Assembly: GCA_015057555.1 (NCBI GenBank)
Contig: SVEC01000009.1
Coordinates: forward strand, 1 to 64,000
DNA from: Lachnospiraceae bacterium
GTDB lineage: Bacteria; Bacillota; Clostridia; Lachnospirales; Lachnospiraceae
Direction of reading: 5' to 3'
Length of the DNA stretch: 64,000 bases
Part shown: positions 1-64,000 of the stretch, one piece after another
Numbering within the stretch: position 1 is the first letter of the stretch
Layout: each line of letters begins with the position of its first letter
Position numbers and translations under genes: made by a program
Notes under the pieces: generated by a model
Seen by the model: the letters and a program-made list of their open reading frames with translations, nothing else
Told to the model about the DNA's origin: nothing
The model's database searches: none

Positions 1-53
1 GTCGGCGAAGACTAATCCCTAGACAGACCGGGAGATTAAGTTGCAACGCTCCC
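1..53. ncRNA. Truncated copy A of a recurrent structured element
   Basis: The reverse complement of this stretch matches the 5' half of the element at 8259-8396. It shares an opening GGGA, CCCGGTCTG, CTAGGGAT and TTCGCCGAC in the same order and spacing. The window edge cuts off the other half. The match in primary sequence between two intergenic sites about 8 kb apart is seen directly; that it is an RNA is inferred from the paired architecture of the two full copies. It lies beyond the terminator of the antiporter gene. Confidence 0.5.
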
Positions 54-70
54 TTATCTAAGCGTACCAT

Positions 71-108
71 AAGAAAACCCATGGCACATAAGCTATGTAC
101 CATGGGTT
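71..108 (-). terminator. Intrinsic terminator of the CaCA antiporter gene
   Basis: On the minus strand, arms AACCCATGG and CCATGGGTT (extended by partly paired TACATA/TATGTG) close a hairpin that is followed by TTTTCTT. It sits about 40 bases past the antiporter stop codon. Confidence 0.8.
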
Positions 109-148
109 AAACTTTCGCTCTAACTTCCTATAATGTAATTTATGTACC

Positions 149-1066
149 TTATCTTATGATGATGTACGCGGTGTAGATGATGTATCCTAGGAGCATGATG
201 ATACCCTCTACACGATTAATCTTTGTTGAGGTTTTGCAGAAGATGGTGATTAAGACAGCTACTGCAATTACGATGATTGTGTCGATGATAAGCTCCGGTG
301 CAACTGTGATAGGTGCAAGTACAGCTGCTATACCTAGGATGAACAAAATGTTGAAAAGGTCTGAGCCAACTGCATTACCTAGGGAAATTCCGGAGTCTCC
401 CTTCTTGGCTGCTGTAACTGATGTAACAAGCTCTGGAAGAGAGGTGCCGATGGCTACGATGGTAAGACCCACTAAGGCCTCGCTCATACCCCATGCTATG
501 GCGATTTCCTTGGCGTTGTTAACTACCAGGTTACCACCGCCAATAATCATAGCCAAGCCTATGATTGCAAAGATTATACTCTTAGGAAGGGACATGATTT
601 CTTGGTCGTCTCCTTCTACACGATTCTTGAGAGCGCTTCTAATCATAATACCAATATATGTAACAAAAGCAATTAATAAAATAACACCATCTAAGCGACT
701 AAGCTTTCCGTCTAAGATAAGGACAAGCAAACCAACGCTTGCTGCTATATTCCACCACACGTCACGCTTCATAATATCCTTAGGCGTTTCAGCCGGGAAT
801 ATAATGGCGCAAAGACCGACTACCATTAGAACATTGAAGATATTTGAGCCTACTACGTTTCCTAAGGAAATGTCAGCATTCCCTGCAAGTCCAGCTGTGA
901 TACTAACTGAAGCCTCAGGAGCACTAGTACCCATAGCAACAATTGTAAGACCTATAATAAGTGATGGAACCTTTAAGATTCCTGCAATGGATGAAGAACC
1001 ATCTACGAACATGTCAGCACCCTTAACAAGTAAGACGAAACCGACAATCAGTAATAAATACATCAT
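149..1066 (-). CDS. Calcium/sodium antiporter, CaCA family (possible Mn2+ exporter)
   Basis: Inner-membrane cation/proton or cation/sodium exchanger of the CaCA superfamily, 305 aa, about ten membrane segments. Both alpha-repeats are visible: GTSAPE with GNVVGSNIFN in the N-terminal half and GTSLPE with GNAVGSDLFN in the C-terminal half. I start at 1066 because AAGGAGGG lies seven bases upstream; a longer reading frame back to 1138 would enter the leader. The next codon (1063) is also ATG. A yybP-ykoY manganese riboswitch lies in the leader, which suggests that excess Mn2+ turns the gene on. The substrate is therefore plausibly Mn2+ as well as Ca2+, but this is inference; the family alone says only Ca2+-type cation exchange. 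Confidence 0.85.
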   Translation of the reverse strand: MMYLLLIVGFVLLVKGADMFVDGSSSIAGILKVPSLIIGLTIVAMGTSAPEASVSITAGLAGNADISLGNVVGSNIFNVLMVVGLCAIIFPAETPKDIMKRDVWWNIAASVGLLVLILDGKLSRLDGVILLIAFVTYIGIMIRSALKNRVEGDDQEIMSLPKSIIFAIIGLAMIIGGGNLVVNNAKEIAIAWGMSEALVGLTIVAIGTSLPELVTSVTAAKKGDSGISLGNAVGSDLFNILFILGIAAVLAPITVAPELIIDTIIVIAVAVLITIFCKTSTKINRVEGIIMLLGYIIYTAYIIIR

Positions 1067-1140
1067 AATGATGCCCTCCTTGGTAATTAATAATTTAATT
1101 TGGTGCATAGAAAAAGACTTTTTCTGCACAAGAAACAATG

Positions 1141-1249
1141 CAGTAAAAGTCTCGCAACATACGTATTAGTAAGTGTAATAACCGGACTCAAGGTCGTGAT
1201 GACGATTATTACAACGCTTATATAGCGCTCACTACTCCCTCTTTACTGT
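1141..1249 (-). promoter_or_regulatory. yybP-ykoY (manganese) riboswitch
   Basis: Read on the minus strand, the leader has the family's hallmarks. P1 pairs CAGTAAAG with CTTTTACTG, the 5' conserved loop has AGGGAGTAG, the middle has TCGTCATCACGACC with CCGGTTATTACA, and the 3' side closes with GCGAGAC. This is the same layout as the B. subtilis yybP and ykoY aptamers, which bind Mn2+. After it, GTGCAGAAAAA and TTTTTCTATGCAC form a hairpin with no U-run, so control of translation is as likely as termination. Confidence 0.85.
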
Positions 1250-1254
1250 AGAAA

Positions 1255-1283
1255 ATATTAGCATAATTAATAAACTATTTCAA
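1255..1283 (-). promoter_or_regulatory. Promoter of the riboswitch-antiporter transcript
   Basis: Minus strand: -35 TTGAAA (1283-1278), 17-base spacer, -10 TAATAT (1260-1255). Transcription would start just ahead of the riboswitch P1 stem. Confidence 0.7.
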
Positions 1284-1342
1284 TTAATAGATGGTTTAGA
1301 TTTGGTAAAGATTTTTTTGAGAAATTTTACCAATAAGAAATG

Positions 1343-1370
1343 TTGACATAGAAAAAAAAAGGTGTATAAT
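1343..1370 (+). promoter_or_regulatory. Promoter of the FeoB-associated peptide
   Basis: TTGACA at 1343-1348, 16-base spacer, TATAAT at 1365-1370. The predicted iron box at 1378-1395 covers the start site. Confidence 0.75.
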
Positions 1371-1377
1371 TATGGGT

Positions 1378-1395
1378 AGTTAGGCAAGACTAACT
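1378..1395 (+). promoter_or_regulatory. Predicted DtxR/IdeR-type iron box
   Basis: Inverted repeat AGTTAGG-caag-ACTAACT, with outer arms AGTTAG/CTAACT. It has the same 7-4-7 layout as the box before feoAB at 2307-2324 and resembles the TTAGGTTAG half-site of DtxR-family iron repressors. It lies right after the -10 box, where a repressor would block initiation. The regulator itself is not in the window. Confidence 0.55.
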
Positions 1396-1431
1396 CAAAA
1401 AAGGAGGAAAGCCTGTAGGCTTAAAACTAGT

Positions 1432-1602
1432 ATGATAAATGAAATTATAATATTGATTATAGTTATAGCTGTTGTGGGTGTGGTAAAACATCTGTGTAAG
1501 GCCAAACGGCAAGGTAATTCATGTGTGGGATGCTCTTGCTCAGGTACGTGTGGAGGTCGTTGTAGTAGTTCCCCTAGTAGAGAGAAAACAGTAAACATAT
1601 AG
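1432..1602 (+). CDS. FeoB-associated Cys-rich membrane peptide
   Basis: A 56-residue protein: one hydrophobic N-terminal segment (EIIILIIVIAVVGVV), a basic stretch, then a Cys cluster CVGCSCSGTCGGRC. This is the pattern of the FeoB-associated Cys-rich family, small membrane proteins found beside feoB. Its job is thought to be in ferrous iron uptake, but no mechanism is known. The start is the only suitable ATG; the AAAGGAGG at about 1400 is unusually far upstream, with a small GCCTGTAGGC hairpin between. The iron box in front ties it to the feoAB gene 0.7 kb away, although mntP stands between them. Confidence 0.75.
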   Translation: MINEIIILIIVIAVVGVVKHLCKAKRQGNSCVGCSCSGTCGGRCSSSPSREKTVNI

Positions 1603-1624
1603 TAGATAAAACGCCATTGATTTA

Positions 1625-1652
1625 TTGACAAAAAATGTCCTTATGCTACAAT
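1625..1652 (+). promoter_or_regulatory. mntP promoter
   Basis: TTGACA at 1625-1630, 16-base spacer, TACAAT at 1647-1652, about 45 bases before the mntP start. No riboswitch fits in the short leader. Confidence 0.6.
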
Positions 1653-1698
1653 TATTTTCTGTAATAAATTGGGAATACTTTTTATACGGAGGATAAAT

Positions 1699-2259
1699 AT
1701 GGGACTACTTGAATTGTTTTTAATTGCAGTAGGACTTTCTATGGATGCCTTTGCAGTGTCCATATGTAAGGGTTTATCATTAGGTAAAATCAAGCTAAAG
1801 CATATGGCCATAGCAGGACTTTGGTTCGGAGGATTTCAGGCTCTTATGCCAGCTGTAGGTTATCTGGTAGGAAGCTTGTTTGCAGACAAGATTGTGGCTG
1901 TGGACCACTGGATAGCATTTGCACTTTTGGCATTTATCGGTGGAAGTATGATAAAGGAATCCTTCGAGAAAGATGAGGAAGTGGATGCCTGTATGGATCC
2001 TAAGTGTATGTTTATCCTTGCAGTGGCCACTAGTATCGATGCTTTAGCAGTAGGAGTTTCCTTTGCATTTTTAAAGGTTTCTATAATGTGGTCGGTACTA
2101 TTTATCGGCGTGATTACATTTGTCTTTTCGGCAGTGGGTGTAAAGATAGGAAGCATATTTGGTTCCAGGTACAAATCAAAGGCAGAGCTTGCTGGAGGTA
2201 TAGTTCTTATTCTTATGGGACTTAAAATACTTCTTGAGCATTTAGGTGCAATTGGATAA
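1699..2259 (+). CDS. mntP: Manganese efflux pump MntP
   Basis: Inner-membrane Mn2+ exporter of the MntP (former DUF204) family, 186 aa, six predicted membrane segments in two repeated halves. The family's acidic membrane motifs are present: SMDAFAVS near the N-terminus and [11 protein letters not shown] in the second half. The start at 1699 follows CGGAGG by six bases; a longer frame from 1669 lacks a ribosome site. It is monocistronic, with its own promoter and a terminator at 2271. In many bacteria mntP is under yybP-ykoY control, but here the riboswitch precedes the divergent antiporter instead. Confidence 0.9.
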
Positions 2260-2270
2260 TGAAAAAATAT

Positions 2271-2298
2271 CCCTCTTGAAAAAAGAGGGAATTAATTT
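2271..2298 (+). terminator. mntP terminator
   Basis: CCCTCTT-gaaaa-AAGAGGG hairpin followed by AATTAATTT, just past the mntP stop codon. Confidence 0.65.
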
Positions 2299-2306
2299 AA
2301 AATATC

Positions 2307-2324
2307 GGTTAGTCTAAACTAACC
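2307..2324 (+). promoter_or_regulatory. Predicted DtxR/IdeR-type iron box before feoAB
   Basis: Perfect inverted repeat GGTTAGT-ctaa-ACTAACC 21 bases before the feoAB start. It matches the 7-4-7 layout of the box at 1378-1395. Iron repression of feo by DtxR-family regulators is well known in other Firmicutes; the assignment here rests on the site alone. Confidence 0.65.
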
Positions 2325-2345
2325 AAACATAAAAGAGGTGAAAAA

Positions 2346-4709
2346 ATGACATTAAAGGATTTAGAAATTGGAAAAACTGCCACCATAGATGTTGTTGGTG
2401 GAGAGGGCTCTCTAAGACAGCATTTCTTGGATATGGGTCTTATCCCGGGAGCTAGGGTTAAGGTAGTAAAGTATGCACCTATGGGTGACCCTATAGAGCT
2501 TAGAGTTCATGGCTATGAGCTTACCCTTCGTTTGGCAGACGCTGCTCAGATTAAGGTACATACAGAGGATGTAATAGGTGAGACGGAGGAGCTTTTATCC
2601 TCTATGGCTATGAAGTCTAAGGAGAAGAAAGGGAGAACTAAGGTTAGCCATCCAGGTCTTGGTGAGGGTGGTAAATATCACACCAAGGCTGATGAAAATC
2701 CTCTTCCTGAGGGTACTGTTATAAGCTTTGCTTTGGCGGGTAATCAGAACTGTGGTAAGACCACCTTGTTCAACCAGCTTACAGGAGCTAACCAGCATGT
2801 AGGCAACTTCCCTGGAGTTACTGTGGATAGAAAAAGTGGTCAGATTAAGAATCAGGCATATACTGAGATTACTGACCTGCCAGGTATATACTCCATGTCC
2901 CCTTATAGCGATGAGGAAATTGTTACTAGAGAATTTATCCTTAAGGATAAGCCAAAGGGTATCATAAATATCGTGGATGCCACAAATATTGAACGTAATC
3001 TTTACCTTACCATGCAGCTTATGGAACTTGATATACCAATGGTTCTGGCCCTAAATATGATGGATGAGGTTCGTGGCAACGGTGGTGCCATAAGAATCAA
3101 TGAGATGGAGGATATGCTGGGCATTCCAGTTATTCCAATATCAGCTTCTAAAAATGAGGGTGTTGATGAGCTTATAAACCATGCTATGCATGTGGCAAAG
3201 TATCAGGAGAGACCTGGAAGAACTGATTTTTGTGACAAAGAGGATTTGGGTGGTGCAGTTCACAGATGCTTGCATGGAATTATGCATCTTATAGAGGACC
3301 ACGCTATGGCAGCACAGATTCCTGTTAGATTTGCAGCTACCAAGCTGGTAGAGGGCGATAAATTGATACTTGAGGCCCTTAACCTTAAGCAAAATGAAAT
3401 CGAAACCATAGACCATATCATTGCTCAGATGGAGGAGGAGAGAGGCTTAGATTCCATGGCCGCCATCGCAGATATGCGTTATCACTTTATACATAAATTA
3501 GTGGATAAGACAGTAGTAAAGCCTAGGGAGAGTAAGGAGCATATAAGAAGCCAGAAAATTGATAAATTCCTTACAGGTAAATTTACTGCCATCCCTGCAT
3601 TTATAGCTATTATGGGACTAGTGTTTTGGCTTACCTTCAATGTTATAGGCGCTTGGTTACAGGGACTTTTAGAGGGTGGAATAGAAAAGCTTACCCAGCT
3701 GATGGATGGTGCACTTACCTCTTGGGATGTAAATCCAGCTCTGCACTCCTTAGTTATAGATGGTATATTTAATGGTGTGGGAAGTGTTCTTAGCTTCCTG
3801 CCGGTAATTATAGTATTGTTCTTCTTCCTGTCCCTTCTTGAGGATACAGGATATATGGCTAGAGTGGCATTTGTTATGGATAAGCTTCTTAGAAAGATAG
3901 GCTTATCTGGTAGAAGTATAGTGCCTATGCTTATAGGCTTTGGATGTACAGTTCCTGGTGTTATGGCCAGTCGTACACTTCCATCAGAGCGTGATAGAAA
4001 GATGACCATACTCCTAACACCATTTATGAGTTGTTCTGCTAAGCTTCCTATCTACGCCTTTTTTGTGGCAGCCTTCTTCCCTAAGCATGGTGCATTAGTG
4101 ATGATAGGGCTTTATCTAATTGGTATAATTGTGGGTATATTGGTTGCACTTATATATCGCGGTAGTATGTTTAGAGGAGAAGCGGTGCCTTTTGTGATGG
4201 AGCTTCCTAACTACCGTATGCCAGGAGTGAAAAATGTAGCTCAGCTTCTCTGGGAAAAGGCTAAGGACTTCCTTCAGAGAGCATTTACAGTAATATTTAT
4301 AGCAACCATAGCCATATGGTTCCTTCAGACCTTCGACCTTCAAATGAATATGGTGGCGGATTCTAAGGATAGTATTCTTGCTATGGTGGCAAATGTGGTA
4401 GCACCAATATTTAAGCCACTTGGCTTTGGAGATTGGAGAATTGTGACAGCCCTGGTAGCAGGCTTTATGGCAAAGGAAAGCGTGGTATCAACTATTTCAG
4501 TATTATATGGAACCACAGCTATGCTACAGGCCGCTTTAACTCCGGGAGCAGCTATGGCACTTCTTGTGTTCTGTCTTCTCTATACACCTTGTGTTGCGGC
4601 TGTGGCAGCAGTAAAGAGAGAACTGGGAACAAAATGGGCATGGTTTGTGTCTGTAGGCCAATGTGCTATTGCTTGGATATGTGCTTTTGTAACTAGCCTT
4701 ATAATGTAA
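2346..4709 (+). CDS. feoB: FeoA-FeoB fusion, ferrous iron transporter
   Basis: A 787-residue inner-membrane Fe2+ importer. Residues 1-75 are a FeoA SH3-like domain (the HFLDMGLIPG segment is typical). From about residue 130 comes the FeoB GTPase domain with G1 GNQNCGKTT, G3 DLPG and the LNMMDE G4-like motif, followed by a helical spacer. From about residue 420 there are membrane helices with the two Gate repeats. FeoA and FeoB are usually separate genes; fused forms occur in some Clostridia. RBS AGAGGTG is seven bases before ATG. A predicted iron box controls it and a hairpin terminator follows at 4807. Confidence 0.95.
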   Translation: MTLKDLEIGKTATIDVVGGEGSLRQHFLDMGLIPGARVKVVKYAPMGDPIELRVHGYELTLRLADAAQIKVHTEDVIGETEELLSSMAMKSKEKKGRTKVSHPGLGEGGKYHTKADENPLPEGTVISFALAGNQNCGKTTLFNQLTGANQHVGNFPGVTVDRKSGQIKNQAYTEITDLPGIYSMSPYSDEEIVTREFILKDKPKGIINIVDATNIERNLYLTMQLMELDIPMVLALNMMDEVRGNGGAIRINEMEDMLGIPVIPISASKNEGVDELINHAMHVAKYQERPGRTDFCDKEDLGGAVHRCLHGIMHLIEDHAMAAQIPVRFAATKLVEGDKLILEALNLKQNEIETIDHIIAQMEEERGLDSMAAIADMRYHFIHKLVDKTVVKPRESKEHIRSQKIDKFLTGKFTAIPAFIAIMGLVFWLTFNVIGAWLQGLLEGGIEKLTQLMDGALTSWDVNPALHSLVIDGIFNGVGSVLSFLPVIIVLFFFLSLLEDTGYMARVAFVMDKLLRKIGLSGRSIVPMLIGFGCTVPGVMASRTLPSERDRKMTILLTPFMSCSAKLPIYAFFVAAFFPKHGALVMIGLYLIGIIVGILVALIYRGSMFRGEAVPFVMELPNYRMPGVKNVAQLLWEKAKDFLQRAFTVIFIATIAIWFLQTFDLQMNMVADSKDSILAMVANVVAPIFKPLGFGDWRIVTALVAGFMAKESVVSTISVLYGTTAMLQAALTPGAAMALLVFCLLYTPCVAAVAAVKRELGTKWAWFVSVGQCAIAWICAFVTSLIM

Positions 4710-4749
4710 ATAGGTAACCTTTAGGTAACTATTATACTTCTGAGAAATA

Positions 4750-4778
4750 TTGTATAAATATAAAAAATTTTGTATAAT
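4750..4778 (+). promoter_or_regulatory. Possible promoter upstream of the histidine kinase
   Basis: TTGTAT at 4750-4755, 17-base spacer, TATAAT at 4773-4778. A transcript from here would cross the hairpin at 4807 before the kinase gene, so that hairpin could attenuate it. Confidence 0.4.
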
Positions 4779-4806
4779 ATTTTTGGGTTACTTGAGTGAT
4801 TTAAGA

Positions 4807-4830
4807 GGGGAAGTAATTCTTCCCCTTTTT
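4807..4830 (+). terminator. Terminator after feoAB
   Basis: GGGGAAG-taatt-CTTCCCC followed by TTTTT. It lies 25 bases before the histidine kinase start, so it may act as terminator for feoAB and also as a leader attenuator. Confidence 0.8.
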
Positions 4831-4854
4831 GTTTTATAAAAAAAGGAGTTACAT

Positions 4855-7119
4855 ATGTTTGAAGTGATGATTGTAATACATATTATTTCTATATTTTTGG
4901 TGCTTAGTTCTCTAGTGGTTATGTTTAGAGGTGAGGCTACCTATGGTCAAAAGCTACTTAGTTATTTTATGATATCTGAGCTTGTTCAAAGCGTGGGATA
5001 CCTGCTAGAGCTATTTTCTAAAACCCTAGAGGAAGCTATGGTGGCAGTTAAATTTGAGTATTTAGGCTCATCACTGGTTGCCATATTCTATATGATGTTT
5101 ATTAGGCATTATTGCGGACATCAGGAAAAGCGATTGCAGGAAAGGATTCTGCTTTTATTTGCGTTGCTTGGTGTAATAATGGTATGGACTACACCTATGC
5201 ATACCTTCTTCTACAAGGATATAGCTTTTAATCAGTTTGGAGATGATTATAGACTGAAGCTTACCTACGGACCATATTTTTATTTCCATTGTGTGGTGGC
5301 GATAGTAATTCCTTGGTTAGTAGTGGCGTGGACATTATTTGACAGTGTACGTAAGGAAAAGATTAAGAAAAAACGCAAGAACTTATTTATTGTTATAGTT
5401 GGAAGCTGTATAGCATTCTTTGTATTTGCACTGTATGCCTTAGGATTCTCTTTTGATGGATACGACCCTAATCCGGTAACTATGTCACTGATGCTTTCCA
5501 TTATGACCATATTTGTGTGGAATCGAAAGGATTATAACCTTACTAAGGCGGCTGCCAACAATGTATTAAATGCCCTTAATGACGGTGTTATTACCTTGGA
5601 TGAGCACTTAAAGATAATAAGCTTTAATCCGATGGCGGAGAAGGTATTTCCGGATTTGGCAATCCAAAAGCCTGTGAGTGAGATATCATCATTTCCACTT
5701 TCTGATTTGTCTGAAAGCGAGAAAAGAGAGTTTGTAAAGGATGATAGATATTATGAAAGCCATATAAGTAAGCTTTTAGATGTGGATGGAGATGTTAGAG
5801 GTTACACAGTTTTATTTACAGATGTAACAGATACAGTGGAGTACATTAATAACATTAAGCTTATGAGAAAGAAGGCGGAGGAGGCAAATCAGGCAAAGAG
5901 TCAGTTCCTGGCAAATATGTCCCATGAGATACGAACTCCTATGAATGCCATAGTAGGTCTCAGTGAGCTTATCATTGAGGAAAGTCGTGGACGTAAGATG
6001 TACAATGACGCCTGTGATATTAAATCTGCAGCTCTTAATCTTCTTTCGATTATTAATGACATTCTTGATTTGTCGAAGGTAGAGGCAGGTAAGATGGAGC
6101 TTATAGATAATGATTACCATGTACAGATTCTCGTTCAGGATACTATAAATATGGTTAAGATGGCAGCCTCTCAAAAGGGACTTAAGATGAAGGTAGACCT
6201 GGATGAAAATATGCCGTATATGTTAAATGGTGACGAGGGTCGTATTAGACAGGTGCTTATTAACCTTATTAATAATGCGATTAAGTTTACTAAGCAGGGC
6301 TCTGTATCATTAGCTGTAACAGGCGATTATATAAGTGATGACATATATGAGATGCATTTTACAGTTCAGGATACAGGTATAGGTATTAAGCCAGAGGATA
6401 TAGAGCACATTTACGAGTCCTTCCAGCAGCTGGATATGAATATTAACCGTAAAGAAGAGGGGACTGGTCTGGGACTTGCCATAACTAAGAATTTAGTACA
6501 GCTTATGGGCGGTGACATACAGGTTGAAAGTGTTTATGGTGAGGGTACCACCTTTAAGGTGAAGATTAAGCAGAGAGTGGTAACTAAGGATATTATCAAG
6601 GATAATCATATTAATAGAGAAGATTTAAAGCACACAGATATGAGAATGTTTGAGTGCCCGAATTACAATATTCTTGTAGTAGATGATAATATTATTAATC
6701 GCAAGGTTGTTATAAAGATGATGGCAGATTATAAGTTTAATATTAGTGAAGCAGATTCAGGTCTTAAAGCTATTGAACTGGCAAAGGAAAACAAGTACGA
6801 TATGATTCTTATGGATCATATGATGCCTGAGATGGATGGTGTGGAAGCTACTAGAACCATTCGCGCTGAATGTAAGCTTAATGAGGGAACAGTAGTAATT
6901 GCCCTTACAGCAAACGCTATTGAGGGTGCTAGAGATATGTACCTTAGCAATGGCTTCCAGGATTTTCTTGCAAAACCATTTGAGAAGGTACAGCTACATG
7001 ATATGCTCAGCAAGTGGATTTACGATGGTAGAAAGGTCTACTCAGACACCATAGTAGAGGGTGGGGAAACTGAGAAGGATATGTTTGACAAAGCAGTGGA
7101 TGAACACTGGAACAAATAA
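4855..7119 (+). CDS. Hybrid sensor histidine kinase with 7TM input domain and receiver
   Basis: A 754-residue membrane sensor. Residues 1-220 are seven hydrophobic segments of the HisKA-7TM type. A PAS-like region follows at about 235-325. HisKA carries the phospho-acceptor His in NMSHEIRTP near residue 355. HATPase_c spans about 440-575 with GTGLGLAI. A C-terminal receiver domain holds the phospho-acceptor Asp in MDHMMPEMDG near 652. There is no partner regulator next door, so the phosphorelay target is unknown. RBS AAGGAG lies ahead of the ATG. The stimulus cannot be read from the sequence. Confidence 0.9.
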   Translation: MFEVMIVIHIISIFLVLSSLVVMFRGEATYGQKLLSYFMISELVQSVGYLLELFSKTLEEAMVAVKFEYLGSSLVAIFYMMFIRHYCGHQEKRLQERILLLFALLGVIMVWTTPMHTFFYKDIAFNQFGDDYRLKLTYGPYFYFHCVVAIVIPWLVVAWTLFDSVRKEKIKKKRKNLFIVIVGSCIAFFVFALYALGFSFDGYDPNPVTMSLMLSIMTIFVWNRKDYNLTKAAANNVLNALNDGVITLDEHLKIISFNPMAEKVFPDLAIQKPVSEISSFPLSDLSESEKREFVKDDRYYESHISKLLDVDGDVRGYTVLFTDVTDTVEYINNIKLMRKKAEEANQAKSQFLANMSHEIRTPMNAIVGLSELIIEESRGRKMYNDACDIKSAALNLLSIINDILDLSKVEAGKMELIDNDYHVQILVQDTINMVKMAASQKGLKMKVDLDENMPYMLNGDEGRIRQVLINLINNAIKFTKQGSVSLAVTGDYISDDIYEMHFTVQDTGIGIKPEDIEHIYESFQQLDMNINRKEEGTGLGLAITKNLVQLMGGDIQVESVYGEGTTFKVKIKQRVVTKDIIKDNHINREDLKHTDMRMFECPNYNILVVDDNIINRKVVIKMMADYKFNISEADSGLKAIELAKENKYDMILMDHMMPEMDGVEATRTIRAECKLNEGTVVIALTANAIEGARDMYLSNGFQDFLAKPFEKVQLHDMLSKWIYDGRKVYSDTIVEGGETEKDMFDKAVDEHWNK

Positions 7120-7129
7120 CGGAAATGCT

Positions 7130-7158
7130 TTGACATATAGCAGGGCTAGTGATATTAT
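7130..7158 (+). promoter_or_regulatory. ddh promoter
   Basis: TTGACA at 7130-7135, 17-base spacer, TATTAT at 7153-7158, about 95 bases before the ddh start codon. Confidence 0.65.
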
Positions 7159-7251
7159 AGTGCAGTGATGTGATGTAGAAAATGTGTCTTGGGAGTAGAC
7201 GGGTTTTGTAGTCACATATTATGCTGATTATACAAGGAGGATATAACAAAC

Positions 7252-8238
7252 ATGAAGACTAGAGTAGGAATACTTGGTTACGGTAACCTTGGAAGAGGTA
7301 TTGAATGTTCACTTAAGCAGAATGATGACATGGAACTGGTTGCAGTGTTTACTAGAAGAAATCCTGACACAGTTAAGATTTTAACGCCAGGAGTTAAGGT
7401 TTACCATGTTGATGATGCACCAAAGATGAAGAATGATATAGATGTAATGATACTCTGTGGAGGAAGTGCTACAGACCTTCCTGAGCAGACTAAGGAGTAT
7501 GCAAAGTATTTTACTGTTGTAGATAGCTTTGACACACATGCAAAGATTCCAGAGCATTTTGATAATGTTGACAAGGTGGCTTCTGAGAATGGTAATGTTG
7601 CAGTTATCTCAGCTGGCTGGGATCCGGGAATGTTCTCTATCAACAGATTATATGGCAATGCGATTCTACCAGAGGGCAAGGATTATACCTTCTGGGGCAA
7701 GGGAGTTAGCCAGGGTCACTCAGATGCTATTCGTAGAGTAGAGGGAGTGGCAAATGGAAAGCAGTACACAGTGCCTATAGATGCTGCATTAGATGCAGTT
7801 AGAAGCGGTTCAAATCCAGAGCTTACAACCAGAGAAAAGCACCTTAGAGAGTGTTATGTTGTGGCTGAGGAGAGTGCAGACTTAGCTAAGATTGAGGCAG
7901 AGATTAAAAATATGCCTAACTATTTTGCAGATTATGATACTACAGTAACCTTTATCACTGAGGAGGAGTTGCAGCGTGACCACGCAGGTATTCCTCATGG
8001 TGGATTTGTTATAAGAAGTGGTAAGACTGGTTGGAATGGTGAGAATACACACATTATTGAGTACAGCTTAAAGCTAGATTCTAATCCAGAGTTTACAGCT
8101 TCTGTAATCGTAGCTTGTGCCAGAGCTGCTGTTCGTATGAAGAAGGAGGGTATGAAGGGTTGTAAGACAATCTTTGATATTCCACCAGCGTACCTAAGTG
8201 CAGTAGATGGGGCAGAGCTGAGAAGACAGTTGTTGTAA
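7252..8238 (+). CDS. ddh: meso-Diaminopimelate D-dehydrogenase
   Basis: Cytosolic NADPH-dependent enzyme, 328 aa. It makes meso-diaminopimelate in one step by reductive amination of tetrahydrodipicolinate, for lysine and peptidoglycan. The Rossmann start is MKTRVGILGYGNLGRGIE. The body carries the family's conserved AGWDPGMFS and WGKGVSQGHSDAIRR substrate and cofactor segments. Length is normal for Ddh. Start: AAGGAGG 11 bases upstream. It is monocistronic with a promoter at 7130. The structured element at 8259 follows directly and ends in a T-rich run that may also terminate this gene. Confidence 0.95.
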   Translation: MKTRVGILGYGNLGRGIECSLKQNDDMELVAVFTRRNPDTVKILTPGVKVYHVDDAPKMKNDIDVMILCGGSATDLPEQTKEYAKYFTVVDSFDTHAKIPEHFDNVDKVASENGNVAVISAGWDPGMFSINRLYGNAILPEGKDYTFWGKGVSQGHSDAIRRVEGVANGKQYTVPIDAALDAVRSGSNPELTTREKHLRECYVVAEESADLAKIEAEIKNMPNYFADYDTTVTFITEEELQRDHAGIPHGGFVIRSGKTGWNGENTHIIEYSLKLDSNPEFTASVIVACARAAVRMKKEGMKGCKTIFDIPPAYLSAVDGAELRRQLL

Positions 8239-8258
8239 TAAAAATGAGAATATAATAC

Positions 8259-8396
8259 GGGACTGTGCGAATATACATTACATCCCGGTCTGCCTAGGGA
8301 TAAGATTTCGCCGACACTATGACGGTCGGCTCCATCTTACCCTGTCGCGCCCGGTTTGCAGGTTATAGCGCACAGTCCCTGTTTATTTTTCTTTGA
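8259..8396. ncRNA. Full copy B of a recurrent structured element
   Basis: The outer stem pairs GGGACTGTGCG (8259-8269) with CGCACAGTCCC (8369-8379). Inside it are CCGG (8285-8288) against CCGG (8351-8354), a helix of GGATAAGAT against ATCTTACC, and a terminal GCCGAC/GTCGGC hairpin. CCTAGGG (8293-8299) and CTGTCGCG (8342-8349) are shared with copies A and C. On the plus strand a TATAAT at 8251 precedes it and TGTTTATTTTTCTTT follows, which favours a plus-strand transcript that self-terminates. The paired symmetry leaves the strand open. I could not assign it to a known RNA family. Confidence 0.6.
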
Positions 8397-8408
8397 CTAC
8401 ATACAAAT

Positions 8409-8444
8409 AAAAACGTGAGACTGTGTCTGAATCTCACGTTTTTG
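8409..8444. terminator. Bidirectional terminator at the mnmA 3' end
   Basis: ACGTGAGA and TCTCACGT arms flanked by AAAAA on one side and TTTTTG on the other, so it can stop transcription from both strands. It lies nine bases beyond the minus-strand mnmA stop codon. Confidence 0.8.
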
Positions 8445-8452
8445 TATATTGA

Positions 8453-9526
8453 TTATATTATAGTTCCACCGCCTACTACCTTGTTGTCATCATATAGCAC
8501 CACTGCTTGGCCCTTGGTTATGGCACGCTGTGGTTCATCGAAGACTACTTGGATTCTATCTTCGTCAAGTCTGGTTACGGTGGCCAAGGCTTCCTTGGCA
8601 TTGTATCTTGGTCTTGCCTTGCATCTTAGCTCTCCCTTGATTTCAGGTATGGATATAAGGTTTACATTATTAGCCTGTAGGGTTGTGGTGAATAAATCCT
8701 CGTTATAACCTAGCACGACAGTGTTGCTAGCTGGGTCAACCTTTACCACATACATAGATTGCTTAAGGGAAAGTCCCAGGCCACGTCTTTGGCCTACTGT
8801 ATATCTTATAATTCCCTTATGGCGTCCTAAAACATTTCCTTCCATGTCTACAAAGTCACCCTCCGGGTAAGTCTTTCCTGTGTACCCCTCTATAAAATTC
8901 GCGTATTTCCCATCAGTTACAAAGCATATATCCTGACTGTCATGCTTGTTAGCATTGATGAAATTCTGAGCTGTGGCAAGCTCCCTGACCTGCTCCTTGG
9001 TCATACCGCCCAAGGGGAACAATGTGTGAGCCAGCTGCTCCTGAGTCATAGAGTAAAGCACATAGCTCTGGTCTTTGGTAGGATCTAGTGCCTTTAGAAG
9101 CTCATATCTGCCAGTGGTTTCATTGAACTCTATTCTGGAGTAATGTCCGGTTACCACATATTCATAGCCCAGTTCCTTGGCTTTATTATATAGATGCTCA
9201 AATTTAAGATGCCTGTTGCACTCTATGCAAGGATTTGGAGTGAGACCATTTTCGTAGCAGCATACGAATTTATCTACCACCTTTTCTTTGAAATTCTCGG
9301 AGAAATTCAGCACATAAAATGGCATATCAAGAGCGGAGGCTACACGTCTGGCATCCTCCACATCATCTATGGAGCAACAGCTGTGCTCCTTGGAAAGTCC
9401 GATATCCTCATTTTGAAAAAGTTTCATAGTGGCACCAATGCAGTCGTAGCCATTTTCCTTCATCAGATAGGCTGCCACACTGGAATCCACTCCGCCACTC
9501 ATAGCGATAAGTGCCTTGTTGGACAT
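8453..9526 (-). CDS. mnmA: tRNA-specific 2-thiouridylase MnmA
   Basis: A 357-residue enzyme that puts sulfur on U34 of Glu, Gln and Lys tRNAs, using ATP to adenylate the base and a persulfide relay. The PP-loop SGGVDSSVAAYLM sits at the N-terminus. The first catalytic Cys is in NPCIECN, the second in DICFV, and the KDQSYVL stretch is conserved. Length is standard. It is the last gene of the minus-strand run hydE-nadA-mnmA, 36 bases after nadA, with a terminator behind. Confidence 0.95.
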   Translation of the reverse strand: MSNKALIAMSGGVDSSVAAYLMKENGYDCIGATMKLFQNEDIGLSKEHSCCSIDDVEDARRVASALDMPFYVLNFSENFKEKVVDKFVCCYENGLTPNPCIECNRHLKFEHLYNKAKELGYEYVVTGHYSRIEFNETTGRYELLKALDPTKDQSYVLYSMTQEQLAHTLFPLGGMTKEQVRELATAQNFINANKHDSQDICFVTDGKYANFIEGYTGKTYPEGDFVDMEGNVLGRHKGIIRYTVGQRRGLGLSLKQSMYVVKVDPASNTVVLGYNEDLFTTTLQANNVNLISIPEIKGELRCKARPRYNAKEALATVTRLDEDRIQVVFDEPQRAITKGQAVVLYDDNKVVGGGTII

Positions 9527-9562
9527 AATTTGTACTCCTTTATGTTAAAAGCTACATTGGAT

Positions 9563-10477
9563 TTATCCTAGCTCTAGCATCTTATCAATGCACACTCTGG
9601 CCTTAGAAATTGTATCCTCGTCAAGCGTAATTTTCTTGCCAGTACCATCCACTAATGTATTATATAAGTCCACAAGAGTTGTAGCCTTCATATCGTTACA
9701 AAGAAGTCTTGAGGAAAGCTGATAGAACTGTTTGCCTGGACAGTCGCAGGCTAGGTGTTCTGCGATGCTAATTTCAGTTCCGATGATAAATTCCTTTGCC
9801 TCAGATTCCTGGGCAAACTTCATAATTGCAGTGGTTGAACCAACAAAGTCAGCCTGTTCCACCACCTCTGGCTTACATTCCGGATGAACTAAGAACATAG
9901 CATTTGGGTGAAGTCTCTTTGCTTCCTTAACATCTTCAGCAGTCATAGCTGCGTGAACCGGACATCCACCATTTAAAAGCATAACATTCTTCTCTGGAAC
10001 CATCCTTGCCACGTAGCTTCCTAGATTAATATCCGGGATAAAAAGAATATCCTTGTCAGGAAGCTCACTTACTATTTTAACTGCAGATGCGGATGTAACA
10101 CATACGTCACAGATAGTTTTAAGGGCAGCAGTAGTATTGATGTAAGCCACTACTTTTGCACCTGGGTGCTCTGCTTTTACTGACTCAATATATTCCGGAC
10201 TCATCTGCTCCGCCATAGGGCAACCTGCAGTAGGGTTTGGCATAAGAACAGTCTTATCTGGGGAGAGAATCTTAACTGTCTCCGCCATAAAGCGCACGCC
10301 ACACATGATCACAGTTTTAGCCGCTACCTTTGTAGCCATCTGACTTAGCTGAAATGAATCTCCCACATAATCAGCCACCTCAACGATAGGTCTGGACTGA
10401 TAGCTGTGAGCTAAAATGCAAATGTTCTTTTCCTTCTTTAATTTTAGTATTTCCTCTTGAAGTTCTCTGGTATTCAT
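9563..10477 (-). CDS. nadA: Quinolinate synthase NadA
   Basis: A 304-residue [4Fe-4S] enzyme that condenses iminoaspartate with dihydroxyacetone phosphate to quinolinate, in de novo NAD synthesis. ILAHSYQ near the N-terminus, VMCGVRFMAETVKIL, NPTAGCPMA and the later Cys residues (VHPECKPEV, LACDCPGKQF) match the cluster and substrate positions of the family. RBS GGAGAAG lies before the ATG. nadB and nadC are not next to it, which is unusual; its neighbours are hydE (25 bases upstream) and mnmA. Confidence 0.95.
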   Translation of the reverse strand: MNTRELQEEILKLKKEKNICILAHSYQSRPIVEVADYVGDSFQLSQMATKVAAKTVIMCGVRFMAETVKILSPDKTVLMPNPTAGCPMAEQMSPEYIESVKAEHPGAKVVAYINTTAALKTICDVCVTSASAVKIVSELPDKDILFIPDINLGSYVARMVPEKNVMLLNGGCPVHAAMTAEDVKEAKRLHPNAMFLVHPECKPEVVEQADFVGSTTAIMKFAQESEAKEFIIGTEISIAEHLACDCPGKQFYQLSSRLLCNDMKATTLVDLYNTLVDGTGKKITLDEDTISKARVCIDKMLELG

Positions 10478-10502
10478 AATCTTCTCCTATATACGTGAAA
10501 TG

Positions 10503-11552
10503 TTAGACCTTTGAATGTCCTATATCAGTTACTATGTTATAGCCTATGCTAGAAACCTTTTCCTTTAGCTTCTTCAAACCCTCATAAGCTTCTAGTCCAG
10601 TAGCCAGCTTGTCGTCGTAGATCATGTATTTTTCCCTGACATTTGCAGGGGATAGATTAGGCATAATTACATTTGCTCCGGCTTTTAGTCCTAGTTCTCT
10701 ACCTTCTGGATGAATGGTACCTAGAGCGGTGGTGGCTGGAATTAGGGCTCTTGGATGTGAAAGTCTAAGTATGGATATAAGCTTTAGTGTCATATTAAGG
10801 GAACCATTTATTTCGTCTGTAAAAGGTGTATCCTTATGAGTGATAAATGGACCGATACCTATCATGTGTGGCTTTAGCTGGGCTAGAAAGAATATATCCT
10901 CCACCAGATTATCTAAGGTCTGGTAAGGGGAGCCGACCATAAACCCTGAGCCAACCTGAAAGCCTATGTCCTTTAAAGCGAATAAGCATTCCTTCCTGTG
11001 GTTTAAACACATATCCTCAGGGTGGAGTCTGTTATAATGCTCTTCACAGGCGGTTTCATGCCTAAGGAGATATCTATCTGCTCCAGCATCAAAAAACGCC
11101 TGATAATCTGACCTGTTCCATTCGCCTATAGAAAGGGTGACTGCACAGTCAGCATATTTTTCCTTAATAGAGGAAACTATTTGACACACCTTATCTCTGG
11201 TGAAAAATCCGTCCTCACCACCTTGAAGCACAAAGGTTCTAAAGCCTAACCTATAGCCCTCGTCACAGCATGTCATAATTTCCTCAGGTGATAATCTGTA
11301 TCTCGATGCAGCTTTGTTATCTCTTCTAATGCCACAGTAGTAGCAGTTGTTTCTACAATAATTAGTGAATTCTATAAGGCCTCGGATGTACACATCAGTT
11401 CCATAATACTTTCGCCTAACCATATCTGCACGGTCCATAAGAAGCTGCAAAATATCAGGGTCCTCACTGCTTAACAGATTACTAAGCTGGTGCTTATATA
11501 TAGGTTTACCCTCATAAAGCTGTTCAATTGTGACGTTTAGGTCCTGTTGCAT
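10503..11552 (-). CDS. hydE: [FeFe]-hydrogenase maturase HydE (radical SAM)
   Basis: Radical SAM protein, 349 aa, needed to assemble the H-cluster of [FeFe]-hydrogenases. The SAM cluster motif is NYCRNNCYYCGI (C-x3-C-x2-C) near residue 60. GEDGFF and the BATS-type C-terminus with PNLSPANVREKY follow, as in HydE rather than BioB or PylB. The start at 11552 is chosen for GGGGGT upstream; an in-frame extension to 11624 runs through the preceding terminator. hydF and hydG are not in the window. It implies a fermentative, H2-metabolising host. Confidence 0.85.
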   Translation of the reverse strand: MQQDLNVTIEQLYEGKPIYKHQLSNLLSSEDPDILQLLMDRADMVRRKYYGTDVYIRGLIEFTNYCRNNCYYCGIRRDNKAASRYRLSPEEIMTCCDEGYRLGFRTFVLQGGEDGFFTRDKVCQIVSSIKEKYADCAVTLSIGEWNRSDYQAFFDAGADRYLLRHETACEEHYNRLHPEDMCLNHRKECLFALKDIGFQVGSGFMVGSPYQTLDNLVEDIFFLAQLKPHMIGIGPFITHKDTPFTDEINGSLNMTLKLISILRLSHPRALIPATTALGTIHPEGRELGLKAGANVIMPNLSPANVREKYMIYDDKLATGLEAYEGLKKLKEKVSSIGYNIVTDIGHSKV

Positions 11553-11589
11553 AGTACCCCCAAGGAGATTTGTTAGGGCATATTGTATC

Positions 11590-11627
11590 ACAAAATAAAA
11601 AAATGTGCGAGGGAACTCGCACATTTT
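11590..11627 (-). terminator. Terminator between the EAL gene and hydE
   Basis: Arms AAAATGTGCGA and TCGCACATTTT with a minus-strand T-run TTTTTTTATTTT. It separates the EAL gene from the hydE-nadA-mnmA transcript. Confidence 0.8.
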
Positions 11628-11634
11628 ATTTAAA

Positions 11635-13575
11635 TTATTTTGCTTCTCTTAAATGCTTTGTGATAAATACTATGAAATCATTCTTAGGTATAGGCTTAGA
11701 GAAGTAGTAACCCTGTATGTACTCGCATTGCATATCTGCAAATCGTTCTAATACCTGCTCTGTCTCTATACCCTCTGCCACGATTTCCATCTCCATATCC
11801 TTGATCATCTTAACTGTATTCTCAAGAACTATGGAAAGCTTTTCGTTATCCTCGTGATTAACGAAGGTTCTATCCAGCTTAACTATCTTAAGTGGAAGAG
11901 TGGCAACTCTCTGCATATTAGAATAGCCTGTACCGAAGTCGTCAAGAGAGAAGGTGATTCCAGCTTCGGTAAGCTCATGAAGATTCTTAAGCATCACGCT
12001 GTGCATATGAGAGGTGGCTGTTTCTGTAATTTCAAGGTTAATCTTATCAGGAGAAACCTTGTATTTTTCTAGGATATCAAGCACCTGAGATGCTAAGTCC
12101 TGATGCATACACTGGGTTACAGAAAGGTTTATCTCTATGTAATCAATATCTAGCTTAGGGAAATCTTCACTAGCTATAAACTCACAAACCTCTTCTAAAA
12201 CATAAGCACCTATTCTGTGAATAGCACCACTTTTTTCTGCTGCTGGTATGAACACATCCGGAGGAATAAATCCATAGGTATCATCCTTAAGTCTAAGAAG
12301 TGCTTCCGCAGAATTAAATCTTTTCTCCTTGGTGGAGTAGATTGGCTGATAGTAAACCTGGAACTTGTGGTTTGTAATAGCATTCTCTATGATACTGTCT
12401 AACTTGTTAAACAGGTCGTAGCGTTCTCTCTTGAATAAATCTCTAGCTAGGAGAACGTTGCCAGAGTACTCTGTATCATCTGTAAACCTGTCCCCAAAGT
12501 GCATTAATATCTCGTAATCATCCACATCGTAAGGACATCTTGTTATGCATACATAGCTGATGAGGCTAAGATTGATATGGTTTACATCCACACTCTTTTG
12601 AAGAGCACTGTTAATCATCTCAGCAATCTCAGAACTTCTCTCACGCTTGTCCTCGTCAATAGTCATTCTAAACTTACCCTTGCCTAGATAGTACAAATCT
12701 AAGTTGAGCTTGGTTGCCTTATTAATAGAGTTAAGCTTTCCAGCTACCGCCTTTAGCAGCTCCCTAGCTCCGTCAAAACCAATGATATCTCTCAAGGAGT
12801 GGAAGTTAGAAATATTAATCATAATAATGTCGAAAACCTTTTCGTTAGAAAAGTTTCTCTTCACATCAATACTATAGGCTATAGAATTTAACAGTCCTGT
12901 GGAAATGTCTATATTCTCCTCAGGCTTTTGAACTATGGTGGATATAAAGAGAAGACCAATAGTTGTGGCGAACATCTCTATAACCAAGTCAGGCATGACC
13001 ATCTGGATAAAGGTTGCTGCAAAAACCAATACAAATACGGACATAAGTGCACAAAAACGACTAAGTCTAAATAGCTTTCTGTTTGCCCATATAAAGCATA
13101 TTCCATAGATGGCATATGTAAAGCCCGCTATGTAAAGGATTGCAAAATACTTTCCTCTGGTATAGTGTCCCTGCTCATTCATATAAAATAATTTGTGGTT
13201 AAAGAAATTTATAATGATTGAAAGAGTAGCTACAAGCATCGGGATAGGAAGAAGTATGTTGTGGACAATATTCTTTTTTAGCTTATGCCATACATCTGCC
13301 AAGGAAATAATATATGAAAGATAAATCATAATTAGCATACTGTGGAAGAAAAGGTAGCAAGAGTGAGATATGTACTTTGCAATATTGTTGGTATCAACAT
13401 ACACATCCAAAATAATGCTTAATGAGTCAAATAGAGTAGTTATAAATGCACACGCCAATGTGGCAAGAAAAATTCTGTTTTCCTTACCGTGGAACATACG
13501 TCTTGTTATGGTCGTAAATAAAAGGACAAACATAACAAGAAATGCTGCGCAATCAAAAGCAAGTAATTTCTCCAT
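11635..13575 (-). CDS. Membrane EAL-domain phosphodiesterase with degenerate GGDEF
   Basis: A 646-residue protein. Seven or eight hydrophobic segments fill about residues 1-230. A GGDEF-fold domain follows at about 245-380, but its signature is replaced by LGKGKFRM, so no cyclase activity is expected. The EAL domain (about 395-640) keeps EALLRL, the Asn and Glu metal residues in EINLS and LEITETA, DDFGTGYSN and the Lys of LKIVKLD. This points to an active c-di-GMP phosphodiesterase. The start at 13575 follows AAAGGAG. The degenerate GGDEF may bind GTP as a regulator, as in some other proteins of this kind. Confidence 0.85.
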   Translation of the reverse strand: MEKLLAFDCAAFLVMFVLLFTTITRRMFHGKENRIFLATLACAFITTLFDSLSIILDVYVDTNNIAKYISHSCYLFFHSMLIMIYLSYIISLADVWHKLKKNIVHNILLPIPMLVATLSIIINFFNHKLFYMNEQGHYTRGKYFAILYIAGFTYAIYGICFIWANRKLFRLSRFCALMSVFVLVFAATFIQMVMPDLVIEMFATTIGLLFISTIVQKPEENIDISTGLLNSIAYSIDVKRNFSNEKVFDIIMINISNFHSLRDIIGFDGARELLKAVAGKLNSINKATKLNLDLYYLGKGKFRMTIDEDKRERSSEIAEMINSALQKSVDVNHINLSLISYVCITRCPYDVDDYEILMHFGDRFTDDTEYSGNVLLARDLFKRERYDLFNKLDSIIENAITNHKFQVYYQPIYSTKEKRFNSAEALLRLKDDTYGFIPPDVFIPAAEKSGAIHRIGAYVLEEVCEFIASEDFPKLDIDYIEINLSVTQCMHQDLASQVLDILEKYKVSPDKINLEITETATSHMHSVMLKNLHELTEAGITFSLDDFGTGYSNMQRVATLPLKIVKLDRTFVNHEDNEKLSIVLENTVKMIKDMEMEIVAEGIETEQVLERFADMQCEYIQGYYFSKPIPKNDFIVFITKHLREAK

Positions 13576-13694
13576 AGAAACTCCTTTCAAAAATAAACCA
13601 CCTACCAGTATTATGTCATAATATGTCGCTTTTTGCAATGGTTTATGGAAAATTTTGTAATCGGTTTCATGAAATAAATTATCAATAAAACAGC

Positions 13695-13722
13695 TTGATA
13701 AAAATAGCTCGATAGGTATATC
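13695..13722 (+). promoter_or_regulatory. copA promoter
   Basis: TTGATA at 13695-13700, 16-base spacer, TATATC at 13717-13722. No clear CopY or CsoR operator was recognised around it. Confidence 0.4.
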
Positions 13723-13760
13723 ATAAAAGAGGATTTTATAGAAGGATTTGGTGAAGATGT

Positions 13761-16448
13761 ATGACTAAATATAATATAACAGGGATGAGCTGTGCAGCCT
13801 GTAGCGCCAGAGTGGAAAAGGCTGTTGGTGCTGTAGCTGGAGTGGACAGTGTAAGTGTTAGTCTGCTTACTAATTCAATGATGGTGGAGGGCGATGCCTC
13901 AACAGATGAAGTTATCAGAGCAGTTAAAGCTGCGGGCTATGGGGCGGATTCAGTGGTTGAAGCAAAGGAGCTCGAAGTAATGGATTCCTTTAGCCCAGAG
14001 ACTATGGAACAAGATAATATGGATGAGCCCTTAGAGGACAGAGAGACACCTTCGCTAAGGAGAAGACTGATAGCTTCCTTAGTGATACTTATACCTCTTA
14101 TGTATATAGCCATGGGACATACTATGTGGGACTGGCCATTGCCGGAGATACTGACTGAAAATATAATGGCTCAGAGCCTACTTCAATTTATACTTTGCTC
14201 TGTGGTATTGGTGCTGAACAAAAAGTTCTTTATAAATGGTGTAAGAGGTGTTCTTCATAGAGCACCTAATATGGATACTTTGGTGGCTCTTGGCTCAGGG
14301 GTTTCCTATATTTATAGTGTATATGGAATGTTTGCCATAAGTCACTTTGTGACTAAGGGAAATACTACCGTGGCTATGGAGTACCATCATAATCTGTACT
14401 TTGAATCTGCAGCTATGATTCTGGCTCTTATCACTTTAGGAAAGCTGTTAGAAGCATATTCAAAGGGAAAAACCACAGATGCTATAAAAAGTCTTATAAG
14501 GCTTACCCCTAAAGTGGCAACAGTTGTAAGAGATGGTGTTGAGGTGGAGATTCCTATAGAGCAGGTGAAGGTGGGAGATACCTTTATAGTTCGCCCAGGA
14601 GAAAATGTACCAGTGGATGGCATGGTGATAGAGGGTAACTCTGCGGTGGACGAGTCCGCCCTTACCGGAGAAAGCATTCCCGTGGATAAGGAAAAGGGAA
14701 GCCTAGTGTCTGCGGCTACCATTAATCAGTCAGGATATTTAAAATGTATGGCCACAAGAGTGGGAAAGGATACTGCCTTAGCTCAGATTATTAAATTAGT
14801 CAGTGATGCCTCAGCCACCAAGGCACCTATTGCAAAGGTGGCGGATAAGGTATCAGGAGTGTTTGTACCTATAGTTATAGGAGTAGCATTGATAACCACT
14901 ATAATTTGGCTTGGGGTAGGAGCAGAGATAAGCTTTGCTTTAGCTAGAGGAATATCAGTGCTGGTTATTAGCTGTCCATGTGCTCTAGGCCTTGCCACAC
15001 CGGTAGCAATTATGGTGGGAAATGGAGTAGGTGCAAGGAAAGGTATTCTATTTAAAACTGCAGCATCCCTAGAGGAAACAGGTAGAGTACAGGTGGTGGC
15101 CTTAGATAAGACAGGAACTATAACCTTAGGAAAACCACAGGTAACAAATCTTGTTACAGCTGAGGGTGTAAATGAGGATGAGCTTTTGAAGCTTGCTCTA
15201 AGCTTAGAGGTAAAAAGTGAGCATCCATTAGCTAAGGCGGTGGTGGAGTATTGCAAAGGTATAAGTGAAGCTGGTGATCAGCTAGAACCATTGGCTGTAA
15301 GTGATTTTGTATCAATTCCGGGGAATGGTCTTACTGCTATATATGAAGAGGTGGAACTGGCTGGTGGAAATTATCAGTTTATAGGATCTAAGGTAAATAT
15401 ACCTGAGGAGCTTATGGGTATAGCTCATGAGCTTTCAGATGAAGGCAAGACTCCATTATATTTTAGTTGTGGAGATAATGTGTTGGGTCTTATTGCTGTG
15501 GCAGATGTTGTAAAGAATGATAGTGTTGAGGCAGTTAAGCAGCTAAAGTCTATGGGTATTAGAGTAGTAATGCTTACAGGTGACAATGAGATAACTGCTC
15601 AAGCCATAGGAAAACAGGTGGGGGTAGATCAGATTATTGCAGAAGTTCTTCCAAATGGTAAGGAAGCTACCATAAGAGAACTGATGGAAAATACTCAGGG
15701 CAAGGTTGTTATGGTAGGTGACGGTATCAATGACGCACCGGCCTTAACCAGAGCTGACATAGGAATAGCCATTGGGGCAGGAACAGACATTGCCATAGAG
15801 GCCGCAGACGTGGTGCTTATGAAAAACAGCATAATGGATGTTGCAACCGCAATCAGACTTAGTAGAAAGGTGCTTAGGAACATAAAGGAGAATCTGTTCT
15901 GGGCCTTTATCTACAATATTATAGGAATCCCTGTGGCGGCAGGAGCATTGTATTATGCAACGGGATTATTGCTTAATCCAATGATAGGAGCTTTAGCTAT
16001 GAGCTTGTCCAGCTTTTGCGTGGTAAGTAATGCTCTGAGACTTAATTTATTTAAGGTGGACAAGGCTGAAAATAAGAGAGAGTCAGTGATAGAATACCAG
16101 CAGATTGAGGAAGCACAGACAGATAAGGCTTTGGATACCTATGAGGATTTGACAGAAGCAGATATTGAAACGGAAGCTGTTGTGGAGATGGAAGAATGTG
16201 TTGAAATCGAAGAAAAAGGAGAGGAAATAGCAATGATTACAGAAAAGACTATGAAGATAGAAGGAATGATGTGTGGACACTGTGAGGCAAGAGTAAAAAA
16301 GACCTTAGAGGAGCTTGCCCAGGTGGAGGAAGCAATTGTAAGCCATGAAAAGGGTGAAGCTGTGGTTAGACTTAGTGGAGATATAAGCGATGATGAGCTG
16401 ACAAAGGTTGTGGAAGCCCAGAATTACAAGGTTGTGTCTATGAAATAA
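13761..16448 (+). CDS. copA: Copper-exporting P1B ATPase with HMA domains at both ends
   Basis: An 895-residue inner-membrane Cu+ pump. An N-terminal HMA domain carries GMSCAAC. There are eight membrane segments. The phosphatase loop has TGES, the ion site is SCPCAL near residue 405, the phosphorylation site DKTGTIT is near 450, and the hinge is GDGINDAP near 652. A Glu-rich linker (about 775-822) then leads to a second HMA domain with GMMCGHC. A C-terminal HMA is unusual for CopA. An internal Shine-Dalgarno and ATG at 16233 could release it as a free chaperone. Confidence 0.93.
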   Translation: MTKYNITGMSCAACSARVEKAVGAVAGVDSVSVSLLTNSMMVEGDASTDEVIRAVKAAGYGADSVVEAKELEVMDSFSPETMEQDNMDEPLEDRETPSLRRRLIASLVILIPLMYIAMGHTMWDWPLPEILTENIMAQSLLQFILCSVVLVLNKKFFINGVRGVLHRAPNMDTLVALGSGVSYIYSVYGMFAISHFVTKGNTTVAMEYHHNLYFESAAMILALITLGKLLEAYSKGKTTDAIKSLIRLTPKVATVVRDGVEVEIPIEQVKVGDTFIVRPGENVPVDGMVIEGNSAVDESALTGESIPVDKEKGSLVSAATINQSGYLKCMATRVGKDTALAQIIKLVSDASATKAPIAKVADKVSGVFVPIVIGVALITTIIWLGVGAEISFALARGISVLVISCPCALGLATPVAIMVGNGVGARKGILFKTAASLEETGRVQVVALDKTGTITLGKPQVTNLVTAEGVNEDELLKLALSLEVKSEHPLAKAVVEYCKGISEAGDQLEPLAVSDFVSIPGNGLTAIYEEVELAGGNYQFIGSKVNIPEELMGIAHELSDEGKTPLYFSCGDNVLGLIAVADVVKNDSVEAVKQLKSMGIRVVMLTGDNEITAQAIGKQVGVDQIIAEVLPNGKEATIRELMENTQGKVVMVGDGINDAPALTRADIGIAIGAGTDIAIEAADVVLMKNSIMDVATAIRLSRKVLRNIKENLFWAFIYNIIGIPVAAGALYYATGLLLNPMIGALAMSLSSFCVVSNALRLNLFKVDKAENKRESVIEYQQIEEAQTDKALDTYEDLTEADIETEAVVEMEECVEIEEKGEEIAMITEKTMKIEGMMCGHCEARVKKTLEELAQVEEAIVSHEKGEAVVRLSGDISDDELTKVVEAQNYKVVSMK
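16233..16448 (+). CDS. Possible internal start giving a CopZ-like chaperone
   Basis: In frame within copA, AAGGAGAGG (from 16216) precedes ATG at 16233 by eight bases. Translation from here gives 71 aa that form exactly one HMA domain with metal site MMCGHC, the size of CopZ copper chaperones. The Met codon sits at the boundary between the acidic linker and the domain. That the site is used is inference; E. coli copA makes a chaperone by a different internal mechanism, a frameshift. Confidence 0.35.
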   Translation: MITEKTMKIEGMMCGHCEARVKKTLEELAQVEEAIVSHEKGEAVVRLSGDISDDELTKVVEAQNYKVVSMK

Positions 16449-16481
16449 AAAAGCATAAAACTACAAAATTCTCGAATAATA

Positions 16482-16510
16482 TTCAAAAAATCAAATAAAT
16501 ATGCTATTAT
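16482..16510 (+). promoter_or_regulatory. Promoter of the first paralogous membrane protein
   Basis: TTCAAA at 16482-16487, 17-base spacer, TATTAT at 16505-16510, just over 30 bases before the start codon. Confidence 0.45.
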
Positions 16511-16543
16511 ATGCAATGATAAGGACATGAGAGGAGAAATAAT

Positions 16544-17110
16544 ATGCAAATAAGTACAGACAATAACGAAACAGAAATTAAGGAAGTGGACAACCGTCCA
16601 AATCCAAATGACGCATTATTTGGGGGAATAGCTATGGATGAACCATTCGAGATAAAGAGTACATATGTACCTTCAACTCCTAAGAATAGTAGTCCATCTC
16701 CCGTTATAGCTATAGCAATAATTGCTATTGTCGCTCTTATTTTAGGTGGAGTTATAATGAGCCTAAAGAAAGCAGATAAGGAAGCTAGAAAATTTGACGG
16801 AACATATATCCTTACCAAAATGGAGGCAGAGGGTATGGAGCTTGATATGGAAAGCTTTAATCAGTTGACAGGTGCAACCTTTGACGGAAGCGTTAAGATT
16901 GATGGTAAAAAGGGAAATATACAGCTTAATCTCGTAGGAGCTGGTAAAAATCAGAAAACTAGCGGTAGCTGTAAGGTAGAGCTACAGGGGGAGACAATAA
17001 AGATTACTGGTCCGGGTGGAAGTATTTTCTTTCAGCATGGAATTGATGAAACAGGAGAATATGTATCCTTTGAGGAAGCAGGCTGCGTACTATATTTTTA
17101 TAAGCAGTAA
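16544..17110 (+). CDS. Uncharacterised single-pass membrane protein (paralog 1)
   Basis: A 188-residue protein I cannot name. Residues 1-60 are hydrophilic and contain NPNDALFGG. A single membrane segment (VIAIAIIAIVALILGGVIM) lies near 63-83. A C-terminal domain of about 100 aa starts with FDGTYILTKMEAEGMEL and looks beta-rich. The next gene at 17228 has the same plan, with NPNDTLFG, one membrane segment and DGAYVLAKAETGGMEY, so the two are tandem paralogs. RBS GAGGAG. The topology suggests an outward-facing C-domain, but no function can be read. Confidence 0.6.
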   Translation: MQISTDNNETEIKEVDNRPNPNDALFGGIAMDEPFEIKSTYVPSTPKNSSPSPVIAIAIIAIVALILGGVIMSLKKADKEARKFDGTYILTKMEAEGMELDMESFNQLTGATFDGSVKIDGKKGNIQLNLVGAGKNQKTSGSCKVELQGETIKITGPGGSIFFQHGIDETGEYVSFEEAGCVLYFYKQ

Positions 17111-17132
17111 AGATAAGCGGAAAATTGTAACG

Positions 17133-17195
17133 AAAAAAAACATAACGTAGGAATAATGGAATTTATTTAACATTATCTCTATGTTATGTTTTTTT
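17133..17195 (+). terminator. Terminator or regulatory hairpin between the paralogs
   Basis: AAAAAAAACATAAC pairs with GTTATGTTTTTTT across a 36-base loop. It is symmetrical, with A and T tails on both sides, and lies in the gap between the paralogs. Confidence 0.5.
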
Positions 17196-17227
17196 ATAGA
17201 AAGAAATAATTTAGAGAGGGAGAAATA

Positions 17228-17797
17228 ATGGAACTAAAAAAAGACACAACAGAGAATGTAAAGTTCGCCTATGAAAATGAGGGGATGCCTAATCCAAATG
17301 ACACATTGTTTGGAAATCCAGGCGCAGGTCTAGGGGGAGATAATAATTTAAACAACACCTACATTTCTGATGAACCAACTTTTGTGAAGAAATCAGAAAA
17401 GCCTAAATGGATGTTAGGCGCAGTGATTATTGTTGCTATAGCAGCAATTGCTATAATAGGAGTGTTTGCCGTAAAGATGCTTGGTGGCAGTAAGGTAGAT
17501 GGAGCATACGTCTTGGCTAAGGCAGAGACCGGCGGAATGGAGTATACCGTTGAAGAACTGGAATCAACTTCTGGTATGTCATTTTACATGAGATTGGAAA
17601 TTGACGGCAAAGAGGGATATCTTGTAATGAGCTTCGCTGGTATGGTTGAGGACGGAAGCGTAACCATAGATGTGGATGGCAGTGATATACATGTAAGCAG
17701 AGATGGTACTGAGCTATTGTTTAAGTATGACAAAAAAACTGATACTGTAAGCTACGAAAAAGATGGAACCAAGCTTATATTTGAAAGAATACAATAA
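17228..17797 (+). CDS. Uncharacterised single-pass membrane protein (paralog 2)
   Basis: A 189-residue protein with the same layout as the gene before it: a hydrophilic N-terminus with NPNDTLFG, a membrane segment near residues 62-82 (AVIIVAIAAIAIIGVFAVKML) and a C-terminal domain beginning DGAYVLAKAETGGM. The C-domain repeats short Asp/Gly turns (IDVDGSDIHVSRDG), consistent with a beta sheet. RBS GAGAGGGAG ahead of the ATG. Function unknown; the pair may bind or sense something outside the membrane. Confidence 0.6.
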   Translation: MELKKDTTENVKFAYENEGMPNPNDTLFGNPGAGLGGDNNLNNTYISDEPTFVKKSEKPKWMLGAVIIVAIAAIAIIGVFAVKMLGGSKVDGAYVLAKAETGGMEYTVEELESTSGMSFYMRLEIDGKEGYLVMSFAGMVEDGSVTIDVDGSDIHVSRDGTELLFKYDKKTDTVSYEKDGTKLIFERIQ

Positions 17798-17814
17798 GGT
17801 TAATGATTATAAGA

Positions 17815-17846
17815 TGGGTGAGCCAGATGCTCACCCATTCTTGTTT
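17815..17846 (+). terminator. Terminator after the paralog pair
   Basis: TGGGTGAGC-cagat-GCTCACCCA followed by TTCTTGTTT. Confidence 0.8.
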
Positions 17847-18005
17847 GCGGGTATGTGAAGGAAAAAGAAGTCTGATATACCCGCGGGGAGGGAAACTACA
17901 AGTTGTATGGGTAGTAGAGACAGGGAAATAGATGTTACTACCCATGGAGGTGAGAGAAAGTCAGTAGTATGGGTAGTAGAGATAGAAAAACAGAAGTTAT
18001 TACCC
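17847..18005. repeat. Array of 62-bp palindrome-bearing repeats, cluster 1 (three units)
   Basis: Three units start at 17847, 17909 and 17971, exactly 62 bp apart. Unit 1 is diverged (GCGGGTAT ... ATACCCGC). Units 2 and 3 have GGGTAGTA ... TACTACCC and GGGTAGTA ... TATTACCC, with A/G-rich loops of about 19-22 bases and linkers of about 27. The same unit recurs in five copies at 42901-43184. The period is not a multiple of three and no ORF runs through. The rest of the 17.8-18.28 kb gap holds the LacI promoter and operator. Confidence 0.75.
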
Positions 18006-18140
18006 ACAGGAGCGGAGAAAAGCAAGGATATGCTACCAGTATTACTACTACATTGACCAGGTATTTGTGCAACCTGCACAACGAGTTTTGTAAAAATCTA
18101 ATAAAGTTCGACAAGATACAAATATTTTCCGCATAAATAA

Positions 18141-18168
18141 TTGACATCTTCTAGTTAAATGCTATAAT
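18141..18168 (+). promoter_or_regulatory. lacI-type regulator promoter
   Basis: TTGACA at 18141-18146, 16-base spacer, TATAAT at 18163-18168. The operator at 18181 covers the start site, which suggests autorepression. Confidence 0.75.
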
Positions 18169-18180
18169 GAAATCAGAGTT

Positions 18181-18194
18181 TGAAACGGGTTTCA
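18181..18194 (+). promoter_or_regulatory. LacI-family operator O1
   Basis: TGAAACGGGTTTCA, a near-perfect palindrome of the LacI-family kind. The same 14 bases recur at 19325 before rbsD. It could also be read by CcpA, whose cre sites look similar; the neighbouring regulator is the simpler choice. Confidence 0.7.
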
Positions 18195-18285
18195 AGATAA
18201 GTTGTACAAAAATGGTCGGCTGCAGGAATAAGCCGACAGAAGTAGCAAAAGGGTATTTAAACAATATGTAGAAAGGGGGTTACAT

Positions 18286-19257
18286 ATGGCTAGTATCAGA
18301 GATGTTGCCAGGATGGCAAATGTTTCTCCAGCAACAGTTTCCAGAGTAATGAACGGCACTGCAAATGTTGACGAGGAAAAGAAACGTAGGGTTCTGGAAG
18401 CTATTAAGGAGACAGGCTTTGTTCCAAATGAGGTAGCAAGGTCACTGTTTAAGAAGTCAGCTAAGCTTATAGGCTTGATACTTCCTAGTATAGAGAATCC
18501 ATTTTTCGCACAGTTAGCAGGAGCTATAGAGAGAAACGCAGATAAGCACGGCTTTAGATTAGTTCTTTGTAACACAGGCTCTGATGTGGAAAAGGAGAAA
18601 GCGGCTCTTCAGATGCTTACATCCATGAATGCAGACGGAATAATCCTTACCACTAGCAATGATGAGATAAGAAAATATACATCAAACTGCAATATACCGG
18701 TTATAGTAACAGACAGAAGCTTTAATGGTGGTGACACCCTAAGATATGTACATACAGACCACTACCAGGGCGGAAGGATGGCTACAGAGCATCTTATTGA
18801 AAAAGGCTGTAAGAGTATAGTGTGTATCAAGGGCCAGCAGGAGATATCCAGTGCTAAGGACAGATATGAAGGCTACAAGGATGTGTGCAAGGAAAAGGGC
18901 ATCAAGGAACAGACCGTTGACTGTGCATACGACTTTGAACAGGGTATGAGGGTAACTGAAGAGCTACTAGAGAAATTCAAGGATGTAGACGGAATCATAG
19001 CTTGTAACGATATGGTTGCCATATCCGCCTACAAGGTACTACATAGGAAGGGAATTAAGGTTCCAGAGCAAATCCAGCTTATAGGCTTCGATGACATAGC
19101 ACTAGCAAAGCTTATGACCCCAGAGCTTACAACCATAAGTCAACCGGTGGAGGATATAGGAGCTAAGGCTGCTGAACTGATTATTCTTAGGGATGAAAAG
19201 GCAAAGCAGGAGTATGTATTTGAAGCTAAACTGGTGGAGCGAGAAACAACAAAATAA
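18286..19257 (+). CDS. rbsR: LacI-family ribose operon repressor (RbsR-like)
   Basis: A 323-residue cytosolic DNA-binding regulator. The N-terminal helix-turn-helix is SIRDVARMANVSPATVSRVM, with the hinge to about residue 58. A periplasmic-binding-protein-like effector domain follows (IGLILPSIENPFFAQL ... LIGFDDIALAKLMTPELTTI). RBS AAAGGGGG. It is transcribed in the same direction as the rbs genes that follow, with identical operators before itself and before rbsD. Ribose or a phosphate of it as inducer is inferred from the operon. Confidence 0.85.
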   Translation: MASIRDVARMANVSPATVSRVMNGTANVDEEKKRRVLEAIKETGFVPNEVARSLFKKSAKLIGLILPSIENPFFAQLAGAIERNADKHGFRLVLCNTGSDVEKEKAALQMLTSMNADGIILTTSNDEIRKYTSNCNIPVIVTDRSFNGGDTLRYVHTDHYQGGRMATEHLIEKGCKSIVCIKGQQEISSAKDRYEGYKDVCKEKGIKEQTVDCAYDFEQGMRVTEELLEKFKDVDGIIACNDMVAISAYKVLHRKGIKVPEQIQLIGFDDIALAKLMTPELTTISQPVEDIGAKAAELIILRDEKAKQEYVFEAKLVERETTK

Positions 19258-19290
19258 ATATTTGACTAGAACAACATAGTAAATAAGAAG

Positions 19291-19312
19291 ACTCCTCATA
19301 GAAGGAGTTTTC
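19291..19312 (+). terminator. Weak terminator between rbsR and rbsD
   Basis: ACTCCT-catagaA-AGGAGT followed by TTTTC. The stem is short and the T-run poor, so readthrough into rbsD is likely. Confidence 0.4.
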
Positions 19313-19324
19313 AAAAGAAATATA

Positions 19325-19338
19325 TGAAACGGGTTTCA
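19325..19338 (+). promoter_or_regulatory. LacI-family operator O2 before rbsD
   Basis: TGAAACGGGTTTCA, identical over 14 bases to the site at 18181, and 25 bases before the rbsD start codon. Confidence 0.75.
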
Positions 19339-19363
19339 AAAAAATAAAAGGAGGGTACAAAGC

Positions 19364-19768
19364 ATGAAGAAAGCAGGAATCTTGAATAGCGACATTTCAA
19401 GAGTTCTCTCTTACATGGGACACACAGACACCATCTGCATAGGAGATTGTGGATTACCTATACCAGATGAGGTGGAGAGAATCGACTTAGCACTTAAGTT
19501 TGGAGTTCCAACCTTTATGGACACACTTAAATGCGTTAAGGAAGATATGAAGATTGAGAAAATCGTATTAGCTACAGAGATTAAGGAGCAGAACAAGCAG
19601 GTATTAAGTGAGATTGAAGAGCTCTTTGAAGGAGAAGGAATTGAAGTGGAATTCGTTCCACACGTAGAATTAAAAGCACAAACTAAAAACTGCAAGGCAG
19701 TTATAAGAACAGGAGAAACTACTCCATATGCAAATGTAATCTTGCAGAGCGGATGTATTTTCGCCTAA
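19364..19768 (+). CDS. rbsD: D-ribose pyranase RbsD
   Basis: A 134-residue cytosolic mutarotase that turns beta-pyranose ribose into the furanose form used by ribokinase. The catalytic His is in MGHTD near residue 19; IGDCGLPIP and the C-terminal IRTGETTPYANVIL are family hallmarks. First gene of the rbs operon, with AAAGGAGG upstream and the operator at 19325. The next gene follows after 20 bases. Confidence 0.95.
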   Translation: MKKAGILNSDISRVLSYMGHTDTICIGDCGLPIPDEVERIDLALKFGVPTFMDTLKCVKEDMKIEKIVLATEIKEQNKQVLSEIEELFEGEGIEVEFVPHVELKAQTKNCKAVIRTGETTPYANVILQSGCIFA

Positions 19769-19788
19769 GGAGAAAGGAGGCACAATTA

Positions 19789-21273
19789 ATGAATATTGAG
19801 ATGAAGGGCATCAATAAATCCTTCGGAACTAACCAGGTATTAAAGGACGCAGGTTTCTTCCTAAAGGATGGCGAGGTTCATGCACTTATGGGCGAAAATG
19901 GTGCAGGAAAGTCAACATTGATGAAAATCTTAACAGGAGTTTACACAAAGGATAGTGGAACCGTTCTCGTAGATGGTGAAGAGGTATCCTATAAGACTCC
20001 GCAAGAGGCTGAGAAGGCTGGTATCGTATTTATTTATCAGGAGTTAAATGTACTCTTTGATCTTACCGTAGTAGAGAACCTATTTATGGGTAAGGAAATC
20101 ACCAAGAAGTTTGGTGTGTGTGATATGAAGGCCATGAAGGCTAGAGCTAAGGAGGTTATGGATAAGGTAGGGGTAAACATTCCTGTAGATGCAGTAATGA
20201 GCGACCTTTCCGTAGGCCAACAGCAGATGGTGGAAATCTGTAAGGCACTTATGGTAGATGCAAAGGTAATCATCATGGATGAGCCTACAGCAGCACTAAC
20301 AGAGAGTGAGACAGAGGGTCTCTTTAAGGTAATTAACTCACTTAGAGAAAAGGGAGTTTCAATCGTTTACATCTCCCACAGAATGGAAGAAATCTTTGCA
20401 CTTTGTGACAGAATTACAATTCTTAGAGATGGCGAGTATATAGACACTAAGGAAATCAAGGACCTTACTATGGATGACGTAGTACAGATGATGATTGGAC
20501 GTGAAATCGGTGAGCGTTTCCCAAGTAGAGATGTAGAGATTGGTGATGAGGTGCTTAGAGTTGAAGGACTTACAAGCGGAAAGCTTTTCCACGATGTTGA
20601 ATTCTCAGTAAGAGCCGGTGAGGTACTTGGTGTGGCAGGTCTTATGGGTGCAGGAAGAACTGAGATTATGCAGGCAATCTTCGGAAACCTTAAGAAGGAC
20701 GCAGGTAAGATTTTCGTAGACGGTGAAGAGGTAACTATTAAGAATCCTAGACAGGCTATAGCAGCAGGTATCGGATTCATAACAGAGGATAGAAAGACAG
20801 AGGGACTCCTCCTGGAGAAGAGCATAGCTGAAAACATTGAGATAGCTAACCTGGATAAGGTTTCTAACCACAACGTACTTAACAAGGCTAAGCAGCAAAG
20901 CTTAGTTAAGAAGGGTATTGATGACTTTAGAGTAAAGTGCTTCGGACCATGGCATGAGTGTAACAACCTATCAGGTGGTAACCAGCAGAAGGTAGTTCTT
21001 GCAAAGTGGGTGGCTACAGAGCCTAAGATACTTATCTTAGACGAGCCAACACGTGGCGTAGATATCGGAGCAAAGAAGGAAATCTACAACGTAATCAATG
21101 ATTTAGCAGCTAAGGGAGTTGCAGTAATAATGGTATCCTCAGAGCTTCCAGAGGTTCTTGGAATGAGTGATCGTATAATGGTAGTACGTGAGGGTGAAGT
21201 AAGAGGAATCCTGGATGGTAAGGAAGCTGACCAGGCAAAGATTATGACATTAGCGACAGGAGGTAGTTTATAA
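19789..21273 (+). CDS. rbsA: Ribose ABC transporter ATP-binding protein RbsA
   Basis: A 494-residue protein with two ABC domains, the energising subunit of the ribose importer. Domain 1: Walker A GENGAGKS, signature LSVGQQQMVE, Walker B VIIMDEP. Domain 2: degenerate Walker A region GLMGAGRTE, signature LSGGNQQKV, Walker B ILILDEPTRGVD. Start set at 19789 after AAAGGAGG. Its stop overlaps the rbsC start (TAATG). Confidence 0.95.
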   Translation: MNIEMKGINKSFGTNQVLKDAGFFLKDGEVHALMGENGAGKSTLMKILTGVYTKDSGTVLVDGEEVSYKTPQEAEKAGIVFIYQELNVLFDLTVVENLFMGKEITKKFGVCDMKAMKARAKEVMDKVGVNIPVDAVMSDLSVGQQQMVEICKALMVDAKVIIMDEPTAALTESETEGLFKVINSLREKGVSIVYISHRMEEIFALCDRITILRDGEYIDTKEIKDLTMDDVVQMMIGREIGERFPSRDVEIGDEVLRVEGLTSGKLFHDVEFSVRAGEVLGVAGLMGAGRTEIMQAIFGNLKKDAGKIFVDGEEVTIKNPRQAIAAGIGFITEDRKTEGLLLEKSIAENIEIANLDKVSNHNVLNKAKQQSLVKKGIDDFRVKCFGPWHECNNLSGGNQQKVVLAKWVATEPKILILDEPTRGVDIGAKKEIYNVINDLAAKGVAVIMVSSELPEVLGMSDRIMVVREGEVRGILDGKEADQAKIMTLATGGSL

Positions 21274-22262
21274 TGGAGAAGAGCAAAAAGAGTATTGGCG
21301 CCTTGATAGGTGAAAATGGCGCATATATAGCATTAGTATTATTGGTAATAGTTATTAGCTGTATCAGCCCAGAGTTTAGAACAGCTGACAACTTCTTAAA
21401 TCTTTTAAGACAGGCATCATTTAACGGACTTATCGCATTTGGTATGACCTGCGTAATCCTTTCAGATGGTATCGACCTTTCAGTAGGTTCAACCTATGCA
21501 CTTAGCGCAATTATCTGTGCAGAGATGCTTGTAAATGGAGTTAACCCGGTATTTGCAGTTATCGTATCACTTATCCTTGGTGTAGCCCTTGGTGTAGTAA
21601 GTGGTGTACTTGTAACAGTTGGAAGACTTCAGCCATTCATAGCAACACTTATAACAATGACAGCATACAGAGGACTTTCAAAGATTATTACAAATGCAAT
21701 GCCAATCTCAAGACTTGCAGATAGCTGTGAGTCAGAAGGTGGAGCATTCTTCTTCAAGACACTTGGTAAGGGTAACTTAGAGTTTGGACCAGCATCAAAT
21801 CCTTGGTTTGCTATTCCAATCCCAGTAATTATATTTGTACTTGCACTTGTAATCTTCTACTTCATTCTTACTAAGACTACATTTGGTAGAAGAATCTACG
21901 CTACAGGTTCTAACGCAAAGTGTGCAAAGCTTGTAGGTGTAAATGTAACTAAGACAAAGATTTCAGTATACGCAATCTCAGGCTTTATGTCTGCTCTTGC
22001 AGGTATCATGATGATTTCAAGACTTGACTCAGCTCAGCCAACTATGGGTTCAGGCTTCGAGCTTGACGCTATCGCAGCAGTTGCACTTGGTGGAACAAGT
22101 ATGAGCGGTGGACGTGGTAGAATCATGGGAACCTTCGCCGGTGTACTTATCATTGCAGTACTTAACAATGGTTTGAACATCTTAGGTATCTCATCATACT
22201 ATCAGGAAGTTATCAAGGCTATCGTTATCCTTGTAGCAGTATTATCAGACCGTAAGAGATAA
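21273..22262 (+). CDS. rbsC: Ribose ABC transporter permease RbsC
   Basis: A 329-residue inner-membrane permease of the BPD_transp_2 family with about eight to ten membrane segments. GMTCVILSDGIDLSVGS and the EAA-like GGTSMSGGRGRIMGT segment, which contacts the ATPase, are clear. It overlaps rbsA by one base and leads into rbsB after 25 bases. Confidence 0.95.
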   Translation: MEKSKKSIGALIGENGAYIALVLLVIVISCISPEFRTADNFLNLLRQASFNGLIAFGMTCVILSDGIDLSVGSTYALSAIICAEMLVNGVNPVFAVIVSLILGVALGVVSGVLVTVGRLQPFIATLITMTAYRGLSKIITNAMPISRLADSCESEGGAFFFKTLGKGNLEFGPASNPWFAIPIPVIIFVLALVIFYFILTKTTFGRRIYATGSNAKCAKLVGVNVTKTKISVYAISGFMSALAGIMMISRLDSAQPTMGSGFELDAIAAVALGGTSMSGGRGRIMGTFAGVLIIAVLNNGLNILGISSYYQEVIKAIVILVAVLSDRKR

Positions 22263-22287
22263 TCCAAATTATTAGGAGGTATAAAGC

Positions 22288-24072
22288 ATGAAGAATATAA
22301 AGAAAATAGTTGCACTCATGTTATGCTTGGTAATGATGCTTAGCCTTGCGGCCTGCAGAATTACAATCGACGGAGAAAGCAATGCAAAGAAAAAGGTAAC
22401 AAATGGAACAATCGGTTTATCAGTATCAACTCAGAACAACCCATTCTTCGTATCACTTGTAGATGGTGCAAAGGCTGAGGCAGACAAGCTTGGAGTTGAG
22501 CTTACAGTAGTAGATGCAGGTGATGATGCAACTAAGCAGGTTAGTGACATCGAGGACCTTGTATCAAAGGGAGTATCAGTACTTATAGTAAATCCAGTTG
22601 ATTCAGATGCTGTATCAGGTGCAGTTCAGGCAGCTAAGAATCAGGGAATTAAGGTTATCGCAGTAGATAGAGCAGTAAATGGTGTAGAGGTAGATTGTGA
22701 AATCGCATCTGACAACGTACTTGGAGCAGAGCTTGCAACTCAGTACATCGTAGACACCTTAGGCGAGGGAATTAAGGTGGCAGAGCTTCAGGGTATCGCA
22801 GGAGCGTCAGCAGCTATCGACAGAGGACAGGGCTTCCACAATATTGCAGACGCTAAATTAGACGTAGTAGCTAGCCAGGTAGCAAACTTTGATAGAACAG
22901 AGGGTATGACAGTTATGGAGAATATGCTCCAGGCAAACCCAGACATACAGGCAGTATTCGCAGCAAATGACGAGATGGCTCTCGGTGCAGTAGAGGCAAT
23001 TACAGGCGCTAACAAGGACATCCTTGTAATGGGCTTTGACGCAACAGACGACGCAGTAGCAGCTATTAAGGCTGGTAAGATGGCAGGTACAATCGCTCAG
23101 CAGCCAGAGCTTATCGGTTCAACAGCAGTAGCAAATGCAGTTAAGTTAATCGATGGCGAGACAATCGATGCAAAGATTCCTGTAGAGGTAACACTTGTAA
23201 CAATTGACAATGTAGATACATTTAACCAAAGCGCACCAGTTAAAATTGTAGGTAACGGTGGAATCGGTTTATCAGTATCAACTCAGAACAACCCATTCTT
23301 CGTAACACTTGTAGATGGCGCTAAGGCAAAGGCAACAGAGCTTGGTGTAGACCTTACAGTAGTAGACGCAGGTGATGATGTAACTAAGCAGGTAAGCGAC
23401 ATCGAGGACCTTTGCTCAAAGGATATCAGTGTACTTATAGTAAACCCAGTTGACTCAGATGCAGTAGCAGGTGCTATCGAGGCAGCTAAGGCAAAGGGAA
23501 TCAGAGTAATCGCAGTAGATAGAGCAGTAAATGGTGTAGAGATTGACTGTCAGATCGCATCTGACAACGTACTTGGTGCAGAGCTTGCAACACAGTACAT
23601 CGTAGACAAGTTAGGCGAGGGCGCTAAGGTAGCAGAGCTTCAGGGTACAGCAGGTGCTTCAGCAGCTATCGACAGGGGAACAGGCTTCCACAATATTGCA
23701 GACGGTAAGCTTACAGTAGTAGCTAGCCAGGTGGCAAACTTTGACAGAACAGAGGGTATGACAGTTATGGAGAACATGCTCCAGGCTAACCCAGACATCC
23801 AGGGCGTATTCGCAGCAAATGATGAGATGGCTCTCGGTGCACTTGAGGCAATCTCAGGAGCAAACAAGGATGTTGTAGTAGTAGGCTTTGATGCAACAGA
23901 CGACGCTATCGCAGCTATTAAGGCAGGAAGAATGGACGCAACTATTGCACAGCAGCCAGACCTTATCGGTTCTACTTCAATAGAGTATGCAGTTAAGCTT
24001 ATTAACGGAGAGTCAATTCCAGCATCAGTTCCAGTAGAGGTAACACTTATTACTATTGACAATGCTAACTAA
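22288..24072 (+). CDS. rbsB: Ribose-binding lipoprotein with two tandem binding domains
   Basis: A 594-residue extracytoplasmic binding protein, about twice the normal RbsB length. A lipoprotein signal ends in LSLAAC (Cys 23). Two full type I binding domains follow: residues about 40-312, and about 324-594. Both contain GLSVSTQNNPFFV, VDAGDD, NPVDSDAV, VDRAVNGVE and FAANDEMALGA, and I estimate over 80% identity. The reading frame is intact throughout. Each copy looks able to bind sugar. It belongs to the RbsABC importer; the doubling could raise local binding capacity or give two affinities, which is inference. Confidence 0.92.
   Translation: MKNIKKIVALMLCLVMMLSLAACRITIDGESNAKKKVTNGTIGLSVSTQNNPFFVSLVDGAKAEADKLGVELTVVDAGDDATKQVSDIEDLVSKGVSVLIVNPVDSDAVSGAVQAAKNQGIKVIAVDRAVNGVEVDCEIASDNVLGAELATQYIVDTLGEGIKVAELQGIAGASAAIDRGQGFHNIADAKLDVVASQVANFDRTEGMTVMENMLQANPDIQAVFAANDEMALGAVEAITGANKDILVMGFDATDDAVAAIKAGKMAGTIAQQPELIGSTAVANAVKLIDGETIDAKIPVEVTLVTIDNVDTFNQSAPVKIVGNGGIGLSVSTQNNPFFVTLVDGAKAKATELGVDLTVVDAGDDVTKQVSDIEDLCSKDISVLIVNPVDSDAVAGAIEAAKAKGIRVIAVDRAVNGVEIDCQIASDNVLGAELATQYIVDKLGEGAKVAELQGTAGASAAIDRGTGFHNIADGKLTVVASQVANFDRTEGMTVMENMLQANPDIQGVFAANDEMALGALEAISGANKDVVVVGFDATDDAIAAIKAGRMDATIAQQPDLIGSTSIEYAVKLINGESIPASVPVEVTLITIDNAN
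22411..24072 (+). repeat. Tandem 852-bp internal duplication in rbsB
   Basis: DNA of 22411-23262 is repeated at 23263-24072, an offset of 852 bp (284 codons). Some stretches stay identical for about 40 bases, such as the start of each unit, while third positions differ elsewhere. This argues for a real, somewhat old duplication rather than an assembly artefact. Confidence 0.9.
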
Positions 24073-24106
24073 TTGATTCCTAAGAAGCTAGGAGGCAAGA
24101 GATAAT

Positions 24107-24991
24107 ATGAAGGTTTTAAATATAGGTTCCATGAACTTGGACCACGTATATTCTGTGGATCATATTGTACAGTCTGGGGAAACCCAGGCAACCACAGGAA
24201 TGAATATATTCCTTGGTGGTAAGGGTATGAACCAGTCTATAGCTTTAGCTAAGGCTGGAGCCGATGTGTACCACGGCGGTATGATAGGCAAGGATGGTCA
24301 GGCTTTCCTTGAGGCTTGCAAGGAGTACGGAGTAAACTCTGACTACATCGAGAAGGTAGATGGCAAGACCGGACACGCTATTATTCAGATAGACAAGAGC
24401 GCGCAGAATTGTATTCTCCTTTACGGCGGAACTAACGAAAAGCTTACAGAGGAGTATGTAGACAGTGTAATAGCAAATTTTGATAAGGGAGATATCCTCC
24501 TTCTTCAGAACGAGGTAAATATGATTCCTTACATCGTAGATAAGGCTTACGAGAAGGGAATGCAGATTGCACTTAACCCATCACCTTTTAATGAGAAGCT
24601 TGATGCGGTGGATATGAGCAAGATTAGCTACTTCCTTATGAACGAGGTAGAGGGCGGTCAGATTACCGGCTTAACTGAGCCAGACGACATCATCGCAAAG
24701 GTTGTAGAGCTTTATCCAAATGCTAAGATAGTTCTTACCTTAGGTGGAGACGGAGCAATCTACGCAGACAAGGAGGTAAGATACCATCAGCCAATATTTA
24801 AGGTTGAGGCTGTAGATACAACAGCTGCAGGAGATACATTTACAGGATATTTCTTGGCAGGAATAATCGATGGTATGGAGATTCCGGACATCTTAAAGAT
24901 GAGCGCAAAGGCTTCATCCATCGCAGTAACAAGAGAGGGCGCAGTTCCATCTATTCCTTATCGTAAGGAAGTTATGGAGGCACTTGCATAA
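24107..24991 (+). CDS. rbsK: Ribokinase RbsK
   Basis: A 294-residue cytosolic PfkB-family kinase that makes D-ribose-5-phosphate. N-terminal GGKGMNQSIA is the PfkB signature 1. DTTAAGDTFTGYF holds the catalytic Asp and anion hole. The start is at NIGSMNLDHVY, with AGGAGGC upstream. It is 34 bases after rbsB and 27 bases before the transaldolase gene, so one transcript is likely. Confidence 0.95.
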   Translation: MKVLNIGSMNLDHVYSVDHIVQSGETQATTGMNIFLGGKGMNQSIALAKAGADVYHGGMIGKDGQAFLEACKEYGVNSDYIEKVDGKTGHAIIQIDKSAQNCILLYGGTNEKLTEEYVDSVIANFDKGDILLLQNEVNMIPYIVDKAYEKGMQIALNPSPFNEKLDAVDMSKISYFLMNEVEGGQITGLTEPDDIIAKVVELYPNAKIVLTLGGDGAIYADKEVRYHQPIFKVEAVDTTAAGDTFTGYFLAGIIDGMEIPDILKMSAKASSIAVTREGAVPSIPYRKEVMEALA

Positions 24992-25018
24992 ATCATATTA
25001 AGAAAGGACGACACAAGT

Positions 25019-25678
25019 ATGAAGTTTTTCATAGATACAGCTAATGTTGATGACATTAGAAAGGCTAATGAGATGGGTGTTATCTGTGGTGTTACTACAA
25101 ACCCATCACTTATCGCAAAGGAAGGTAGAGATTTTAACGAGGTAATCAAGGAGATTACAACCATCGTAGATGGTCCTATCAGTGGAGAGGTTAAGGCTAC
25201 TACTGTAGATGCAGAGGGTATGATTAAAGAGGGTAGAGAGATTGCAGCTATCCATCCTAATATGGTTGTTAAGATTCCTATGACAGTTGAGGGTCTTAAG
25301 GCAGTTAAGGTGCTTGCAGCAGAGGGTATCAAGACTAACGTTACTCTAATATTTACTGCAGCTCAGGCTCTTCTTGCAGCTAGAGCAGGTGCTACTTACG
25401 TTTCACCATTCCTTGGAAGACTTGATGATATCTCAACTACAGGTATTGACCTTATCCAGGATATCGTAACTATTTTCGAGAATTACCAGCTTGAGACTGA
25501 GATTATCTGTGCATCAGTTCGTAACCCAATTCACGTTACTGACTGTGCTATCGCAGGTGCTGACATTGCAACTGTACCATACTCAGTTATCGAGATGATG
25601 ACTAAGCATCCGCTTACATCACAGGGTATCGAGAAGTTCCAGCAGGATTACTTGGCGGTATTTGGAGAAGAGGCGTAA
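25019..25678 (+). CDS. tal: Transaldolase of the short TalC/FSA type
   Basis: A 219-residue cytosolic enzyme. [27 protein letters not shown], the Schiff-base Lys in MVVKIPMT and FLGRLDD are typical of the 220-aa transaldolase/fructose-6-phosphate aldolase family. In this setting transaldolase is the likely activity: it joins the ribose operon to the transketolase genes downstream. RBS AGAAAGGA. It is followed by the structured region at 25682, so transcription may end or be processed there. Confidence 0.9.
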
Positions 25679-25681
25679 GAG

Positions 25682-25979
25682 CTTCAAGGGATGTGGCACA
25701 TGGAATGATGTACAGCTTGAATGGCTGTTGCATAACAATACTATATGTCCCGCTTCGTCGACACGTTCGCACTCTGTTGCTCACGTAGCGGTACTAAGCT
25801 CTATGCTAGGAAGAATGGCTGGACTGAAATTGCTTTTCAGCCCAGCCATTCTTTCCCTAGCCTAATCGCTAAGGACCGACGTTCGCAAATGGTCGACTAC
25901 GGGGACATATAGTATTTGTGTTATTGCAACAGCCAGCAAGGTTGTTTACATTATCTAGTGTGTGCCACAGCCGTGAAGG
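25682..25979. ncRNA. Large imperfect fold-back, domain 1 of a candidate structured RNA
   Basis: Two arms of roughly 130-150 bases pair with interruptions. CTTCAAGGG/CCGTGAAGG and TGTGGCACA/TGTGCCACA form the base. GGCTGTTGCA/TGCAACAGCC and ATACTATATGTCCC/GGGACATATAGTAT follow. A perfect AAGAATGGCTGG/CCAGCCATTCTT hairpin sits at the tip. Mismatched internal loops between long helices are what a folded RNA shows, rather than a fresh DNA palindrome. It carries no convincing ORF and begins four bases after the transaldolase stop. Confidence 0.5.
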
Positions 25980-26052
25980 TTAGCCTCTTGCCTTGGGTGG
26001 GGTTGCAAGTAATCCTGCTAGAGGGGAGAGGTTGGCCTTGGATAGATGTACA

Positions 26053-26205
26053 GCCCACGTAAATAGTTATATGCAAGCCGGCTTAAACCTCTGGACACGT
26101 CGGTCCTTAGCGAAGTGAGCGTAAGCGAAACTGAGCTTAGTACCGTTACGTGGACAACAGAGCGCAAGCGTTTCTGGCAGACGTAGCATATAATATTACG
26201 TGGGC
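26053..26205. ncRNA. Second fold-back domain before transketolase
   Basis: CCCACGTAAATAGTTATATGC (26054-26074, imperfect) pairs with GCATATAATATTACGTGGG (26187-26205). Inside is a module, GTCGGTCCTTAGCGA ... GAGCTTAGTACCG ... CAACAGAGCGC, that also occurs in inverted orientation in the tip of domain 1 (25757-25882). With domain 1 it forms a gene-free region of about 525 bases. The rest of the gap to 26348 holds the transketolase leader; I saw no clear promoter there. Confidence 0.45.
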
Positions 26206-26348
26206 GTCCGGGAGGACAAGAAATAATTGTGTCCGAAATTTCGTAAAAAGGTGTATGATTTTTCGGGAAGTTGTAGTACAATATTAAAAGCTATGAAATA
26301 CATTGGACGCGAGTCTAGTGGAGTTTAACGAAAGGACATGGTAACGCT

Positions 26349-27179
26349 ATGAACAAATTAGAGCTTCAGAAGAAGGCTGTAGAGGTTCGTAAGGGCATCG
26401 TGACTGGCGTACACAGTGCAAAGGCAGGACACCCAGGCGGTTCTCTTTCAGCAGCAGATATTTTCACTTATCTCTATTTTGAGGAGATGAACATTGACCC
26501 AGCAAATCCTAAGGATGAAAACAGAGACAGATTCGTGCTTTCAAAGGGTCACACAGCACCAGGTTTATATTCAACATTGGCAAATAGAGGGTTCTTCCCA
26601 GTAGAGGATTTACTTACTCTTAGACATACAGGTTCATACCTTCAGGGTCACCCAGATATGAAGCACATCCCAGGTGTGGATATGTCTTCAGGTTCTCTTG
26701 GCCAGGGTCTTTCAACTGCAGTTGGTATGGCTCTTGCAGCTAAGATGAGCGGCAAGGATTACCGCACTTATTGTTTATGTGGTGACGGTGAGATTCAGGA
26801 GGGTCAGATTTGGGAGGCAGCTATGTTTGCTGGCCACCGCAAGTTAGATAATCTTGTAGTTATCGTAGATAATAATAATCTTCAGATCGATGGTTCTATT
26901 GATGAGGTTTGTTCACCATATCCTATCGATGAGAAGTTTGCAGCCTTCAATTTCCACGTTATCAATATCAATGGTAATGATTTCGATGAGATTGACATGG
27001 CTTTCACAGAGGCAAAGACCATAAAGGGTATGCCTGTTGCTATTATCGCTCACACTGTTAAGGGTAAGGGCGTTTCATTTATGGAGAATAAGGCTGGCTG
27101 GCATGGCAAGGCTCCAAATGATGAGGAGTACGCTATTGCTATGGAGGAGCTTGGAAAGGCAGGTGACGCTTTATGTTAG
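26349..27179 (+). CDS. tktA: Transketolase, N-terminal (thiamine-binding) subunit
   Basis: 276 aa, the N-terminal half of transketolase. It has the TPP-binding segment GDGEIQEGQIWEA with NNNLQIDG, plus GHPGGSLSAAD and SKGHTAPGLYS active-site residues. It makes the two-subunit enzyme with the next gene, a common arrangement in Clostridia and archaea. It moves two-carbon units between pentose and hexose phosphates, completing the ribose route encoded upstream. RBS GAAAGGA. Its stop overlaps the start of the C-terminal subunit. Confidence 0.93.
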   Translation: MNKLELQKKAVEVRKGIVTGVHSAKAGHPGGSLSAADIFTYLYFEEMNIDPANPKDENRDRFVLSKGHTAPGLYSTLANRGFFPVEDLLTLRHTGSYLQGHPDMKHIPGVDMSSGSLGQGLSTAVGMALAAKMSGKDYRTYCLCGDGEIQEGQIWEAAMFAGHRKLDNLVVIVDNNNLQIDGSIDEVCSPYPIDEKFAAFNFHVININGNDFDEIDMAFTEAKTIKGMPVAIIAHTVKGKGVSFMENKAGWHGKAPNDEEYAIAMEELGKAGDALC

Positions 27180-28108
27180 GAGATATGATCGCAACAAGAG
27201 ACAGCTACGGTAAGGCGTTAGTTGAGTTAGGTGAGAAGTTTGATAATCTTGTAGTTTTAGATGCAGATCTTGCAGAGGCTACTAAGACTGGTATGTTTAA
27301 GAAGGCTTTTCCAGACAGACACATCGATTGTGGTATCGCTGAGTGTAACATGGTTGGCATCGCTGCTGGTATGTCTACAGCAGGCTTCGTTCCTTTTGCT
27401 AGTTCTTTCGCAATGTTTGCTGCTGGTCGTGCTTTTGAGCAGGTTAGAAATGCTGTTGGTTATCCAAAGCTTAATGTTAAAATCGGTGCTACTCACGCAG
27501 GTATTTCTGTAGGTGAGGATGGTGCTACTCATCAGTGTAACGAGGATATCGCTCTTATGAGAACTATTCCAGGTATGGTTGTTATCAATCCTGCTGATGA
27601 TGTAGAGGCTCGCGCAGCTGTTAAGGCAGCTTACGAGTATTATGGTCCTTGCTACCTTCGTTTCGGTAGACTTGCAGTTCCTGTTATAAATGATGAGGCT
27701 ACTTACAAGTTCGAAATCGGCAAGGGTGTTGAGTTAAGAAAGGGTACTGATCTTACTATCATCGCAACTGGTCTTCCTGTGTCAGAGTCTCTTAAGGCTG
27801 CTGAGCTCCTTGAGGCTGATGGCATCAGCGCACAGGTTATCAATATTCACACTATCAAGCCTCTTGATAAGGATATGGTTATCGAGGCAGCTAAGTCTAC
27901 TGGCAGAATCTTCACAGTTGAGGAGCATTCTATTATCGGTGGTCTTGGCAGTGCAGTGTCTGAGTGTGTAGCTGAGAATTGTCCAGTTAAGGTTACAAGA
28001 ATCGGTGTTAAGGATGTGTTCGGCGAGTCAGGTCCTGCAAAGGAGCTCCTTAAGAAGTACCAGCTTGATGCAGAGGGAATTTATAAGCAGATTAAGGCGG
28101 CGTTATAG
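27173..28108 (+). CDS. tktB: Transketolase, C-terminal subunit
   Basis: 311 aa, the pyrimidine-binding and C-terminal domains of split transketolase. The catalytic Glu lies in DCGIAECNMVGIAAG; GATHQCNEDIALMRTIPGM and the C-terminal VEEHSIIGGLGSAV are conserved. The start is at 27173, overlapping the previous gene by seven bases; an alternative ATG at 27185 has TAGGAGAT directly in front. A terminator-like hairpin follows at 28145. Confidence 0.93.
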   Translation: MLGDMIATRDSYGKALVELGEKFDNLVVLDADLAEATKTGMFKKAFPDRHIDCGIAECNMVGIAAGMSTAGFVPFASSFAMFAAGRAFEQVRNAVGYPKLNVKIGATHAGISVGEDGATHQCNEDIALMRTIPGMVVINPADDVEARAAVKAAYEYYGPCYLRFGRLAVPVINDEATYKFEIGKGVELRKGTDLTIIATGLPVSESLKAAELLEADGISAQVINIHTIKPLDKDMVIEAAKSTGRIFTVEEHSIIGGLGSAVSECVAENCPVKVTRIGVKDVFGESGPAKELLKKYQLDAEGIYKQIKAAL

Positions 28109-28127
28109 TTCCCCAACAACTTTATAA

Positions 28128-28465
28128 GTATGATTGCTTACGGTCCCACAGGTGGTATATCTGTGGGGCTTTTCTTTATGTCCGAGCTGGCATAGAGATG
28201 TGGGCTTATAGTAATTGGTGCTACGGGCATAAGATTTTCTAAATGTTTGCGGATAGGTTGTGGTTATATACGCACACGCTTTCAACGCGCCATCCGTGGC
28301 GCTGAAAGCTCTCTTGACATCCATGTCAAGAGGTGCTTGGTTATTCAGCAAACATTAAGAAAATCTAAATACCCTCCGCAAGATTACTAACACCCACTCT
28401 CTATTGCCAGCTCTTACTTATTGGTTATGCCCACAGATATACCACATGTGGGTAAGCAATCATAT
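28128..28465. ncRNA. Long imperfect fold-back after transketolase
   Basis: Arms of about 150 bases pair with gaps: TATGATTGCTTAC/GTAAGCAATCATA at the base, then GGTGGTATATCTGTGGG/CCCACAGATATACCAC, GAGCTGGCA/TGCCAGCTC, AGATTTTCT/AGAAAATCT, ATGTTTGC/GCAAACAT. The tip carries two perfect hairpins, GCTTTCA..CGCCA/TGGCG..TGAAAGC (28278-28309) and CTCTTGACAT/ATGTCAAGAG (28312-28332). No ORF with a ribosome site runs through. It mirrors the fold-back on the other side of the transketolase genes in size and style, though not in sequence. Confidence 0.45.
28145..28177 (+). terminator. Transketolase terminator within the fold-back
   Basis: CCCACAG-gtggtatat-CTGTGGG followed by GCTTTTCTTT. The 5' arm can instead pair with the distal arm at 28430, so two folds compete. 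Confidence 0.65.
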
Positions 28466-28542
28466 CATACCTAAAGGCATGATGGTGGTAAGGTGGAGTG
28501 TATCAGCTTGGGATGAGTGGCGTACTTCTCTGGATAGACCTT

Positions 28543-28591
28543 GAGTAAAAGATGCTCAGGCACCCATAAATGGGCACCGCATCTTTTACTC
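28543..28591. other. Stable hairpin upstream of the MerR remnant
   Basis: GAGTAAAAGATGC pairs with GCATCTTTTACTC, enclosing a small CCCAT/ATGGG hairpin. A TCGCC-gt-TGGCGA hairpin and AAAATATTAAAAAAG follow. It could be a terminator of an upstream transcript. Confidence 0.4.
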
Positions 28592-28671
28592 GCCGTTGGC
28601 GAGAAAATATTAAAAAAGTTCTTGCAAGCCCGAATCGGGCAGTGTTATGCTGTTTTTAGGAGGTGATAAAA

Positions 28672-29248
28672 ATGACATTTGAAGAGGTTAGAAAATTAAC
28701 AGGAATGACAAGACGAGTAATACAAGAGTATGAGGATGCTGGTTTGGCAAATAGACCAACAACTAAAAATAAGTACGGACACTTGGAATATAGTGACGAA
28801 GATGTGGAGCATTTGTTTGTTATTCGTATGTATAGAGAGTTAAAGTATGATAAAAAACAAATTAGAGAAGCATTAGAAAACAACAGTAGTAGAGAAGTGA
28901 ATTTAGATAGACAAATCGAGGAGTTGAAAAGACAAAGAGAGGAATTAGATAGACTTATAGATTTAGCTATTGCAATGAGGGAATGAAAAGGAAAAAAGAT
29001 GTAATGAATTGGAATTGTTATATGGAGAAAAATTACATTTAGAAAAACCTGCACAATATTGGGAAGAACTAGAAACAAATTACAGGAAGTCAGGTAAGGG
29101 GTGGTTCATTGCAAGTTGTATTATTGCGGCTGCTATTATGGGTGGATTAGTTGTATTGTTAATTAAACTTCCAGATGTATTTACAAAAGATGCACATTGG
29201 TTTGATGTAGTTAAAAATTCTGCAATAATTACAGTGATAAGAGACTAA
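28672..29248 (+). pseudogene. Frameshifted MerR-family regulator with membrane tail
   Basis: Residues from ATG 28672 (RBS AGGAGGTG) give a normal MerR DNA-binding domain, TFEEVRKLTGMTRRVIQEYE through LIDLAIAMRE. It then meets TGA at 28984. In the +1 frame the protein continues (NELELLYGEKLHLEKPAQYW, then a membrane segment SCIIAAAIMGGLVVLLI) as such MerR proteins with a C-terminal helix do. A one-base gain or two-base loss in the A-rich run near 28985 explains it. The tail runs directly into the remnant XRE gene. The N-terminal 104 aa may still be made. Confidence 0.6.
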
Positions 29249-29766
29249 GAAATGACAAGGGATTAACTCAAGAGCAAATGGCGGAGAAATTAAATACTGA
29301 CCGCACAATTATTTCCAAGTGGGAAAATGGGAGAGGGGAACCAGATTTAGAGACATTGATTTCTATATCAGAGTACTTCGATGTGTCTCTTGATGACCTT
29401 GCTAAACATGAGTATAAGATGAAAACTTTATTAGATGAGGTAAAATCTACGCAGGAAGAGTTTTCAAAAATTATATCTAAACTTGAAAAATTAGATGGTG
29501 TGTCTAATAAATCAATTGATGAATTAACTAAAGAGACAGCGATGCGATATATAGAAGAAGGACAAAGATTTGCTAAAGAAGAGAGATATCAGATGGCTGT
29601 AGAATGCTTTGAAAAGGCAGGAGCATTGGATGATCCAAATGGTTATTATTATGCGATGTTGTCTTATGAAAAGTTAAGAGATTATTATTTTAAAATAGGT
29701 AAAATTGAAGAAGGAGCATGGTGCAATGACAGAATGGAAATTTGTGAGATGCGTATGATGGAATAA
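29234..29766 (+). pseudogene. XRE-family regulator with disrupted start
   Basis: From 29251 the frame reads a good HTH-XRE domain (NDKGLTQEQMAEKLN, IISKWENGRGEPDLETL), then a charged coiled stretch and a TPR-like C-terminus (MAVECFEKAGALDDPNGYYY). The beginning of helix 1 (VIRD, then L) lies in the neighbouring frame just upstream, as if one base had been lost near 29245. The first in-frame ATG is 29278, which would omit part of the HTH. So the gene looks broken or N-terminally shortened. Its stop is just ahead of the zinc-ribbon gene. Confidence 0.55.
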
Positions 29767-29777
29767 GGAGGTTTGTG

Positions 29778-30662
29778 ATGGAACCATATTTTGTTATTGA
29801 CTTTCCCAAATTAATGCTTGACTGGAGCTATGAACTTAATCCGGATTTGAATCCAGCTAGTATATCATATGGTAGTGATAAATTTGTTGTGTGGAAATGT
29901 CACGAGTGTAGCAGTGCTTGGAGGGCTAGGGTAAAGACTAGAAATAAAGGTAATGGAACAGGATGTCCGATTTGCTGGAAAAGAAACAGAATAGGAAGAA
30001 CTGTTTATGTGGGTTCTGCGAGAGATGGAAATAATATTGCGGATAAATTTCCCGATCTACTTAAAGAATGGGATTACAAGAAAAATTTAAATATTGATCC
30101 ACGTACTATTATGCCTAATTCTAACAAAATGGTGTGGTGGATTTGTAAAGACTGTAATGCTAGTTGGGAAACAAAGGTAGAATGTAGAACCAGAGGGAGA
30201 GGATGTCCATATTGCTCTGGTCATAAAGCTAGAACAGGGGTTAATGATCTGCAAACAATGTTTCCAGATTTAGCAGAAGAGTGGGATTATGATGGCAATG
30301 GAGAATTAAGACCAGAGAATATTTTGTCATTTGGTAATAAGAGAGTTAATTGGATTTGTAAAACTTGTGGTGGTAAATGGGATGCCATATTACATAGTAG
30401 AGCTAAAGGTGCAGGTTGCCCATACTGTTCGGGTCGTAGAGTATTGAAAGGTTTAAATGATTTGGCAACTATTCGACCAGATTTAATTCAAGAGTGGAAT
30501 TATGCAAAGAATGGGGATTTGCTACCTGAAATGGTATCTGCTAGGAGTAAAAAAAGTGTTGGATGGAAATGTTCGAAATGTAGTTATGAATGGTCTGCCG
30601 CGATATCATCGAGAGTTGATGGTGCAGGATGTAGAGTGTGTAAAAGACGGGGGAAAGGATAA
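29778..30662 (+). CDS. Protein of four treble-clef zinc-ribbon units (DUF4379-like)
   Basis: 294 aa made of four repeats of about 65-70 residues. Each has a P-D-L/lmxEWdY-type motif (LMLDWSYELNPDLNP, LLKEWDYKKN, LAEEWDYDGN, LIQEWNYAKNG), a WxC-x2-C motif (WKCHEC, WICKDC, WICKTC, WKCSKC) and a closing C-x2-C (GCPICW, GCPYCSG twice, GCRVCK). This is the probable zinc-ribbon repeat PF14311, often fused to Vsr-like nucleases; no nuclease domain is present here. Nucleic-acid binding is likely by family. RBS AAGGAGG six bases before ATG 29778. It starts 11 bases after the broken XRE gene. Confidence 0.8.
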   Translation: MEPYFVIDFPKLMLDWSYELNPDLNPASISYGSDKFVVWKCHECSSAWRARVKTRNKGNGTGCPICWKRNRIGRTVYVGSARDGNNIADKFPDLLKEWDYKKNLNIDPRTIMPNSNKMVWWICKDCNASWETKVECRTRGRGCPYCSGHKARTGVNDLQTMFPDLAEEWDYDGNGELRPENILSFGNKRVNWICKTCGGKWDAILHSRAKGAGCPYCSGRRVLKGLNDLATIRPDLIQEWNYAKNGDLLPEMVSARSKKSVGWKCSKCSYEWSAAISSRVDGAGCRVCKRRGKG

Positions 30663-30663
30663 A

Positions 30664-31047
30664 TTGTTTAAGTTTATATTTGATATGATAACAGAGCCGT
30701 TGGGATTGCCGATAGAATGGTATCAAGAATGGTTTTTATTAGGAATCATAGAAGCGATTTCATATGAGCTTGCGTTTTCAAAAGTGGGGATGCTATATCG
30801 AGGAGGTATGCGTGGCAGGACTTCAGGCTCATTTATGCACAATTTATTTAAAGCAGGTTACTTTGTTTTGATTTGGATGATTGTTCGTGGAATTATAATT
30901 GCAGTTGATTTTTGTACGGAGCATAAAGTTATAACATGTATTGGCGTATTGCTTATTTTTTGCGGTATTGCTATATTTAAGATAGTTAAACATAGGAGGC
31001 AGGAAGAAAGACTAAATAATCATTTGAGAGAATTGAATTTGAAGTGA
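30664..31047 (+). CDS. Small membrane protein of unknown function
   Basis: About 127 aa starting at TTG 30664, with AAAGGA four bases upstream; no ATG gives a fuller protein. Two hydrophobic segments (AGYFVLIWMIVRGIIIAVDF and VITCIGVLLIFCGIAIF) suggest a two-helix membrane protein with a basic tail (KHRRQEERLNNHLREL). It abuts the zinc-ribbon gene, so the pair may be translated together. I do not recognise a family. The start is uncertain. Confidence 0.5.
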   Translation: MFKFIFDMITEPLGLPIEWYQEWFLLGIIEAISYELAFSKVGMLYRGGMRGRTSGSFMHNLFKAGYFVLIWMIVRGIIIAVDFCTEHKVITCIGVLLIFCGIAIFKIVKHRRQEERLNNHLRELNLK

Positions 31048-31082
31048 TTAAGAACCTACTACAACTAACCGGAGGTACAATT

Positions 31083-31613
31083 ATGCAACACAACAAACCA
31101 CATTTCAAATACCACCCTAATGTATGGGATATGAACATTTTCTACGAAGCAAAAGAGGGACAATGTCTTATCTGTGAATGCTGCGGCAATGAAACAAAAT
31201 ACGCTTATGAAGCCATGTATTCTACTGAGGATGTAGAATGTTTATGCCCTCAGTGCATAGCAAATGGCGATGCTGCTAGGAAGTTCAATGGTCAGTTTGT
31301 TCAATCAGCAGAGGATTTTAAGGTGAATGATGAGAATAAGCGTCAGGAACTTTATTATAGAACTCCTGGCTATGTCAGTTGGCAGGGTGAGTACTGGCTG
31401 GCTTGCTGTGACGATTATTGTGCCTATATTGGTGATGTTGGAACAAAGGAATTGGAACAGATGGGTATAGCTGATGAGCTTTTCGCTGAATTCATAGAGC
31501 GTGGCGGATATGAGGATGCCCGTAAGTATATGGTGAAGAAGGGGTACACAGCAGGGTATTTGTTCCAGTGCCTGCATTGTAAGAAGTACCACCTGTGGGT
31601 GGATGCGGATTAA
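31083..31613 (+). CDS. CbrC family protein (UPF0167)
   Basis: 176 aa. FKYHPN near the N-terminus, four CxxC pairs (CLICECC, CLCPQC, ACCDDYC, CLHCKKYHLWVD) and ARKFNGQF match the CbrC family. E. coli CbrC affects colicin E2 tolerance; its biochemical role is unknown. Start at 31083 after CCGGAGG. The following 145 bases hold only a possible promoter for the next gene. Confidence 0.8.
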   Translation: MQHNKPHFKYHPNVWDMNIFYEAKEGQCLICECCGNETKYAYEAMYSTEDVECLCPQCIANGDAARKFNGQFVQSAEDFKVNDENKRQELYYRTPGYVSWQGEYWLACCDDYCAYIGDVGTKELEQMGIADELFAEFIERGGYEDARKYMVKKGYTAGYLFQCLHCKKYHLWVDAD

Positions 31614-31758
31614 TCATAGTACATAATAAACCCAGCGTGGGTACTGCATAGCGTAGTGGCTTACGCTGTGAATTTCATTCTTGAAAATACGAATAAAATA
31701 TGTTAATCTTGATTCAAGGTAATCTTGCAATACCGTGCCGTAAGAAAGGGGAAATTTT

Positions 31759-32610
31759 ATGGCACGGACAACCAAGTTTCAAGACCTAAACTTGAATAAT
31801 GCTTTTTTATTTGCGGCAGCTATGGAAGATGAGGAAACCTGCAAGCTGTTTATCGAAACTATACTAGGTGAGCAGTTAGGGAATATCACAGTGAAATCCG
31901 AGAGAATGATTATGTATAATTCGGATTTTAGATGCGTCAGGCTAGATGTTTTTTCCAGTGAGGAAGCTCGTGACTTTAATGTGGAGATGCAGAACGAGAA
32001 TGAGTACAATCTTCCCAAGCGAAGCAGATACCACCAGGCGGAGATGGATTTGTCATCCTTAAAGCCTGGACAAGACTTCAATGACTTAAAACCTATAGTA
32101 ATAATATTCATATGTACATTTGATCCATTTGGTGATGGATTATACAGGTACACATATGAAACCACTTGTGTAGAAACAGGAAAACCTTTAGGGGATGAGG
32201 TTAAGAAAATTTTTATCAGTACGAAGGGTAAGAATAGGGAGCAGGTACCAGACAGCCTTGTGAACTTATTGAATTATGTTGTGGATTCCACTGATAAATA
32301 TGTAGATTCTATAAAAGATTCGAATGTGGAGAAGATACATAGTAGAGTAAAGGCATTGAAGAAAAATCGTCAGCTGGAGGAAAAGTATATGACATATGAA
32401 GAGTTGATGAAAATAGAATATTCCAAAGGCAAAAGAGAAGGCGAAAAGGCTGGTGAGCGTAAAGGCAGAGAAGAAGGCAGAGAAGAGGGAACTAACAATA
32501 TCCTATGTCTTATCTCAAGAATGACCGAGGATGGCTTGTCAGCAGACATACCATGCTTGTCATCTGACGAAAACTTTTTGAAGGAGATGTTACAAAAGTA
32601 CCAGCTATAG
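31759..32610 (+). CDS. Rpn-family PD-(D/E)XK nuclease/transposase-like protein
   Basis: 283 aa. The N-terminus FQDLNLNNAFLFAAAMEDEETCKLFIETIL, followed by RLDVFSSEEARDFNVEMQ, is the Rpn/PDDEXK_2 pattern, with D and ExQ as the catalytic core. A charged linker KREGEKAGERKGREEGREEG leads to a short C-terminal helix region, as in other Rpn proteins. Rpn enzymes are DNA nucleases that promote RecA-independent recombination. RBS GAAAGGGG. A second Rpn-like gene lies at 35377 and an orphan tail-module gene at 32909. Confidence 0.8.
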   Translation: MARTTKFQDLNLNNAFLFAAAMEDEETCKLFIETILGEQLGNITVKSERMIMYNSDFRCVRLDVFSSEEARDFNVEMQNENEYNLPKRSRYHQAEMDLSSLKPGQDFNDLKPIVIIFICTFDPFGDGLYRYTYETTCVETGKPLGDEVKKIFISTKGKNREQVPDSLVNLLNYVVDSTDKYVDSIKDSNVEKIHSRVKALKKNRQLEEKYMTYEELMKIEYSKGKREGEKAGERKGREEGREEGTNNILCLISRMTEDGLSADIPCLSSDENFLKEMLQKYQL

Positions 32611-32762
32611 TATCAGGGGCTATAGTTGTTTCTAGGTAATTTCTAAAATATCAATTATCAGGGAGATTCGAACTCCCACATAATCCATTAATTAGTAACA
32701 AACGGCACGATTGTAGGATTACCGAATATTTTGTGGAGCACAATTCATTACTGTGCTATCAC

Positions 32763-32789
32763 GACCAGGTAGTATTGTCTGGTTTTTTT
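32763..32789 (+). terminator. Weak terminator after the Rpn gene
   Basis: ACCAG-gtagtattgt-CTGGT followed by a T-run of seven. A perfect GTGTGGATTAT/ATAATCCACAC hairpin follows at 32790-32817. The gap 32611-32908 otherwise holds a T-arm-like GGGAG/CTCCC hairpin at 32661-32677 and no gene. Confidence 0.45.
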
Positions 32790-32820
32790 GTGTGGATTAT
32801 TTATATATAATCCACACAAA

Positions 32821-32849
32821 TATAACAAAACGGCCCCGCAAGAGCCGTT
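32821..32849 (-). terminator. Terminator of the minus-strand gene at 32909
   Basis: On the minus strand AACGGC-tcttgcggg-GCCGTT is followed by TTGTTATATTTG. A smaller GTGAC/GTCAC hairpin lies between it and the gene. Confidence 0.5.
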
Positions 32850-32908
32850 CGGGCTACGGACTTTTCAAGTTTACGTGACTCAGTCACGACAAAAAGATGT
32901 ATGTTAAC

Positions 32909-33571
32909 TTATTTGTCCCGACGTTTGATGTTTAATTCGCGTGTTTTTTTAAAACATTTAGTGTTGTCCAGGCATTCTTTTGCCTGCTCAGGGGAGTAAC
33001 CTAAATCATTTATAAGTAAATCGGATATTTCATCATCAATTATGTTGAAGCTTCTTAACCATATAATACAACCAGCGTAATTATGTTTGGCCGCTTCAGA
33101 AGCTTCTTCAGGTGTGAAATCATATATAGTTACTAGTAATTTTGCGATATGCTCTTCGGGTACATTTTTCTCTTTTAACGAAGTGATGAATTCGTAAATG
33201 GACTTAGAACGACCTTCTTCTACGCCTATTTGGTAGAGGGTATCATAATGAAGTTGTGCATCAAAATAAAACAAGCAGGAATTATCAATTATTATAGGTC
33301 TTTCATTGTTTGATGAATTAGAATTGTTGGTATTTGTTTGTTTAATTACTAGATTTACTTTTTCTGCAGCTTCTTCAGGTGTCAAACTATATTTATTTAC
33401 AAGCTGCTCTAAAATTTGGATATTAGGAATGTTAAGCTCCCTTAAGGCAGAGATTAGAATGAAGATGTTACGCTCGCGTTCTTCTTGTAAGCCTTTCTGT
33501 CTGTCTTGTTCCTTGCTATTACCGTTTATAGTGTCCTTATGAAGCTTTTCATTATAGTCAAATGTACTCAT
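32909..33571 (-). CDS. Orphan protein built from two Rpn-tail-like modules
   Basis: 220 aa of unknown function. It holds two related modules of about 75-80 aa. Module 1 runs FDYNEKLHKDT ... EERERNIFILISALRELNIP ... LVNKYSLTPEEAAEKV. Module 2 runs FDAQLHYDTLYQIGVEEGRSK ... FITSLKEKNVPEEHIAKLL ... YDFTPEEASEAA. A third LTPEEA-like stretch (LGYSPEQAKECL) ends it. This EExG-helix-EEA pattern is what many Rpn/transposase-like proteins carry after the nuclease domain, but the nuclease itself is absent. RBS AAAGGAGG. It runs opposite to its neighbours. Confidence 0.6.
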   Translation of the reverse strand: MSTFDYNEKLHKDTINGNSKEQDRQKGLQEERERNIFILISALRELNIPNIQILEQLVNKYSLTPEEAAEKVNLVIKQTNTNNSNSSNNERPIIIDNSCLFYFDAQLHYDTLYQIGVEEGRSKSIYEFITSLKEKNVPEEHIAKLLVTIYDFTPEEASEAAKHNYAGCIIWLRSFNIIDDEISDLLINDLGYSPEQAKECLDNTKCFKKTRELNIKRRDK

Positions 33572-33734
33572 TTTTATAACCTCCTTTGCTCTTTTGGGTA
33601 AATCAGCTCATATATTTTTAATGAATTATTCGCCAATGACTATGCAGATTATTTATCGATATATTATTAATAACACATATGACAATAAGAAGCAAGTACG
33701 GATATACGGTATGATGGTTTTATCTATACTATAC

Positions 33735-33763
33735 TTTCTAATTTCTAAATAAGGGTATATAAT
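33735..33763 (+). promoter_or_regulatory. Promoter before the small coiled-coil gene
   Basis: TTTCTA at 33735-33740, 17-base spacer, TATAAT at 33758-33763. Start codon 32 bases on. Confidence 0.5.
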
Positions 33764-33794
33764 ATCTCTAGAAAATACCACAAGGAGAACCACC

Positions 33795-34013
33795 ATGTTC
33801 ACACAACCAGACAACACATTTAACGATATACGCCAAAAATCCCATGAGGCTTGGCTAACTGAAATGGAGCAGCATGATGACATAGCTGTTCGTGGCGGGG
33901 TTAAGCTGTGCAGGGATTATATTAAGCATTTAGAGGACGAAATGGATAAGCTTAAGCAGGAGAACGAGCTTAAGAATTCCTATCTTAAGAAGATGGCGGG
34001 GAAGCAGCGTTAA
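33795..34013 (+). CDS. Small coiled-coil protein, unknown function
   Basis: 72 aa, hydrophilic. EMEQHDDIAVRGGVKLCRDYIKHLEDEMDKLKQENELKNSYL reads as a helix with heptad spacing of hydrophobics over the second half, so a coiled coil is likely. RBS AAGGAG, own promoter and a terminator directly behind make it a believable gene. No family recognised. Confidence 0.6.
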   Translation: MFTQPDNTFNDIRQKSHEAWLTEMEQHDDIAVRGGVKLCRDYIKHLEDEMDKLKQENELKNSYLKKMAGKQR

Positions 34014-34034
34014 CATTTGCGCCGCTGTTTTTTT
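34004..34034 (+). terminator. Terminator after the small coiled-coil gene
   Basis: GCAGCG ... CGCTGT followed by a T-run of seven; it overlaps the stop codon region of the gene. The gap to 34243 contains small hairpins such as GCATAC/GTATGC and the TauE leader, no gene. Confidence 0.6.
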
Positions 34035-34243
34035 GAGCAATGAGCCATGCCAAAACATCGCATACTGCGTATGCTCAGTTTCGCGGCGTTCGCCGTATTG
34101 TCTAGCGTCTAAATATGCTCTCACGTTTTATTTGTTTACAACAAAAACATTAGCAATTCTCTATAAAAGTATGATATTATATCTTCTTGTAAAGGGCTTG
34201 GTGAAAACTAAGCCCTTAATCAACCAACAAAGGAAGTAATAAT

Positions 34244-35023
34244 ATGGAATCAATAATATTAAAGATAGTAGTATGCTTTATAGCAGGTATCGGCGCTGGA
34301 CTTGGTACCGGATTTGCGGGTATGAGTGCAGCGGCTGCCATTAGTCCCATCTTGATTACATTTTTAGGTATGGAACCATATGAGGCAGTGGGTATAGCCC
34401 TTGCTAGTGATGTTTTGGCTAGTGCAGTAAGCGAACATACATATTGGAAGAATAAGAATCTGGATGTAAAAAATGGACTGGTTATGATGGTTACTGTCCT
34501 ATTGTTTACAACTATTGGTAGCTGGGTTTCATCCCTTGTTCCAAGTACTACCATGGGGAATTTTTCGGTGTTTATGACCATGATTTTAGGTGTTAAATTC
34601 ATAGTCAAGCCGGTTATGACTACCAAGGAGAAGATGAATGAATTGGATTCTAAGCAACGTGTTATTCGTTCTATCCTGTGTGGTATGATGATAGGCTTTA
34701 TTTGTGGTTTTATCGGCGCAGGTGGTGGTATGATGATGCTTCTTGTGCTTACAACTGTTCTCGGCTACGAGCTTAAAACAGCTGTTGGAACCAGCGTGTT
34801 TGTTATGGCTTTTACTGCATTTACAGGGGCAGCGAGTCACTTCGTTATTGATGGTATTCCAGATGTGCTATGTCTTGCAGTGTGTGTGCTATCTACACTT
34901 TTGTGGGCCCGCATTGCAGCTAAGATAGCCAATAAATCCAAGCCGGCAACTCTTAACAGAGTAGTGGGAGTGGTTTTAATTCTTATAGGAGTGGCCATAT
35001 TTGCAGTTGATTTAATAAAATAG
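34244..35023 (+). CDS. TauE/SafE (TSUP) family membrane exporter
   Basis: 259 aa, about eight membrane segments in two halves. GIGAGLGTGFAGMSAAAAISPIL and GFICGFIGAGGGMMMLLVL are the two glycine-rich repeats of the family. Members export sulfite, sulfoacetate or other small anions; the substrate cannot be told here. RBS AAAGGAAG. It stands alone, with a large hairpin terminator at 35055. Confidence 0.85.
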   Translation: MESIILKIVVCFIAGIGAGLGTGFAGMSAAAAISPILITFLGMEPYEAVGIALASDVLASAVSEHTYWKNKNLDVKNGLVMMVTVLLFTTIGSWVSSLVPSTTMGNFSVFMTMILGVKFIVKPVMTTKEKMNELDSKQRVIRSILCGMMIGFICGFIGAGGGMMMLLVLTTVLGYELKTAVGTSVFVMAFTAFTGAASHFVIDGIPDVLCLAVCVLSTLLWARIAAKIANKSKPATLNRVVGVVLILIGVAIFAVDLIK

Positions 35024-35054
35024 GTGGCAAAAAAGTTTGTAGGTAAGATATATA

Positions 35055-35120
35055 GCCCAGAGCATAATTTTTCTATTCTATCGTCGGAAAATTGAGAGAT
35101 TTTTGCTCTGGGCGTATTTT
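35055..35120 (+). terminator. Long-loop terminator after the TauE gene
   Basis: GCCCAGAGC (35055) pairs with GCTCTGGGC (35105), with an inner AATTTTTC/GAAAATT helix, followed by GTATTTTATG. The remaining intergenic DNA to 35376 is AT-rich and I see no gene in it; a 63-codon frame there lacks a ribosome site. Confidence 0.6.
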
Positions 35121-35376
35121 ATGCCTAAATGACGAAAACTGTTGATTTTACTGGATTTGTAGTACTTATCGCTTCAACTCAAAACCAACTCATTTCACAT
35201 TCTTTTCACAGGATGCCCCAAAGGTTTACAAATGTTCGATATCTTGGTATATACAATTTTTATACGCTTTATTATAATCGTTTTATTCTTATATCTCTTA
35301 AAATTCTTTTATTCTTTTGATCTGGTGCCTAAGCCAGCTGTAGGGATTGTTTTTACTTTTCGGGAGGAGTTAAGGT

Positions 35377-36384
35377 ATGGGAAGGAATGATGTATCTGTA
35401 AAAAGCTGGCTTAAGGATCACAAAAGGTATGCGGATTTGTTTAATGGCATTGTATTTGAGGGGAGACAGGTGATATCAGCAGATGATTTACAGGCAGTGG
35501 ACAGTCAATCTAATTTGCTGGTCCAGGGAAAAGATAATATAATAAGGGCAGTGGAGCGGTATAGAGATATAATTATGCTTTGGAATAATAGTGTGTATTT
35601 TGTTTTATTGGCTACTGAAATACAGGACAAGGTGCATTACGCTATGCCGGTTAGGAAGATGTTATATGACAGTTTGACATATACAGAGCAGATGAGAGAG
35701 TTATGGCAAAGCTTGCCTGAAGATGCTCCAGAGAAACAGATTGGTTCTAAAGAGTTTTTCTCCAGATTTAGAAAAGAAGATAAGCTTCATCCAGTCATTA
35801 CAATAGTATTTTATTATGGTGATGACTGGGATGGCAGTGTCGACCTGTATGATATGTTTGGATTTGATGAAGAAATATTGTCTGATGAAAATATTGATAT
35901 TATGAAGAAATATATTTCCAATTACAGCATTAATTTATTTAATCCACAAAAGATAGAAGATACTTCTGTATTTAAAACGGATTTACAAATAATATTCGAT
36001 ATGCTAAAATATAAGAGTGATAAGAAAGCGTTAGTAAAATATACTCAGGATAATAGAAAATATTTTTCTAGTGTTGATTATGAGACAGCACAAGCTATCA
36101 AAGCATTGATAGGTTCGGGAGTTAGGCTGGAAGATAAATTGAATTCTAAGGAAAAGGAGGGGAATGACGTGTGTAAGGCACTAGAGGATTTGTATGATGA
36201 TGGAGTAGCGGAAGGTATAGGGATAGGCAGAGAAGAAGGCAGAGAAGAAGGCAGAGAAGAAGGCAGAGAAGAAGGTAGGATATTAACGTATTCCGAGTTT
36301 GGTTTATCCCCTGAAGAGATAGCTAGTAAGGTGGGTAAAAACGTAGAATTTGTAAATGAGGTTTTAGGTTTACAATTAGCATAA
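35377..36384 (+). CDS. Rpn/YhgA-like transposase-nuclease family protein
   Basis: 335 aa. The N-terminus (WLKDHKRYADLFNGIVFEGRQVI, then ENIIRAVERYRDI-type text and LLATEIQDKVHYAMPVRKMLYD) fits the putative transposase YhgA/Rpn-like group, with a PD-(D/E)XK core whose Glu lies in ATEIQ. HPVITIVFYYGDDWDG follows. The C-terminal tail has four GREE repeats and a short LTYSEFGLSPEEIASKVG helix. RBS GGGAGGAG. It differs in subtype from the protein at 31759. Confidence 0.7.
   Translation: MGRNDVSVKSWLKDHKRYADLFNGIVFEGRQVISADDLQAVDSQSNLLVQGKDNIIRAVERYRDIIMLWNNSVYFVLLATEIQDKVHYAMPVRKMLYDSLTYTEQMRELWQSLPEDAPEKQIGSKEFFSRFRKEDKLHPVITIVFYYGDDWDGSVDLYDMFGFDEEILSDENIDIMKKYISNYSINLFNPQKIEDTSVFKTDLQIIFDMLKYKSDKKALVKYTQDNRKYFSSVDYETAQAIKALIGSGVRLEDKLNSKEKEGNDVCKALEDLYDDGVAEGIGIGREEGREEGREEGREEGRILTYSEFGLSPEEIASKVGKNVEFVNEVLGLQLA
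36226..36273 (+). repeat. Four 12-bp tandem repeats inside the Rpn-like gene
   Basis: GGCAGAGAAGAA occurs four times in a row without a change and encodes GREE x4. Slippage would add or remove whole repeats and keep the frame. Confidence 0.9.
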
Positions 36385-36482
36385 AAAATGTTTGTGTAAT
36401 ATATATTCCCCCTTGAATTACCTTCTTTACTATAGTAAAATTTTAGTATCACTTATGATGATTTAAGGAGGTAATTTACGTT

Positions 36483-36851
36483 ATGGGAAAGTTTGTTATC
36501 AAGAAGACTAACACAGGGGTTAAGTTTGATCTTAAGGCTACAAATGGACAGGTTATTGCAACATCAGAGGTTTATAATTCTATGGACGCTTGTAAGAATG
36601 GTATCGCAAGTGTAGCCAAGAATGCACCTGTTGCAGCAGTTGAGGACCAGACAGTTGAAGGCTTTGCAACTGAGAAGAATCCTAAGTTCGAGATTTACAA
36701 GGATAAGGCTGATGAGTTTAGATTCAGACTTAAGGCAACTAACGGCCAGGTTATCGCTGTTAGTGAAGGTTACACAACCCATGCTAACTGTGTAAATGGT
36801 GTTGAGTCAGTTAAGAAGAATGCAGTGGATGCAGAGACAGTAGAAGAGTAG
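36483..36851 (+). CDS. yegP: YegP family protein (DUF1508, two repeats)
   Basis: 122 aa with two DUF1508 units. Unit 1 is GKFVIKKTNTGVKFDLKATNGQVIATSEVY and unit 2 is PKFEIYKDKADEFRFRLKATNGQVIAVSEGY, each followed by a VxSVxKNA helix. The family is small, cytosolic and of unknown role. RBS AAGGAGG. A strong terminator follows. Confidence 0.88.
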   Translation: MGKFVIKKTNTGVKFDLKATNGQVIATSEVYNSMDACKNGIASVAKNAPVAAVEDQTVEGFATEKNPKFEIYKDKADEFRFRLKATNGQVIAVSEGYTTHANCVNGVESVKKNAVDAETVEE

Positions 36852-36865
36852 AGTGCTACATATAG

Positions 36866-36895
36866 GGCGTGACTGAAAAAGGTCACGCCTTTTTT
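36866..36895 (+). terminator. yegP terminator
   Basis: GGCGTGAC-tgaaaaag-GTCACGCC followed by TTTTTT. Confidence 0.9.
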
Positions 36896-37031
36896 GATGG
36901 TAAAATATACATTACATCCCCTATCATCGCAAATTTTATATTGTTACTTTCCCTATTTATTGGTATTATCATTATAGTGGGTTACTTTGTGTTACAGGCA
37001 CCCACCACAACATATTTTTCGGGGGAAAGCT

Positions 37032-38210
37032 ATGTACAGATATATGGACCAAGAGGAAATAGATATCAGACAGATGGATAATCTTAAAATGCTTCATCTG
37101 TATCAGCTAGGTGGCAGTGATGCCGTAGCTGCTTATTATGGTGATAACCAGCAGATAAATCTGTGTGCCATGGATAAGCATTATAATCTTTTGATGGAAA
37201 GGGTGCTCACCCTTTATTCCCAATGTGAAGATAAGAATTCAATAATTGTGGATGGTGATGCTAAGGCTCTTTTAGAAGTAGCAGTGGCAAGAGGTGATAA
37301 TTACACCACCTTCTTTAATCGAGTGGGCAAGAGATACAAGGATATGGAGGCCTTAGACGCTCCTAGATTCGCCGCAGAGGGAGTTATGAGAGAGTCTATG
37401 ATTCCTATGCTTCAGTATTATCTCAAGCAGATTTATCATCTCTACAGCATTGACATAGATTTTGAGAGAAATACCAGAGGCTGGCACAGAAGCTGTGTGC
37501 TTAAGCTGAAGAAGGGTACTGATACCTTGCTTCTTCCGGTAAAGATGGATTTTCTAGAGGCGAATACCTGCACTGCTCAGATAGGTAATTTTTTGCAGGA
37601 TATGTACACCATAGAATTTCAGGTGACCTATGCTGACAACAGGCAGCTTATAGTCTTTGAATCCAAGGATATGGGACTGGTTGGAGAGCATAGAATTGAT
37701 ATAAATGATAATAAGGTTAAGTCCGTAACCACCATTAGTGTAAATGGTAAGACAATTTACTATATGGATGAGGAACTACCACATATTGATATTGGTGCTG
37801 AGGGTGCAGAGTTTAAAAACCTTCCTAAGCACGCAGATATAGATGTGGCTAATAGCACAGTTTACCAGCTCCCTTGGGGCGGATATATTGTAATTAGATT
37901 AGTTGAGGATGCTAATGCAAATGCTAAGCGAACTGACATAGATACAATTTTTATCGAGGGAAATGATACTAAGGTAGCCATAAGACATTACTCCTACGGT
38001 TTAGTGGAGAATCTTAAGGATGGTCTTAAACTAAGAACTGACGGCGCGTTTATGCGTAAGCTTTATTATGGAGATAAGCACGGCGAGATAGAAACCTTGT
38101 TTATGCCAGTGGGATATTACTCGGGCTGGGATTACAAGGAATATCTTGAGAATAAATATTTTTACGAGAATTCAACCAATAATACAGACAATATGGAGGA
38201 TACAAAATAA
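37032..38210 (+). CDS. Unknown protein, first gene of the AAA+/TelA operon
   Basis: 392 aa, no family recognised. Starts MYRYMDQEEIDIRQMDNLKM with GGGGGAAAG upstream. The first third is helical and ends in a Leu/Tyr-rich stretch (IPMLQYYLKQIYHLYSIDID). The rest reads as beta-rich with DSKDMG-like turns and contains GWHRSCVLKLKKGTDTLLLPVKMDF and YQLPWGGYIVIRLVED. There are no membrane segments or signal peptide, so it is cytosolic. Its stop overlaps the ATPase start (TAATG), which argues for coupled translation and a shared function. Confidence 0.75.
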   Translation: MYRYMDQEEIDIRQMDNLKMLHLYQLGGSDAVAAYYGDNQQINLCAMDKHYNLLMERVLTLYSQCEDKNSIIVDGDAKALLEVAVARGDNYTTFFNRVGKRYKDMEALDAPRFAAEGVMRESMIPMLQYYLKQIYHLYSIDIDFERNTRGWHRSCVLKLKKGTDTLLLPVKMDFLEANTCTAQIGNFLQDMYTIEFQVTYADNRQLIVFESKDMGLVGEHRIDINDNKVKSVTTISVNGKTIYYMDEELPHIDIGAEGAEFKNLPKHADIDVANSTVYQLPWGGYIVIRLVEDANANAKRTDIDTIFIEGNDTKVAIRHYSYGLVENLKDGLKLRTDGAFMRKLYYGDKHGEIETLFMPVGYYSGWDYKEYLENKYFYENSTNNTDNMEDTK

Positions 38211-40492
38211 TGGGGTTATTTGATAAAAAGGAAACTGATAATAAGGTACATATTAAGCGTGTGGAGAAGATTGTAAGTAGTATAAATGATGACTATACCT
38301 ATAATCTTACACAGTCCATAGATAGAGCGTTTATTACATATTGTAAGGAAATTTGTAAGAACCCTGGCTCTGCTAAGATTCAGCCCTTTGAGCTTTGTGC
38401 GGAGGTTATTGATGTTATTACCAGCAACAAGAATGATTTTGCTTCCACCGCTTATCTTGCTGCATTGAGAAGAGCAGAGGAGATTTACTTTAGGATATTC
38501 CCTTATGGTGAGAATACTCCAGATTTTGAGCTTAATGCATATGTTTTTGTAAGCTTATTTAAACCAAATGGCCTTATCGGCAAGAATATTTTTAATACTA
38601 CTCTTTATTCTACATTTAAGAATAAGGACAATTTTGTAGAGTTTATGGACACTATCAAGAATGATGCTAAGTGCCCAGAGTGTCTCCATGATATTATCCA
38701 GTATGGTCTTTCGGTTAGAGCATTTTTCATAGATGATGAGACCTATACTGCAAATATGAAGGACGTGGGTCAAAAGATTCTCCGTGCCGGTGATAGAAAG
38801 GCAGTTATGGCACAGGAGTCAAAGCGTGTAGAGCATATGGCTGGTATCTACGACATAGATGAGGCTGATGTGGCAAAGACTGATCAGCAGCTTACCAAGG
38901 CAAATGCTATGCTTTCTGAGACTGTTGGAATATTAGAGCAGGCTGACGCTAAGACCGCTCAGCTTAGCCGAGTTATGAAGGATACTACAGAGGCTATTAC
39001 AGAGATTAGTAAGAGAGAGACAAACCTTATATCCATGAAGGCTGCTACTGCCAAGGAGGATATGAATGCTGCGTATAATAGCTTCCTAGAGGAGCAAAAG
39101 CAGGAGGTTATCATTCAGAAGGATGTGCTTCTAGGACAGATTTTCAGTGAGGCAGAGTCTAAGCTCAATGAGCTTAGAACCATGGCTAGAGCCATTACAA
39201 CTGCAGCTAATTCAGAGCTTCTTCGTATCAATACTGAGGCATCAAGCGCCATGGATAAGATTAATAATATGGTGGCAAATGATAAGGACATCGAGAAGAT
39301 TCTCTCCAAGGCAGACGAGAACAAGGAGCTTTATGAGAAGCTTGCAAAGCTGGAGCTTCTCAATAATCAGAATATTGAGGCTATAACTAAGAGTGTAGAG
39401 GCTCAGACAGCAGCTATGAATTTAGGTGGTGATAGTGGGACCACTACTGCTCCAAATCAGGGGGCTATAGTAGTTTCTGATCCTGTTCAGGCAGTGCAGA
39501 TGATGAACAACTCACAGTTTGCCTCGGCTGGACTCCCACCTATGGAGGTGGCTCCTACAGCTATACCTGAGGTTAACCCACTTCTTGATACTAACATTCC
39601 ATTTGAGACAAGATACAAGATGGTTATGGATGAGAAGCAGAGAAGAATAGCTAAGGGAGAGCATTTCCATAAGATGTTTGATGATGTAGTTACAGTGCTT
39701 ATGGAGGATGCAAATCCATATATGATTGGACCTTCAGGCTGTGGTAAGACATTTATGGTTAAGCAGATAGCGTCTATTCTTAACCTTGATTTTATAGATA
39801 TAGGATACATCAATGAGGAGTACGATATCTTAGGCTTCCAGACTGCAACAGGTGCTTACAGTACCCCTAACTTCTACCGTTGCTACAAGTACGGTAAGAT
39901 TGCATTCTGCGATGAGCTTGATAATGGTAATAGTAGAGCTACAGTTAAGCTTAATTCCTTCTTGTCAAATGGCAAGGATGCAAGCTACAGCTTCCCACAT
40001 GGTGAGAATGTTAAGAGACATCAAAACTTCCGTATCATAGCTGCAGGTAACACTGCTGGAAATGGTGCTGATGCAAACTACAACACCAGAGAGAAAATCG
40101 AGGAGTCGGTTCAGCAGAGATTTACTCCAGTATATGTAGGCTATGATAACTATGTAGAGGAGAAGATTCTTGGAGATTACAAGGATTGGTATCAGTTCTG
40201 TGTAATATTTAGACTTGCTACAGATGCCTGGGGCAATCAGAATGACTGTGCTGCACCTGGTATTCTTACAACCAGAGATACAGCTAGAATCAGAAGATAT
40301 CTTGACAATAAGAGTCTTGATATGGACAAGATTTTGGATTTCGAATTCATACAGACAAAGGATATGGAGTATCTTGCCTTCCTTGTTAATCATATGGGTG
40401 GTAGTGTTGCCTCCTATCCAGGAGCAGGAGAAATTTATAATATGTTCGCAGCAAAGGTTAATGACCTTAGACAGAAAGGCGGAATAAGATAG
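38210..40492 (+). CDS. AAA+ ATPase (MoxR/CobS-like) with long coiled-coil N-terminus
   Basis: 760 aa. Residues 1-210 are a helical domain of unknown type. About 215-400 is a coiled coil (TDQQLTKANAMLSETVGILE to EKLAKLELLNNQNIEAITK). A Pro/Thr-rich linker runs to about 470. The AAA_5 domain follows: Walker A GPSGCGKT near 507, Walker B AFCDELDNG near 565, sensor IIAAGNT near 615 and the QQRF arginine finger. MoxR/CobS ATPases act with von Willebrand-type partners to remodel protein complexes, and the next gene looks like such a partner. Confidence 0.85.
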   Translation: MGLFDKKETDNKVHIKRVEKIVSSINDDYTYNLTQSIDRAFITYCKEICKNPGSAKIQPFELCAEVIDVITSNKNDFASTAYLAALRRAEEIYFRIFPYGENTPDFELNAYVFVSLFKPNGLIGKNIFNTTLYSTFKNKDNFVEFMDTIKNDAKCPECLHDIIQYGLSVRAFFIDDETYTANMKDVGQKILRAGDRKAVMAQESKRVEHMAGIYDIDEADVAKTDQQLTKANAMLSETVGILEQADAKTAQLSRVMKDTTEAITEISKRETNLISMKAATAKEDMNAAYNSFLEEQKQEVIIQKDVLLGQIFSEAESKLNELRTMARAITTAANSELLRINTEASSAMDKINNMVANDKDIEKILSKADENKELYEKLAKLELLNNQNIEAITKSVEAQTAAMNLGGDSGTTTAPNQGAIVVSDPVQAVQMMNNSQFASAGLPPMEVAPTAIPEVNPLLDTNIPFETRYKMVMDEKQRRIAKGEHFHKMFDDVVTVLMEDANPYMIGPSGCGKTFMVKQIASILNLDFIDIGYINEEYDILGFQTATGAYSTPNFYRCYKYGKIAFCDELDNGNSRATVKLNSFLSNGKDASYSFPHGENVKRHQNFRIIAAGNTAGNGADANYNTREKIEESVQQRFTPVYVGYDNYVEEKILGDYKDWYQFCVIFRLATDAWGNQNDCAAPGILTTRDTARIRRYLDNKSLDMDKILDFEFIQTKDMEYLAFLVNHMGGSVASYPGAGEIYNMFAAKVNDLRQKGGIR

Positions 40493-40493
40493 T

Positions 40494-41423
40494 ATGGAGA
40501 TAAGCTACGGATTAAATCCTGATTCTTGTCAGCATCTACATATTGAGCCTAGGGGAAATATGAACGTGTTTCGAGCAAACTTTAAGTCCTTAAGCCAGTT
40601 GCATTTATTTCTAAATGCAAATCCTACAGTTAATACTAACATTTTCTATACTCAGAAAAGTATTAATTCCTCTGCCAAATTTGCAGGGGAGCCACTGGAC
40701 GTGGCTATAGGGTATTGCGTAGGTGGCTACGAGAAGGATTTCTCTATGTTTGTGAAGCTTAAGAAGGATATAGACAGGGTTAATATCCGCCACGTTCACA
40801 GTAGAAAGGTTAGACCTTCCGTGGTGGGCTCTAGACCAAATGTGCCAGCCTACGTGGCAGGTGCCCCTAAGTCCATGTATCGTATGGACAGAGTCAGGGA
40901 GAAAAAGTTCATAACTATATATATAAATCTAGCTTATGCCAATGACACCTCAGAGGACCAGATTAGAAACAGGGGAATTCTCACCCTTAATCTAATCAAG
41001 ATTTTAGAGAACAATGATTACGGTGTGAATCTTAAGGTTTTTGAAACCTGCATGGTGGGTAGAGAGGTGTTCGCTGCAACCATCGGTATCAGCAGGCCGG
41101 GAGAACTTCTTAATGTAAAGAAGTGCTATTATCCACTGTGTGGCAAGGAGTTCCTAAGACGTGTTATGTGCCGTATTAAGGAATCTATGCCATTTAAGGA
41201 AAACTGGCACATGAGTTACGGACAGTTGCTTAGTGATAAGCACAGCAGAATTATTATGGATATACCAGAGGACGCCATAGTTATAGGCTCACCAGCTGAG
41301 ATGGGCATTTTGGGCGCCGATATATATGAGGACGCAGATAGATTTTTGGAGAAGCTAAATCTTAACAAGGAGATAGTTGTGCCAAGCTACGTGAAGGAAT
41401 CAAAGGAGGAAGAGACTAGATAA
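40494..41423 (+). CDS. CobT/vWA-like partner protein (DUF7192-like)
   Basis: 309 aa. The N-terminus (MEISYGLNPDSCQHLHIE) and the segment FITIYINLAYANDTSEDQI with NRGILTLNLIKILENNDYGVNLKVFETC resemble the CobT-like proteins that accompany CobS-like AAA+ ATPases, including phage ones. A metal-site DxSxS is not evident, so a vWA fold is tentative. The protein is separated from the ATPase gene by one base and ends in an overlap with the TelA gene (ATAATG). A substrate-adaptor role for the ATPase is inference. Confidence 0.6.
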   Translation: MEISYGLNPDSCQHLHIEPRGNMNVFRANFKSLSQLHLFLNANPTVNTNIFYTQKSINSSAKFAGEPLDVAIGYCVGGYEKDFSMFVKLKKDIDRVNIRHVHSRKVRPSVVGSRPNVPAYVAGAPKSMYRMDRVREKKFITIYINLAYANDTSEDQIRNRGILTLNLIKILENNDYGVNLKVFETCMVGREVFAATIGISRPGELLNVKKCYYPLCGKEFLRRVMCRIKESMPFKENWHMSYGQLLSDKHSRIIMDIPEDAIVIGSPAEMGILGADIYEDADRFLEKLNLNKEIVVPSYVKESKEEETR

Positions 41424-42475
41424 TGAGTGATACATTGATGAGCTATGATATGCTCCAAACAATTGCAAATAATCCTGAGATTAATCTTACAGAGGAAGAA
41501 TTAAGAGAGGTAGAGAACCAGGTTAAGGCTATAGATTTGACAGATTCTACAGCTATTATTGAGTACGGTTCAGATATCCAGAAGAAGCTTTCAGAGCTTT
41601 CCGGAACTATGCTTTCTAACCTTAATGCACAGGATATAGATGATATAGGCGAGGTGCTAAATACTACTGTGGGATATCTTAGAGATATTGAGGAGGAGAA
41701 GGGAAAGTTCTCCCTTTTCAAGAAGGCTAAGGAGATGTCTGTAAGGGAAAAGTACAGAGAAGCTGAGAAGAACATTGATAAGGTTTCCGGTACCCTGCAG
41801 CAGCACCAGATTCAGCTTATGAAGGATTGTGCTATGCTAGACCAGATGTACCATATGAATACAGTGTATTTTAGAGATTTAAATGTAAAGATTGCGGCTG
41901 GTAAGAGAAAGCTTGATGACTGCAAGCACCTTGAGCTTCCAGCCCTTGAGAAGAAGGCTATCGAAACTGGTTTAGCTCAGGACTCTCAGGCGGTTACTGA
42001 TATGAAGAATCAGATGGATAGATTGGAGAAGAAGATATACGAGCTGGAGCTTACCAGAACTATTTCTCTTCAGTCTGCGCCACAGATAAGACTTATCCAG
42101 TCTAATCAGGCAACTATGGCTGAGAAGATTCAGTCCACATTACTTAACACTATTCCTCTTTGGAAGAACCAGGTGGTGCTTGCCCTTGGTATGGAGCACA
42201 CTAGACAGGCAGTTAAGGCGGAGAAGGAAATCAATGATATGACTAACAAGCTTCTTCTTAAGAATGCGGAGACCCTTAAGCTTGCCTCTGTTGAAACTAT
42301 GCAGGCTGCAAATCGTGGTTTCGTAGATGTGGCAACTCTTGATGCGACTAACAAGCTCCTCATCGAGAGCTTAGATGAGGTTGCAAGAATTCAGGCAGAG
42401 GGTCGTGATAGCAGAAGCGCAGCAGAGCTTGAGCTTGTTAGAATTGACGAAGAGATGAAGAATAGATTGATGTAG
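41423..42475 (+). CDS. TelA family protein (toxic anion resistance)
   Basis: 350 aa, all helical and cytosolic. KFSLFKKAKEMSVREKYREAEKNIDKVSGTLQQHQIQLMKD and later LRTISLQSAPQIRLIQSNQATMAEKIQSTL-type text match the TelA/KlaA family (PF05816). Members are linked to tellurite and other stress resistance, with no known biochemical activity. It overlaps the CobT-like gene by one base and is the last gene of the operon. TelA next to TerD/MoxR-type genes is known; this exact four-gene set I cannot name. Confidence 0.85.
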   Translation: MSDTLMSYDMLQTIANNPEINLTEEELREVENQVKAIDLTDSTAIIEYGSDIQKKLSELSGTMLSNLNAQDIDDIGEVLNTTVGYLRDIEEEKGKFSLFKKAKEMSVREKYREAEKNIDKVSGTLQQHQIQLMKDCAMLDQMYHMNTVYFRDLNVKIAAGKRKLDDCKHLELPALEKKAIETGLAQDSQAVTDMKNQMDRLEKKIYELELTRTISLQSAPQIRLIQSNQATMAEKIQSTLLNTIPLWKNQVVLALGMEHTRQAVKAEKEINDMTNKLLLKNAETLKLASVETMQAANRGFVDVATLDATNKLLIESLDEVARIQAEGRDSRSAAELELVRIDEEMKNRLM

Positions 42476-42498
42476 TTTTTTATCGACAATCTTTTTTC

Positions 42499-42527
42499 TT
42501 GACACAAAAGTGTCATAGTGGTATAAC
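42499..42527 (+). promoter_or_regulatory. T-box leader promoter
   Basis: TTGACA at 42499-42504, 17-base spacer, TATAAC at 42522-42527. Transcription starts just before stem I of the T-box. Confidence 0.75.
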
Positions 42528-42533
42528 AAGTGC

Positions 42534-42868
42534 ATATAATTAAATATATCTACACCGTTGACGCGGAGATAACGTTAATTATGCTTCTACAGAGAGCCTG
42601 GGTAGCTGAGAGCCGGGTGAAAAACAGATTAGCAAATGGACCGCTGAGGGCGCAGTCAAATGTGTTTTGAGTATGGTAGGTAGCTCGCTAAGAGCTATGG
42701 CTATATAATAGATACAGAGTATTCTGCGACGTGAGGGCATACGTCAGTTGCCAGAGATATGATAGTATCTTGCTAAGAGCGTGAGTACACGAATCAAGGT
42801 GGCACCGCGGATAGATTAGAATTTATTCGTCCTTGACAGATGTTAGAAGTCTGTCAAGGACTTTCTTT
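42534..42868 (+). promoter_or_regulatory. Tryptophan T-box riboswitch
   Basis: The T-box core AAGGTGGCACCGCGG is at 42796-42810, within AATCAAGGTGGCACCGCGG. Upstream, stem I has AGAGAGCC and GCTGAGAGCC elements. The specifier loop reads CAAATGGACCG with codon TGG (42637-42639), so it senses uncharged tRNA-Trp. The terminator CCTTGACAGA/TCTGTCAAGG (42831-42859) with CTTTCTTT follows. Trp starvation should allow readthrough toward trpB and the transporter. Confidence 0.92.
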
Positions 42869-42900
42869 ATGTGTTGGCATAGCTTGTCGCAAGTCCTTGT

Positions 42901-43184
42901 GGGTAGTAGAGTTAGGGAATCCAGTGCCACTACCCACGGGAGATAAAAAAGTAAGTTGGTTTGGGTAGTAGAACTAGAAAATTAAATGTTACTACCCACG
43001 GAAGATAGAAAAAGTGAGCTGGTTTGGGTAGTAGAGCTAGGGAATCCAGTGCTACTACCCACGGGAGATAAAAAAGTAAGTTGGTTTGGGTAGTAGAACT
43101 AGAAAATTAAGAGCTACTACCCAAGGAATATAAAAAAACAAGCATGTATGGGTAGTAGAGACAAGAAACTAGGCGTTACTACCC
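42901..43184. repeat. Array of 62-bp palindrome-bearing repeats, cluster 2 (five units)
   Basis: Units begin at 42901, 42963, 43026, 43088 and 43150, so the period is 62-63 bp. Each has GGGTAGTA, an A/G-rich loop of about 19 bases and TACTACCC (ACTACCC in the first), then a linker of about 27 bases of the form CGGGAGATAAAAAAGTAAG. Units 1 and 3, and units 2 and 4, are most alike, as if pairs were copied. The array lies in the trpB leader after the T-box terminator. Same unit as at 17847-18005. Confidence 0.85.
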
Positions 43185-43214
43185 AGTAGCAATGATAGAA
43201 CAGGAGGTGTTGCT

Positions 43215-43325
43215 ATGGGATTAACAGGAATAATACAAAAGGAACTGTCTAAACGATGGCGTAGCACACATAGGAACCGGATAAATAATGATGAAATATC
43301 AACTAGAATATTAATTAATAACTAA
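43215..43325 (+). CDS. Possible 36-codon small ORF in the trpB leader
   Basis: ATG at 43215 has AGGAGGTG seven bases upstream, one of the best ribosome sites in the region. The product is 36 aa, basic in the middle (KELSKRWRSTHRNR), with one Trp codon at position 15. It lies between the hairpin array and trpB. It may be a leader peptide, a small protein or chance; no homolog is recognised. With a single Trp codon, classical trp attenuation is unlikely, and the T-box already serves that role. Confidence 0.4.
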   Translation: MGLTGIIQKELSKRWRSTHRNRINNDEISTRILINN

Positions 43326-43377
43326 ATTATTATTAGCAATAATACAAAAACAATAAACATATATGGAGGACAAAACT

Positions 43378-44595
43378 ATGACTTTTAACAATATCGATTT
43401 TGACACATATTTCAAGAACTACCCAGACGCTAACGGCTACTATGGAAAGTACGGCGGAGCATACATCGCGCCTGAGCTTAAGAAGGCTATGGAGGAAATT
43501 AACGAGGCTTACTTCACCATCTGTAAGTCCAGCAAATTCATCAGTGAGCTAAGAAGAATCCGTAAGGAATTTCAGGGAAGACCAACCCCTATATCATATC
43601 TTGAGAGACTTTCAGGCTCTCTGGGGAATGTTCAGCTTTATGTAAAAAGAGAAGACTTAAACCACACCGGAGCCCATAAGCTTAATCACTGTATGGGCGA
43701 AGCACTTCTTGCAAAATACATGGGCAAGAAGAAGGTTATTGCAGAGACAGGAGCAGGTCAGCATGGTGTGGCTTTGGCTACGGCAGCAGCATACTTTGGA
43801 CTTGAATGTGACATCTATATGGGTGCTGTAGATATCAAGAAGCAGGCTCCAAATGTTGCTCGTATGAAGATTCTTGGCGCAAATGTAGTGGAGGTAACTC
43901 ATGGTCTTGCAACTTTGAAAGAAGCTGTAGACGCAGCATTTGAGGCATATTGCAAGGAGTACAAGGATGCAATATACTGCATTGGTTCAGTAGTGGGACC
44001 ACATCCATTTCCTATGATGGTAAGAGATTTCCAGAGTGTAGTTGGTATCGAGGCTCGTTCCCAGTTCCTTGAGATGACAGGTGAGCTTCCTGACGCAGTA
44101 GTAGCCTGTGTAGGCGGTGGCTCAAATGCCATGGGAATGTTCTCTGGCTTCTTAAATGACCCAGTTGACATCTACGGTGTAGAGCCACTTGGTAGAGGAA
44201 CTGCCCTTGGTGACCATGCAGCCAGTCTTAAGTACGGAACTGAAGGAATTATGCATGGCTTCAACAGCATTATGCTTAAGGATGAAAATGGTGAACCGGC
44301 TCCAGTTTACTCAGTAGCCAGTGGTCTGGACTATCCATCTAGTGGCCCAGAGCACGCCTTCCTCCACGACCTTGGAAGAGTAAAGTATGATGTGGTAGAT
44401 GATGAGGAAACCATCGACGCTTTCTTCAAGCTTTCAAGACTTGAGGGAATCATCCCAGCTATTGAGAGCTCCCACGCTGTAGCTTATGGTATGAAGCTTG
44501 CCAAGGAGATGGGTAAGGGTTCGATCCTTATATGCTTGTCAGGTAGAGGAGATAAGGATATGGATTATATTATAGAGAAGTATGGGATAAGATAG
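43378..44595 (+). CDS. trpB: Tryptophan synthase beta chain TrpB
   Basis: 405 aa, PLP enzyme joining indole and serine. The Schiff-base Lys lies in TGAHKLNH near residue 101, the catalytic Glu in AETGAGQHG, and the phosphate loop is [22 protein letters not shown] at the N-terminus is typical of TrpB1. TATGGAGG lies upstream of ATG 43378; a longer start at 43363 is less likely. No trpA or other trp gene adjoins. With the T-box in front it likely salvages indole, or partners a TrpA encoded elsewhere. Confidence 0.95.
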
Positions 44596-44636
44596 GTTCT
44601 TGCCTTGACAATCCCACCTCAAAATGTTTTAATCAA

Positions 44637-44662
44637 AAAGGTCCGTCAATGTACGGACCTTT
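44637..44662 (+). other. Intercistronic hairpin between trpB and the transporter
   Basis: AAAGGTCCGT-caatgt-ACGGACCTTT, ten perfect pairs, followed by ATAAAG rather than a T-run. It looks more like an RNA-stability or pausing element than a full terminator. Confidence 0.5.
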
Positions 44663-44694
44663 ATAAAGTTATTACCGAATTCGGAGGAAATAAA

Positions 44695-46044
44695 ATGGAA
44701 AGAGAAAAACTAGGCAGTAGATTAGGTTTCCTGCTCCTTAGCGCAGGCTGTGCCATAGGAATCGGAAATGTATGGAAGTTTCCTTATATGGCGGGACAGT
44801 ACGGCGGTGGAGCATTTGTACTTATATACCTGTTCTTCTTGATTATTATGGGAGTACCTGTACTTACTATGGAGTTTGCTCTTGGCCGTGCATCACAGAA
44901 GAGTCCTGTAAAGCTTTATCAGCAGCTTGAAAAGCCAGGTCAGAAATGGCACATTCACGGCTACGCAGCTATGATTGGTAACTACCTTCTTATGATGTTT
45001 TATACCATCGTATCAGGTTGGATGGTTCAGTATTTTGTAAGGATTGCAAAGGGTGACTTTGAAGGAGCGGATGCTACAAAGGTTAAGGAAATTTTTGCTG
45101 ATATGAAGGCAGAGCCTGTAAGCATGGTTGTATATACAGCTATCGTTATTATCCTTGGATTTTTGGTATGCTCTATAGGTCTTCAGAAGGGACTTGAGCG
45201 AGTAACTAAGGTTATGATGATTGCTCTTCTTGTTATTATGGTTGTCCTTGCTATAAATAGTGCAACTATGGATGGTGGTGCAGAAGGTCTTAAGTTCTAC
45301 CTTGTGCCAGATTTTGATAGAATGATGGATATTGGTATAGCAGAGGTTATCGTTGGTGCCATGAACCAGGCATTCTTCACCCTTAGCTTAGGTATCGGTT
45401 CTATGGCAATCTTCGGTAGCTATATAAATAGAGACAGAGCCCTTATGGGTGAGGCGGTAAGCGTTGCTTCCCTTGATACATTTGTGGCATTTACCTCAGG
45501 ACTTATCATCTTCCCAGCTTGCTTTGCGTATGGAGTTGATGTAAATGCAGGTCCGGACCTTATATTTATCACTCTTCCTAACATATTCAATAATATGGCT
45601 ATGGGAAGGGTTTGGGGAACATTATTCTTTGTGTTCCTTACATTTGCAGCATTCTCAACAGTACTTGGAGTATTTGAAAATATTATCTCCTGCAATATGG
45701 ACCTTTTTGGCTGGAGCAGAAAGAAGACTTGTCTTATCAATACATTTTTAATGATAATCCTTTCACTCCCATGTGCACTTGGTTTCAATGTACTAGATGA
45801 CGTGGTTGTAGCAGGCAAGAACATAATGGATATGGAGGACTTCGCAGTAAGTAACATCCTTCTTCCACTCGGTTCACTGTGCTTCGTACTTTTCTGTACA
45901 CTTAGATATGGCTTTGGTTTTGATAAGTTTATGGAGGAAGCAAACACAGGTAAGGGACTTCAGGTTAAGAAGTGGATGAAGCCATATATGACCTATGTGC
46001 TACCAGTGATAGTATTTGTAATCTTTATAATGGGAATAATCTAA
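44695..46044 (+). CDS. Na+-dependent NSS-family transporter (predicted tryptophan importer)
   Basis: 449 aa with about eleven membrane segments. GFLLLSAGCAIGIGNVWKFPY and GGGAFVLIYLFFLI match transmembrane helix 1 and 2 of the LeuT/TnaT sodium:neurotransmitter symporter family. The start is at 44695 after TTCGGAGG. It lies 99 bases downstream of trpB with only a non-T-rich hairpin between, so it may share the Trp T-box. Tryptophan as substrate follows from that context; the NSS member TnaT is a known Trp transporter. Confidence 0.85.
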   Translation: MEREKLGSRLGFLLLSAGCAIGIGNVWKFPYMAGQYGGGAFVLIYLFFLIIMGVPVLTMEFALGRASQKSPVKLYQQLEKPGQKWHIHGYAAMIGNYLLMMFYTIVSGWMVQYFVRIAKGDFEGADATKVKEIFADMKAEPVSMVVYTAIVIILGFLVCSIGLQKGLERVTKVMMIALLVIMVVLAINSATMDGGAEGLKFYLVPDFDRMMDIGIAEVIVGAMNQAFFTLSLGIGSMAIFGSYINRDRALMGEAVSVASLDTFVAFTSGLIIFPACFAYGVDVNAGPDLIFITLPNIFNNMAMGRVWGTLFFVFLTFAAFSTVLGVFENIISCNMDLFGWSRKKTCLINTFLMIILSLPCALGFNVLDDVVVAGKNIMDMEDFAVSNILLPLGSLCFVLFCTLRYGFGFDKFMEEANTGKGLQVKKWMKPYMTYVLPVIVFVIFIMGII

Positions 46045-46071
46045 AAAGGTTGATATAAAACTTAATTTGCG

Positions 46072-46113
46072 ACTCACCTATAAATATGTTAAAATTTATG
46101 GGTGAGTTTTTTA
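46072..46113 (+). terminator. Terminator of the trpB-transporter unit
   Basis: ACTCACCTATAAAT pairs with ATTTATGGGTGAGT and is followed by TTTTTA. Confidence 0.85.
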
Positions 46114-46144
46114 TATGTTCATAAACAGCCCGAGGGATACCACC

Positions 46145-46272
46145 AGGGCTGTGCCAATAAATTATAATCCGGCCGCGACAGTGGTGGGGACTAAGCTGAC
46201 CATTGCATCGCACGTGTCAGCGTGGACCCACCCTAGGCAGGCCGGCCAGTACAGTTAGTTGTGCACAGCCCT
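46145..46272. ncRNA. Full copy C of the recurrent structured element
   Basis: The outer stem pairs AGGGCTGTGC (46145-46154) with GCACAGCCCT (46263-46272). Next come CCGGCC against GGCCGG, GGTGGG against CCCACC, and a GCTGAC/GTCAGC hairpin. The conserved blocks GCGACAG (46175-46181) and CCCTAGGCAG (46231-46240) match, in reverse orientation, those of copy B. Helices differ in sequence from copy B but stay paired, which is the pattern of compensatory change. Here it lies in the leader of the DUF4272 gene, and a GCCCTC/GAGGGC hairpin follows before the ribosome site. Confidence 0.65.
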
Positions 46273-46318
46273 CTGCAAGTGGTTGCCGAGGGCGTTCGGG
46301 AAACAAGGAGGAATAAAT

Positions 46319-47512
46319 ATGTCAGAAACACAGCAGGCAAATATTACACTTTACTGCGCAGGCAGCAATCTACAGGGCTTTAAGGACAAGGTACTATCAG
46401 CCTTTGGTAAGAATGCCATAGAAGCAGTTGGGGACAGCGACTATGATTTTGAGATAAAATTGCAGGATGAATCTATGGTGAAGTTCTCAGTTATGAACAA
46501 TCCACAGGTTCTTATGCAACAGAATATGGGTATGGCAAACTTCTTTGCCCAGGCACCTCTTAAGGATGATAAGGTGAAGACGGCAGCTATTCATCAGATA
46601 AAGATGTTTACAGCTATAATCGGTATTACATTTCCTATAAATCAGGACAATAATAGAACCAATGCTATTGTGGGAACAATTCATGGAGTGGCAAAGCTTA
46701 TTACTGCATTTGTGCTTTATCCAACTATGGAGCTATTCCATCCAGAGGGTAAGCTTCTTATCTCTGTTAAGGGTCAGACTGATTTTACAGAGTACTATCC
46801 TATAATGTGCAGGGATATGGTTATGCCTAATATTAAGATGTCAGAGGCTGACGAAACCAGAGCTAAGAAGAATAATGAAATTCTTAAAGCTAAGGGACTT
46901 CCTTGCCCAGAGGGTATGCCAGTTTCAGCATTTGAGGAAAAGAGTGTAATTCCTGATAAGGAAACCATAATTAAGCGTTCAGTGGCAATATTTGTAGCGG
47001 CAGTTAAGAGTGAGGTTTATGGCTCTGGTGCTTATGAGGAACCAGATGCAAAATTATCGGAGCTTCTTCAGGCACTTGAGGATAGATATGGTAAGCTGGA
47101 TTTCTTATCTAAGGAGGAGCAGGCTTACATAGCTAATAATTCACCAGCACCAGCTGATGTGAACAAGTTTGGTTGGAGATATGAGTGCTGTGCAGTGCTT
47201 CTCTGGGCATTGAATTTGTTAGAGTTAAATGAGCCGGATGAGATAGTGGATGCAGCAACACTAGGAGAGATTATCTGGACTAATGATATGGCTTCACTTA
47301 TGGATAAAGCAGTGGTAAGAGACAAGTCAGAGCTTCTTGATAAGCAGGATATTCTTCACCGCTATGATTGGGCTTGCATCGAGGGACAGATTAAGAAACT
47401 AGAGATTACTCAGGTAAGTTCAGAGATAGTTGTGGAGTGGCATTATGCACTTAACTGGTTAACTGGAGTTGAGGGTGTAACTGACTGGGACAATGTGCCT
47501 AGAAAGGCTTAG
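46319..47512 (+). CDS. DUF4272 domain-containing protein
   Basis: 397 aa, soluble. The second half (KNNEILKAKGLPCPEGMPV, VIKRSVAIFVAAVKSEVY-like text, then GWRYECCAVLLWALNLLELNEPDEIVDA and the C-terminal EIVVEWHYALNWLTG ... WDNV) is the DUF4272 domain, of unknown function. The first 130 residues form an extra domain. Start at 46319 follows AAGGAGG. Its leader contains structured element C. Confidence 0.85.
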   Translation: MSETQQANITLYCAGSNLQGFKDKVLSAFGKNAIEAVGDSDYDFEIKLQDESMVKFSVMNNPQVLMQQNMGMANFFAQAPLKDDKVKTAAIHQIKMFTAIIGITFPINQDNNRTNAIVGTIHGVAKLITAFVLYPTMELFHPEGKLLISVKGQTDFTEYYPIMCRDMVMPNIKMSEADETRAKKNNEILKAKGLPCPEGMPVSAFEEKSVIPDKETIIKRSVAIFVAAVKSEVYGSGAYEEPDAKLSELLQALEDRYGKLDFLSKEEQAYIANNSPAPADVNKFGWRYECCAVLLWALNLLELNEPDEIVDAATLGEIIWTNDMASLMDKAVVRDKSELLDKQDILHRYDWACIEGQIKKLEITQVSSEIVVEWHYALNWLTGVEGVTDWDNVPRKA

Positions 47513-47532
47513 ATAATTCAAAAATATATTAG

Positions 47533-47577
47533 TGCGCAGGTTGCAGATTTTTGGCTGCAGCTTGCGCATTTATTTTT
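47533..47577 (+). terminator. Terminator after the DUF4272 gene
   Basis: TGCGCA-gg-TTGCAG ... CTGCAG-ct-TGCGCA hairpin followed by TTTATTTTT. Confidence 0.8.
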
Positions 47578-47735
47578 GCCATAATATTAGAATAATATAG
47601 TATTAAGAGATTTTATGGTGGAAAAATAGGGCAATGTTGTGGTAGAATATTGATATACGTGAGCAAAAATATATTTGCTCTATAAGAATGATAGCTATGT
47701 GACTCAGCACCACCAAGATGTGAAAGGATTTCATT

Positions 47736-48872
47736 ATGAAAAATATTATCGGCGCCATAACCTGTACCTTAATTTCATATGCCATTGCAATATGCGGATA
47801 TATGTTTACCCATGGTTGCAGTCTTGGGGATTTGGCAGAAATTTCAGTGGAAGATAAGAGATTTCTCTTAGTGCTTCTTGTGGCGCAGACTATTATAGTG
47901 TGGACTTATTTCTTCTATATTTTGACTATACGTAAGAGAAATGCTAACAGACTTAAAACTGAGGAGAATCGCCAGCTGCTTTTGCAGAGAAGATACCAGA
48001 TAGTAATAGATAATTCCGGGGAGATGATGTATGAGATAAGTCTTAATAATGACGCATGCATTTCCACAGATAAGATTAGAGAAAAATTTGGTTGGGACAT
48101 TCCTAAGCAGGTTGATAATTTGGATGTGAGAAAGCTATTTCAGATTTTGCATGTTCACCCAGAGGATGAAGCATTGTTCTATAATTCCACATCTGGACTT
48201 ATTACTAATAAGATGACTAAGGAGATAACTGTCCGTATGCAAAGGGCGGATGGTACCTATATTTGGTGTAATATAATCTACATCCCTCTTCTTGATGGAG
48301 ATAATAATATGGTGTCTATCGTAGGTAAGATAGAGGACGTTGATAGTGAGGTTAAGGAGAAGGAACGTTTGGAGCATCAGTCCAGAACTGACGGACTTAC
48401 AGGTCTTATGAATAAGCAGACCTTCGAGGAGGAGGCTATGAAGTTTTTGATGACCAGCATTTCTACTGGCTCAGCTCTTCTCTTTATCGATATGGACTAT
48501 TTTAAGGATGTTAATGACAAGTTTGGTCACACTATGGGTGATAGAGCTATTAGAGACATAGCTTTAAAGCTTCAGGTTATATTTGCTAACTGTGATATGG
48601 TATCTAGATTTGGGGGAGATGAATTCCTTATATTTGTTAAGAATATTCCGAGAGATACTCTTCTTGATAAGCTTGCATGGGCAGTAGAGAAGCTTAAGGA
48701 AACCTATTCAAATGGAGTGGACACAGTTAATCTTTCTGCCAGCATAGGTGTAGCATACTGTATGGCGGATAAGATAGCTTACAATACACTTCTTGAGGCT
48801 GCAGATAATTCTCTGTACGCGGCTAAGGAGCTTGGAAGAAGCAGATATATAATTAGAGATGTTTATAGTTAA
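47736..48872 (+). CDS. Membrane diguanylate cyclase (PAS-GGDEF)
   Basis: 378 aa. Two hydrophobic segments fill residues 1-65. A PAS domain follows at about 80-205, with the PAC-like WCNIIYIPLLDGDNNMVSIVG. The GGDEF domain (about 210-375) has DGLTGLMNK, DMDYFKDVNDKFGH and an intact FGGDEF active site near residue 292. It should make c-di-GMP from GTP. RBS AAAGGA. With the EAL protein at 11635 the window codes both making and breaking of c-di-GMP. Confidence 0.9.
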   Translation: MKNIIGAITCTLISYAIAICGYMFTHGCSLGDLAEISVEDKRFLLVLLVAQTIIVWTYFFYILTIRKRNANRLKTEENRQLLLQRRYQIVIDNSGEMMYEISLNNDACISTDKIREKFGWDIPKQVDNLDVRKLFQILHVHPEDEALFYNSTSGLITNKMTKEITVRMQRADGTYIWCNIIYIPLLDGDNNMVSIVGKIEDVDSEVKEKERLEHQSRTDGLTGLMNKQTFEEEAMKFLMTSISTGSALLFIDMDYFKDVNDKFGHTMGDRAIRDIALKLQVIFANCDMVSRFGGDEFLIFVKNIPRDTLLDKLAWAVEKLKETYSNGVDTVNLSASIGVAYCMADKIAYNTLLEAADNSLYAAKELGRSRYIIRDVYS

Positions 48873-48959
48873 ATTGTGATGATATAAATTGTCAAATTCC
48901 AATCTAAGCAAAGCATGTATATAAAGCTTAGAGAGAAGTTTAAGGAATGGGTAACCTAG

Positions 48960-49727
48960 ATGAACGAGATAGATTTATTAAAATCCAGACTTAAAGATCT
49001 GGCAAATAAGTCATACAAGCAAAATATATATACGTACTCAGCATTTCTTACTTCTGTAGAGCTTGTGTGCTTGGATGAGCTAAGAGATGAGATGTCATTT
49101 GTGGATTATGAAACCTTCGGAGGCTATGAACTGGCGGAGAGGCAGCTGGTTGGCTTTGGCTCGGAACGTGCATTGGGTTACACAGGTGATTGGCCTATTA
49201 AGATTATCAAGGTGGAACCTCTTATAGATAAATTTGCAGATGACTTAAGTCATAGAGATTTCTTAGGTGCCATTATGAACCTTGGTATAGAGAGAAATGT
49301 ATTCGGAGATATATTGGTTAAGGATGGTAAGAGAGCATATATATTTGCCATGGAGTCCATAGCAGATTTTATTATGGATAATCTTACTAAAATTAAGCAC
49401 ACTAACGTTAAGGCCAGCATAGTTGAGCCAGGGACAGATTCTATGGAGGACTTAAAGCCGACTCTGGTGGATATGGATGTTATAGTTGCATCCCCTAGGT
49501 TTGATGCAATCATCGGTGGAGCTACCAAGGTATCTCGAAGTGAGGCTTTGAATTTATTTAAGGCTAAGAAGGTAACCTTAAATGGCAGGCTATGTGAGCG
49601 TAATAGCATGACTCTAAAGGATGGAGATATATTTTCCATAAGGGGCTACGGCAAGTTTAAATTCTGTGGAGCAGGCAATGAAACTCGCAAGGGTAGAGTG
49701 TATGTTAAACTGAAAAAATATGTGTGA
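48960..49727 (+). CDS. YlmH-type S4 RNA-binding protein
   Basis: 255 aa. An N-terminal mixed domain contains FGGYELAERQLVGFG and the YlmH-typical LGAIMNLGIERNVFGDILV. The C-terminal S4 domain, from about 180, has SRSEALNLFKAKKVTLNG and DIFSIRGYGKFKF. YlmH homologs bind RNA and the ribosome and help rescue stalled ribosomes. It is usually near the division (ylm/divIVA) genes; here it stands alone. The ribosome site is weak. Confidence 0.85.
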   Translation: MNEIDLLKSRLKDLANKSYKQNIYTYSAFLTSVELVCLDELRDEMSFVDYETFGGYELAERQLVGFGSERALGYTGDWPIKIIKVEPLIDKFADDLSHRDFLGAIMNLGIERNVFGDILVKDGKRAYIFAMESIADFIMDNLTKIKHTNVKASIVEPGTDSMEDLKPTLVDMDVIVASPRFDAIIGGATKVSRSEALNLFKAKKVTLNGRLCERNSMTLKDGDIFSIRGYGKFKFCGAGNETRKGRVYVKLKKYV

Positions 49728-49883
49728 TATTTAGTGCTGGTTTGTAGCTGTGTCAGCACGGAAAGCGGCAAGTGAGTATCATACAAAATAGTTTAAAATA
49801 AAATTAACTTTACATAGTAGGGCCAGATGGCTATACTAAAGAATGGGTGCATACCCAAATACTAGGAAAAGGAGAGCAAGGGC

Positions 49884-50825
49884 ATGATAAGTAAATACAT
49901 TACTGACAATGGAACCTTAAGAGAGATTAACGAATACACACCGGGAATGTGGATTAATCTCACGGCGCCCAGTCATGATGAAAGCAACGATATAGCTCAA
50001 AAATATAATATCGACCTAGCCGATGTTCGTGCCGCTCTCGATGAAGAAGAGTCATCACGTGTGGATGTTAATGAAGACTATGTTCTTATCCTCTTCGATA
50101 TTCCTACAGTTGAGATTCGTCATAATCAGGAGGCGTACACAACTATTCCTCTTGGTATTATTTGGACTGACGAGGCAATTATTACAGTGTGCTCCGTGGA
50201 GACACCGGTTATAAAGCATTTTATAGTGAATCACCTTAGAGATTTTACTACCAAGAAGCAGGTTAGATTCACTTATCAGATTATATATAGAACCAATATG
50301 TTGTATCAGTCATATCTTCGTATCATTGATAGACGTCGTCTTGAGATGGAGGAAAAGATGGGTGGAGTTACTGAGAATGCAGATATCGTAAATCTTCATG
50401 AATTGGAATCCAACCTTGTATACTTCGATACATCACTTCGTGCTAATCGAATGATAGTAGATAGACTTACCCGTTACAGCGGTATTAAGAAGTTCCCTGA
50501 GGATCAGGAGCTTTTAGATGATGTTATAGTCGAGAACCTTCAGGCTATCGAGATGACCCAGATTTATCGAGACATCCTAAAGGGTACCAGAGAGTTGATG
50601 TCAACTATGATCGACAACCGCCAGAATGAGATTATGAAATACCTGACCGCCATCACAATTGTTATGGCTATACCGACTATTATTTCAGGTATCTATGGTA
50701 TGAATGTAAATGGAGAGGGTATGCCATTCTCACAGTCACCATATGGATTTACTATCGTGTGTGGAATAACACTTTTGGTGTGCCTTGTAGTGGCGTTCTT
50801 CTTGAAGAAACGAAAAATGTTATAA
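49884..50825 (+). CDS. corA: CorA-family magnesium transporter
   Basis: 313 aa. A long cytosolic domain is followed by two C-terminal membrane helices. YGMN, the signature GMN of the pore, is near residue 272, preceded by TIVMAIPTIISGI. A basic tail (KKRKML) ends it. It imports Mg2+ and sometimes Co2+ or Ni2+; the B12 genes that follow would use cobalt, but the cloverleaf terminator and riboswitch separate them. RBS AAAAGGAGAG. Confidence 0.92.
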   Translation: MISKYITDNGTLREINEYTPGMWINLTAPSHDESNDIAQKYNIDLADVRAALDEEESSRVDVNEDYVLILFDIPTVEIRHNQEAYTTIPLGIIWTDEAIITVCSVETPVIKHFIVNHLRDFTTKKQVRFTYQIIYRTNMLYQSYLRIIDRRRLEMEEKMGGVTENADIVNLHELESNLVYFDTSLRANRMIVDRLTRYSGIKKFPEDQELLDDVIVENLQAIEMTQIYRDILKGTRELMSTMIDNRQNEIMKYLTAITIVMAIPTIISGIYGMNVNGEGMPFSQSPYGFTIVCGITLLVCLVVAFFLKKRKML

Positions 50826-50826
50826 T

Positions 50827-50954
50827 GAGCCGTGCGTAAAAAAGTCAGAATGTATCTATCGGGAGCTTGCTCACAGATAGATACATTCTGACTTTTTTGC
50901 ATAGGGCGAATGCCCTACAGTCCGCAAGTTTTACTTGCGGACTTGGCACGGCTC
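50827..50954. ncRNA. Cloverleaf-shaped structured element between corA and btuF
   Basis: P1 pairs GAGCCGTGC (50827) with GCACGGCTC (50946-50954). Within it are three hairpins. P2 has 23 perfect pairs (50838-50860 with 50876-50898), with A6 and T6 ends around GTCAGAATGTATCTATC. P3 is AGGGC-gaat-GCCCT. P4 is AGTCCGCAAGT/ACTTGCGGACT. P2 alone can be a bidirectional terminator for corA. The outer P1 and the extra arms go beyond what a terminator needs. No family recognised. Confidence 0.6.
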
Positions 50955-51027
50955 GTAAAAAGGAAAAATAATAGATGTTGTTAAAAAAGGTGTTGAAATT
51001 AATGGGTTCAAATGCTACACTCCTCCT

Positions 51028-51213
51028 GTGGTGCCTTTGTAGTGAAAGGTGAAAAGGGAATGCGGTGCAAATCCGTAGCAGCCTCTACTACTGTAAGCAG
51101 ACATATTTATAGCCCACATCCGCAACCCATATTAAGACATGCGGCGTCATTGGAGATTATTCTCTGAGAAGGCGAGGGTTATGAAGTCTGTAAGCCAGGA
51201 GACCTGCCATAAT
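51028..51213 (+). promoter_or_regulatory. Cobalamin riboswitch
   Basis: GTGCC ... AAAGGTGAAAAGGGAA, GGTGCAAATCC, ACTGTAAGC and the B12-box region GTAAGCCAGGAGACCTGCC are in the order of the AdoCbl class. It ends about 50 bases before the btuF start. It should shut the btu-cob genes when B12 is plentiful. Confidence 0.93.
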
Positions 51214-51260
51214 AATTATTTTTGACTTTTGTTGAGGCGAAAGGAAAAGAATGGAGTAAT

Positions 51261-52196
51261 ATGAAAATTTTTAAGAACAAGGTAGCCTTGCTCCTTGCCA
51301 TGCTGATGCTTGTTGTGGGACTTAGCGCTTGTGGCGAAAAGGCAAATGAAGATGGTAAGGAAGCTGCTAAGGCAGAGCAGACAGCTTATCCACTTACTGT
51401 AACAGACACAAATGGCGAGTCAGTAACTATTGAGAAAGAGCCACAGAGAGTGGTTTCTGTAGCACCTAACCTCACTGAGGTTGTGTATAAGCTTGGTGCA
51501 CAGGATAAGCTTGTGGGAAGAAGTGATTATTGTGATTATCCTGCAGAGGTATCTGCTATTGATTCTGTAGGAACTATTACAGGTCCAGATGTGGAGAAGA
51601 TTATTTCTCTTAATCCGGATTTGGTAATTGTGTCAACACATTTTGATGAGGCGAATGCTAAGGTTCTTGACGAGGCAGGAATTCAGGTGTTAACTCTTTA
51701 TGACCAGGGAGATGTAAATGGAGTATATACTGTAATCGATACCTTAGGTCAGGCTCTCAATAAGAATGCCGAGGCTGATGCATGTGTTGAGGATATGAAG
51801 AAAACCATAGCTGATGTAGAGACTAAGGTTAAAGACCTTGAGAAGCCTACAGTTTACTATGTAGTTGGTTATGGTGAATATGGAGATTATACTGCAGGTG
51901 GAGATACATTTATCCATGGAATTATCGAGGCTGCAGGTGGAGATAATATTGCAAAGGATATTTCCGGTTGGAGCATAAGCCTTGAGATACTTGTTGAGGC
52001 AGATCCGAAGATAATTATTATAAATGAAGCTATGAAGGAGGACTTTATGAGCGCTCCTACATATTGCGAGCTTACTGCTGTTAAGGAGGGTAGAGTTTAT
52101 ACCCTTGATGTAAATATGCTTGAGAGACAGGGATATAGAAACGCTGAGGGTGTTAAGGCTTTGGCGGAGATTTTCCATCCGGAAGCATTTAAGTAA
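51261..52196 (+). CDS. btuF: Cobalamin-binding lipoprotein BtuF
   Basis: 311 aa. The signal peptide ends in the lipobox LSAC, then a flexible EKANEDGKEAAKAEQ linker. The type III binding fold has RVVSVAPNLTEVVYKLG, LVGRSDYCDYP and PDLVIVSTHFDE, typical of BtuF. It hands corrinoids to BtuC. Start at 51261 follows GGAGTAAT; an upstream in-frame start at 51222 lies inside the riboswitch tail. Confidence 0.92.
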   Translation: MKIFKNKVALLLAMLMLVVGLSACGEKANEDGKEAAKAEQTAYPLTVTDTNGESVTIEKEPQRVVSVAPNLTEVVYKLGAQDKLVGRSDYCDYPAEVSAIDSVGTITGPDVEKIISLNPDLVIVSTHFDEANAKVLDEAGIQVLTLYDQGDVNGVYTVIDTLGQALNKNAEADACVEDMKKTIADVETKVKDLEKPTVYYVVGYGEYGDYTAGGDTFIHGIIEAAGGDNIAKDISGWSISLEILVEADPKIIIINEAMKEDFMSAPTYCELTAVKEGRVYTLDVNMLERQGYRNAEGVKALAEIFHPEAFK

Positions 52197-52213
52197 AGGA
52201 GCTTGCAAGGATT

Positions 52214-53251
52214 ATGGAAAACTCTTTTAAGTGGATCCGAATAATGGAGTTTAGTTTAATATTGTTTGCTACTATGGTTGTGGCAGTATCAGTGGGTTCC
52301 GCAAATTTGTCAGTGGAGGACAGTCTTAAAATTGTTGTGGACAGAATTCCTTTTGTGGGTAATTTGGTGGATATATCTGATATTGGAGCTACTTATGAGA
52401 TCATAGTCTGGAAGGTACGTATGCCAAGAATTATTATGTCTGCTATGGTGGGCGGAGCCTTGGCTGTGGTTGGTGGTGCATTTCAGGGAGTGTTTAGAAA
52501 CTCCCTGGCTGACCCACATATATTAGGTGTGTCTTCAGGAGCCGCCTTAGGAGCAACAGTTGGAATGCTTACTGGAATATCAGTAAGCTTTTTTGGCTTG
52601 GGGCCAATAGGCGTGTTTGCCTTTGTAGGAGCTATTGTAGCGGTGTTTTTCGTGTACAATGTTTCTAAAATCGGAGGAGAGGTTTCCACCACAAGCATGC
52701 TTCTTACGGGAACTGCCATAAGTACTATGCTAAGCTCTATTATTTCTCTTCTTATGACCTTTGATCAGGAGAGAATAGACAGAGTTTATATGTGGACCTT
52801 AGGTAGCTTTACTGCTGCAAATTGGGAGAAAAATGCATTTTTATTTATAGTAGTGACAGTGGGAGTGACCATAATGTTTTCTATGTCAGGCAAGCTTAAT
52901 GTGCTGATGATGGGAGAAGAGGAAGCAAAGTCTATGGGAGTTGATACGGTTAAAACCCGTAGACTGATTATTATAGTGTCCTCTATGCTGGTTGCATCTG
53001 CTGTGTCTGTAAGTGGTGTAATAGGCTTCGTAGGACTTATTATTCCACATTCTGTTAGAATGATAAGTGGGCCAAATAACAAAAGGCTAATGCCTTATGC
53101 TTTCCTGTGGGGAGCTATATTTTTACTTGTGTGCGATACCATAGCCAGAACCATAGCATCGCCTACAGAGATTCCTGTTGGAATTATAACCTCAATATTT
53201 GGAGCACCTTATTTTGTCACACTTATTATTAGAAATAAGAAAAGGGTTTAG
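52214..53251 (+). CDS. btuC: Cobalamin ABC transporter permease BtuC
   Basis: 345 aa, FecCD-type permease with about ten membrane segments. RMPRIIMSAMVGGALAVVGGAFQ and the coupling GVIGFVGLIIPHSVRMISG are family hallmarks. It follows btuF by 17 bases and precedes btuD by 11. RBS AAAGGAG. Confidence 0.92.
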   Translation: MENSFKWIRIMEFSLILFATMVVAVSVGSANLSVEDSLKIVVDRIPFVGNLVDISDIGATYEIIVWKVRMPRIIMSAMVGGALAVVGGAFQGVFRNSLADPHILGVSSGAALGATVGMLTGISVSFFGLGPIGVFAFVGAIVAVFFVYNVSKIGGEVSTTSMLLTGTAISTMLSSIISLLMTFDQERIDRVYMWTLGSFTAANWEKNAFLFIVVTVGVTIMFSMSGKLNVLMMGEEEAKSMGVDTVKTRRLIIIVSSMLVASAVSVSGVIGFVGLIIPHSVRMISGPNNKRLMPYAFLWGAIFLLVCDTIARTIASPTEIPVGIITSIFGAPYFVTLIIRNKKRV

Positions 53252-53262
53252 GAGGGCTTGCT

Positions 53263-54060
53263 ATGGAAGAAAGATTGGAAATGATTAATACAAGTGAGCT
53301 TGTTTGGCAGCCTAACAGGAAGAAGGAGCCTGTGCTAAACCATATAGATTTGAAGCTTGAGGAAGGTTGCTTTTATGGAATATTAGGGCCAAATGGAGCT
53401 GGCAAAACGTCACTGGTGAGACAGCTACTTAAGCTTAGGGATTGCACCAGTGGACAGGTTTTCTTGGATGAGAAAAATATTAGGGAAATAAAGAGAAATC
53501 ATATAGCAAGGAAGCTGGCCTTTTTGCCACAGATAATTAATTCATCTGTTGATTTTACTGTGGAAGAGGTGGTTGCCATGGGAAGAGAGCCATATAGAAA
53601 GGGCCTGGCACCTTTAAGCAGCAGAGATAAGCAGATTATTGAGGAGGCTATGAGCTATACAGATTGTGATAAGCTTAGGGATAAGAGTATATCCTTTATA
53701 AGTGGAGGAGAAAGACAGCGTGTTATGATAGCCAGAACCATAGCTCAGGATACTCCTTGGATTATATTGGATGAGCCTGTTTCTAGTCTTGATATAACTC
53801 ATCAGACACAGCTTATGAGACTGCTAGATAACCTTAGAAATGAGAAGAACAAAACTGTGGTAGCTATACTGCATGATATAAATTTGTCCACCTCTTATTG
53901 TACGCATCTTGTGTTTATGAAGGAGGGTAAGGTTTTCAAGGAGGGTACGGTTGAAGAATTACTTACTCCCGAGAACCTAAAGGAGTTGTATGATATGGAA
54001 TTTGAGTTTGTAAACGTAGAGGGTAGAGAAAGACCTTATGTGGTTCCTAGATATTCGTAG
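53263..54060 (+). CDS. btuD: Cobalamin ABC transporter ATPase BtuD
   Basis: 265 aa. Walker A GPNGAGKTS, signature SFISGGERQRV, Walker B WIILDEPVSSLD and the switch His in VAILHDINLS are all present. RBS GGAGGG. Completes BtuFCD. Confidence 0.92.
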   Translation: MEERLEMINTSELVWQPNRKKEPVLNHIDLKLEEGCFYGILGPNGAGKTSLVRQLLKLRDCTSGQVFLDEKNIREIKRNHIARKLAFLPQIINSSVDFTVEEVVAMGREPYRKGLAPLSSRDKQIIEEAMSYTDCDKLRDKSISFISGGERQRVMIARTIAQDTPWIILDEPVSSLDITHQTQLMRLLDNLRNEKNKTVVAILHDINLSTSYCTHLVFMKEGKVFKEGTVEELLTPENLKELYDMEFEFVNVEGRERPYVVPRYS

Positions 54061-54136
54061 AGGATTATAGCTGATTATTGACAGTGGAGGATACAAATCT
54101 AAGTGCTGAAATTGATGAAGAAGGTTTGGTGTAAGA

Positions 54137-55204
54137 ATGGATAATATCTCTCAAAAAGCAAAAAAACATTGGGATAATATTGCAAAGCCTATTGATAGTC
54201 TTGGTCTTTTAGAGGACTATGTGGTTAAGCTGTGTCACATTTCGGGAAGTGATAAGCCCTATGAGCTAGATAAAAAGGCGTTGGTTATTATGTGTGGTGA
54301 CCACGGCGTTGTGGCAGAGGGTGTTACTCAGACAGGTAGTGAGGTAACCAGAATAGTCAGCGAAAACTTTGCCAAGGGAAAATCCTGTGTAAATCAGATG
54401 GCAAATGTTACAGGAGCAGATGTATTTACTGTAGATATTGGTATGTTGGGAGAAAGATACCCTGAGAAAAGTCTGGTGACAGATTCAGTTATAGATAGAA
54501 GGGTGGCTTCAGGTACTAAAAATCTGGCTGTAGAAGCTGCTATGTCTTTGAAGGAATGCAAAGAAGCAATTCAGATAGGAATAGATATAGTTGGTGAGCT
54601 TAAGGCCAAGGGTTATAGGATAATAGCCACAGGAGAGATGGGCATAGGAAATACTACTCCAACTAGTGCTCTTGCAGCAGCATTTCTTGGACTAGCTACT
54701 AGTCAGGTGGTAGGCAGAGGGGCAGGACTTTCTGATGAGGGCATGAGAAGAAAGATACAGGCTATAGATAAGGCTATCGAGAGAGTGAGGGGACTTGGAT
54801 ATGCTTTAGAGCAGTCTGAAAGAATTACATCTCCTGTGGAGCTATTAGCTCAGTTAGGTGGCCTAGAAATTGCTGGAATGGTTGGTATGTTTTTAGGAGG
54901 CGTAGAACACAAGCTTCCTATAGTTATAGATGGAGCCATATCGGCGGTGGCTGCGCTGGTAGCAGATAGTATTGATAAAAGAGTTGGGGAATACTGTCTG
55001 GCATCACATGTGTCCGACGAAATAACTGGAGGTCTGGCCCTAGAAAAGCTTGGTCAAAAGGCTATAATTCACGGCAAGCTTAGACTTGGTGAAGGCAGTG
55101 GCGCAGTGGCTTTATTTCCCCTTCTTGATATGGCTATGTCAGTTTACGAGAATATGGGTAGCTTTCAGGAATATGAAATTCAGGCTTACGAGCGCTTTGA
55201 ATAA
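54137..55204 (+). CDS. cobT: Nicotinate-nucleotide:dimethylbenzimidazole phosphoribosyltransferase CobT
   Basis: 355 aa, cytosolic. It makes alpha-ribazole phosphate for the lower ligand of B12. MCGDHGVVAEGVTQ, GEMGIGNTTPTSALAA and DGAISAVAALVAD match the substrate-binding loops, and the catalytic Glu is in the C-terminal part. It starts 76 bases after btuD, with no terminator between. Confidence 0.95.
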   Translation: MDNISQKAKKHWDNIAKPIDSLGLLEDYVVKLCHISGSDKPYELDKKALVIMCGDHGVVAEGVTQTGSEVTRIVSENFAKGKSCVNQMANVTGADVFTVDIGMLGERYPEKSLVTDSVIDRRVASGTKNLAVEAAMSLKECKEAIQIGIDIVGELKAKGYRIIATGEMGIGNTTPTSALAAAFLGLATSQVVGRGAGLSDEGMRRKIQAIDKAIERVRGLGYALEQSERITSPVELLAQLGGLEIAGMVGMFLGGVEHKLPIVIDGAISAVAALVADSIDKRVGEYCLASHVSDEITGGLALEKLGQKAIIHGKLRLGEGSGAVALFPLLDMAMSVYENMGSFQEYEIQAYERFE

Positions 55205-55244
55205 ATGGTTGGATAGAGTTGGTTATTGTTAGATTGGAAGGCTT

Positions 55245-55865
55245 ATGTTGTATGTGGTTACAGGTGGAAGTGGCAGTGGGAAATCTGAATTTGCGGAGAG
55301 GCTGGCACTTGTTCTAAGAGATAAAAATGAATATGAGGATAGCACGCTTTGGTACATAGCTACTATGAAGCCTATAGCAGGGGATGAGGAGCAGAGGGAG
55401 AAAATTCTGCGTCATCAGACCATGCGTGGAGGCAAGGGCTTTCTCACTAAGGAGTGCTACATGGATATAGATAGGCTACAGCTAGGGGATAAGGCTGTGG
55501 CTCTTGTGGAGTGCATGTCAAACCTATTGGCCAATGAAATGTATGCTAAGGCGGGCATACTTTTAGAGGCAAGAATTTCCGGGGGCGGTGAGACAGGTAC
55601 CCTAAGTACTACATTAGCTAAGGAGGCTGCTATGCAAAGAATAGTTGCTCCGATAGCTGATATGTCGCAAAGGCTTAACCATATGGTAGTGGTGACCAAT
55701 GAAATCTGTAGCGATGGAAAGCTATATGAATATGATGATGAAACTAGACTTTATATGGAGCTGCTGGGATATATAAATAAGGAACTGGTGGACAGGGCTT
55801 TTGGCTTTGTGGAGGTGTTTTGTGGAATACCGCTTTGGCACAAGGGAGGAAGGATAGATGTTTAA
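55245..55865 (+). CDS. cobU: Adenosylcobinamide kinase / guanylyltransferase CobU
   Basis: 206 aa. P-loop VTGGSGSGKSEFAERLA, then YIATMKPIAGDEEQREKILRHQTMR with the guanylylated His region, and LVECMSNLLANEMY. VTNEICSDGKLYEYDDETRLYMELLGYINK is the C-terminal signature, slightly changed from the usual NEVGxGIVP. An extra GGGETGTLSTTLAKE insert lies mid-protein. It activates cobinamide for the CobS step. It overlaps cobS by eight bases. Confidence 0.88.
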   Translation: MLYVVTGGSGSGKSEFAERLALVLRDKNEYEDSTLWYIATMKPIAGDEEQREKILRHQTMRGGKGFLTKECYMDIDRLQLGDKAVALVECMSNLLANEMYAKAGILLEARISGGGETGTLSTTLAKEAAMQRIVAPIADMSQRLNHMVVVTNEICSDGKLYEYDDETRLYMELLGYINKELVDRAFGFVEVFCGIPLWHKGGRIDV

Positions 55866-56637
55866 AGCATTAATAATTGCATTTTCTACATATTCCAGAA
55901 TACCTATGCCTTCCGTTAAGTGGGAGGAAAAAAATATGAACTATAGTATGTGCTTTTTCCCTCTAGTAGGACTGGTTATAGGTGGTGTGAATTTTGGTGT
56001 GTTATATCTGCTGGGAAATGTGCTGGGAGTATCACCTTTGTTAACAGGGGTATTGCTGACAGTGATACCAATTCTTATAACTGGCGGAATCCATATGGAT
56101 GGTTTTCTTGATGTGGCTGATGCCAGAAGCTCCTATAAGGATAGGGAAGAAAAGCTTAGAATACTAAAGGACCCTCACGTGGGAGCCTTTGCAATTATAT
56201 ATGGAAGCTGCTACATGCTAATTAGCCTTGGCTTTAATTATCAGCTTGTGGTGGATATGGATAAGTCTATTAGAGTGTATATCTGGGTGGCCTTGGGCTT
56301 TGCATTTTCCAGAGTTATAAGTGGACTTTCTGTACTTACTCTTAGGAAGGCAAAGGCAGATGGTATGGTTGCCACATACTCAAGGGGAGCGGACAAAAAG
56401 GCGAGGGCTTTGATGGTTTTAGAGCTTATTGTTATTATAGCTGCTCTTGCTTTAGTGGATTACAGATACGGTGTGGCAGTTATATTAGCAGGCTTAGTTA
56501 GCTTCCTATATTACATGGTGACAGCCTATAAAACCTTCGGTGGAATAACTGGGGATTTGGCAGGATGGTTTTTGCAGGTGTGTGAAATCTCTGTTTTAAT
56601 ATTTGTTGTAGTAGCAGAGAAAATTGTCTCGATATAG
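55858..56637 (+). CDS. cobS: Adenosylcobinamide-GDP ribazoletransferase CobS
   Basis: 259 aa, membrane enzyme with about six segments. It joins adenosylcobinamide-GDP and alpha-ribazole. AFSTYSRIPMPSVKW at the N-terminus and TGGIHMDGFLDVADA with its Asp-rich metal site are diagnostic, and DPHVGAFAI follows. Start overlaps the end of cobU. Confidence 0.95.
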   Translation: MFKALIIAFSTYSRIPMPSVKWEEKNMNYSMCFFPLVGLVIGGVNFGVLYLLGNVLGVSPLLTGVLLTVIPILITGGIHMDGFLDVADARSSYKDREEKLRILKDPHVGAFAIIYGSCYMLISLGFNYQLVVDMDKSIRVYIWVALGFAFSRVISGLSVLTLRKAKADGMVATYSRGADKKARALMVLELIVIIAALALVDYRYGVAVILAGLVSFLYYMVTAYKTFGGITGDLAGWFLQVCEISVLIFVVVAEKIVSI

Positions 56638-56693
56638 TATTTTTTTGAGAAGAGAATTTGGATGTTTTTGAAATAAAAGAGGTGCAGGACTAT

Positions 56694-57026
56694 ATGGTAT
56701 TTGTAGTTGGCGGTGCATATCAGGGAAAGACTGAATATGTCAGAGAAAATTTCGGTGAAGAATATAGAATTATTCCAGATTATCAGCTAGTGGTGCGAAG
56801 GCAGCTTCAGGAAGGCTTAGAACCTTTAGAGCAGTGGAGAGTATATAGTCAGGAGCTAGAGGATAAGGTGGTAATTATTAGTCAGGATTTAGGCTCAGGC
56901 TTGGTGCCTATGGACCCCTTTGAGAGAATGTATAGAGAACAGCTAGGCAGAGTCAATTGCCTCATAGCTAAGGATTCTTGTGAAGTGATTAGAGTTGTGT
57001 GTGGTGTAGGAACAAAAATCAAATGA
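56694..57026 (+). CDS. Short CobU-like P-loop protein
   Basis: 110 aa from ATG 56694 (AAGAGGTG upstream); a TTG start at 56658 would add 12 residues. It has a P-loop VVGGAYQGKTEYV and a C-terminal SQDLGSGLVPMDPFERMYREQLGRVN, which matches the NEVGxGIVPxxxxxRxFRDxxGxxN end of CobU. The middle of CobU, including the His that carries GMP, is missing. Its stop overlaps the start of cobC (ATGA). It could be a kinase-only or regulatory paralog in cobinamide salvage; function not established. Confidence 0.7.
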   Translation: MVFVVGGAYQGKTEYVRENFGEEYRIIPDYQLVVRRQLQEGLEPLEQWRVYSQELEDKVVIISQDLGSGLVPMDPFERMYREQLGRVNCLIAKDSCEVIRVVCGVGTKIK

Positions 57027-57643
57027 AAATATATCTTATAAGACATGGTAGAACAAAAGGTAATATAGAGAAAAGATACGTGGGAGCTACGGATGAAGGT
57101 CTGGCAGATGGAGAAGAAAAAAGCTTAGAGCAGTTAAAGGTAAGGCTTTCAGCAGAGCTTTTTGATATAGATGAGATATACGTAAGTCCCCTAAAAAGAT
57201 GTGTTCAAACCGGTGCTGTTTTATTTCCTAAGGCAAGACAGCTTTTGGTGGAGGACTTTAGGGAATGTGACTTTGGAGCTTTTGAATATAAGAATCATGA
57301 TGAACTGCTGGATAATCCTGTGTATCAAAGATGGCTTAATACTGGGGGAGAAATAACATTTCCCGGAGGTGAGTCTAAGGAGAGCTTTCAAAAAAGAGTG
57401 GTGGAGAGCTTCTTAGAATTGATGCGAAAGCTGGACAAGGAGTCTATATTGTTGCATGAAGAAGGTAGCGAAAAAGCTTTAGTTTTAGTGGTACATGGTG
57501 GAACCATTATGTCTATATTAGATAAGTTTGGTGTTCCACATAGGGCCTATTTTCACTGGCAGGTGGGAAATGGACAGGGCTATGTAGGTGACCTTGAATT
57601 ATCTGAGGACAAGGTAATTATAGGTGGCTTGCGTAGGCTGTAA
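57023..57643 (+). CDS. cobC: Histidine phosphatase, probable alpha-ribazole phosphatase CobC
   Basis: 206 aa, phosphoglycerate-mutase fold. The catalytic LIRHGRT is near the N-terminus. ECDFGAFEYKNHDEL and the second His in LVVHGGTIMSIL follow. In this operon it most likely removes the phosphate from alpha-ribazole-5'-phosphate or from cobalamin-5'-phosphate. Start at 57023 overlaps the previous stop by four bases. Confidence 0.85.
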   Translation: MKIYLIRHGRTKGNIEKRYVGATDEGLADGEEKSLEQLKVRLSAELFDIDEIYVSPLKRCVQTGAVLFPKARQLLVEDFRECDFGAFEYKNHDELLDNPVYQRWLNTGGEITFPGGESKESFQKRVVESFLELMRKLDKESILLHEEGSEKALVLVVHGGTIMSILDKFGVPHRAYFHWQVGNGQGYVGDLELSEDKVIIGGLRRL

Positions 57644-57707
57644 ATATATATGCTTTAAGAGGTGAAAGCCTGTTGATTAATAGGCTCAAGGAAAAGTAGG
57701 CGAAAAA

Positions 57708-58694
57708 ATGTATGAGAGAATATTAGTTATAGGTCTTGCCTTTTTAATAGATGTTATCCTTGGTGATCCTAATTATAGCTGGCATCCCATAAGGCTTATA
57801 GGGCATCTGATTGCAGGGACAGACAAGACCTTAAGAAAAATATTTAATATATCTGAGGAAAAAGAGCAACACAAAAATGCTAAGCTGGTGGCAGGAGTAG
57901 CCTTGGTGGTTATAGTTCTTGCTGTGTCCCTAGGAGCTGCTTGGCTACTTCTTTATGTGACAGGCAGACTACATAGAATAGTTGGGCTGGTGGTGGAGAT
58001 AATATTGTGCTACCAGATGTTAGCCATGAAGTCCCTTAGGGATGAGAGTATGAAGGTATATTATGCTCTAGGAGAAGGAGATTTAAAGAAGGCTAGGTAT
58101 GCAGTTTCAATGATAGTGGGACGAGACACAGAGGGCCTTGATGAAGAGGGCGTGGCAAAGGCAGCAGTGGAGACTGTGGCAGAAAATACCTCCGACGGAG
58201 TTATAGCCCCTTTATTTTACATGATGATTTTCGGTGCTTTAGGAGGAGTGCTTTATAAGGCAGTTAACACTATGGATTCCATGGTTGGCTACAAGAACGA
58301 CAGATGCATTTATATGGGTAGATGTTCGGCTAAGCTGGATGATGTGGTAAACCTTATTCCTGCCAGACTATCTGTAATATTTATGCTTTTGGCCGGAGGT
58401 ATGCTTGGATATAAAATAAGTAATGGCTGGAGAATTTATGTGAGAGACAGATATAATCATGCCAGTCCTAATTCAGCCCAGACAGAGGCGGTATGCGCTG
58501 GCTTGCTAGAGGTGCAGCTAGCTGGCAATGCATATTATTTTGGTAAGCTTTATGAGAAGCCTACCATAGGGGATGAAATCAGGAAAATAGATATGGAGCA
58601 CATAAGGGTGGTTAATAGATTTGCCTATCTGACTGCCTTGCTAATTCTCTTATTTGGTTTGGTTGTGCTGGGAATAATTGAAGTAATATGGTAG
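57708..58694 (+). CDS. cbiB: Adenosylcobinamide-phosphate synthase CbiB
   Basis: 328 aa, membrane protein with about five segments. It attaches aminopropanol phosphate to adenosylcobyrate. FLIDVILGDPNYSWHPIRLIG and ETVAENTSDGVIAPLFYM are highly conserved in the CobD/CbiB family, as is NTMDSMVGYKNDRC. It follows cobC by 64 bases. Confidence 0.95.
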   Translation: MYERILVIGLAFLIDVILGDPNYSWHPIRLIGHLIAGTDKTLRKIFNISEEKEQHKNAKLVAGVALVVIVLAVSLGAAWLLLYVTGRLHRIVGLVVEIILCYQMLAMKSLRDESMKVYYALGEGDLKKARYAVSMIVGRDTEGLDEEGVAKAAVETVAENTSDGVIAPLFYMMIFGALGGVLYKAVNTMDSMVGYKNDRCIYMGRCSAKLDDVVNLIPARLSVIFMLLAGGMLGYKISNGWRIYVRDRYNHASPNSAQTEAVCAGLLEVQLAGNAYYFGKLYEKPTIGDEIRKIDMEHIRVVNRFAYLTALLILLFGLVVLGIIEVIW

Positions 58695-58805
58695 TGATTG
58701 GAGGACTGAAATTATGTGCTGTGTTGTTAATGAAACAAACAGTGTGTAGATGCGAAAACATATGCATAGATTGATTGGAATATATATTTTTAGATGAGGT
58801 TTTTC

Positions 58806-59855
58806 ATGGAATATTTACACGGTGGAGACATATATAGAAATCAGGCAGAATATGATTTTTCTGCAAATATAAATCCCTTTGGTATGCCCCTTGCCAGCAT
58901 TCAGGCAGCCCATGAGGGTGTTGTTTTGGCGGGCAGATACCCAGACTATAGTTGCCAAAGCCTTCGTGAAGCCATAGGACAGTATCACGGAGTGGATAAG
59001 AGCTATATTTTCTGTGGAAATGGTGTGGCAGAGCTTATATTTACTCTGTGCTACAGCCTAGAGCCTAAGAGGGCCTTTAGTGTCGCACCTACATTTCAGG
59101 AGTATGAGAGAGCTGTAAATGCTGCTGGTGGGGTGATGGAGTATCACTATCTTTCCAAGGACAATGAATTTGATTTGCAGCAGGATTTTGTGACGGAGCT
59201 TTTTGATAAGGTGGGGGATTTGGACATGGTATTTCTCTGTAATCCTAATAATCCTACTGGAAGAATTATTAAGAAGGATATGCTACTTAAGATTTTGGAG
59301 ACCTGTCAGGATAGGGATGTGTATCTTTGTGTGGATGAAAGCTTTTTGCCATTTTTAGAGGATGAAGAGAATTATTCTATGGTGGATTATGTGGGTAGCT
59401 ATGACAGACTCATTGTGCTTCGTTCATTTACCAAGATATATGGTATGCCAGGACTTAGGCTGGGGTATGTGCTTACCTCTGACAAGGCTTTGCTTAAGAC
59501 TATGGGAGAAAAATGTCAGCCCTGGTCAGTGTCTACCGTGGCTCAGATGGCAGGGGTGGCTGCACTAAAGGATGAAGCCTTCTTGGAAAAAACCAGACAG
59601 CTTATAGTGGGAGAAAGGGAATATATTAAGGCAGAGCTTATGCCTTTAATTGCTCACAAATATTTTGAAAGCTATGGAAACTATATGCTGTTTAAGGGTG
59701 ATGTTGATTTGAAGGAAAGGCTGTTACAGGAGGGTGTACTGATTCGTGATTGCTCCAACTTTTTGGGACTAAAGGAGGGCTATTACAGAATTGCAGTTAG
59801 GTCCACCAGCGAGAACAAGGAGCTTGTAAGGAGAGTGACAAAATGGCAAGGGTAA
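58806..59855 (+). CDS. cobD: L-threonine-O-3-phosphate decarboxylase CobD
   Basis: 349 aa, PLP enzyme of the aminotransferase I/II fold. It makes aminopropanol phosphate for CbiB. LHGGDIYR and DFSANINPFGMP at the N-terminus are typical of CobD rather than HisC. The PLP Lys lies in LRSFTKIYGMPGLRLGY. Start at 58806 has GAGG seven bases upstream, while the ATG at 58794 has none. It overlaps cbiP by 13 bases. Confidence 0.9.
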   Translation: MEYLHGGDIYRNQAEYDFSANINPFGMPLASIQAAHEGVVLAGRYPDYSCQSLREAIGQYHGVDKSYIFCGNGVAELIFTLCYSLEPKRAFSVAPTFQEYERAVNAAGGVMEYHYLSKDNEFDLQQDFVTELFDKVGDLDMVFLCNPNNPTGRIIKKDMLLKILETCQDRDVYLCVDESFLPFLEDEENYSMVDYVGSYDRLIVLRSFTKIYGMPGLRLGYVLTSDKALLKTMGEKCQPWSVSTVAQMAGVAALKDEAFLEKTRQLIVGEREYIKAELMPLIAHKYFESYGNYMLFKGDVDLKERLLQEGVLIRDCSNFLGLKEGYYRIAVRSTSENKELVRRVTKWQG

Positions 59856-61342
59856 TTATGATTCAGGGCACTATGTCAAATGCAGGAAAAAGCCTTATAG
59901 TAGCTGGACTTTGCCGAATATTTAAGCAGGATGGATATAGAGTTGCGCCCTTTAAGTCTCAGAATATGGCGCTTAATTCCTACATAACCCAGGATGGCTT
60001 GGAGATGGGGAGAGCACAGGTGGTTCAGGCAGAGGCAGCAGGCGTAATGCCAGATGTGGCTATGAATCCTATACTTCTAAAGCCAACCACAGATATGGGG
60101 TCACAGGTCATTGTTCACGGTAAACCCATAGGAGATATGAGTGCTATGGAATATTATGGTAGAAAGAAGGAGTTTATACCTGCCATAATGGAGGCGTATA
60201 ACAAGCTTGACCAGGATTTTGATATTATAGTTATAGAGGGTGCAGGAAGTCCGGCAGAGATTAATCTTAAGGCGGATGATATAGTAAATATGGGAATGGC
60301 CAAGCTGGCGGATGCACTGGTGCTTCTTGTGGGAGACATAGATAGAGGCGGGGTGTTTGCTCAGCTGCTAGGTACATTGATGCTTTTAGAAGAAGAGGAA
60401 AAGGATAGAGTAAAGGGACTTATCATCAATAAATTCCGAGGCGATAAGGAAATACTTGCTCCAGGTCTTGCCATGCTAGAGGAGCGATGTCACAAGGCTG
60501 TTTTAGGGGTTGTTCCTTACGAAAGGCTTCACATAGAGGAAGAGGATTCATTGGCAAAACAGCTTGATAATATGGATTCAGTAGCAGGTATAGATATAGC
60601 GGTAATTAGATTTCCTAAGCTGTCAAATTTTACAGATTTGCAGGCCTTTGTCCTAGAGGAAAATGTATCTGTTAGGTATGTGAATAATGTGGCAGAGCTA
60701 GGCGAACCGGATGTGGTTATCCTTCCGGGAAGTAAAAGCACATCGGCAGATATGCTGTGGATGAGAGAAAATGGCTTAGAGGCAGCTATAAAAAAGCTGG
60801 CTCATAAGGGAATGATAGTGATTGGTATCTGTGGTGGCTATCAGATGCTGGGCGTAAGTGTAGAGGAATATTCGGATAGGGAATCTATAAAAGGAATGGG
60901 ACTTATCCCTATAAAGACCAAGTTTCAGCAGGAAAAGACTAGGACTCAGATTAATGGAAGGCTATCAGATGTGGAGGGTGCGTTAAAGGCGCTTTCGGGT
61001 AAGGAAATCTATGGCTACGAGATTCATATGGGTGAAAGTGATATGACTGATGATTTGGAAGGGGTTTTTAATTGCTATGGTAGCCAGCTGTATTTAAATG
61101 GTAGGAGTGTAGGTTTTTGTAGAGAGAACATTTTCGGTACCTATATTCACGGAATATTTGATTCAGAGGAATTTAGAAGCGCATTTGTAAAATTTCTCTG
61201 TGATAAGAAGGGTATGGAATATGGAAATTCCAAAATGTCCTACATGGAATTCAAGGAGCAGCAATATGATAAGCTTGCTCAGATGCTTAGAGATAGTTTA
61301 GATATGAATGAAATATATAATATTATGGGATTGGAGAGATAG
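59843..61342 (+). CDS. cbiP: Adenosylcobyric acid synthase CbiP/CobQ
   Basis: 499 aa, glutamine- and ATP-dependent enzyme that amidates positions b, d, e and g of the corrin ring. The N-terminal P-loop is GTMSNAGKSLIVAGLC. The amidotransferase domain has the catalytic Cys in GICGGYQMLG and the His in FGTYIHGIFD. Normal length. It overlaps cobD at the start and is two bases from the next gene. Confidence 0.95.
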   Translation: MARVIMIQGTMSNAGKSLIVAGLCRIFKQDGYRVAPFKSQNMALNSYITQDGLEMGRAQVVQAEAAGVMPDVAMNPILLKPTTDMGSQVIVHGKPIGDMSAMEYYGRKKEFIPAIMEAYNKLDQDFDIIVIEGAGSPAEINLKADDIVNMGMAKLADALVLLVGDIDRGGVFAQLLGTLMLLEEEEKDRVKGLIINKFRGDKEILAPGLAMLEERCHKAVLGVVPYERLHIEEEDSLAKQLDNMDSVAGIDIAVIRFPKLSNFTDLQAFVLEENVSVRYVNNVAELGEPDVVILPGSKSTSADMLWMRENGLEAAIKKLAHKGMIVIGICGGYQMLGVSVEEYSDRESIKGMGLIPIKTKFQQEKTRTQINGRLSDVEGALKALSGKEIYGYEIHMGESDMTDDLEGVFNCYGSQLYLNGRSVGFCRENIFGTYIHGIFDSEEFRSAFVKFLCDKKGMEYGNSKMSYMEFKEQQYDKLAQMLRDSLDMNEIYNIMGLER

Positions 61343-61344
61343 CT

Positions 61345-61905
61345 ATGATACACATTTATTGCGGAGATGGAAAAGGTAAATCCACAGCAAGTATAGGACT
61401 ATGCGTAAGGGCGACAGGAAACAATATACCAGTGCTTTTTGCACAGCTTTTGAAGGATGATACCTCGGGAGAGCTAAAGGTTTTAAGGTCACTTTCAACG
61501 GTGGAAATTCTACACTCAGATAAATTCTTCGGATTTACCTGGAATATGACTGAGGATGAGAAGAAGGAGCATGCGGAAATATTTGTCAGGATGCTGGATA
61601 AGGTAGAGGCTTGGATAGATGATAAGAGTAAAGTCATAGATAATGAAGCAAAGTCCGGGGATTCCCAAGTGAAGGCTATGGTGATTTTAGATGAGGTGAT
61701 TCCTGCTATAGAGTGTGGATTGCTTCAGGAGGATAAGCTAATAAAGCTTCTAGATAAATACGATAGGTCTGTGGTTGAATTTGTTCTTACAGGACGAAAT
61801 CCTTCGGATAGCCTAAAGGAAAAGGCGGATTACCTGTCTTTCATTCAGGCAGTAAAGCATCCTTATAAGCAGGGGGTGCTGTGCAGACAGGGAGTGGAGT
61901 ATTAG
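61345..61905 (+). CDS. cobA: Corrinoid adenosyltransferase CobA (BtuR type)
   Basis: 186 aa. P-loop CGDGKGKSTASIG, VILDEVIPAIECGLL (the DExx motif) and the C-terminal KHPYKQGVLCRQGVEY match the CobA/CobO/BtuR family. It transfers the adenosyl group from ATP to Co(I) corrinoids. Last gene of the B12 operon, two bases after cbiP. The gap of 156 bases to the next gene holds nothing I can name. Confidence 0.9.
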   Translation: MIHIYCGDGKGKSTASIGLCVRATGNNIPVLFAQLLKDDTSGELKVLRSLSTVEILHSDKFFGFTWNMTEDEKKEHAEIFVRMLDKVEAWIDDKSKVIDNEAKSGDSQVKAMVILDEVIPAIECGLLQEDKLIKLLDKYDRSVVEFVLTGRNPSDSLKEKADYLSFIQAVKHPYKQGVLCRQGVEY

Positions 61906-62061
61906 TTTTTGGAAAATTCTTCTGGTGGCTTTGCGGAGAGTAAATAATAGTGTCTGGAAAAATCTTCTGCCAGCTTGGTAGGGATTGAAAAAAATCGCTG
62001 TAAAGTGTATTATTTAAACAGGTTACTAATGACTTTGTATTCGCACTAAGGAGGATATATT

Positions 62062-62985
62062 TTGATATATTTTATAGTTAACTCAATGTCCAGAACTGGA
62101 AAGGGACTTGATATATGGAAGCAGGTTAGAGCTCACCTTAAGAAGAATAATGTGGAGTTTAAGGCCTTTGAAACTAAGAGTGTGGGTCATGCCACAGAGC
62201 TTGCTAGAAAGATTAGCAGCCTGCCAGAGGAAGAGATTACTCTTGTTGCTATAGGTGGTGACGGAACCATCAATGAGGTTATCAATGGCATCACAGATTT
62301 TGACAAGGTTCGATTCGGTGTAATACCAACTGGCTCTGGAAATGATTTCGCCAGAGGCCTTGGTCTTACAGACGACCCATTACTTCAAGCAGACGTGATA
62401 ATAAATAGCAAGGATACTGAAGCTCTTGACATTGGTCAGGTATGGTGGGAGGGCTGTGAAAAGCCAAGATACTTTGCTATAAGTGCAGGAGTTGGATTAG
62501 ATGCAATAGTCTGCAAGAAGACTATTGATTCCAAGCTTAAGAAGTTCCTTAACAAGCTTCATCTGGGCAAGCTTACATACATAATACTTACTATTCAAAC
62601 ACTTTTCTCTATGGAAACTGCAGAGGTTAAAGCAACCTTTGATGATGGTGAGGAAAGAGAATTTAGGAAGCTTATATTTGCAGCTGCCATGAATTTTAGA
62701 GCAGAGGGTGGCGGCGTTCCTATGGCTCCACGTGCAGATGCCAAGGACGGACTTCTATCTATGTGCATAGTCCACGGAATTCCAAAGTGGGTAACCTTCT
62801 TCTGTCTGCCATTTTTAGCATTAGCAAAGCATGAGTGGATACCGGGCTTTGATATAATTAATTGCAAGAAATGTGAGATACGCTTAGATAAGCCGGTTGT
62901 TCTTCATGAGGATGGAGAATACTGCGGAGATGTGGACCATGTGGTGATGGAGTGTCTACCGGAGAAGCTTAGGCTGATTGTTTAA
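62062..62985 (+). CDS. Diacylglycerol/lipid kinase family protein (DagK/YegS type)
   Basis: 307 aa. VNSMSRTGKGLD at the start, the nucleotide motif IGGDGTINEVINGI and GSGNDFARGLG are those of the DAGK catalytic family. The C-terminal beta domain has MAPRADAKDGLLSMCIVHG and EDGEYCGD. It phosphorylates diacylglycerol or a related lipid at the membrane. It starts at TTG 62062 with AAGGAGG seven bases before; no ATG fits. Confidence 0.9.
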   Translation: MIYFIVNSMSRTGKGLDIWKQVRAHLKKNNVEFKAFETKSVGHATELARKISSLPEEEITLVAIGGDGTINEVINGITDFDKVRFGVIPTGSGNDFARGLGLTDDPLLQADVIINSKDTEALDIGQVWWEGCEKPRYFAISAGVGLDAIVCKKTIDSKLKKFLNKLHLGKLTYIILTIQTLFSMETAEVKATFDDGEEREFRKLIFAAAMNFRAEGGGVPMAPRADAKDGLLSMCIVHGIPKWVTFFCLPFLALAKHEWIPGFDIINCKKCEIRLDKPVVLHEDGEYCGDVDHVVMECLPEKLRLIV

Positions 62986-63008
62986 AATAACAAATATTTG
63001 CAAATAAT

Positions 63009-63042
63009 ATCCCCATAGAATTTGATTCTATGGGGATTTTTG
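63009..63042 (+). terminator. Terminator after the lipid kinase gene
   Basis: ATCCCCATAGAA-tttga-TTCTATGGGGAT followed by TTTTG. Confidence 0.9.
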
Positions 63043-63158
63043 CGTGATTTGTACAAATTGTCTATAGAATTGTAGATCTTCCTTATATTTCCTTGCAAAT
63101 TGTCGAAAAATTGGGTATGATATTGAGGATGTGAATAAATAAAAAAAGGAGTTATTTT

Positions 63159-64000
63159 ATGGACAACAACAAAGAATTTAAGCCTTATGTTCCAGCGGAC
63201 AAGGTTACCCCTGAGATTACAGCTACATCAATCATAATGGGTATTCTTCTCTCTGTAGTATTCGGCGCAGCAAACGCATACTTAGGTCTTAGAGTTGGTA
63301 TGACTGTATCAGCTTCAATCCCGGCAGCAGTTATAGCTATGGGTGTTATCCGTGTAATTATGCGTAAGAACTCTATTTTGGAGAGTAATATTGTTCAGAC
63401 TATCGGTTCTGCCGGTGAGTCTCTTGCGGCAGGTGCAATCTTTACACTTCCAGCTCTTTTCCTTTGGGCTAAGGAAGGTGTTATGGATAAGCCAGGTATT
63501 ATAGAGATTACATTAATTGCCCTCTTAGGTGGTTTACTTGGTGTATTCTTCATGGTACCACTTCGTAATGCTCTTATAGTTAAGGAGCACAATACTTTAC
63601 CATACCCAGAGGGAACTGCTTGTGCAGAGGTTCTTCTCGCAGGTGAAGAAGGTGGAGCAAATGCTGGTACTGTATTCGCAGGTATGGGCTTTGCAGCAAT
63701 ATTTAAGTTTATTATCGACGGAATTAAGGCAGTTCCAGGTGAGATTGCTCTTAGATTTAAGGGTGGTTACGCAGGAGAAATAGGAACTCAGATTTACCCA
63801 GCGGTTATGTCTGTAGGTTACATCTGTGGTCCACGTATAGCATCATACATGTTTGCCGGTGGTGTGCTTAGCTGGATGGTTCTTATTCCACTTTTTGTAT
63901 TACTTGGAGCAGATGCTGTTATTAATCCGGGTACATCTACTATAGCTGAAATATTTGCAGCTGATGGAGCATCAGGAATCTGGAGCTCATACATTAGATA
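63159..64000 (+). CDS. OPT-family oligopeptide transporter, 5' part
   Basis: The frame from ATG 63159 (AAGGAG upstream) runs open to the window end, giving about 280 residues without a stop. EITATSIIMGILLSVVFGAANAYLGL, then the IGSAGESLAAGAIFTLPALF segment and PYPEGTACAEVL, match prokaryotic OPT transporters, which have about 600-650 residues and 14-16 membrane helices. The substrate is probably peptides or metal chelates by family. Gene truncated by the window edge. Confidence 0.88.
   Translation, partial: MDNNKEFKPYVPADKVTPEITATSIIMGILLSVVFGAANAYLGLRVGMTVSASIPAAVIAMGVIRVIMRKNSILESNIVQTIGSAGESLAAGAIFTLPALFLWAKEGVMDKPGIIEITLIALLGGLLGVFFMVPLRNALIVKEHNTLPYPEGTACAEVLLAGEEGGANAGTVFAGMGFAAIFKFIIDGIKAVPGEIALRFKGGYAGEIGTQIYPAVMSVGYICGPRIASYMFAGGVLSWMVLIPLFVLLGADAVINPGTSTIAEIFAADGASGIWSSYIR

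Follow-up and report, generated by a model that had tools for sequence, protein, structure and literature searches.

Small dispersed folded repeats restricted to one clade are described for Streptococcus pneumoniae, in which SPRITE, BOX and RUP insert into one another, and SPRITE and BOX occur in 30 and 125 copies per genome, respectively (PMC3049150). The SPRITE repeat, according to the same description, is terminator-like, is enriched between convergent genes and near 3' ends, and has an 18-bp duplex, a U-rich tract and AAAA/TTTT ends (PMC3049150). REP/BIME sequences are given as imperfect palindromes that lie 3' of genes and in the gaps where ORFs converge (PMC3733652), and MITEs as non-coding, intergenic, multicopy sequences with inverted repeats and predicted folded transcripts (PMC10969869). 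The Rfam type of TwoAYGGAY (RF01731) is Cis-reg; in PMC2864571 it is listed as a probable RNA, not as cis-regulatory.

The element analysed here shares with SPRITE, BOX and RUP its small size, folding, dispersal and clade restriction, with SPRITE the terminator-like features and the location between convergent genes and near 3' ends, and with all three the insertion of copies into one another. It differs from SPRITE, as described, in having a conserved asymmetric core of about 80 nt, seated on long palindromic arms that differ from copy to copy and covary. By these likenesses SPRITE, together with BOX and RUP, would be the closest printed analogue found; open-licence PMC text yielded no description of the element itself. 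Like REP/BIME sequences, it is an imperfect palindrome downstream of genes and between convergent ORFs, but it has no GTAG/CGTC tag and is distinguished by its core and variable arms. Like MITEs, it is non-coding, intergenic and multicopy, with inverted repeats and a predicted folded transcript; unlike them, it gave no target-site duplication signal and no parent insertion sequence in the searches reported below, and it consists mostly of single capped hairpins without a fixed terminal repeat, although its 669-bp units are MITE-like in their long terminal inverted repeats (TIRs). TwoAYGGAY, whose core is distinct from that of the element, likewise lies within long palindromic arms in this genus, and fills the second, sometimes both, branches of TIR-bounded units. 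The bcr1 repeat of the Bacillus cereus group is a group-restricted folded chromosomal repeat with mobile features, to which the element is likened by description only.

The window, a stretch of 64,000 nucleotides (G000:C2:1-64000), starts at the beginning of contig C2 in an uncultured Lachnospiraceae genome (G000, here the own genome; 2.54 Mb, 27 contigs, 87% complete). The three copies that a sequence-only reading had reported in it are all found at real places, one of them cut by the contig end. The relevant features are as follows.

1-144, minus strand: cut end of a composite unit, with terminal inverted repeat (121-144), terminator-like hairpin (74-101) and half-core (1-54)
149-1138, minus strand: sodium/calcium exchanger gene, after which the cut unit comes
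7252-8238, plus strand: diaminopimelate dehydrogenase gene ddh, upstream of the 8259 copy
8259-8379, plus strand: full copy between ddh and a convergent tRNA methyltransferase-family gene, with arms 8259-8269 (GGGACTGTGCG) and 8369-8379 (CGCACAGTCCC) and core 8282-8357
8380-8396, plus strand: T-rich, terminator-like tail directly 3' of the right arm of the 8259 copy
8408-8444, strand not given: separate ordinary terminator-like hairpin adjoining the 8259 copy
8453-9526, minus strand: tRNA methyltransferase-family gene (tRNA_Me_trans), convergent to ddh
28218-28381, minus strand: TwoAYGGAY RNA (RF01731) in long palindromic arms (28101-28660), without the core
46145-46272, minus strand: full copy in the DUF4272 leader, antisense to the DUF4272 gene, with core 46166-46248 (minus strand)
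46298-47512, plus strand: DUF4272 gene, in the frame as scanned; the likelier start is the ATG at about 46320

Each of the two full copies, 8259-8379 (plus) and 46145-46272 (minus), forms one long hairpin on either strand, whether folded as RNA or as DNA. The RNA z-scores for the two strands of the two copies are -5.6, -7.0, -4.4 and -2.9, and a single shuffle of 4 x 200 folded equally well. The conserved blocks had been read as lying in a fixed order; this holds after re-orientation and not as they stand on the plus strand, because the 8259 copy (plus strand) is the reverse complement of the 46145 copy. The first full copy had been extended to 8396; its arms stop at 8379, and the remainder is the T-rich tail. 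At the window start only the left part of a copy is present, with one half-core and with CCCTAGACAG in place of CCCTAGGCAG. The 8259 copy need not be the terminator at its site, because the separate terminator-like hairpin at 8408-8444 adjoins it. Rfam matches elsewhere in the own genome include a cobalamin riboswitch (RF00174, 86.4 bits) in the window at 51013-51225 (plus), upstream of ORF 51222-52196, and a glmS ribozyme (RF00234, 63.4 bits) at L294:2174-2332 (minus).

BLAST of the own genome found 22 places with the 8259 copy and 25 with the 46145 copy. A covariance model (R1) built from 39 copies recovered 40 copies there (E 1.4e-18 to 2.8e-11), together with two weak antisense matches (E 0.01-0.04); of these 40, the copy at C11:7471 was left out of every alignment. 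Matches occur in seven of the 37 genomes of the genus: 40 in the own genome, 28 in G005, 42 in G010, 40 in G013, 11 in G015, 3 in G014 and 2 in G024. In G014 and G024 the core has a related but divergent form: CCTGGGG is present, and the apex, itself conserved, is not that of the main form. These low-copy relatives (L044, L045, L051, L052, L058) also have variable arms, and L051 carries a second left half just ahead of the core, possibly nested. The nearest genomes without matches, judged by identity over the ddh stretch, are G006, G016 and G017. When a combined model (R2) was run for distant relatives over 41 genomes, a draw that left out G014 and G015, only G024 matched beyond the main carriers. 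The element was not found in the other 298 genomes of a 299-genome family sample (about one per genus, under stricter filters). A pattern scan of the GTDB genome collection returned 81 stretches; they lie in four Lachnospiraceae MAGs (SIG302 and, from gut, RGIG4033 of roe deer, RGIG6221 of sheep and RGIG8543 of water deer) and in three genomes of unrelated bacteria. The matches in these last three (L121, L123, L152), like those in three viral contigs, were taken as chance, the model giving one match among the six, at E 2.7. A phage or plasmid origin was rejected, the 8259 copy being unmatched in collections of phage (50,697 records) and plasmid (72,556 records) sequences. The element is multicopy and restricted to one clade of an uncultured Lachnospiraceae genus.

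After four of 123 distinct copies had been dropped as too near a locus end, 119 copies from five species remained. In these, the left side of the core has the recurring letters CCGG-CTGCCTA-GGG, the right side has C-CTG-(T/G/C)-CGCGG-CGG, and the inner helix is CGC(T/C)GAC paired with GTC(A/G)GCT. Both-sided changes affect 12 of the 23 modelled core pairs, against 6.0 in shuffles, among the 37 distinct own copies, and the covariation score of the core in the same copies is 0.250, against 0.109 when shuffled and at most 0.084 when slid. In the own genome, the cells with both-sided change number 68 (16.5 in shuffles), and 91.5% of core cells are paired, a fraction that falls to 47.6% or less when the alignment is slid by 1 to 3 columns. 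The letters read as core bulges are near-invariant (T15 in 118 of the 119 copies, C80 in 114), and the conserved letters lie mostly inside or beside helices, not in an open seed. Columns 13/77 hold C.U in 86 copies, U.C in 10, C-G in 18 and other combinations in 5, and thus behave as though only a C-G pair or a mismatch of pyrimidines were tolerated there. Outside the core, six of 60 flank columns reach an identity of 0.7 (highest 0.92), the left flanks being A-rich and the right ones T-rich. No family of Rfam 15 matched the core at gathering score, either in the window or in a set of 20 loci that contain long-form copies or the frame of such copies, and among matches at E up to 5 in five loci none overlapped the core stretch; the earlier failure to place the core in a known RNA family is borne out by this comparison. 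At one locus of G005 (L163, about 1340-1470), the core has become a near-perfect palindrome, its left half being the complement of the right, which indicates template switching as a force on these hairpins.

The arm sequences vary from copy to copy, each being complementary to its own partner. Cognate arm duplexes of the 39 own copies average -27.2 kcal/mol, against -14.2 for swapped arms, a difference matched in 0 of 20,000 permutations; over all 119 copies, the corresponding values are -27.2 for cognate and -13.6 kcal/mol for non-cognate arms. The comparison was extended to orthologous sites in 16 flip-free site groups picked by hand plus L131, with pairs that share sequences, so that a p-value for it can serve as a guide only. 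Here the cognate arms were more stable than cross-species swaps in 29 of 38 pairs, and equal or slightly worse in 9; pairing is therefore kept at single sites despite the change of letters. The 8259 site illustrates this: the left arm is GGGACTGTGCG in the own genome, AGAGGGCTGTGC in G010, ACGAGGTTGTGCG in G013 and G005, and GAGGGCTGTGC in G015, each with a matching complement of its own. In the L115 group, one stem block is altered in both arms. Wobble pairs in the arms have no overall strand bias (71 versus 65) and so give no sign of selection on one strand as RNA. The arms are rewritten copy by copy with their pairing preserved, and the structure of the element is under selection, as had been proposed from covariation and as core covariation, cognate arm pairing and the orthologous sites all bear out. 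A covariance search had been suggested as the means of checking this; it gave many further copies and strong covariation, so the contrary outcome is absent.

Gene context was derived from a greedy choice of ORFs of at least 70 aa, with no annotation used. Ten further copies had no gene call on both sides, which leaves 109 of the 119 placed, with the identical L079 and L155 both counted. Because copies at orthologous sites do not count as independent, the figures are given for the own genome wherever they could be. Convergent genes flank 65 of the placed copies and divergent genes 3; the others lie between co-directional genes, 18 of them in sense and 23 in antisense orientation. Of the 38 placed in the own genome, 22 are convergent, 16 co-directional and 0 divergent. 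The gap between convergent genes is strongly preferred by the element (22 of 38 own copies, whereas 6 of the 57 pairs of adjacent genes in the window are convergent; Fisher p 1.5e-6). The distance from stop codon to core is often 28-45 bp, and in 31 of the 38 own copies the left end is toward the nearer gene (p 1e-4). Among orthologous groups, opposite orientations occur in 8 of 16 convergent groups and in none of the 8 others (p 0.022; 24 groups), or in 6 of 14 when two groups with two copies per genome are removed (p 0.051). The 76 neighbouring proteins matched 146 Pfam families, none of them in more than two proteins, and no transposase was among the 25 commonest of these families. Since the neighbours share no family, the repeated element is not supported as a regulatory one of the regulon type, and a regulon was ruled against.

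Terminator features were scored as T (or A) at no fewer than six of the eight positions beyond the arm. A left A-tract is a U-tract in the transcript of a gene antisense to the copy. Convergent copies have a left A-tract in 38/65 cases and a right T-tract in 36/65, against 4 and 3 for the complementary-base controls. Leader copies antisense to their gene have none of the former (0/13, from 8 sites) and few of the latter (3/13). Antisense copies closer to the end of the upstream gene carry the left A-tract in 8/10 cases, and sense copies between co-directional genes are weaker, with a right T-tract in 6/18. The feature of an intrinsic terminator, a GC-containing hairpin followed by a U-tract, is present at part of the gene-end copies, and the A/T tracts, where they occur, appear to match the termination need of each site. 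Non-carrier genomes have an unrelated ordinary hairpin at the matching site of the 8259 copy (L164), and ordinary hairpins at three more (L248/L249, L250/L251, L254/L255); L247 and L253 (G017) are rearranged and uninformative for this comparison. A hit to a plain terminator, which would have told against a distinct element, was not encountered, yet many copies have terminator-like tails.

Some copies are nested in others. At three loci, represented by own-genome L037 (the same place as L019 and L020), L084 and L079 (L155 identical), a copy lies inside another whose apex it has replaced. At one leader site (L126), a carrier is without the core where four others are filled, an ambiguous empty site; a clean empty-site junction was not found. 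Direct repeats of at least 7 flank 17 of the 119 copies, with 16.4 expected, and target-site duplications may have decayed. Many sites are common to several species, and much of the copy set is therefore old. The transposase search across whole genomes covered the Y1_Tnp family, which had no match in G000, G005, G010 or G013 (genomes 82-98% complete) and one 43-aa open fragment only in G015. As a sign of an autonomous copy, core halves standing apart from each other were looked for in the loci examined; the search returned full copies, nested or partial copies, chance half-matches and divergent relatives, and no autonomous element. Among the same loci no parent insertion sequence was found. 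Nor did any insertion sequence end come to light.

Some of the copies are enclosed in a longer palindrome, which opens with a terminator-like hairpin; the exact pattern of this hairpin occurs in four of the 37 genus genomes, all carriers. Two unrelated loci, L006 and L007, hold a repeat of about 669 bp (668-bp alignment at 94.6% identity). The ends of the L006 unit, ATAAATTACATTATAGGAAGTT and AACTTCCTATAATGTAATTTAT, are long terminal inverted repeats, and paired TIR ends are present in all five carriers examined; single capped hairpins have variable arms and no fixed terminal repeat. The predicted fold of the L006/L007 unit has two branches closed by the ends, with the core and TwoAYGGAY as their caps. 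RF01731 matches in 4 of the 20 loci with long-form copies or their frame, always beside the element core and never on it, and AYGGAY loops are absent from the core consensus. The element and TwoAYGGAY thus occur together in TIR-bounded units of about 669 bp. At L297, L298 and L299, TwoAYGGAY occupies both branches in opposite orientations, and units of G005 (L227, L231) have kept TwoAYGGAY with the core lost or halved. The core and TwoAYGGAY can thus stand in for each other within a single kind of unit. Further left unit ends stand at the ends of contigs C1, C2 (the window start) and C23, a pattern suggesting that the assembly breaks at recent, near-identical copies.

Within the window, the RNA at 28218-28381 lies between a transketolase-family gene (27173-28108, plus) and a convergent ORF (28656-29078, minus), and the arrangement at 28101-28660 is the architecture of the element minus its core. 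Related repeat ends are also found close to the ends of contigs C7, C22, C17 and C15. One unit site in three species (L296, L298, L300) has about 209, 734 and 462 bp between the repeat ends, lengths that look like branch loss by deletion. Because caps exchange places, because at three loci a copy occupies another copy's apex and because each copy has arms of its own, we tentatively entertain the view that these are modular 'capped hairpins', in which a mechanism would graft one of at least two structured caps (core or TwoAYGGAY) onto hairpin apices and rewrite the arms; it is plausible without being the likelier outcome. If so, a mobile palindrome system would have TwoAYGGAY among its caps.

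The element is probably, in our judgement, a dispersed mobile-type structured repeat that has in part been co-opted as terminators. The sequence-only reading had listed a small mobile structure or repeated element among its options, and this one gains support from the nested copies, the near-identical 669-bp units and the patchy distribution. The element would spread, or would recently have spread, through a putative trans-acting mechanism, with the cap or the hairpin as what it recognises. Copies at gene ends would be retained since an arm followed by a U-tract would act as an intrinsic terminator, and would do so in both directions where genes converge, and leader copies would persist only without a U-tract facing the gene. 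Arm complementarity would be maintained by compensatory change and perhaps by template-switch correction, and the cap bulges would be preserved by selection or by homogenisation among copies. There is another explanation that we regard as doubtful though deserving of weight, namely a cis-acting functional RNA domain whose cap binds a protein or ligand (for 3'-end protection, decay or leader control) and whose useful copies have multiplied. Near-invariant bulges and a covarying pyrimidine mismatch are expected of an RNA-protein site, and compensatory change at single sites, the left end facing the nearer gene in 31 of 38 own copies and the confinement of orientation flips to convergent site groups (8/16 against 0/8) all fit it. 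Against it stand neighbours without a common function, the two orientations at co-directional gene ends (18 sense, 23 antisense), arm wobble pairs without strand bias and the destruction of the outer cap by nested copies. The present data fit a mobility role of the cap and a protein-binding RNA role alike, and the leader copies may have a regulatory role.

A trans-acting small RNA present in many paralogues, another of the early suggestions, would account for many folded intergenic copies with a conserved core, but these sit within gene ends and leaders and carry tails that differ from site to site, their conserved letters lie mostly in or near helices instead of an open seed, and there is no sign that one copy dominates; we find it quite improbable, and the suggestion is not supported. 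Slighter still is the prospect that this is a palindrome of the REP/BIME type, mobilised by a transposase of the RAYT or IS200/IS605 kind: the element resembles REPs, as described, in being an imperfect, intergenic palindrome downstream of genes (PMC3733652), but a GTAG/CGTC tag (or its complement) occurs at one offset in at most 6 of 119 copies and Y1_Tnp was not found in four of the five main carriers. With neither the tag in these copies nor the transposase in these four carriers found, the REP/RAYT explanation was rejected. Template switching in quasipalindromes, acting with neither selection nor mobility, could make and keep pairing, and the left half-core of L163 replaced by the complement of the right half, like the stem block changed in both arms of the L115 group, is what it would produce. 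It would, however, remove the asymmetric bulges, although 114-118 of 119 copies retain them, and it leaves a common core at unrelated sites unexplained. The shared core excludes it as a full explanation, and as such it is scarcely credible, although it may still act on the arms.

For the wider reading of such sequences the element holds a caution, in that covariation alone, in a multicopy palindrome, need not imply a regulatory RNA. It adds a well-marked family of structured intergenic repeats to the gut Lachnospiraceae and offers a natural experiment on selection acting on a hairpin as RNA (terminator or protein site) or as DNA (mobility). It also links TwoAYGGAY, an Rfam family without an assigned role, to a mobile-type unit, which makes the question of what that RNA is testable.
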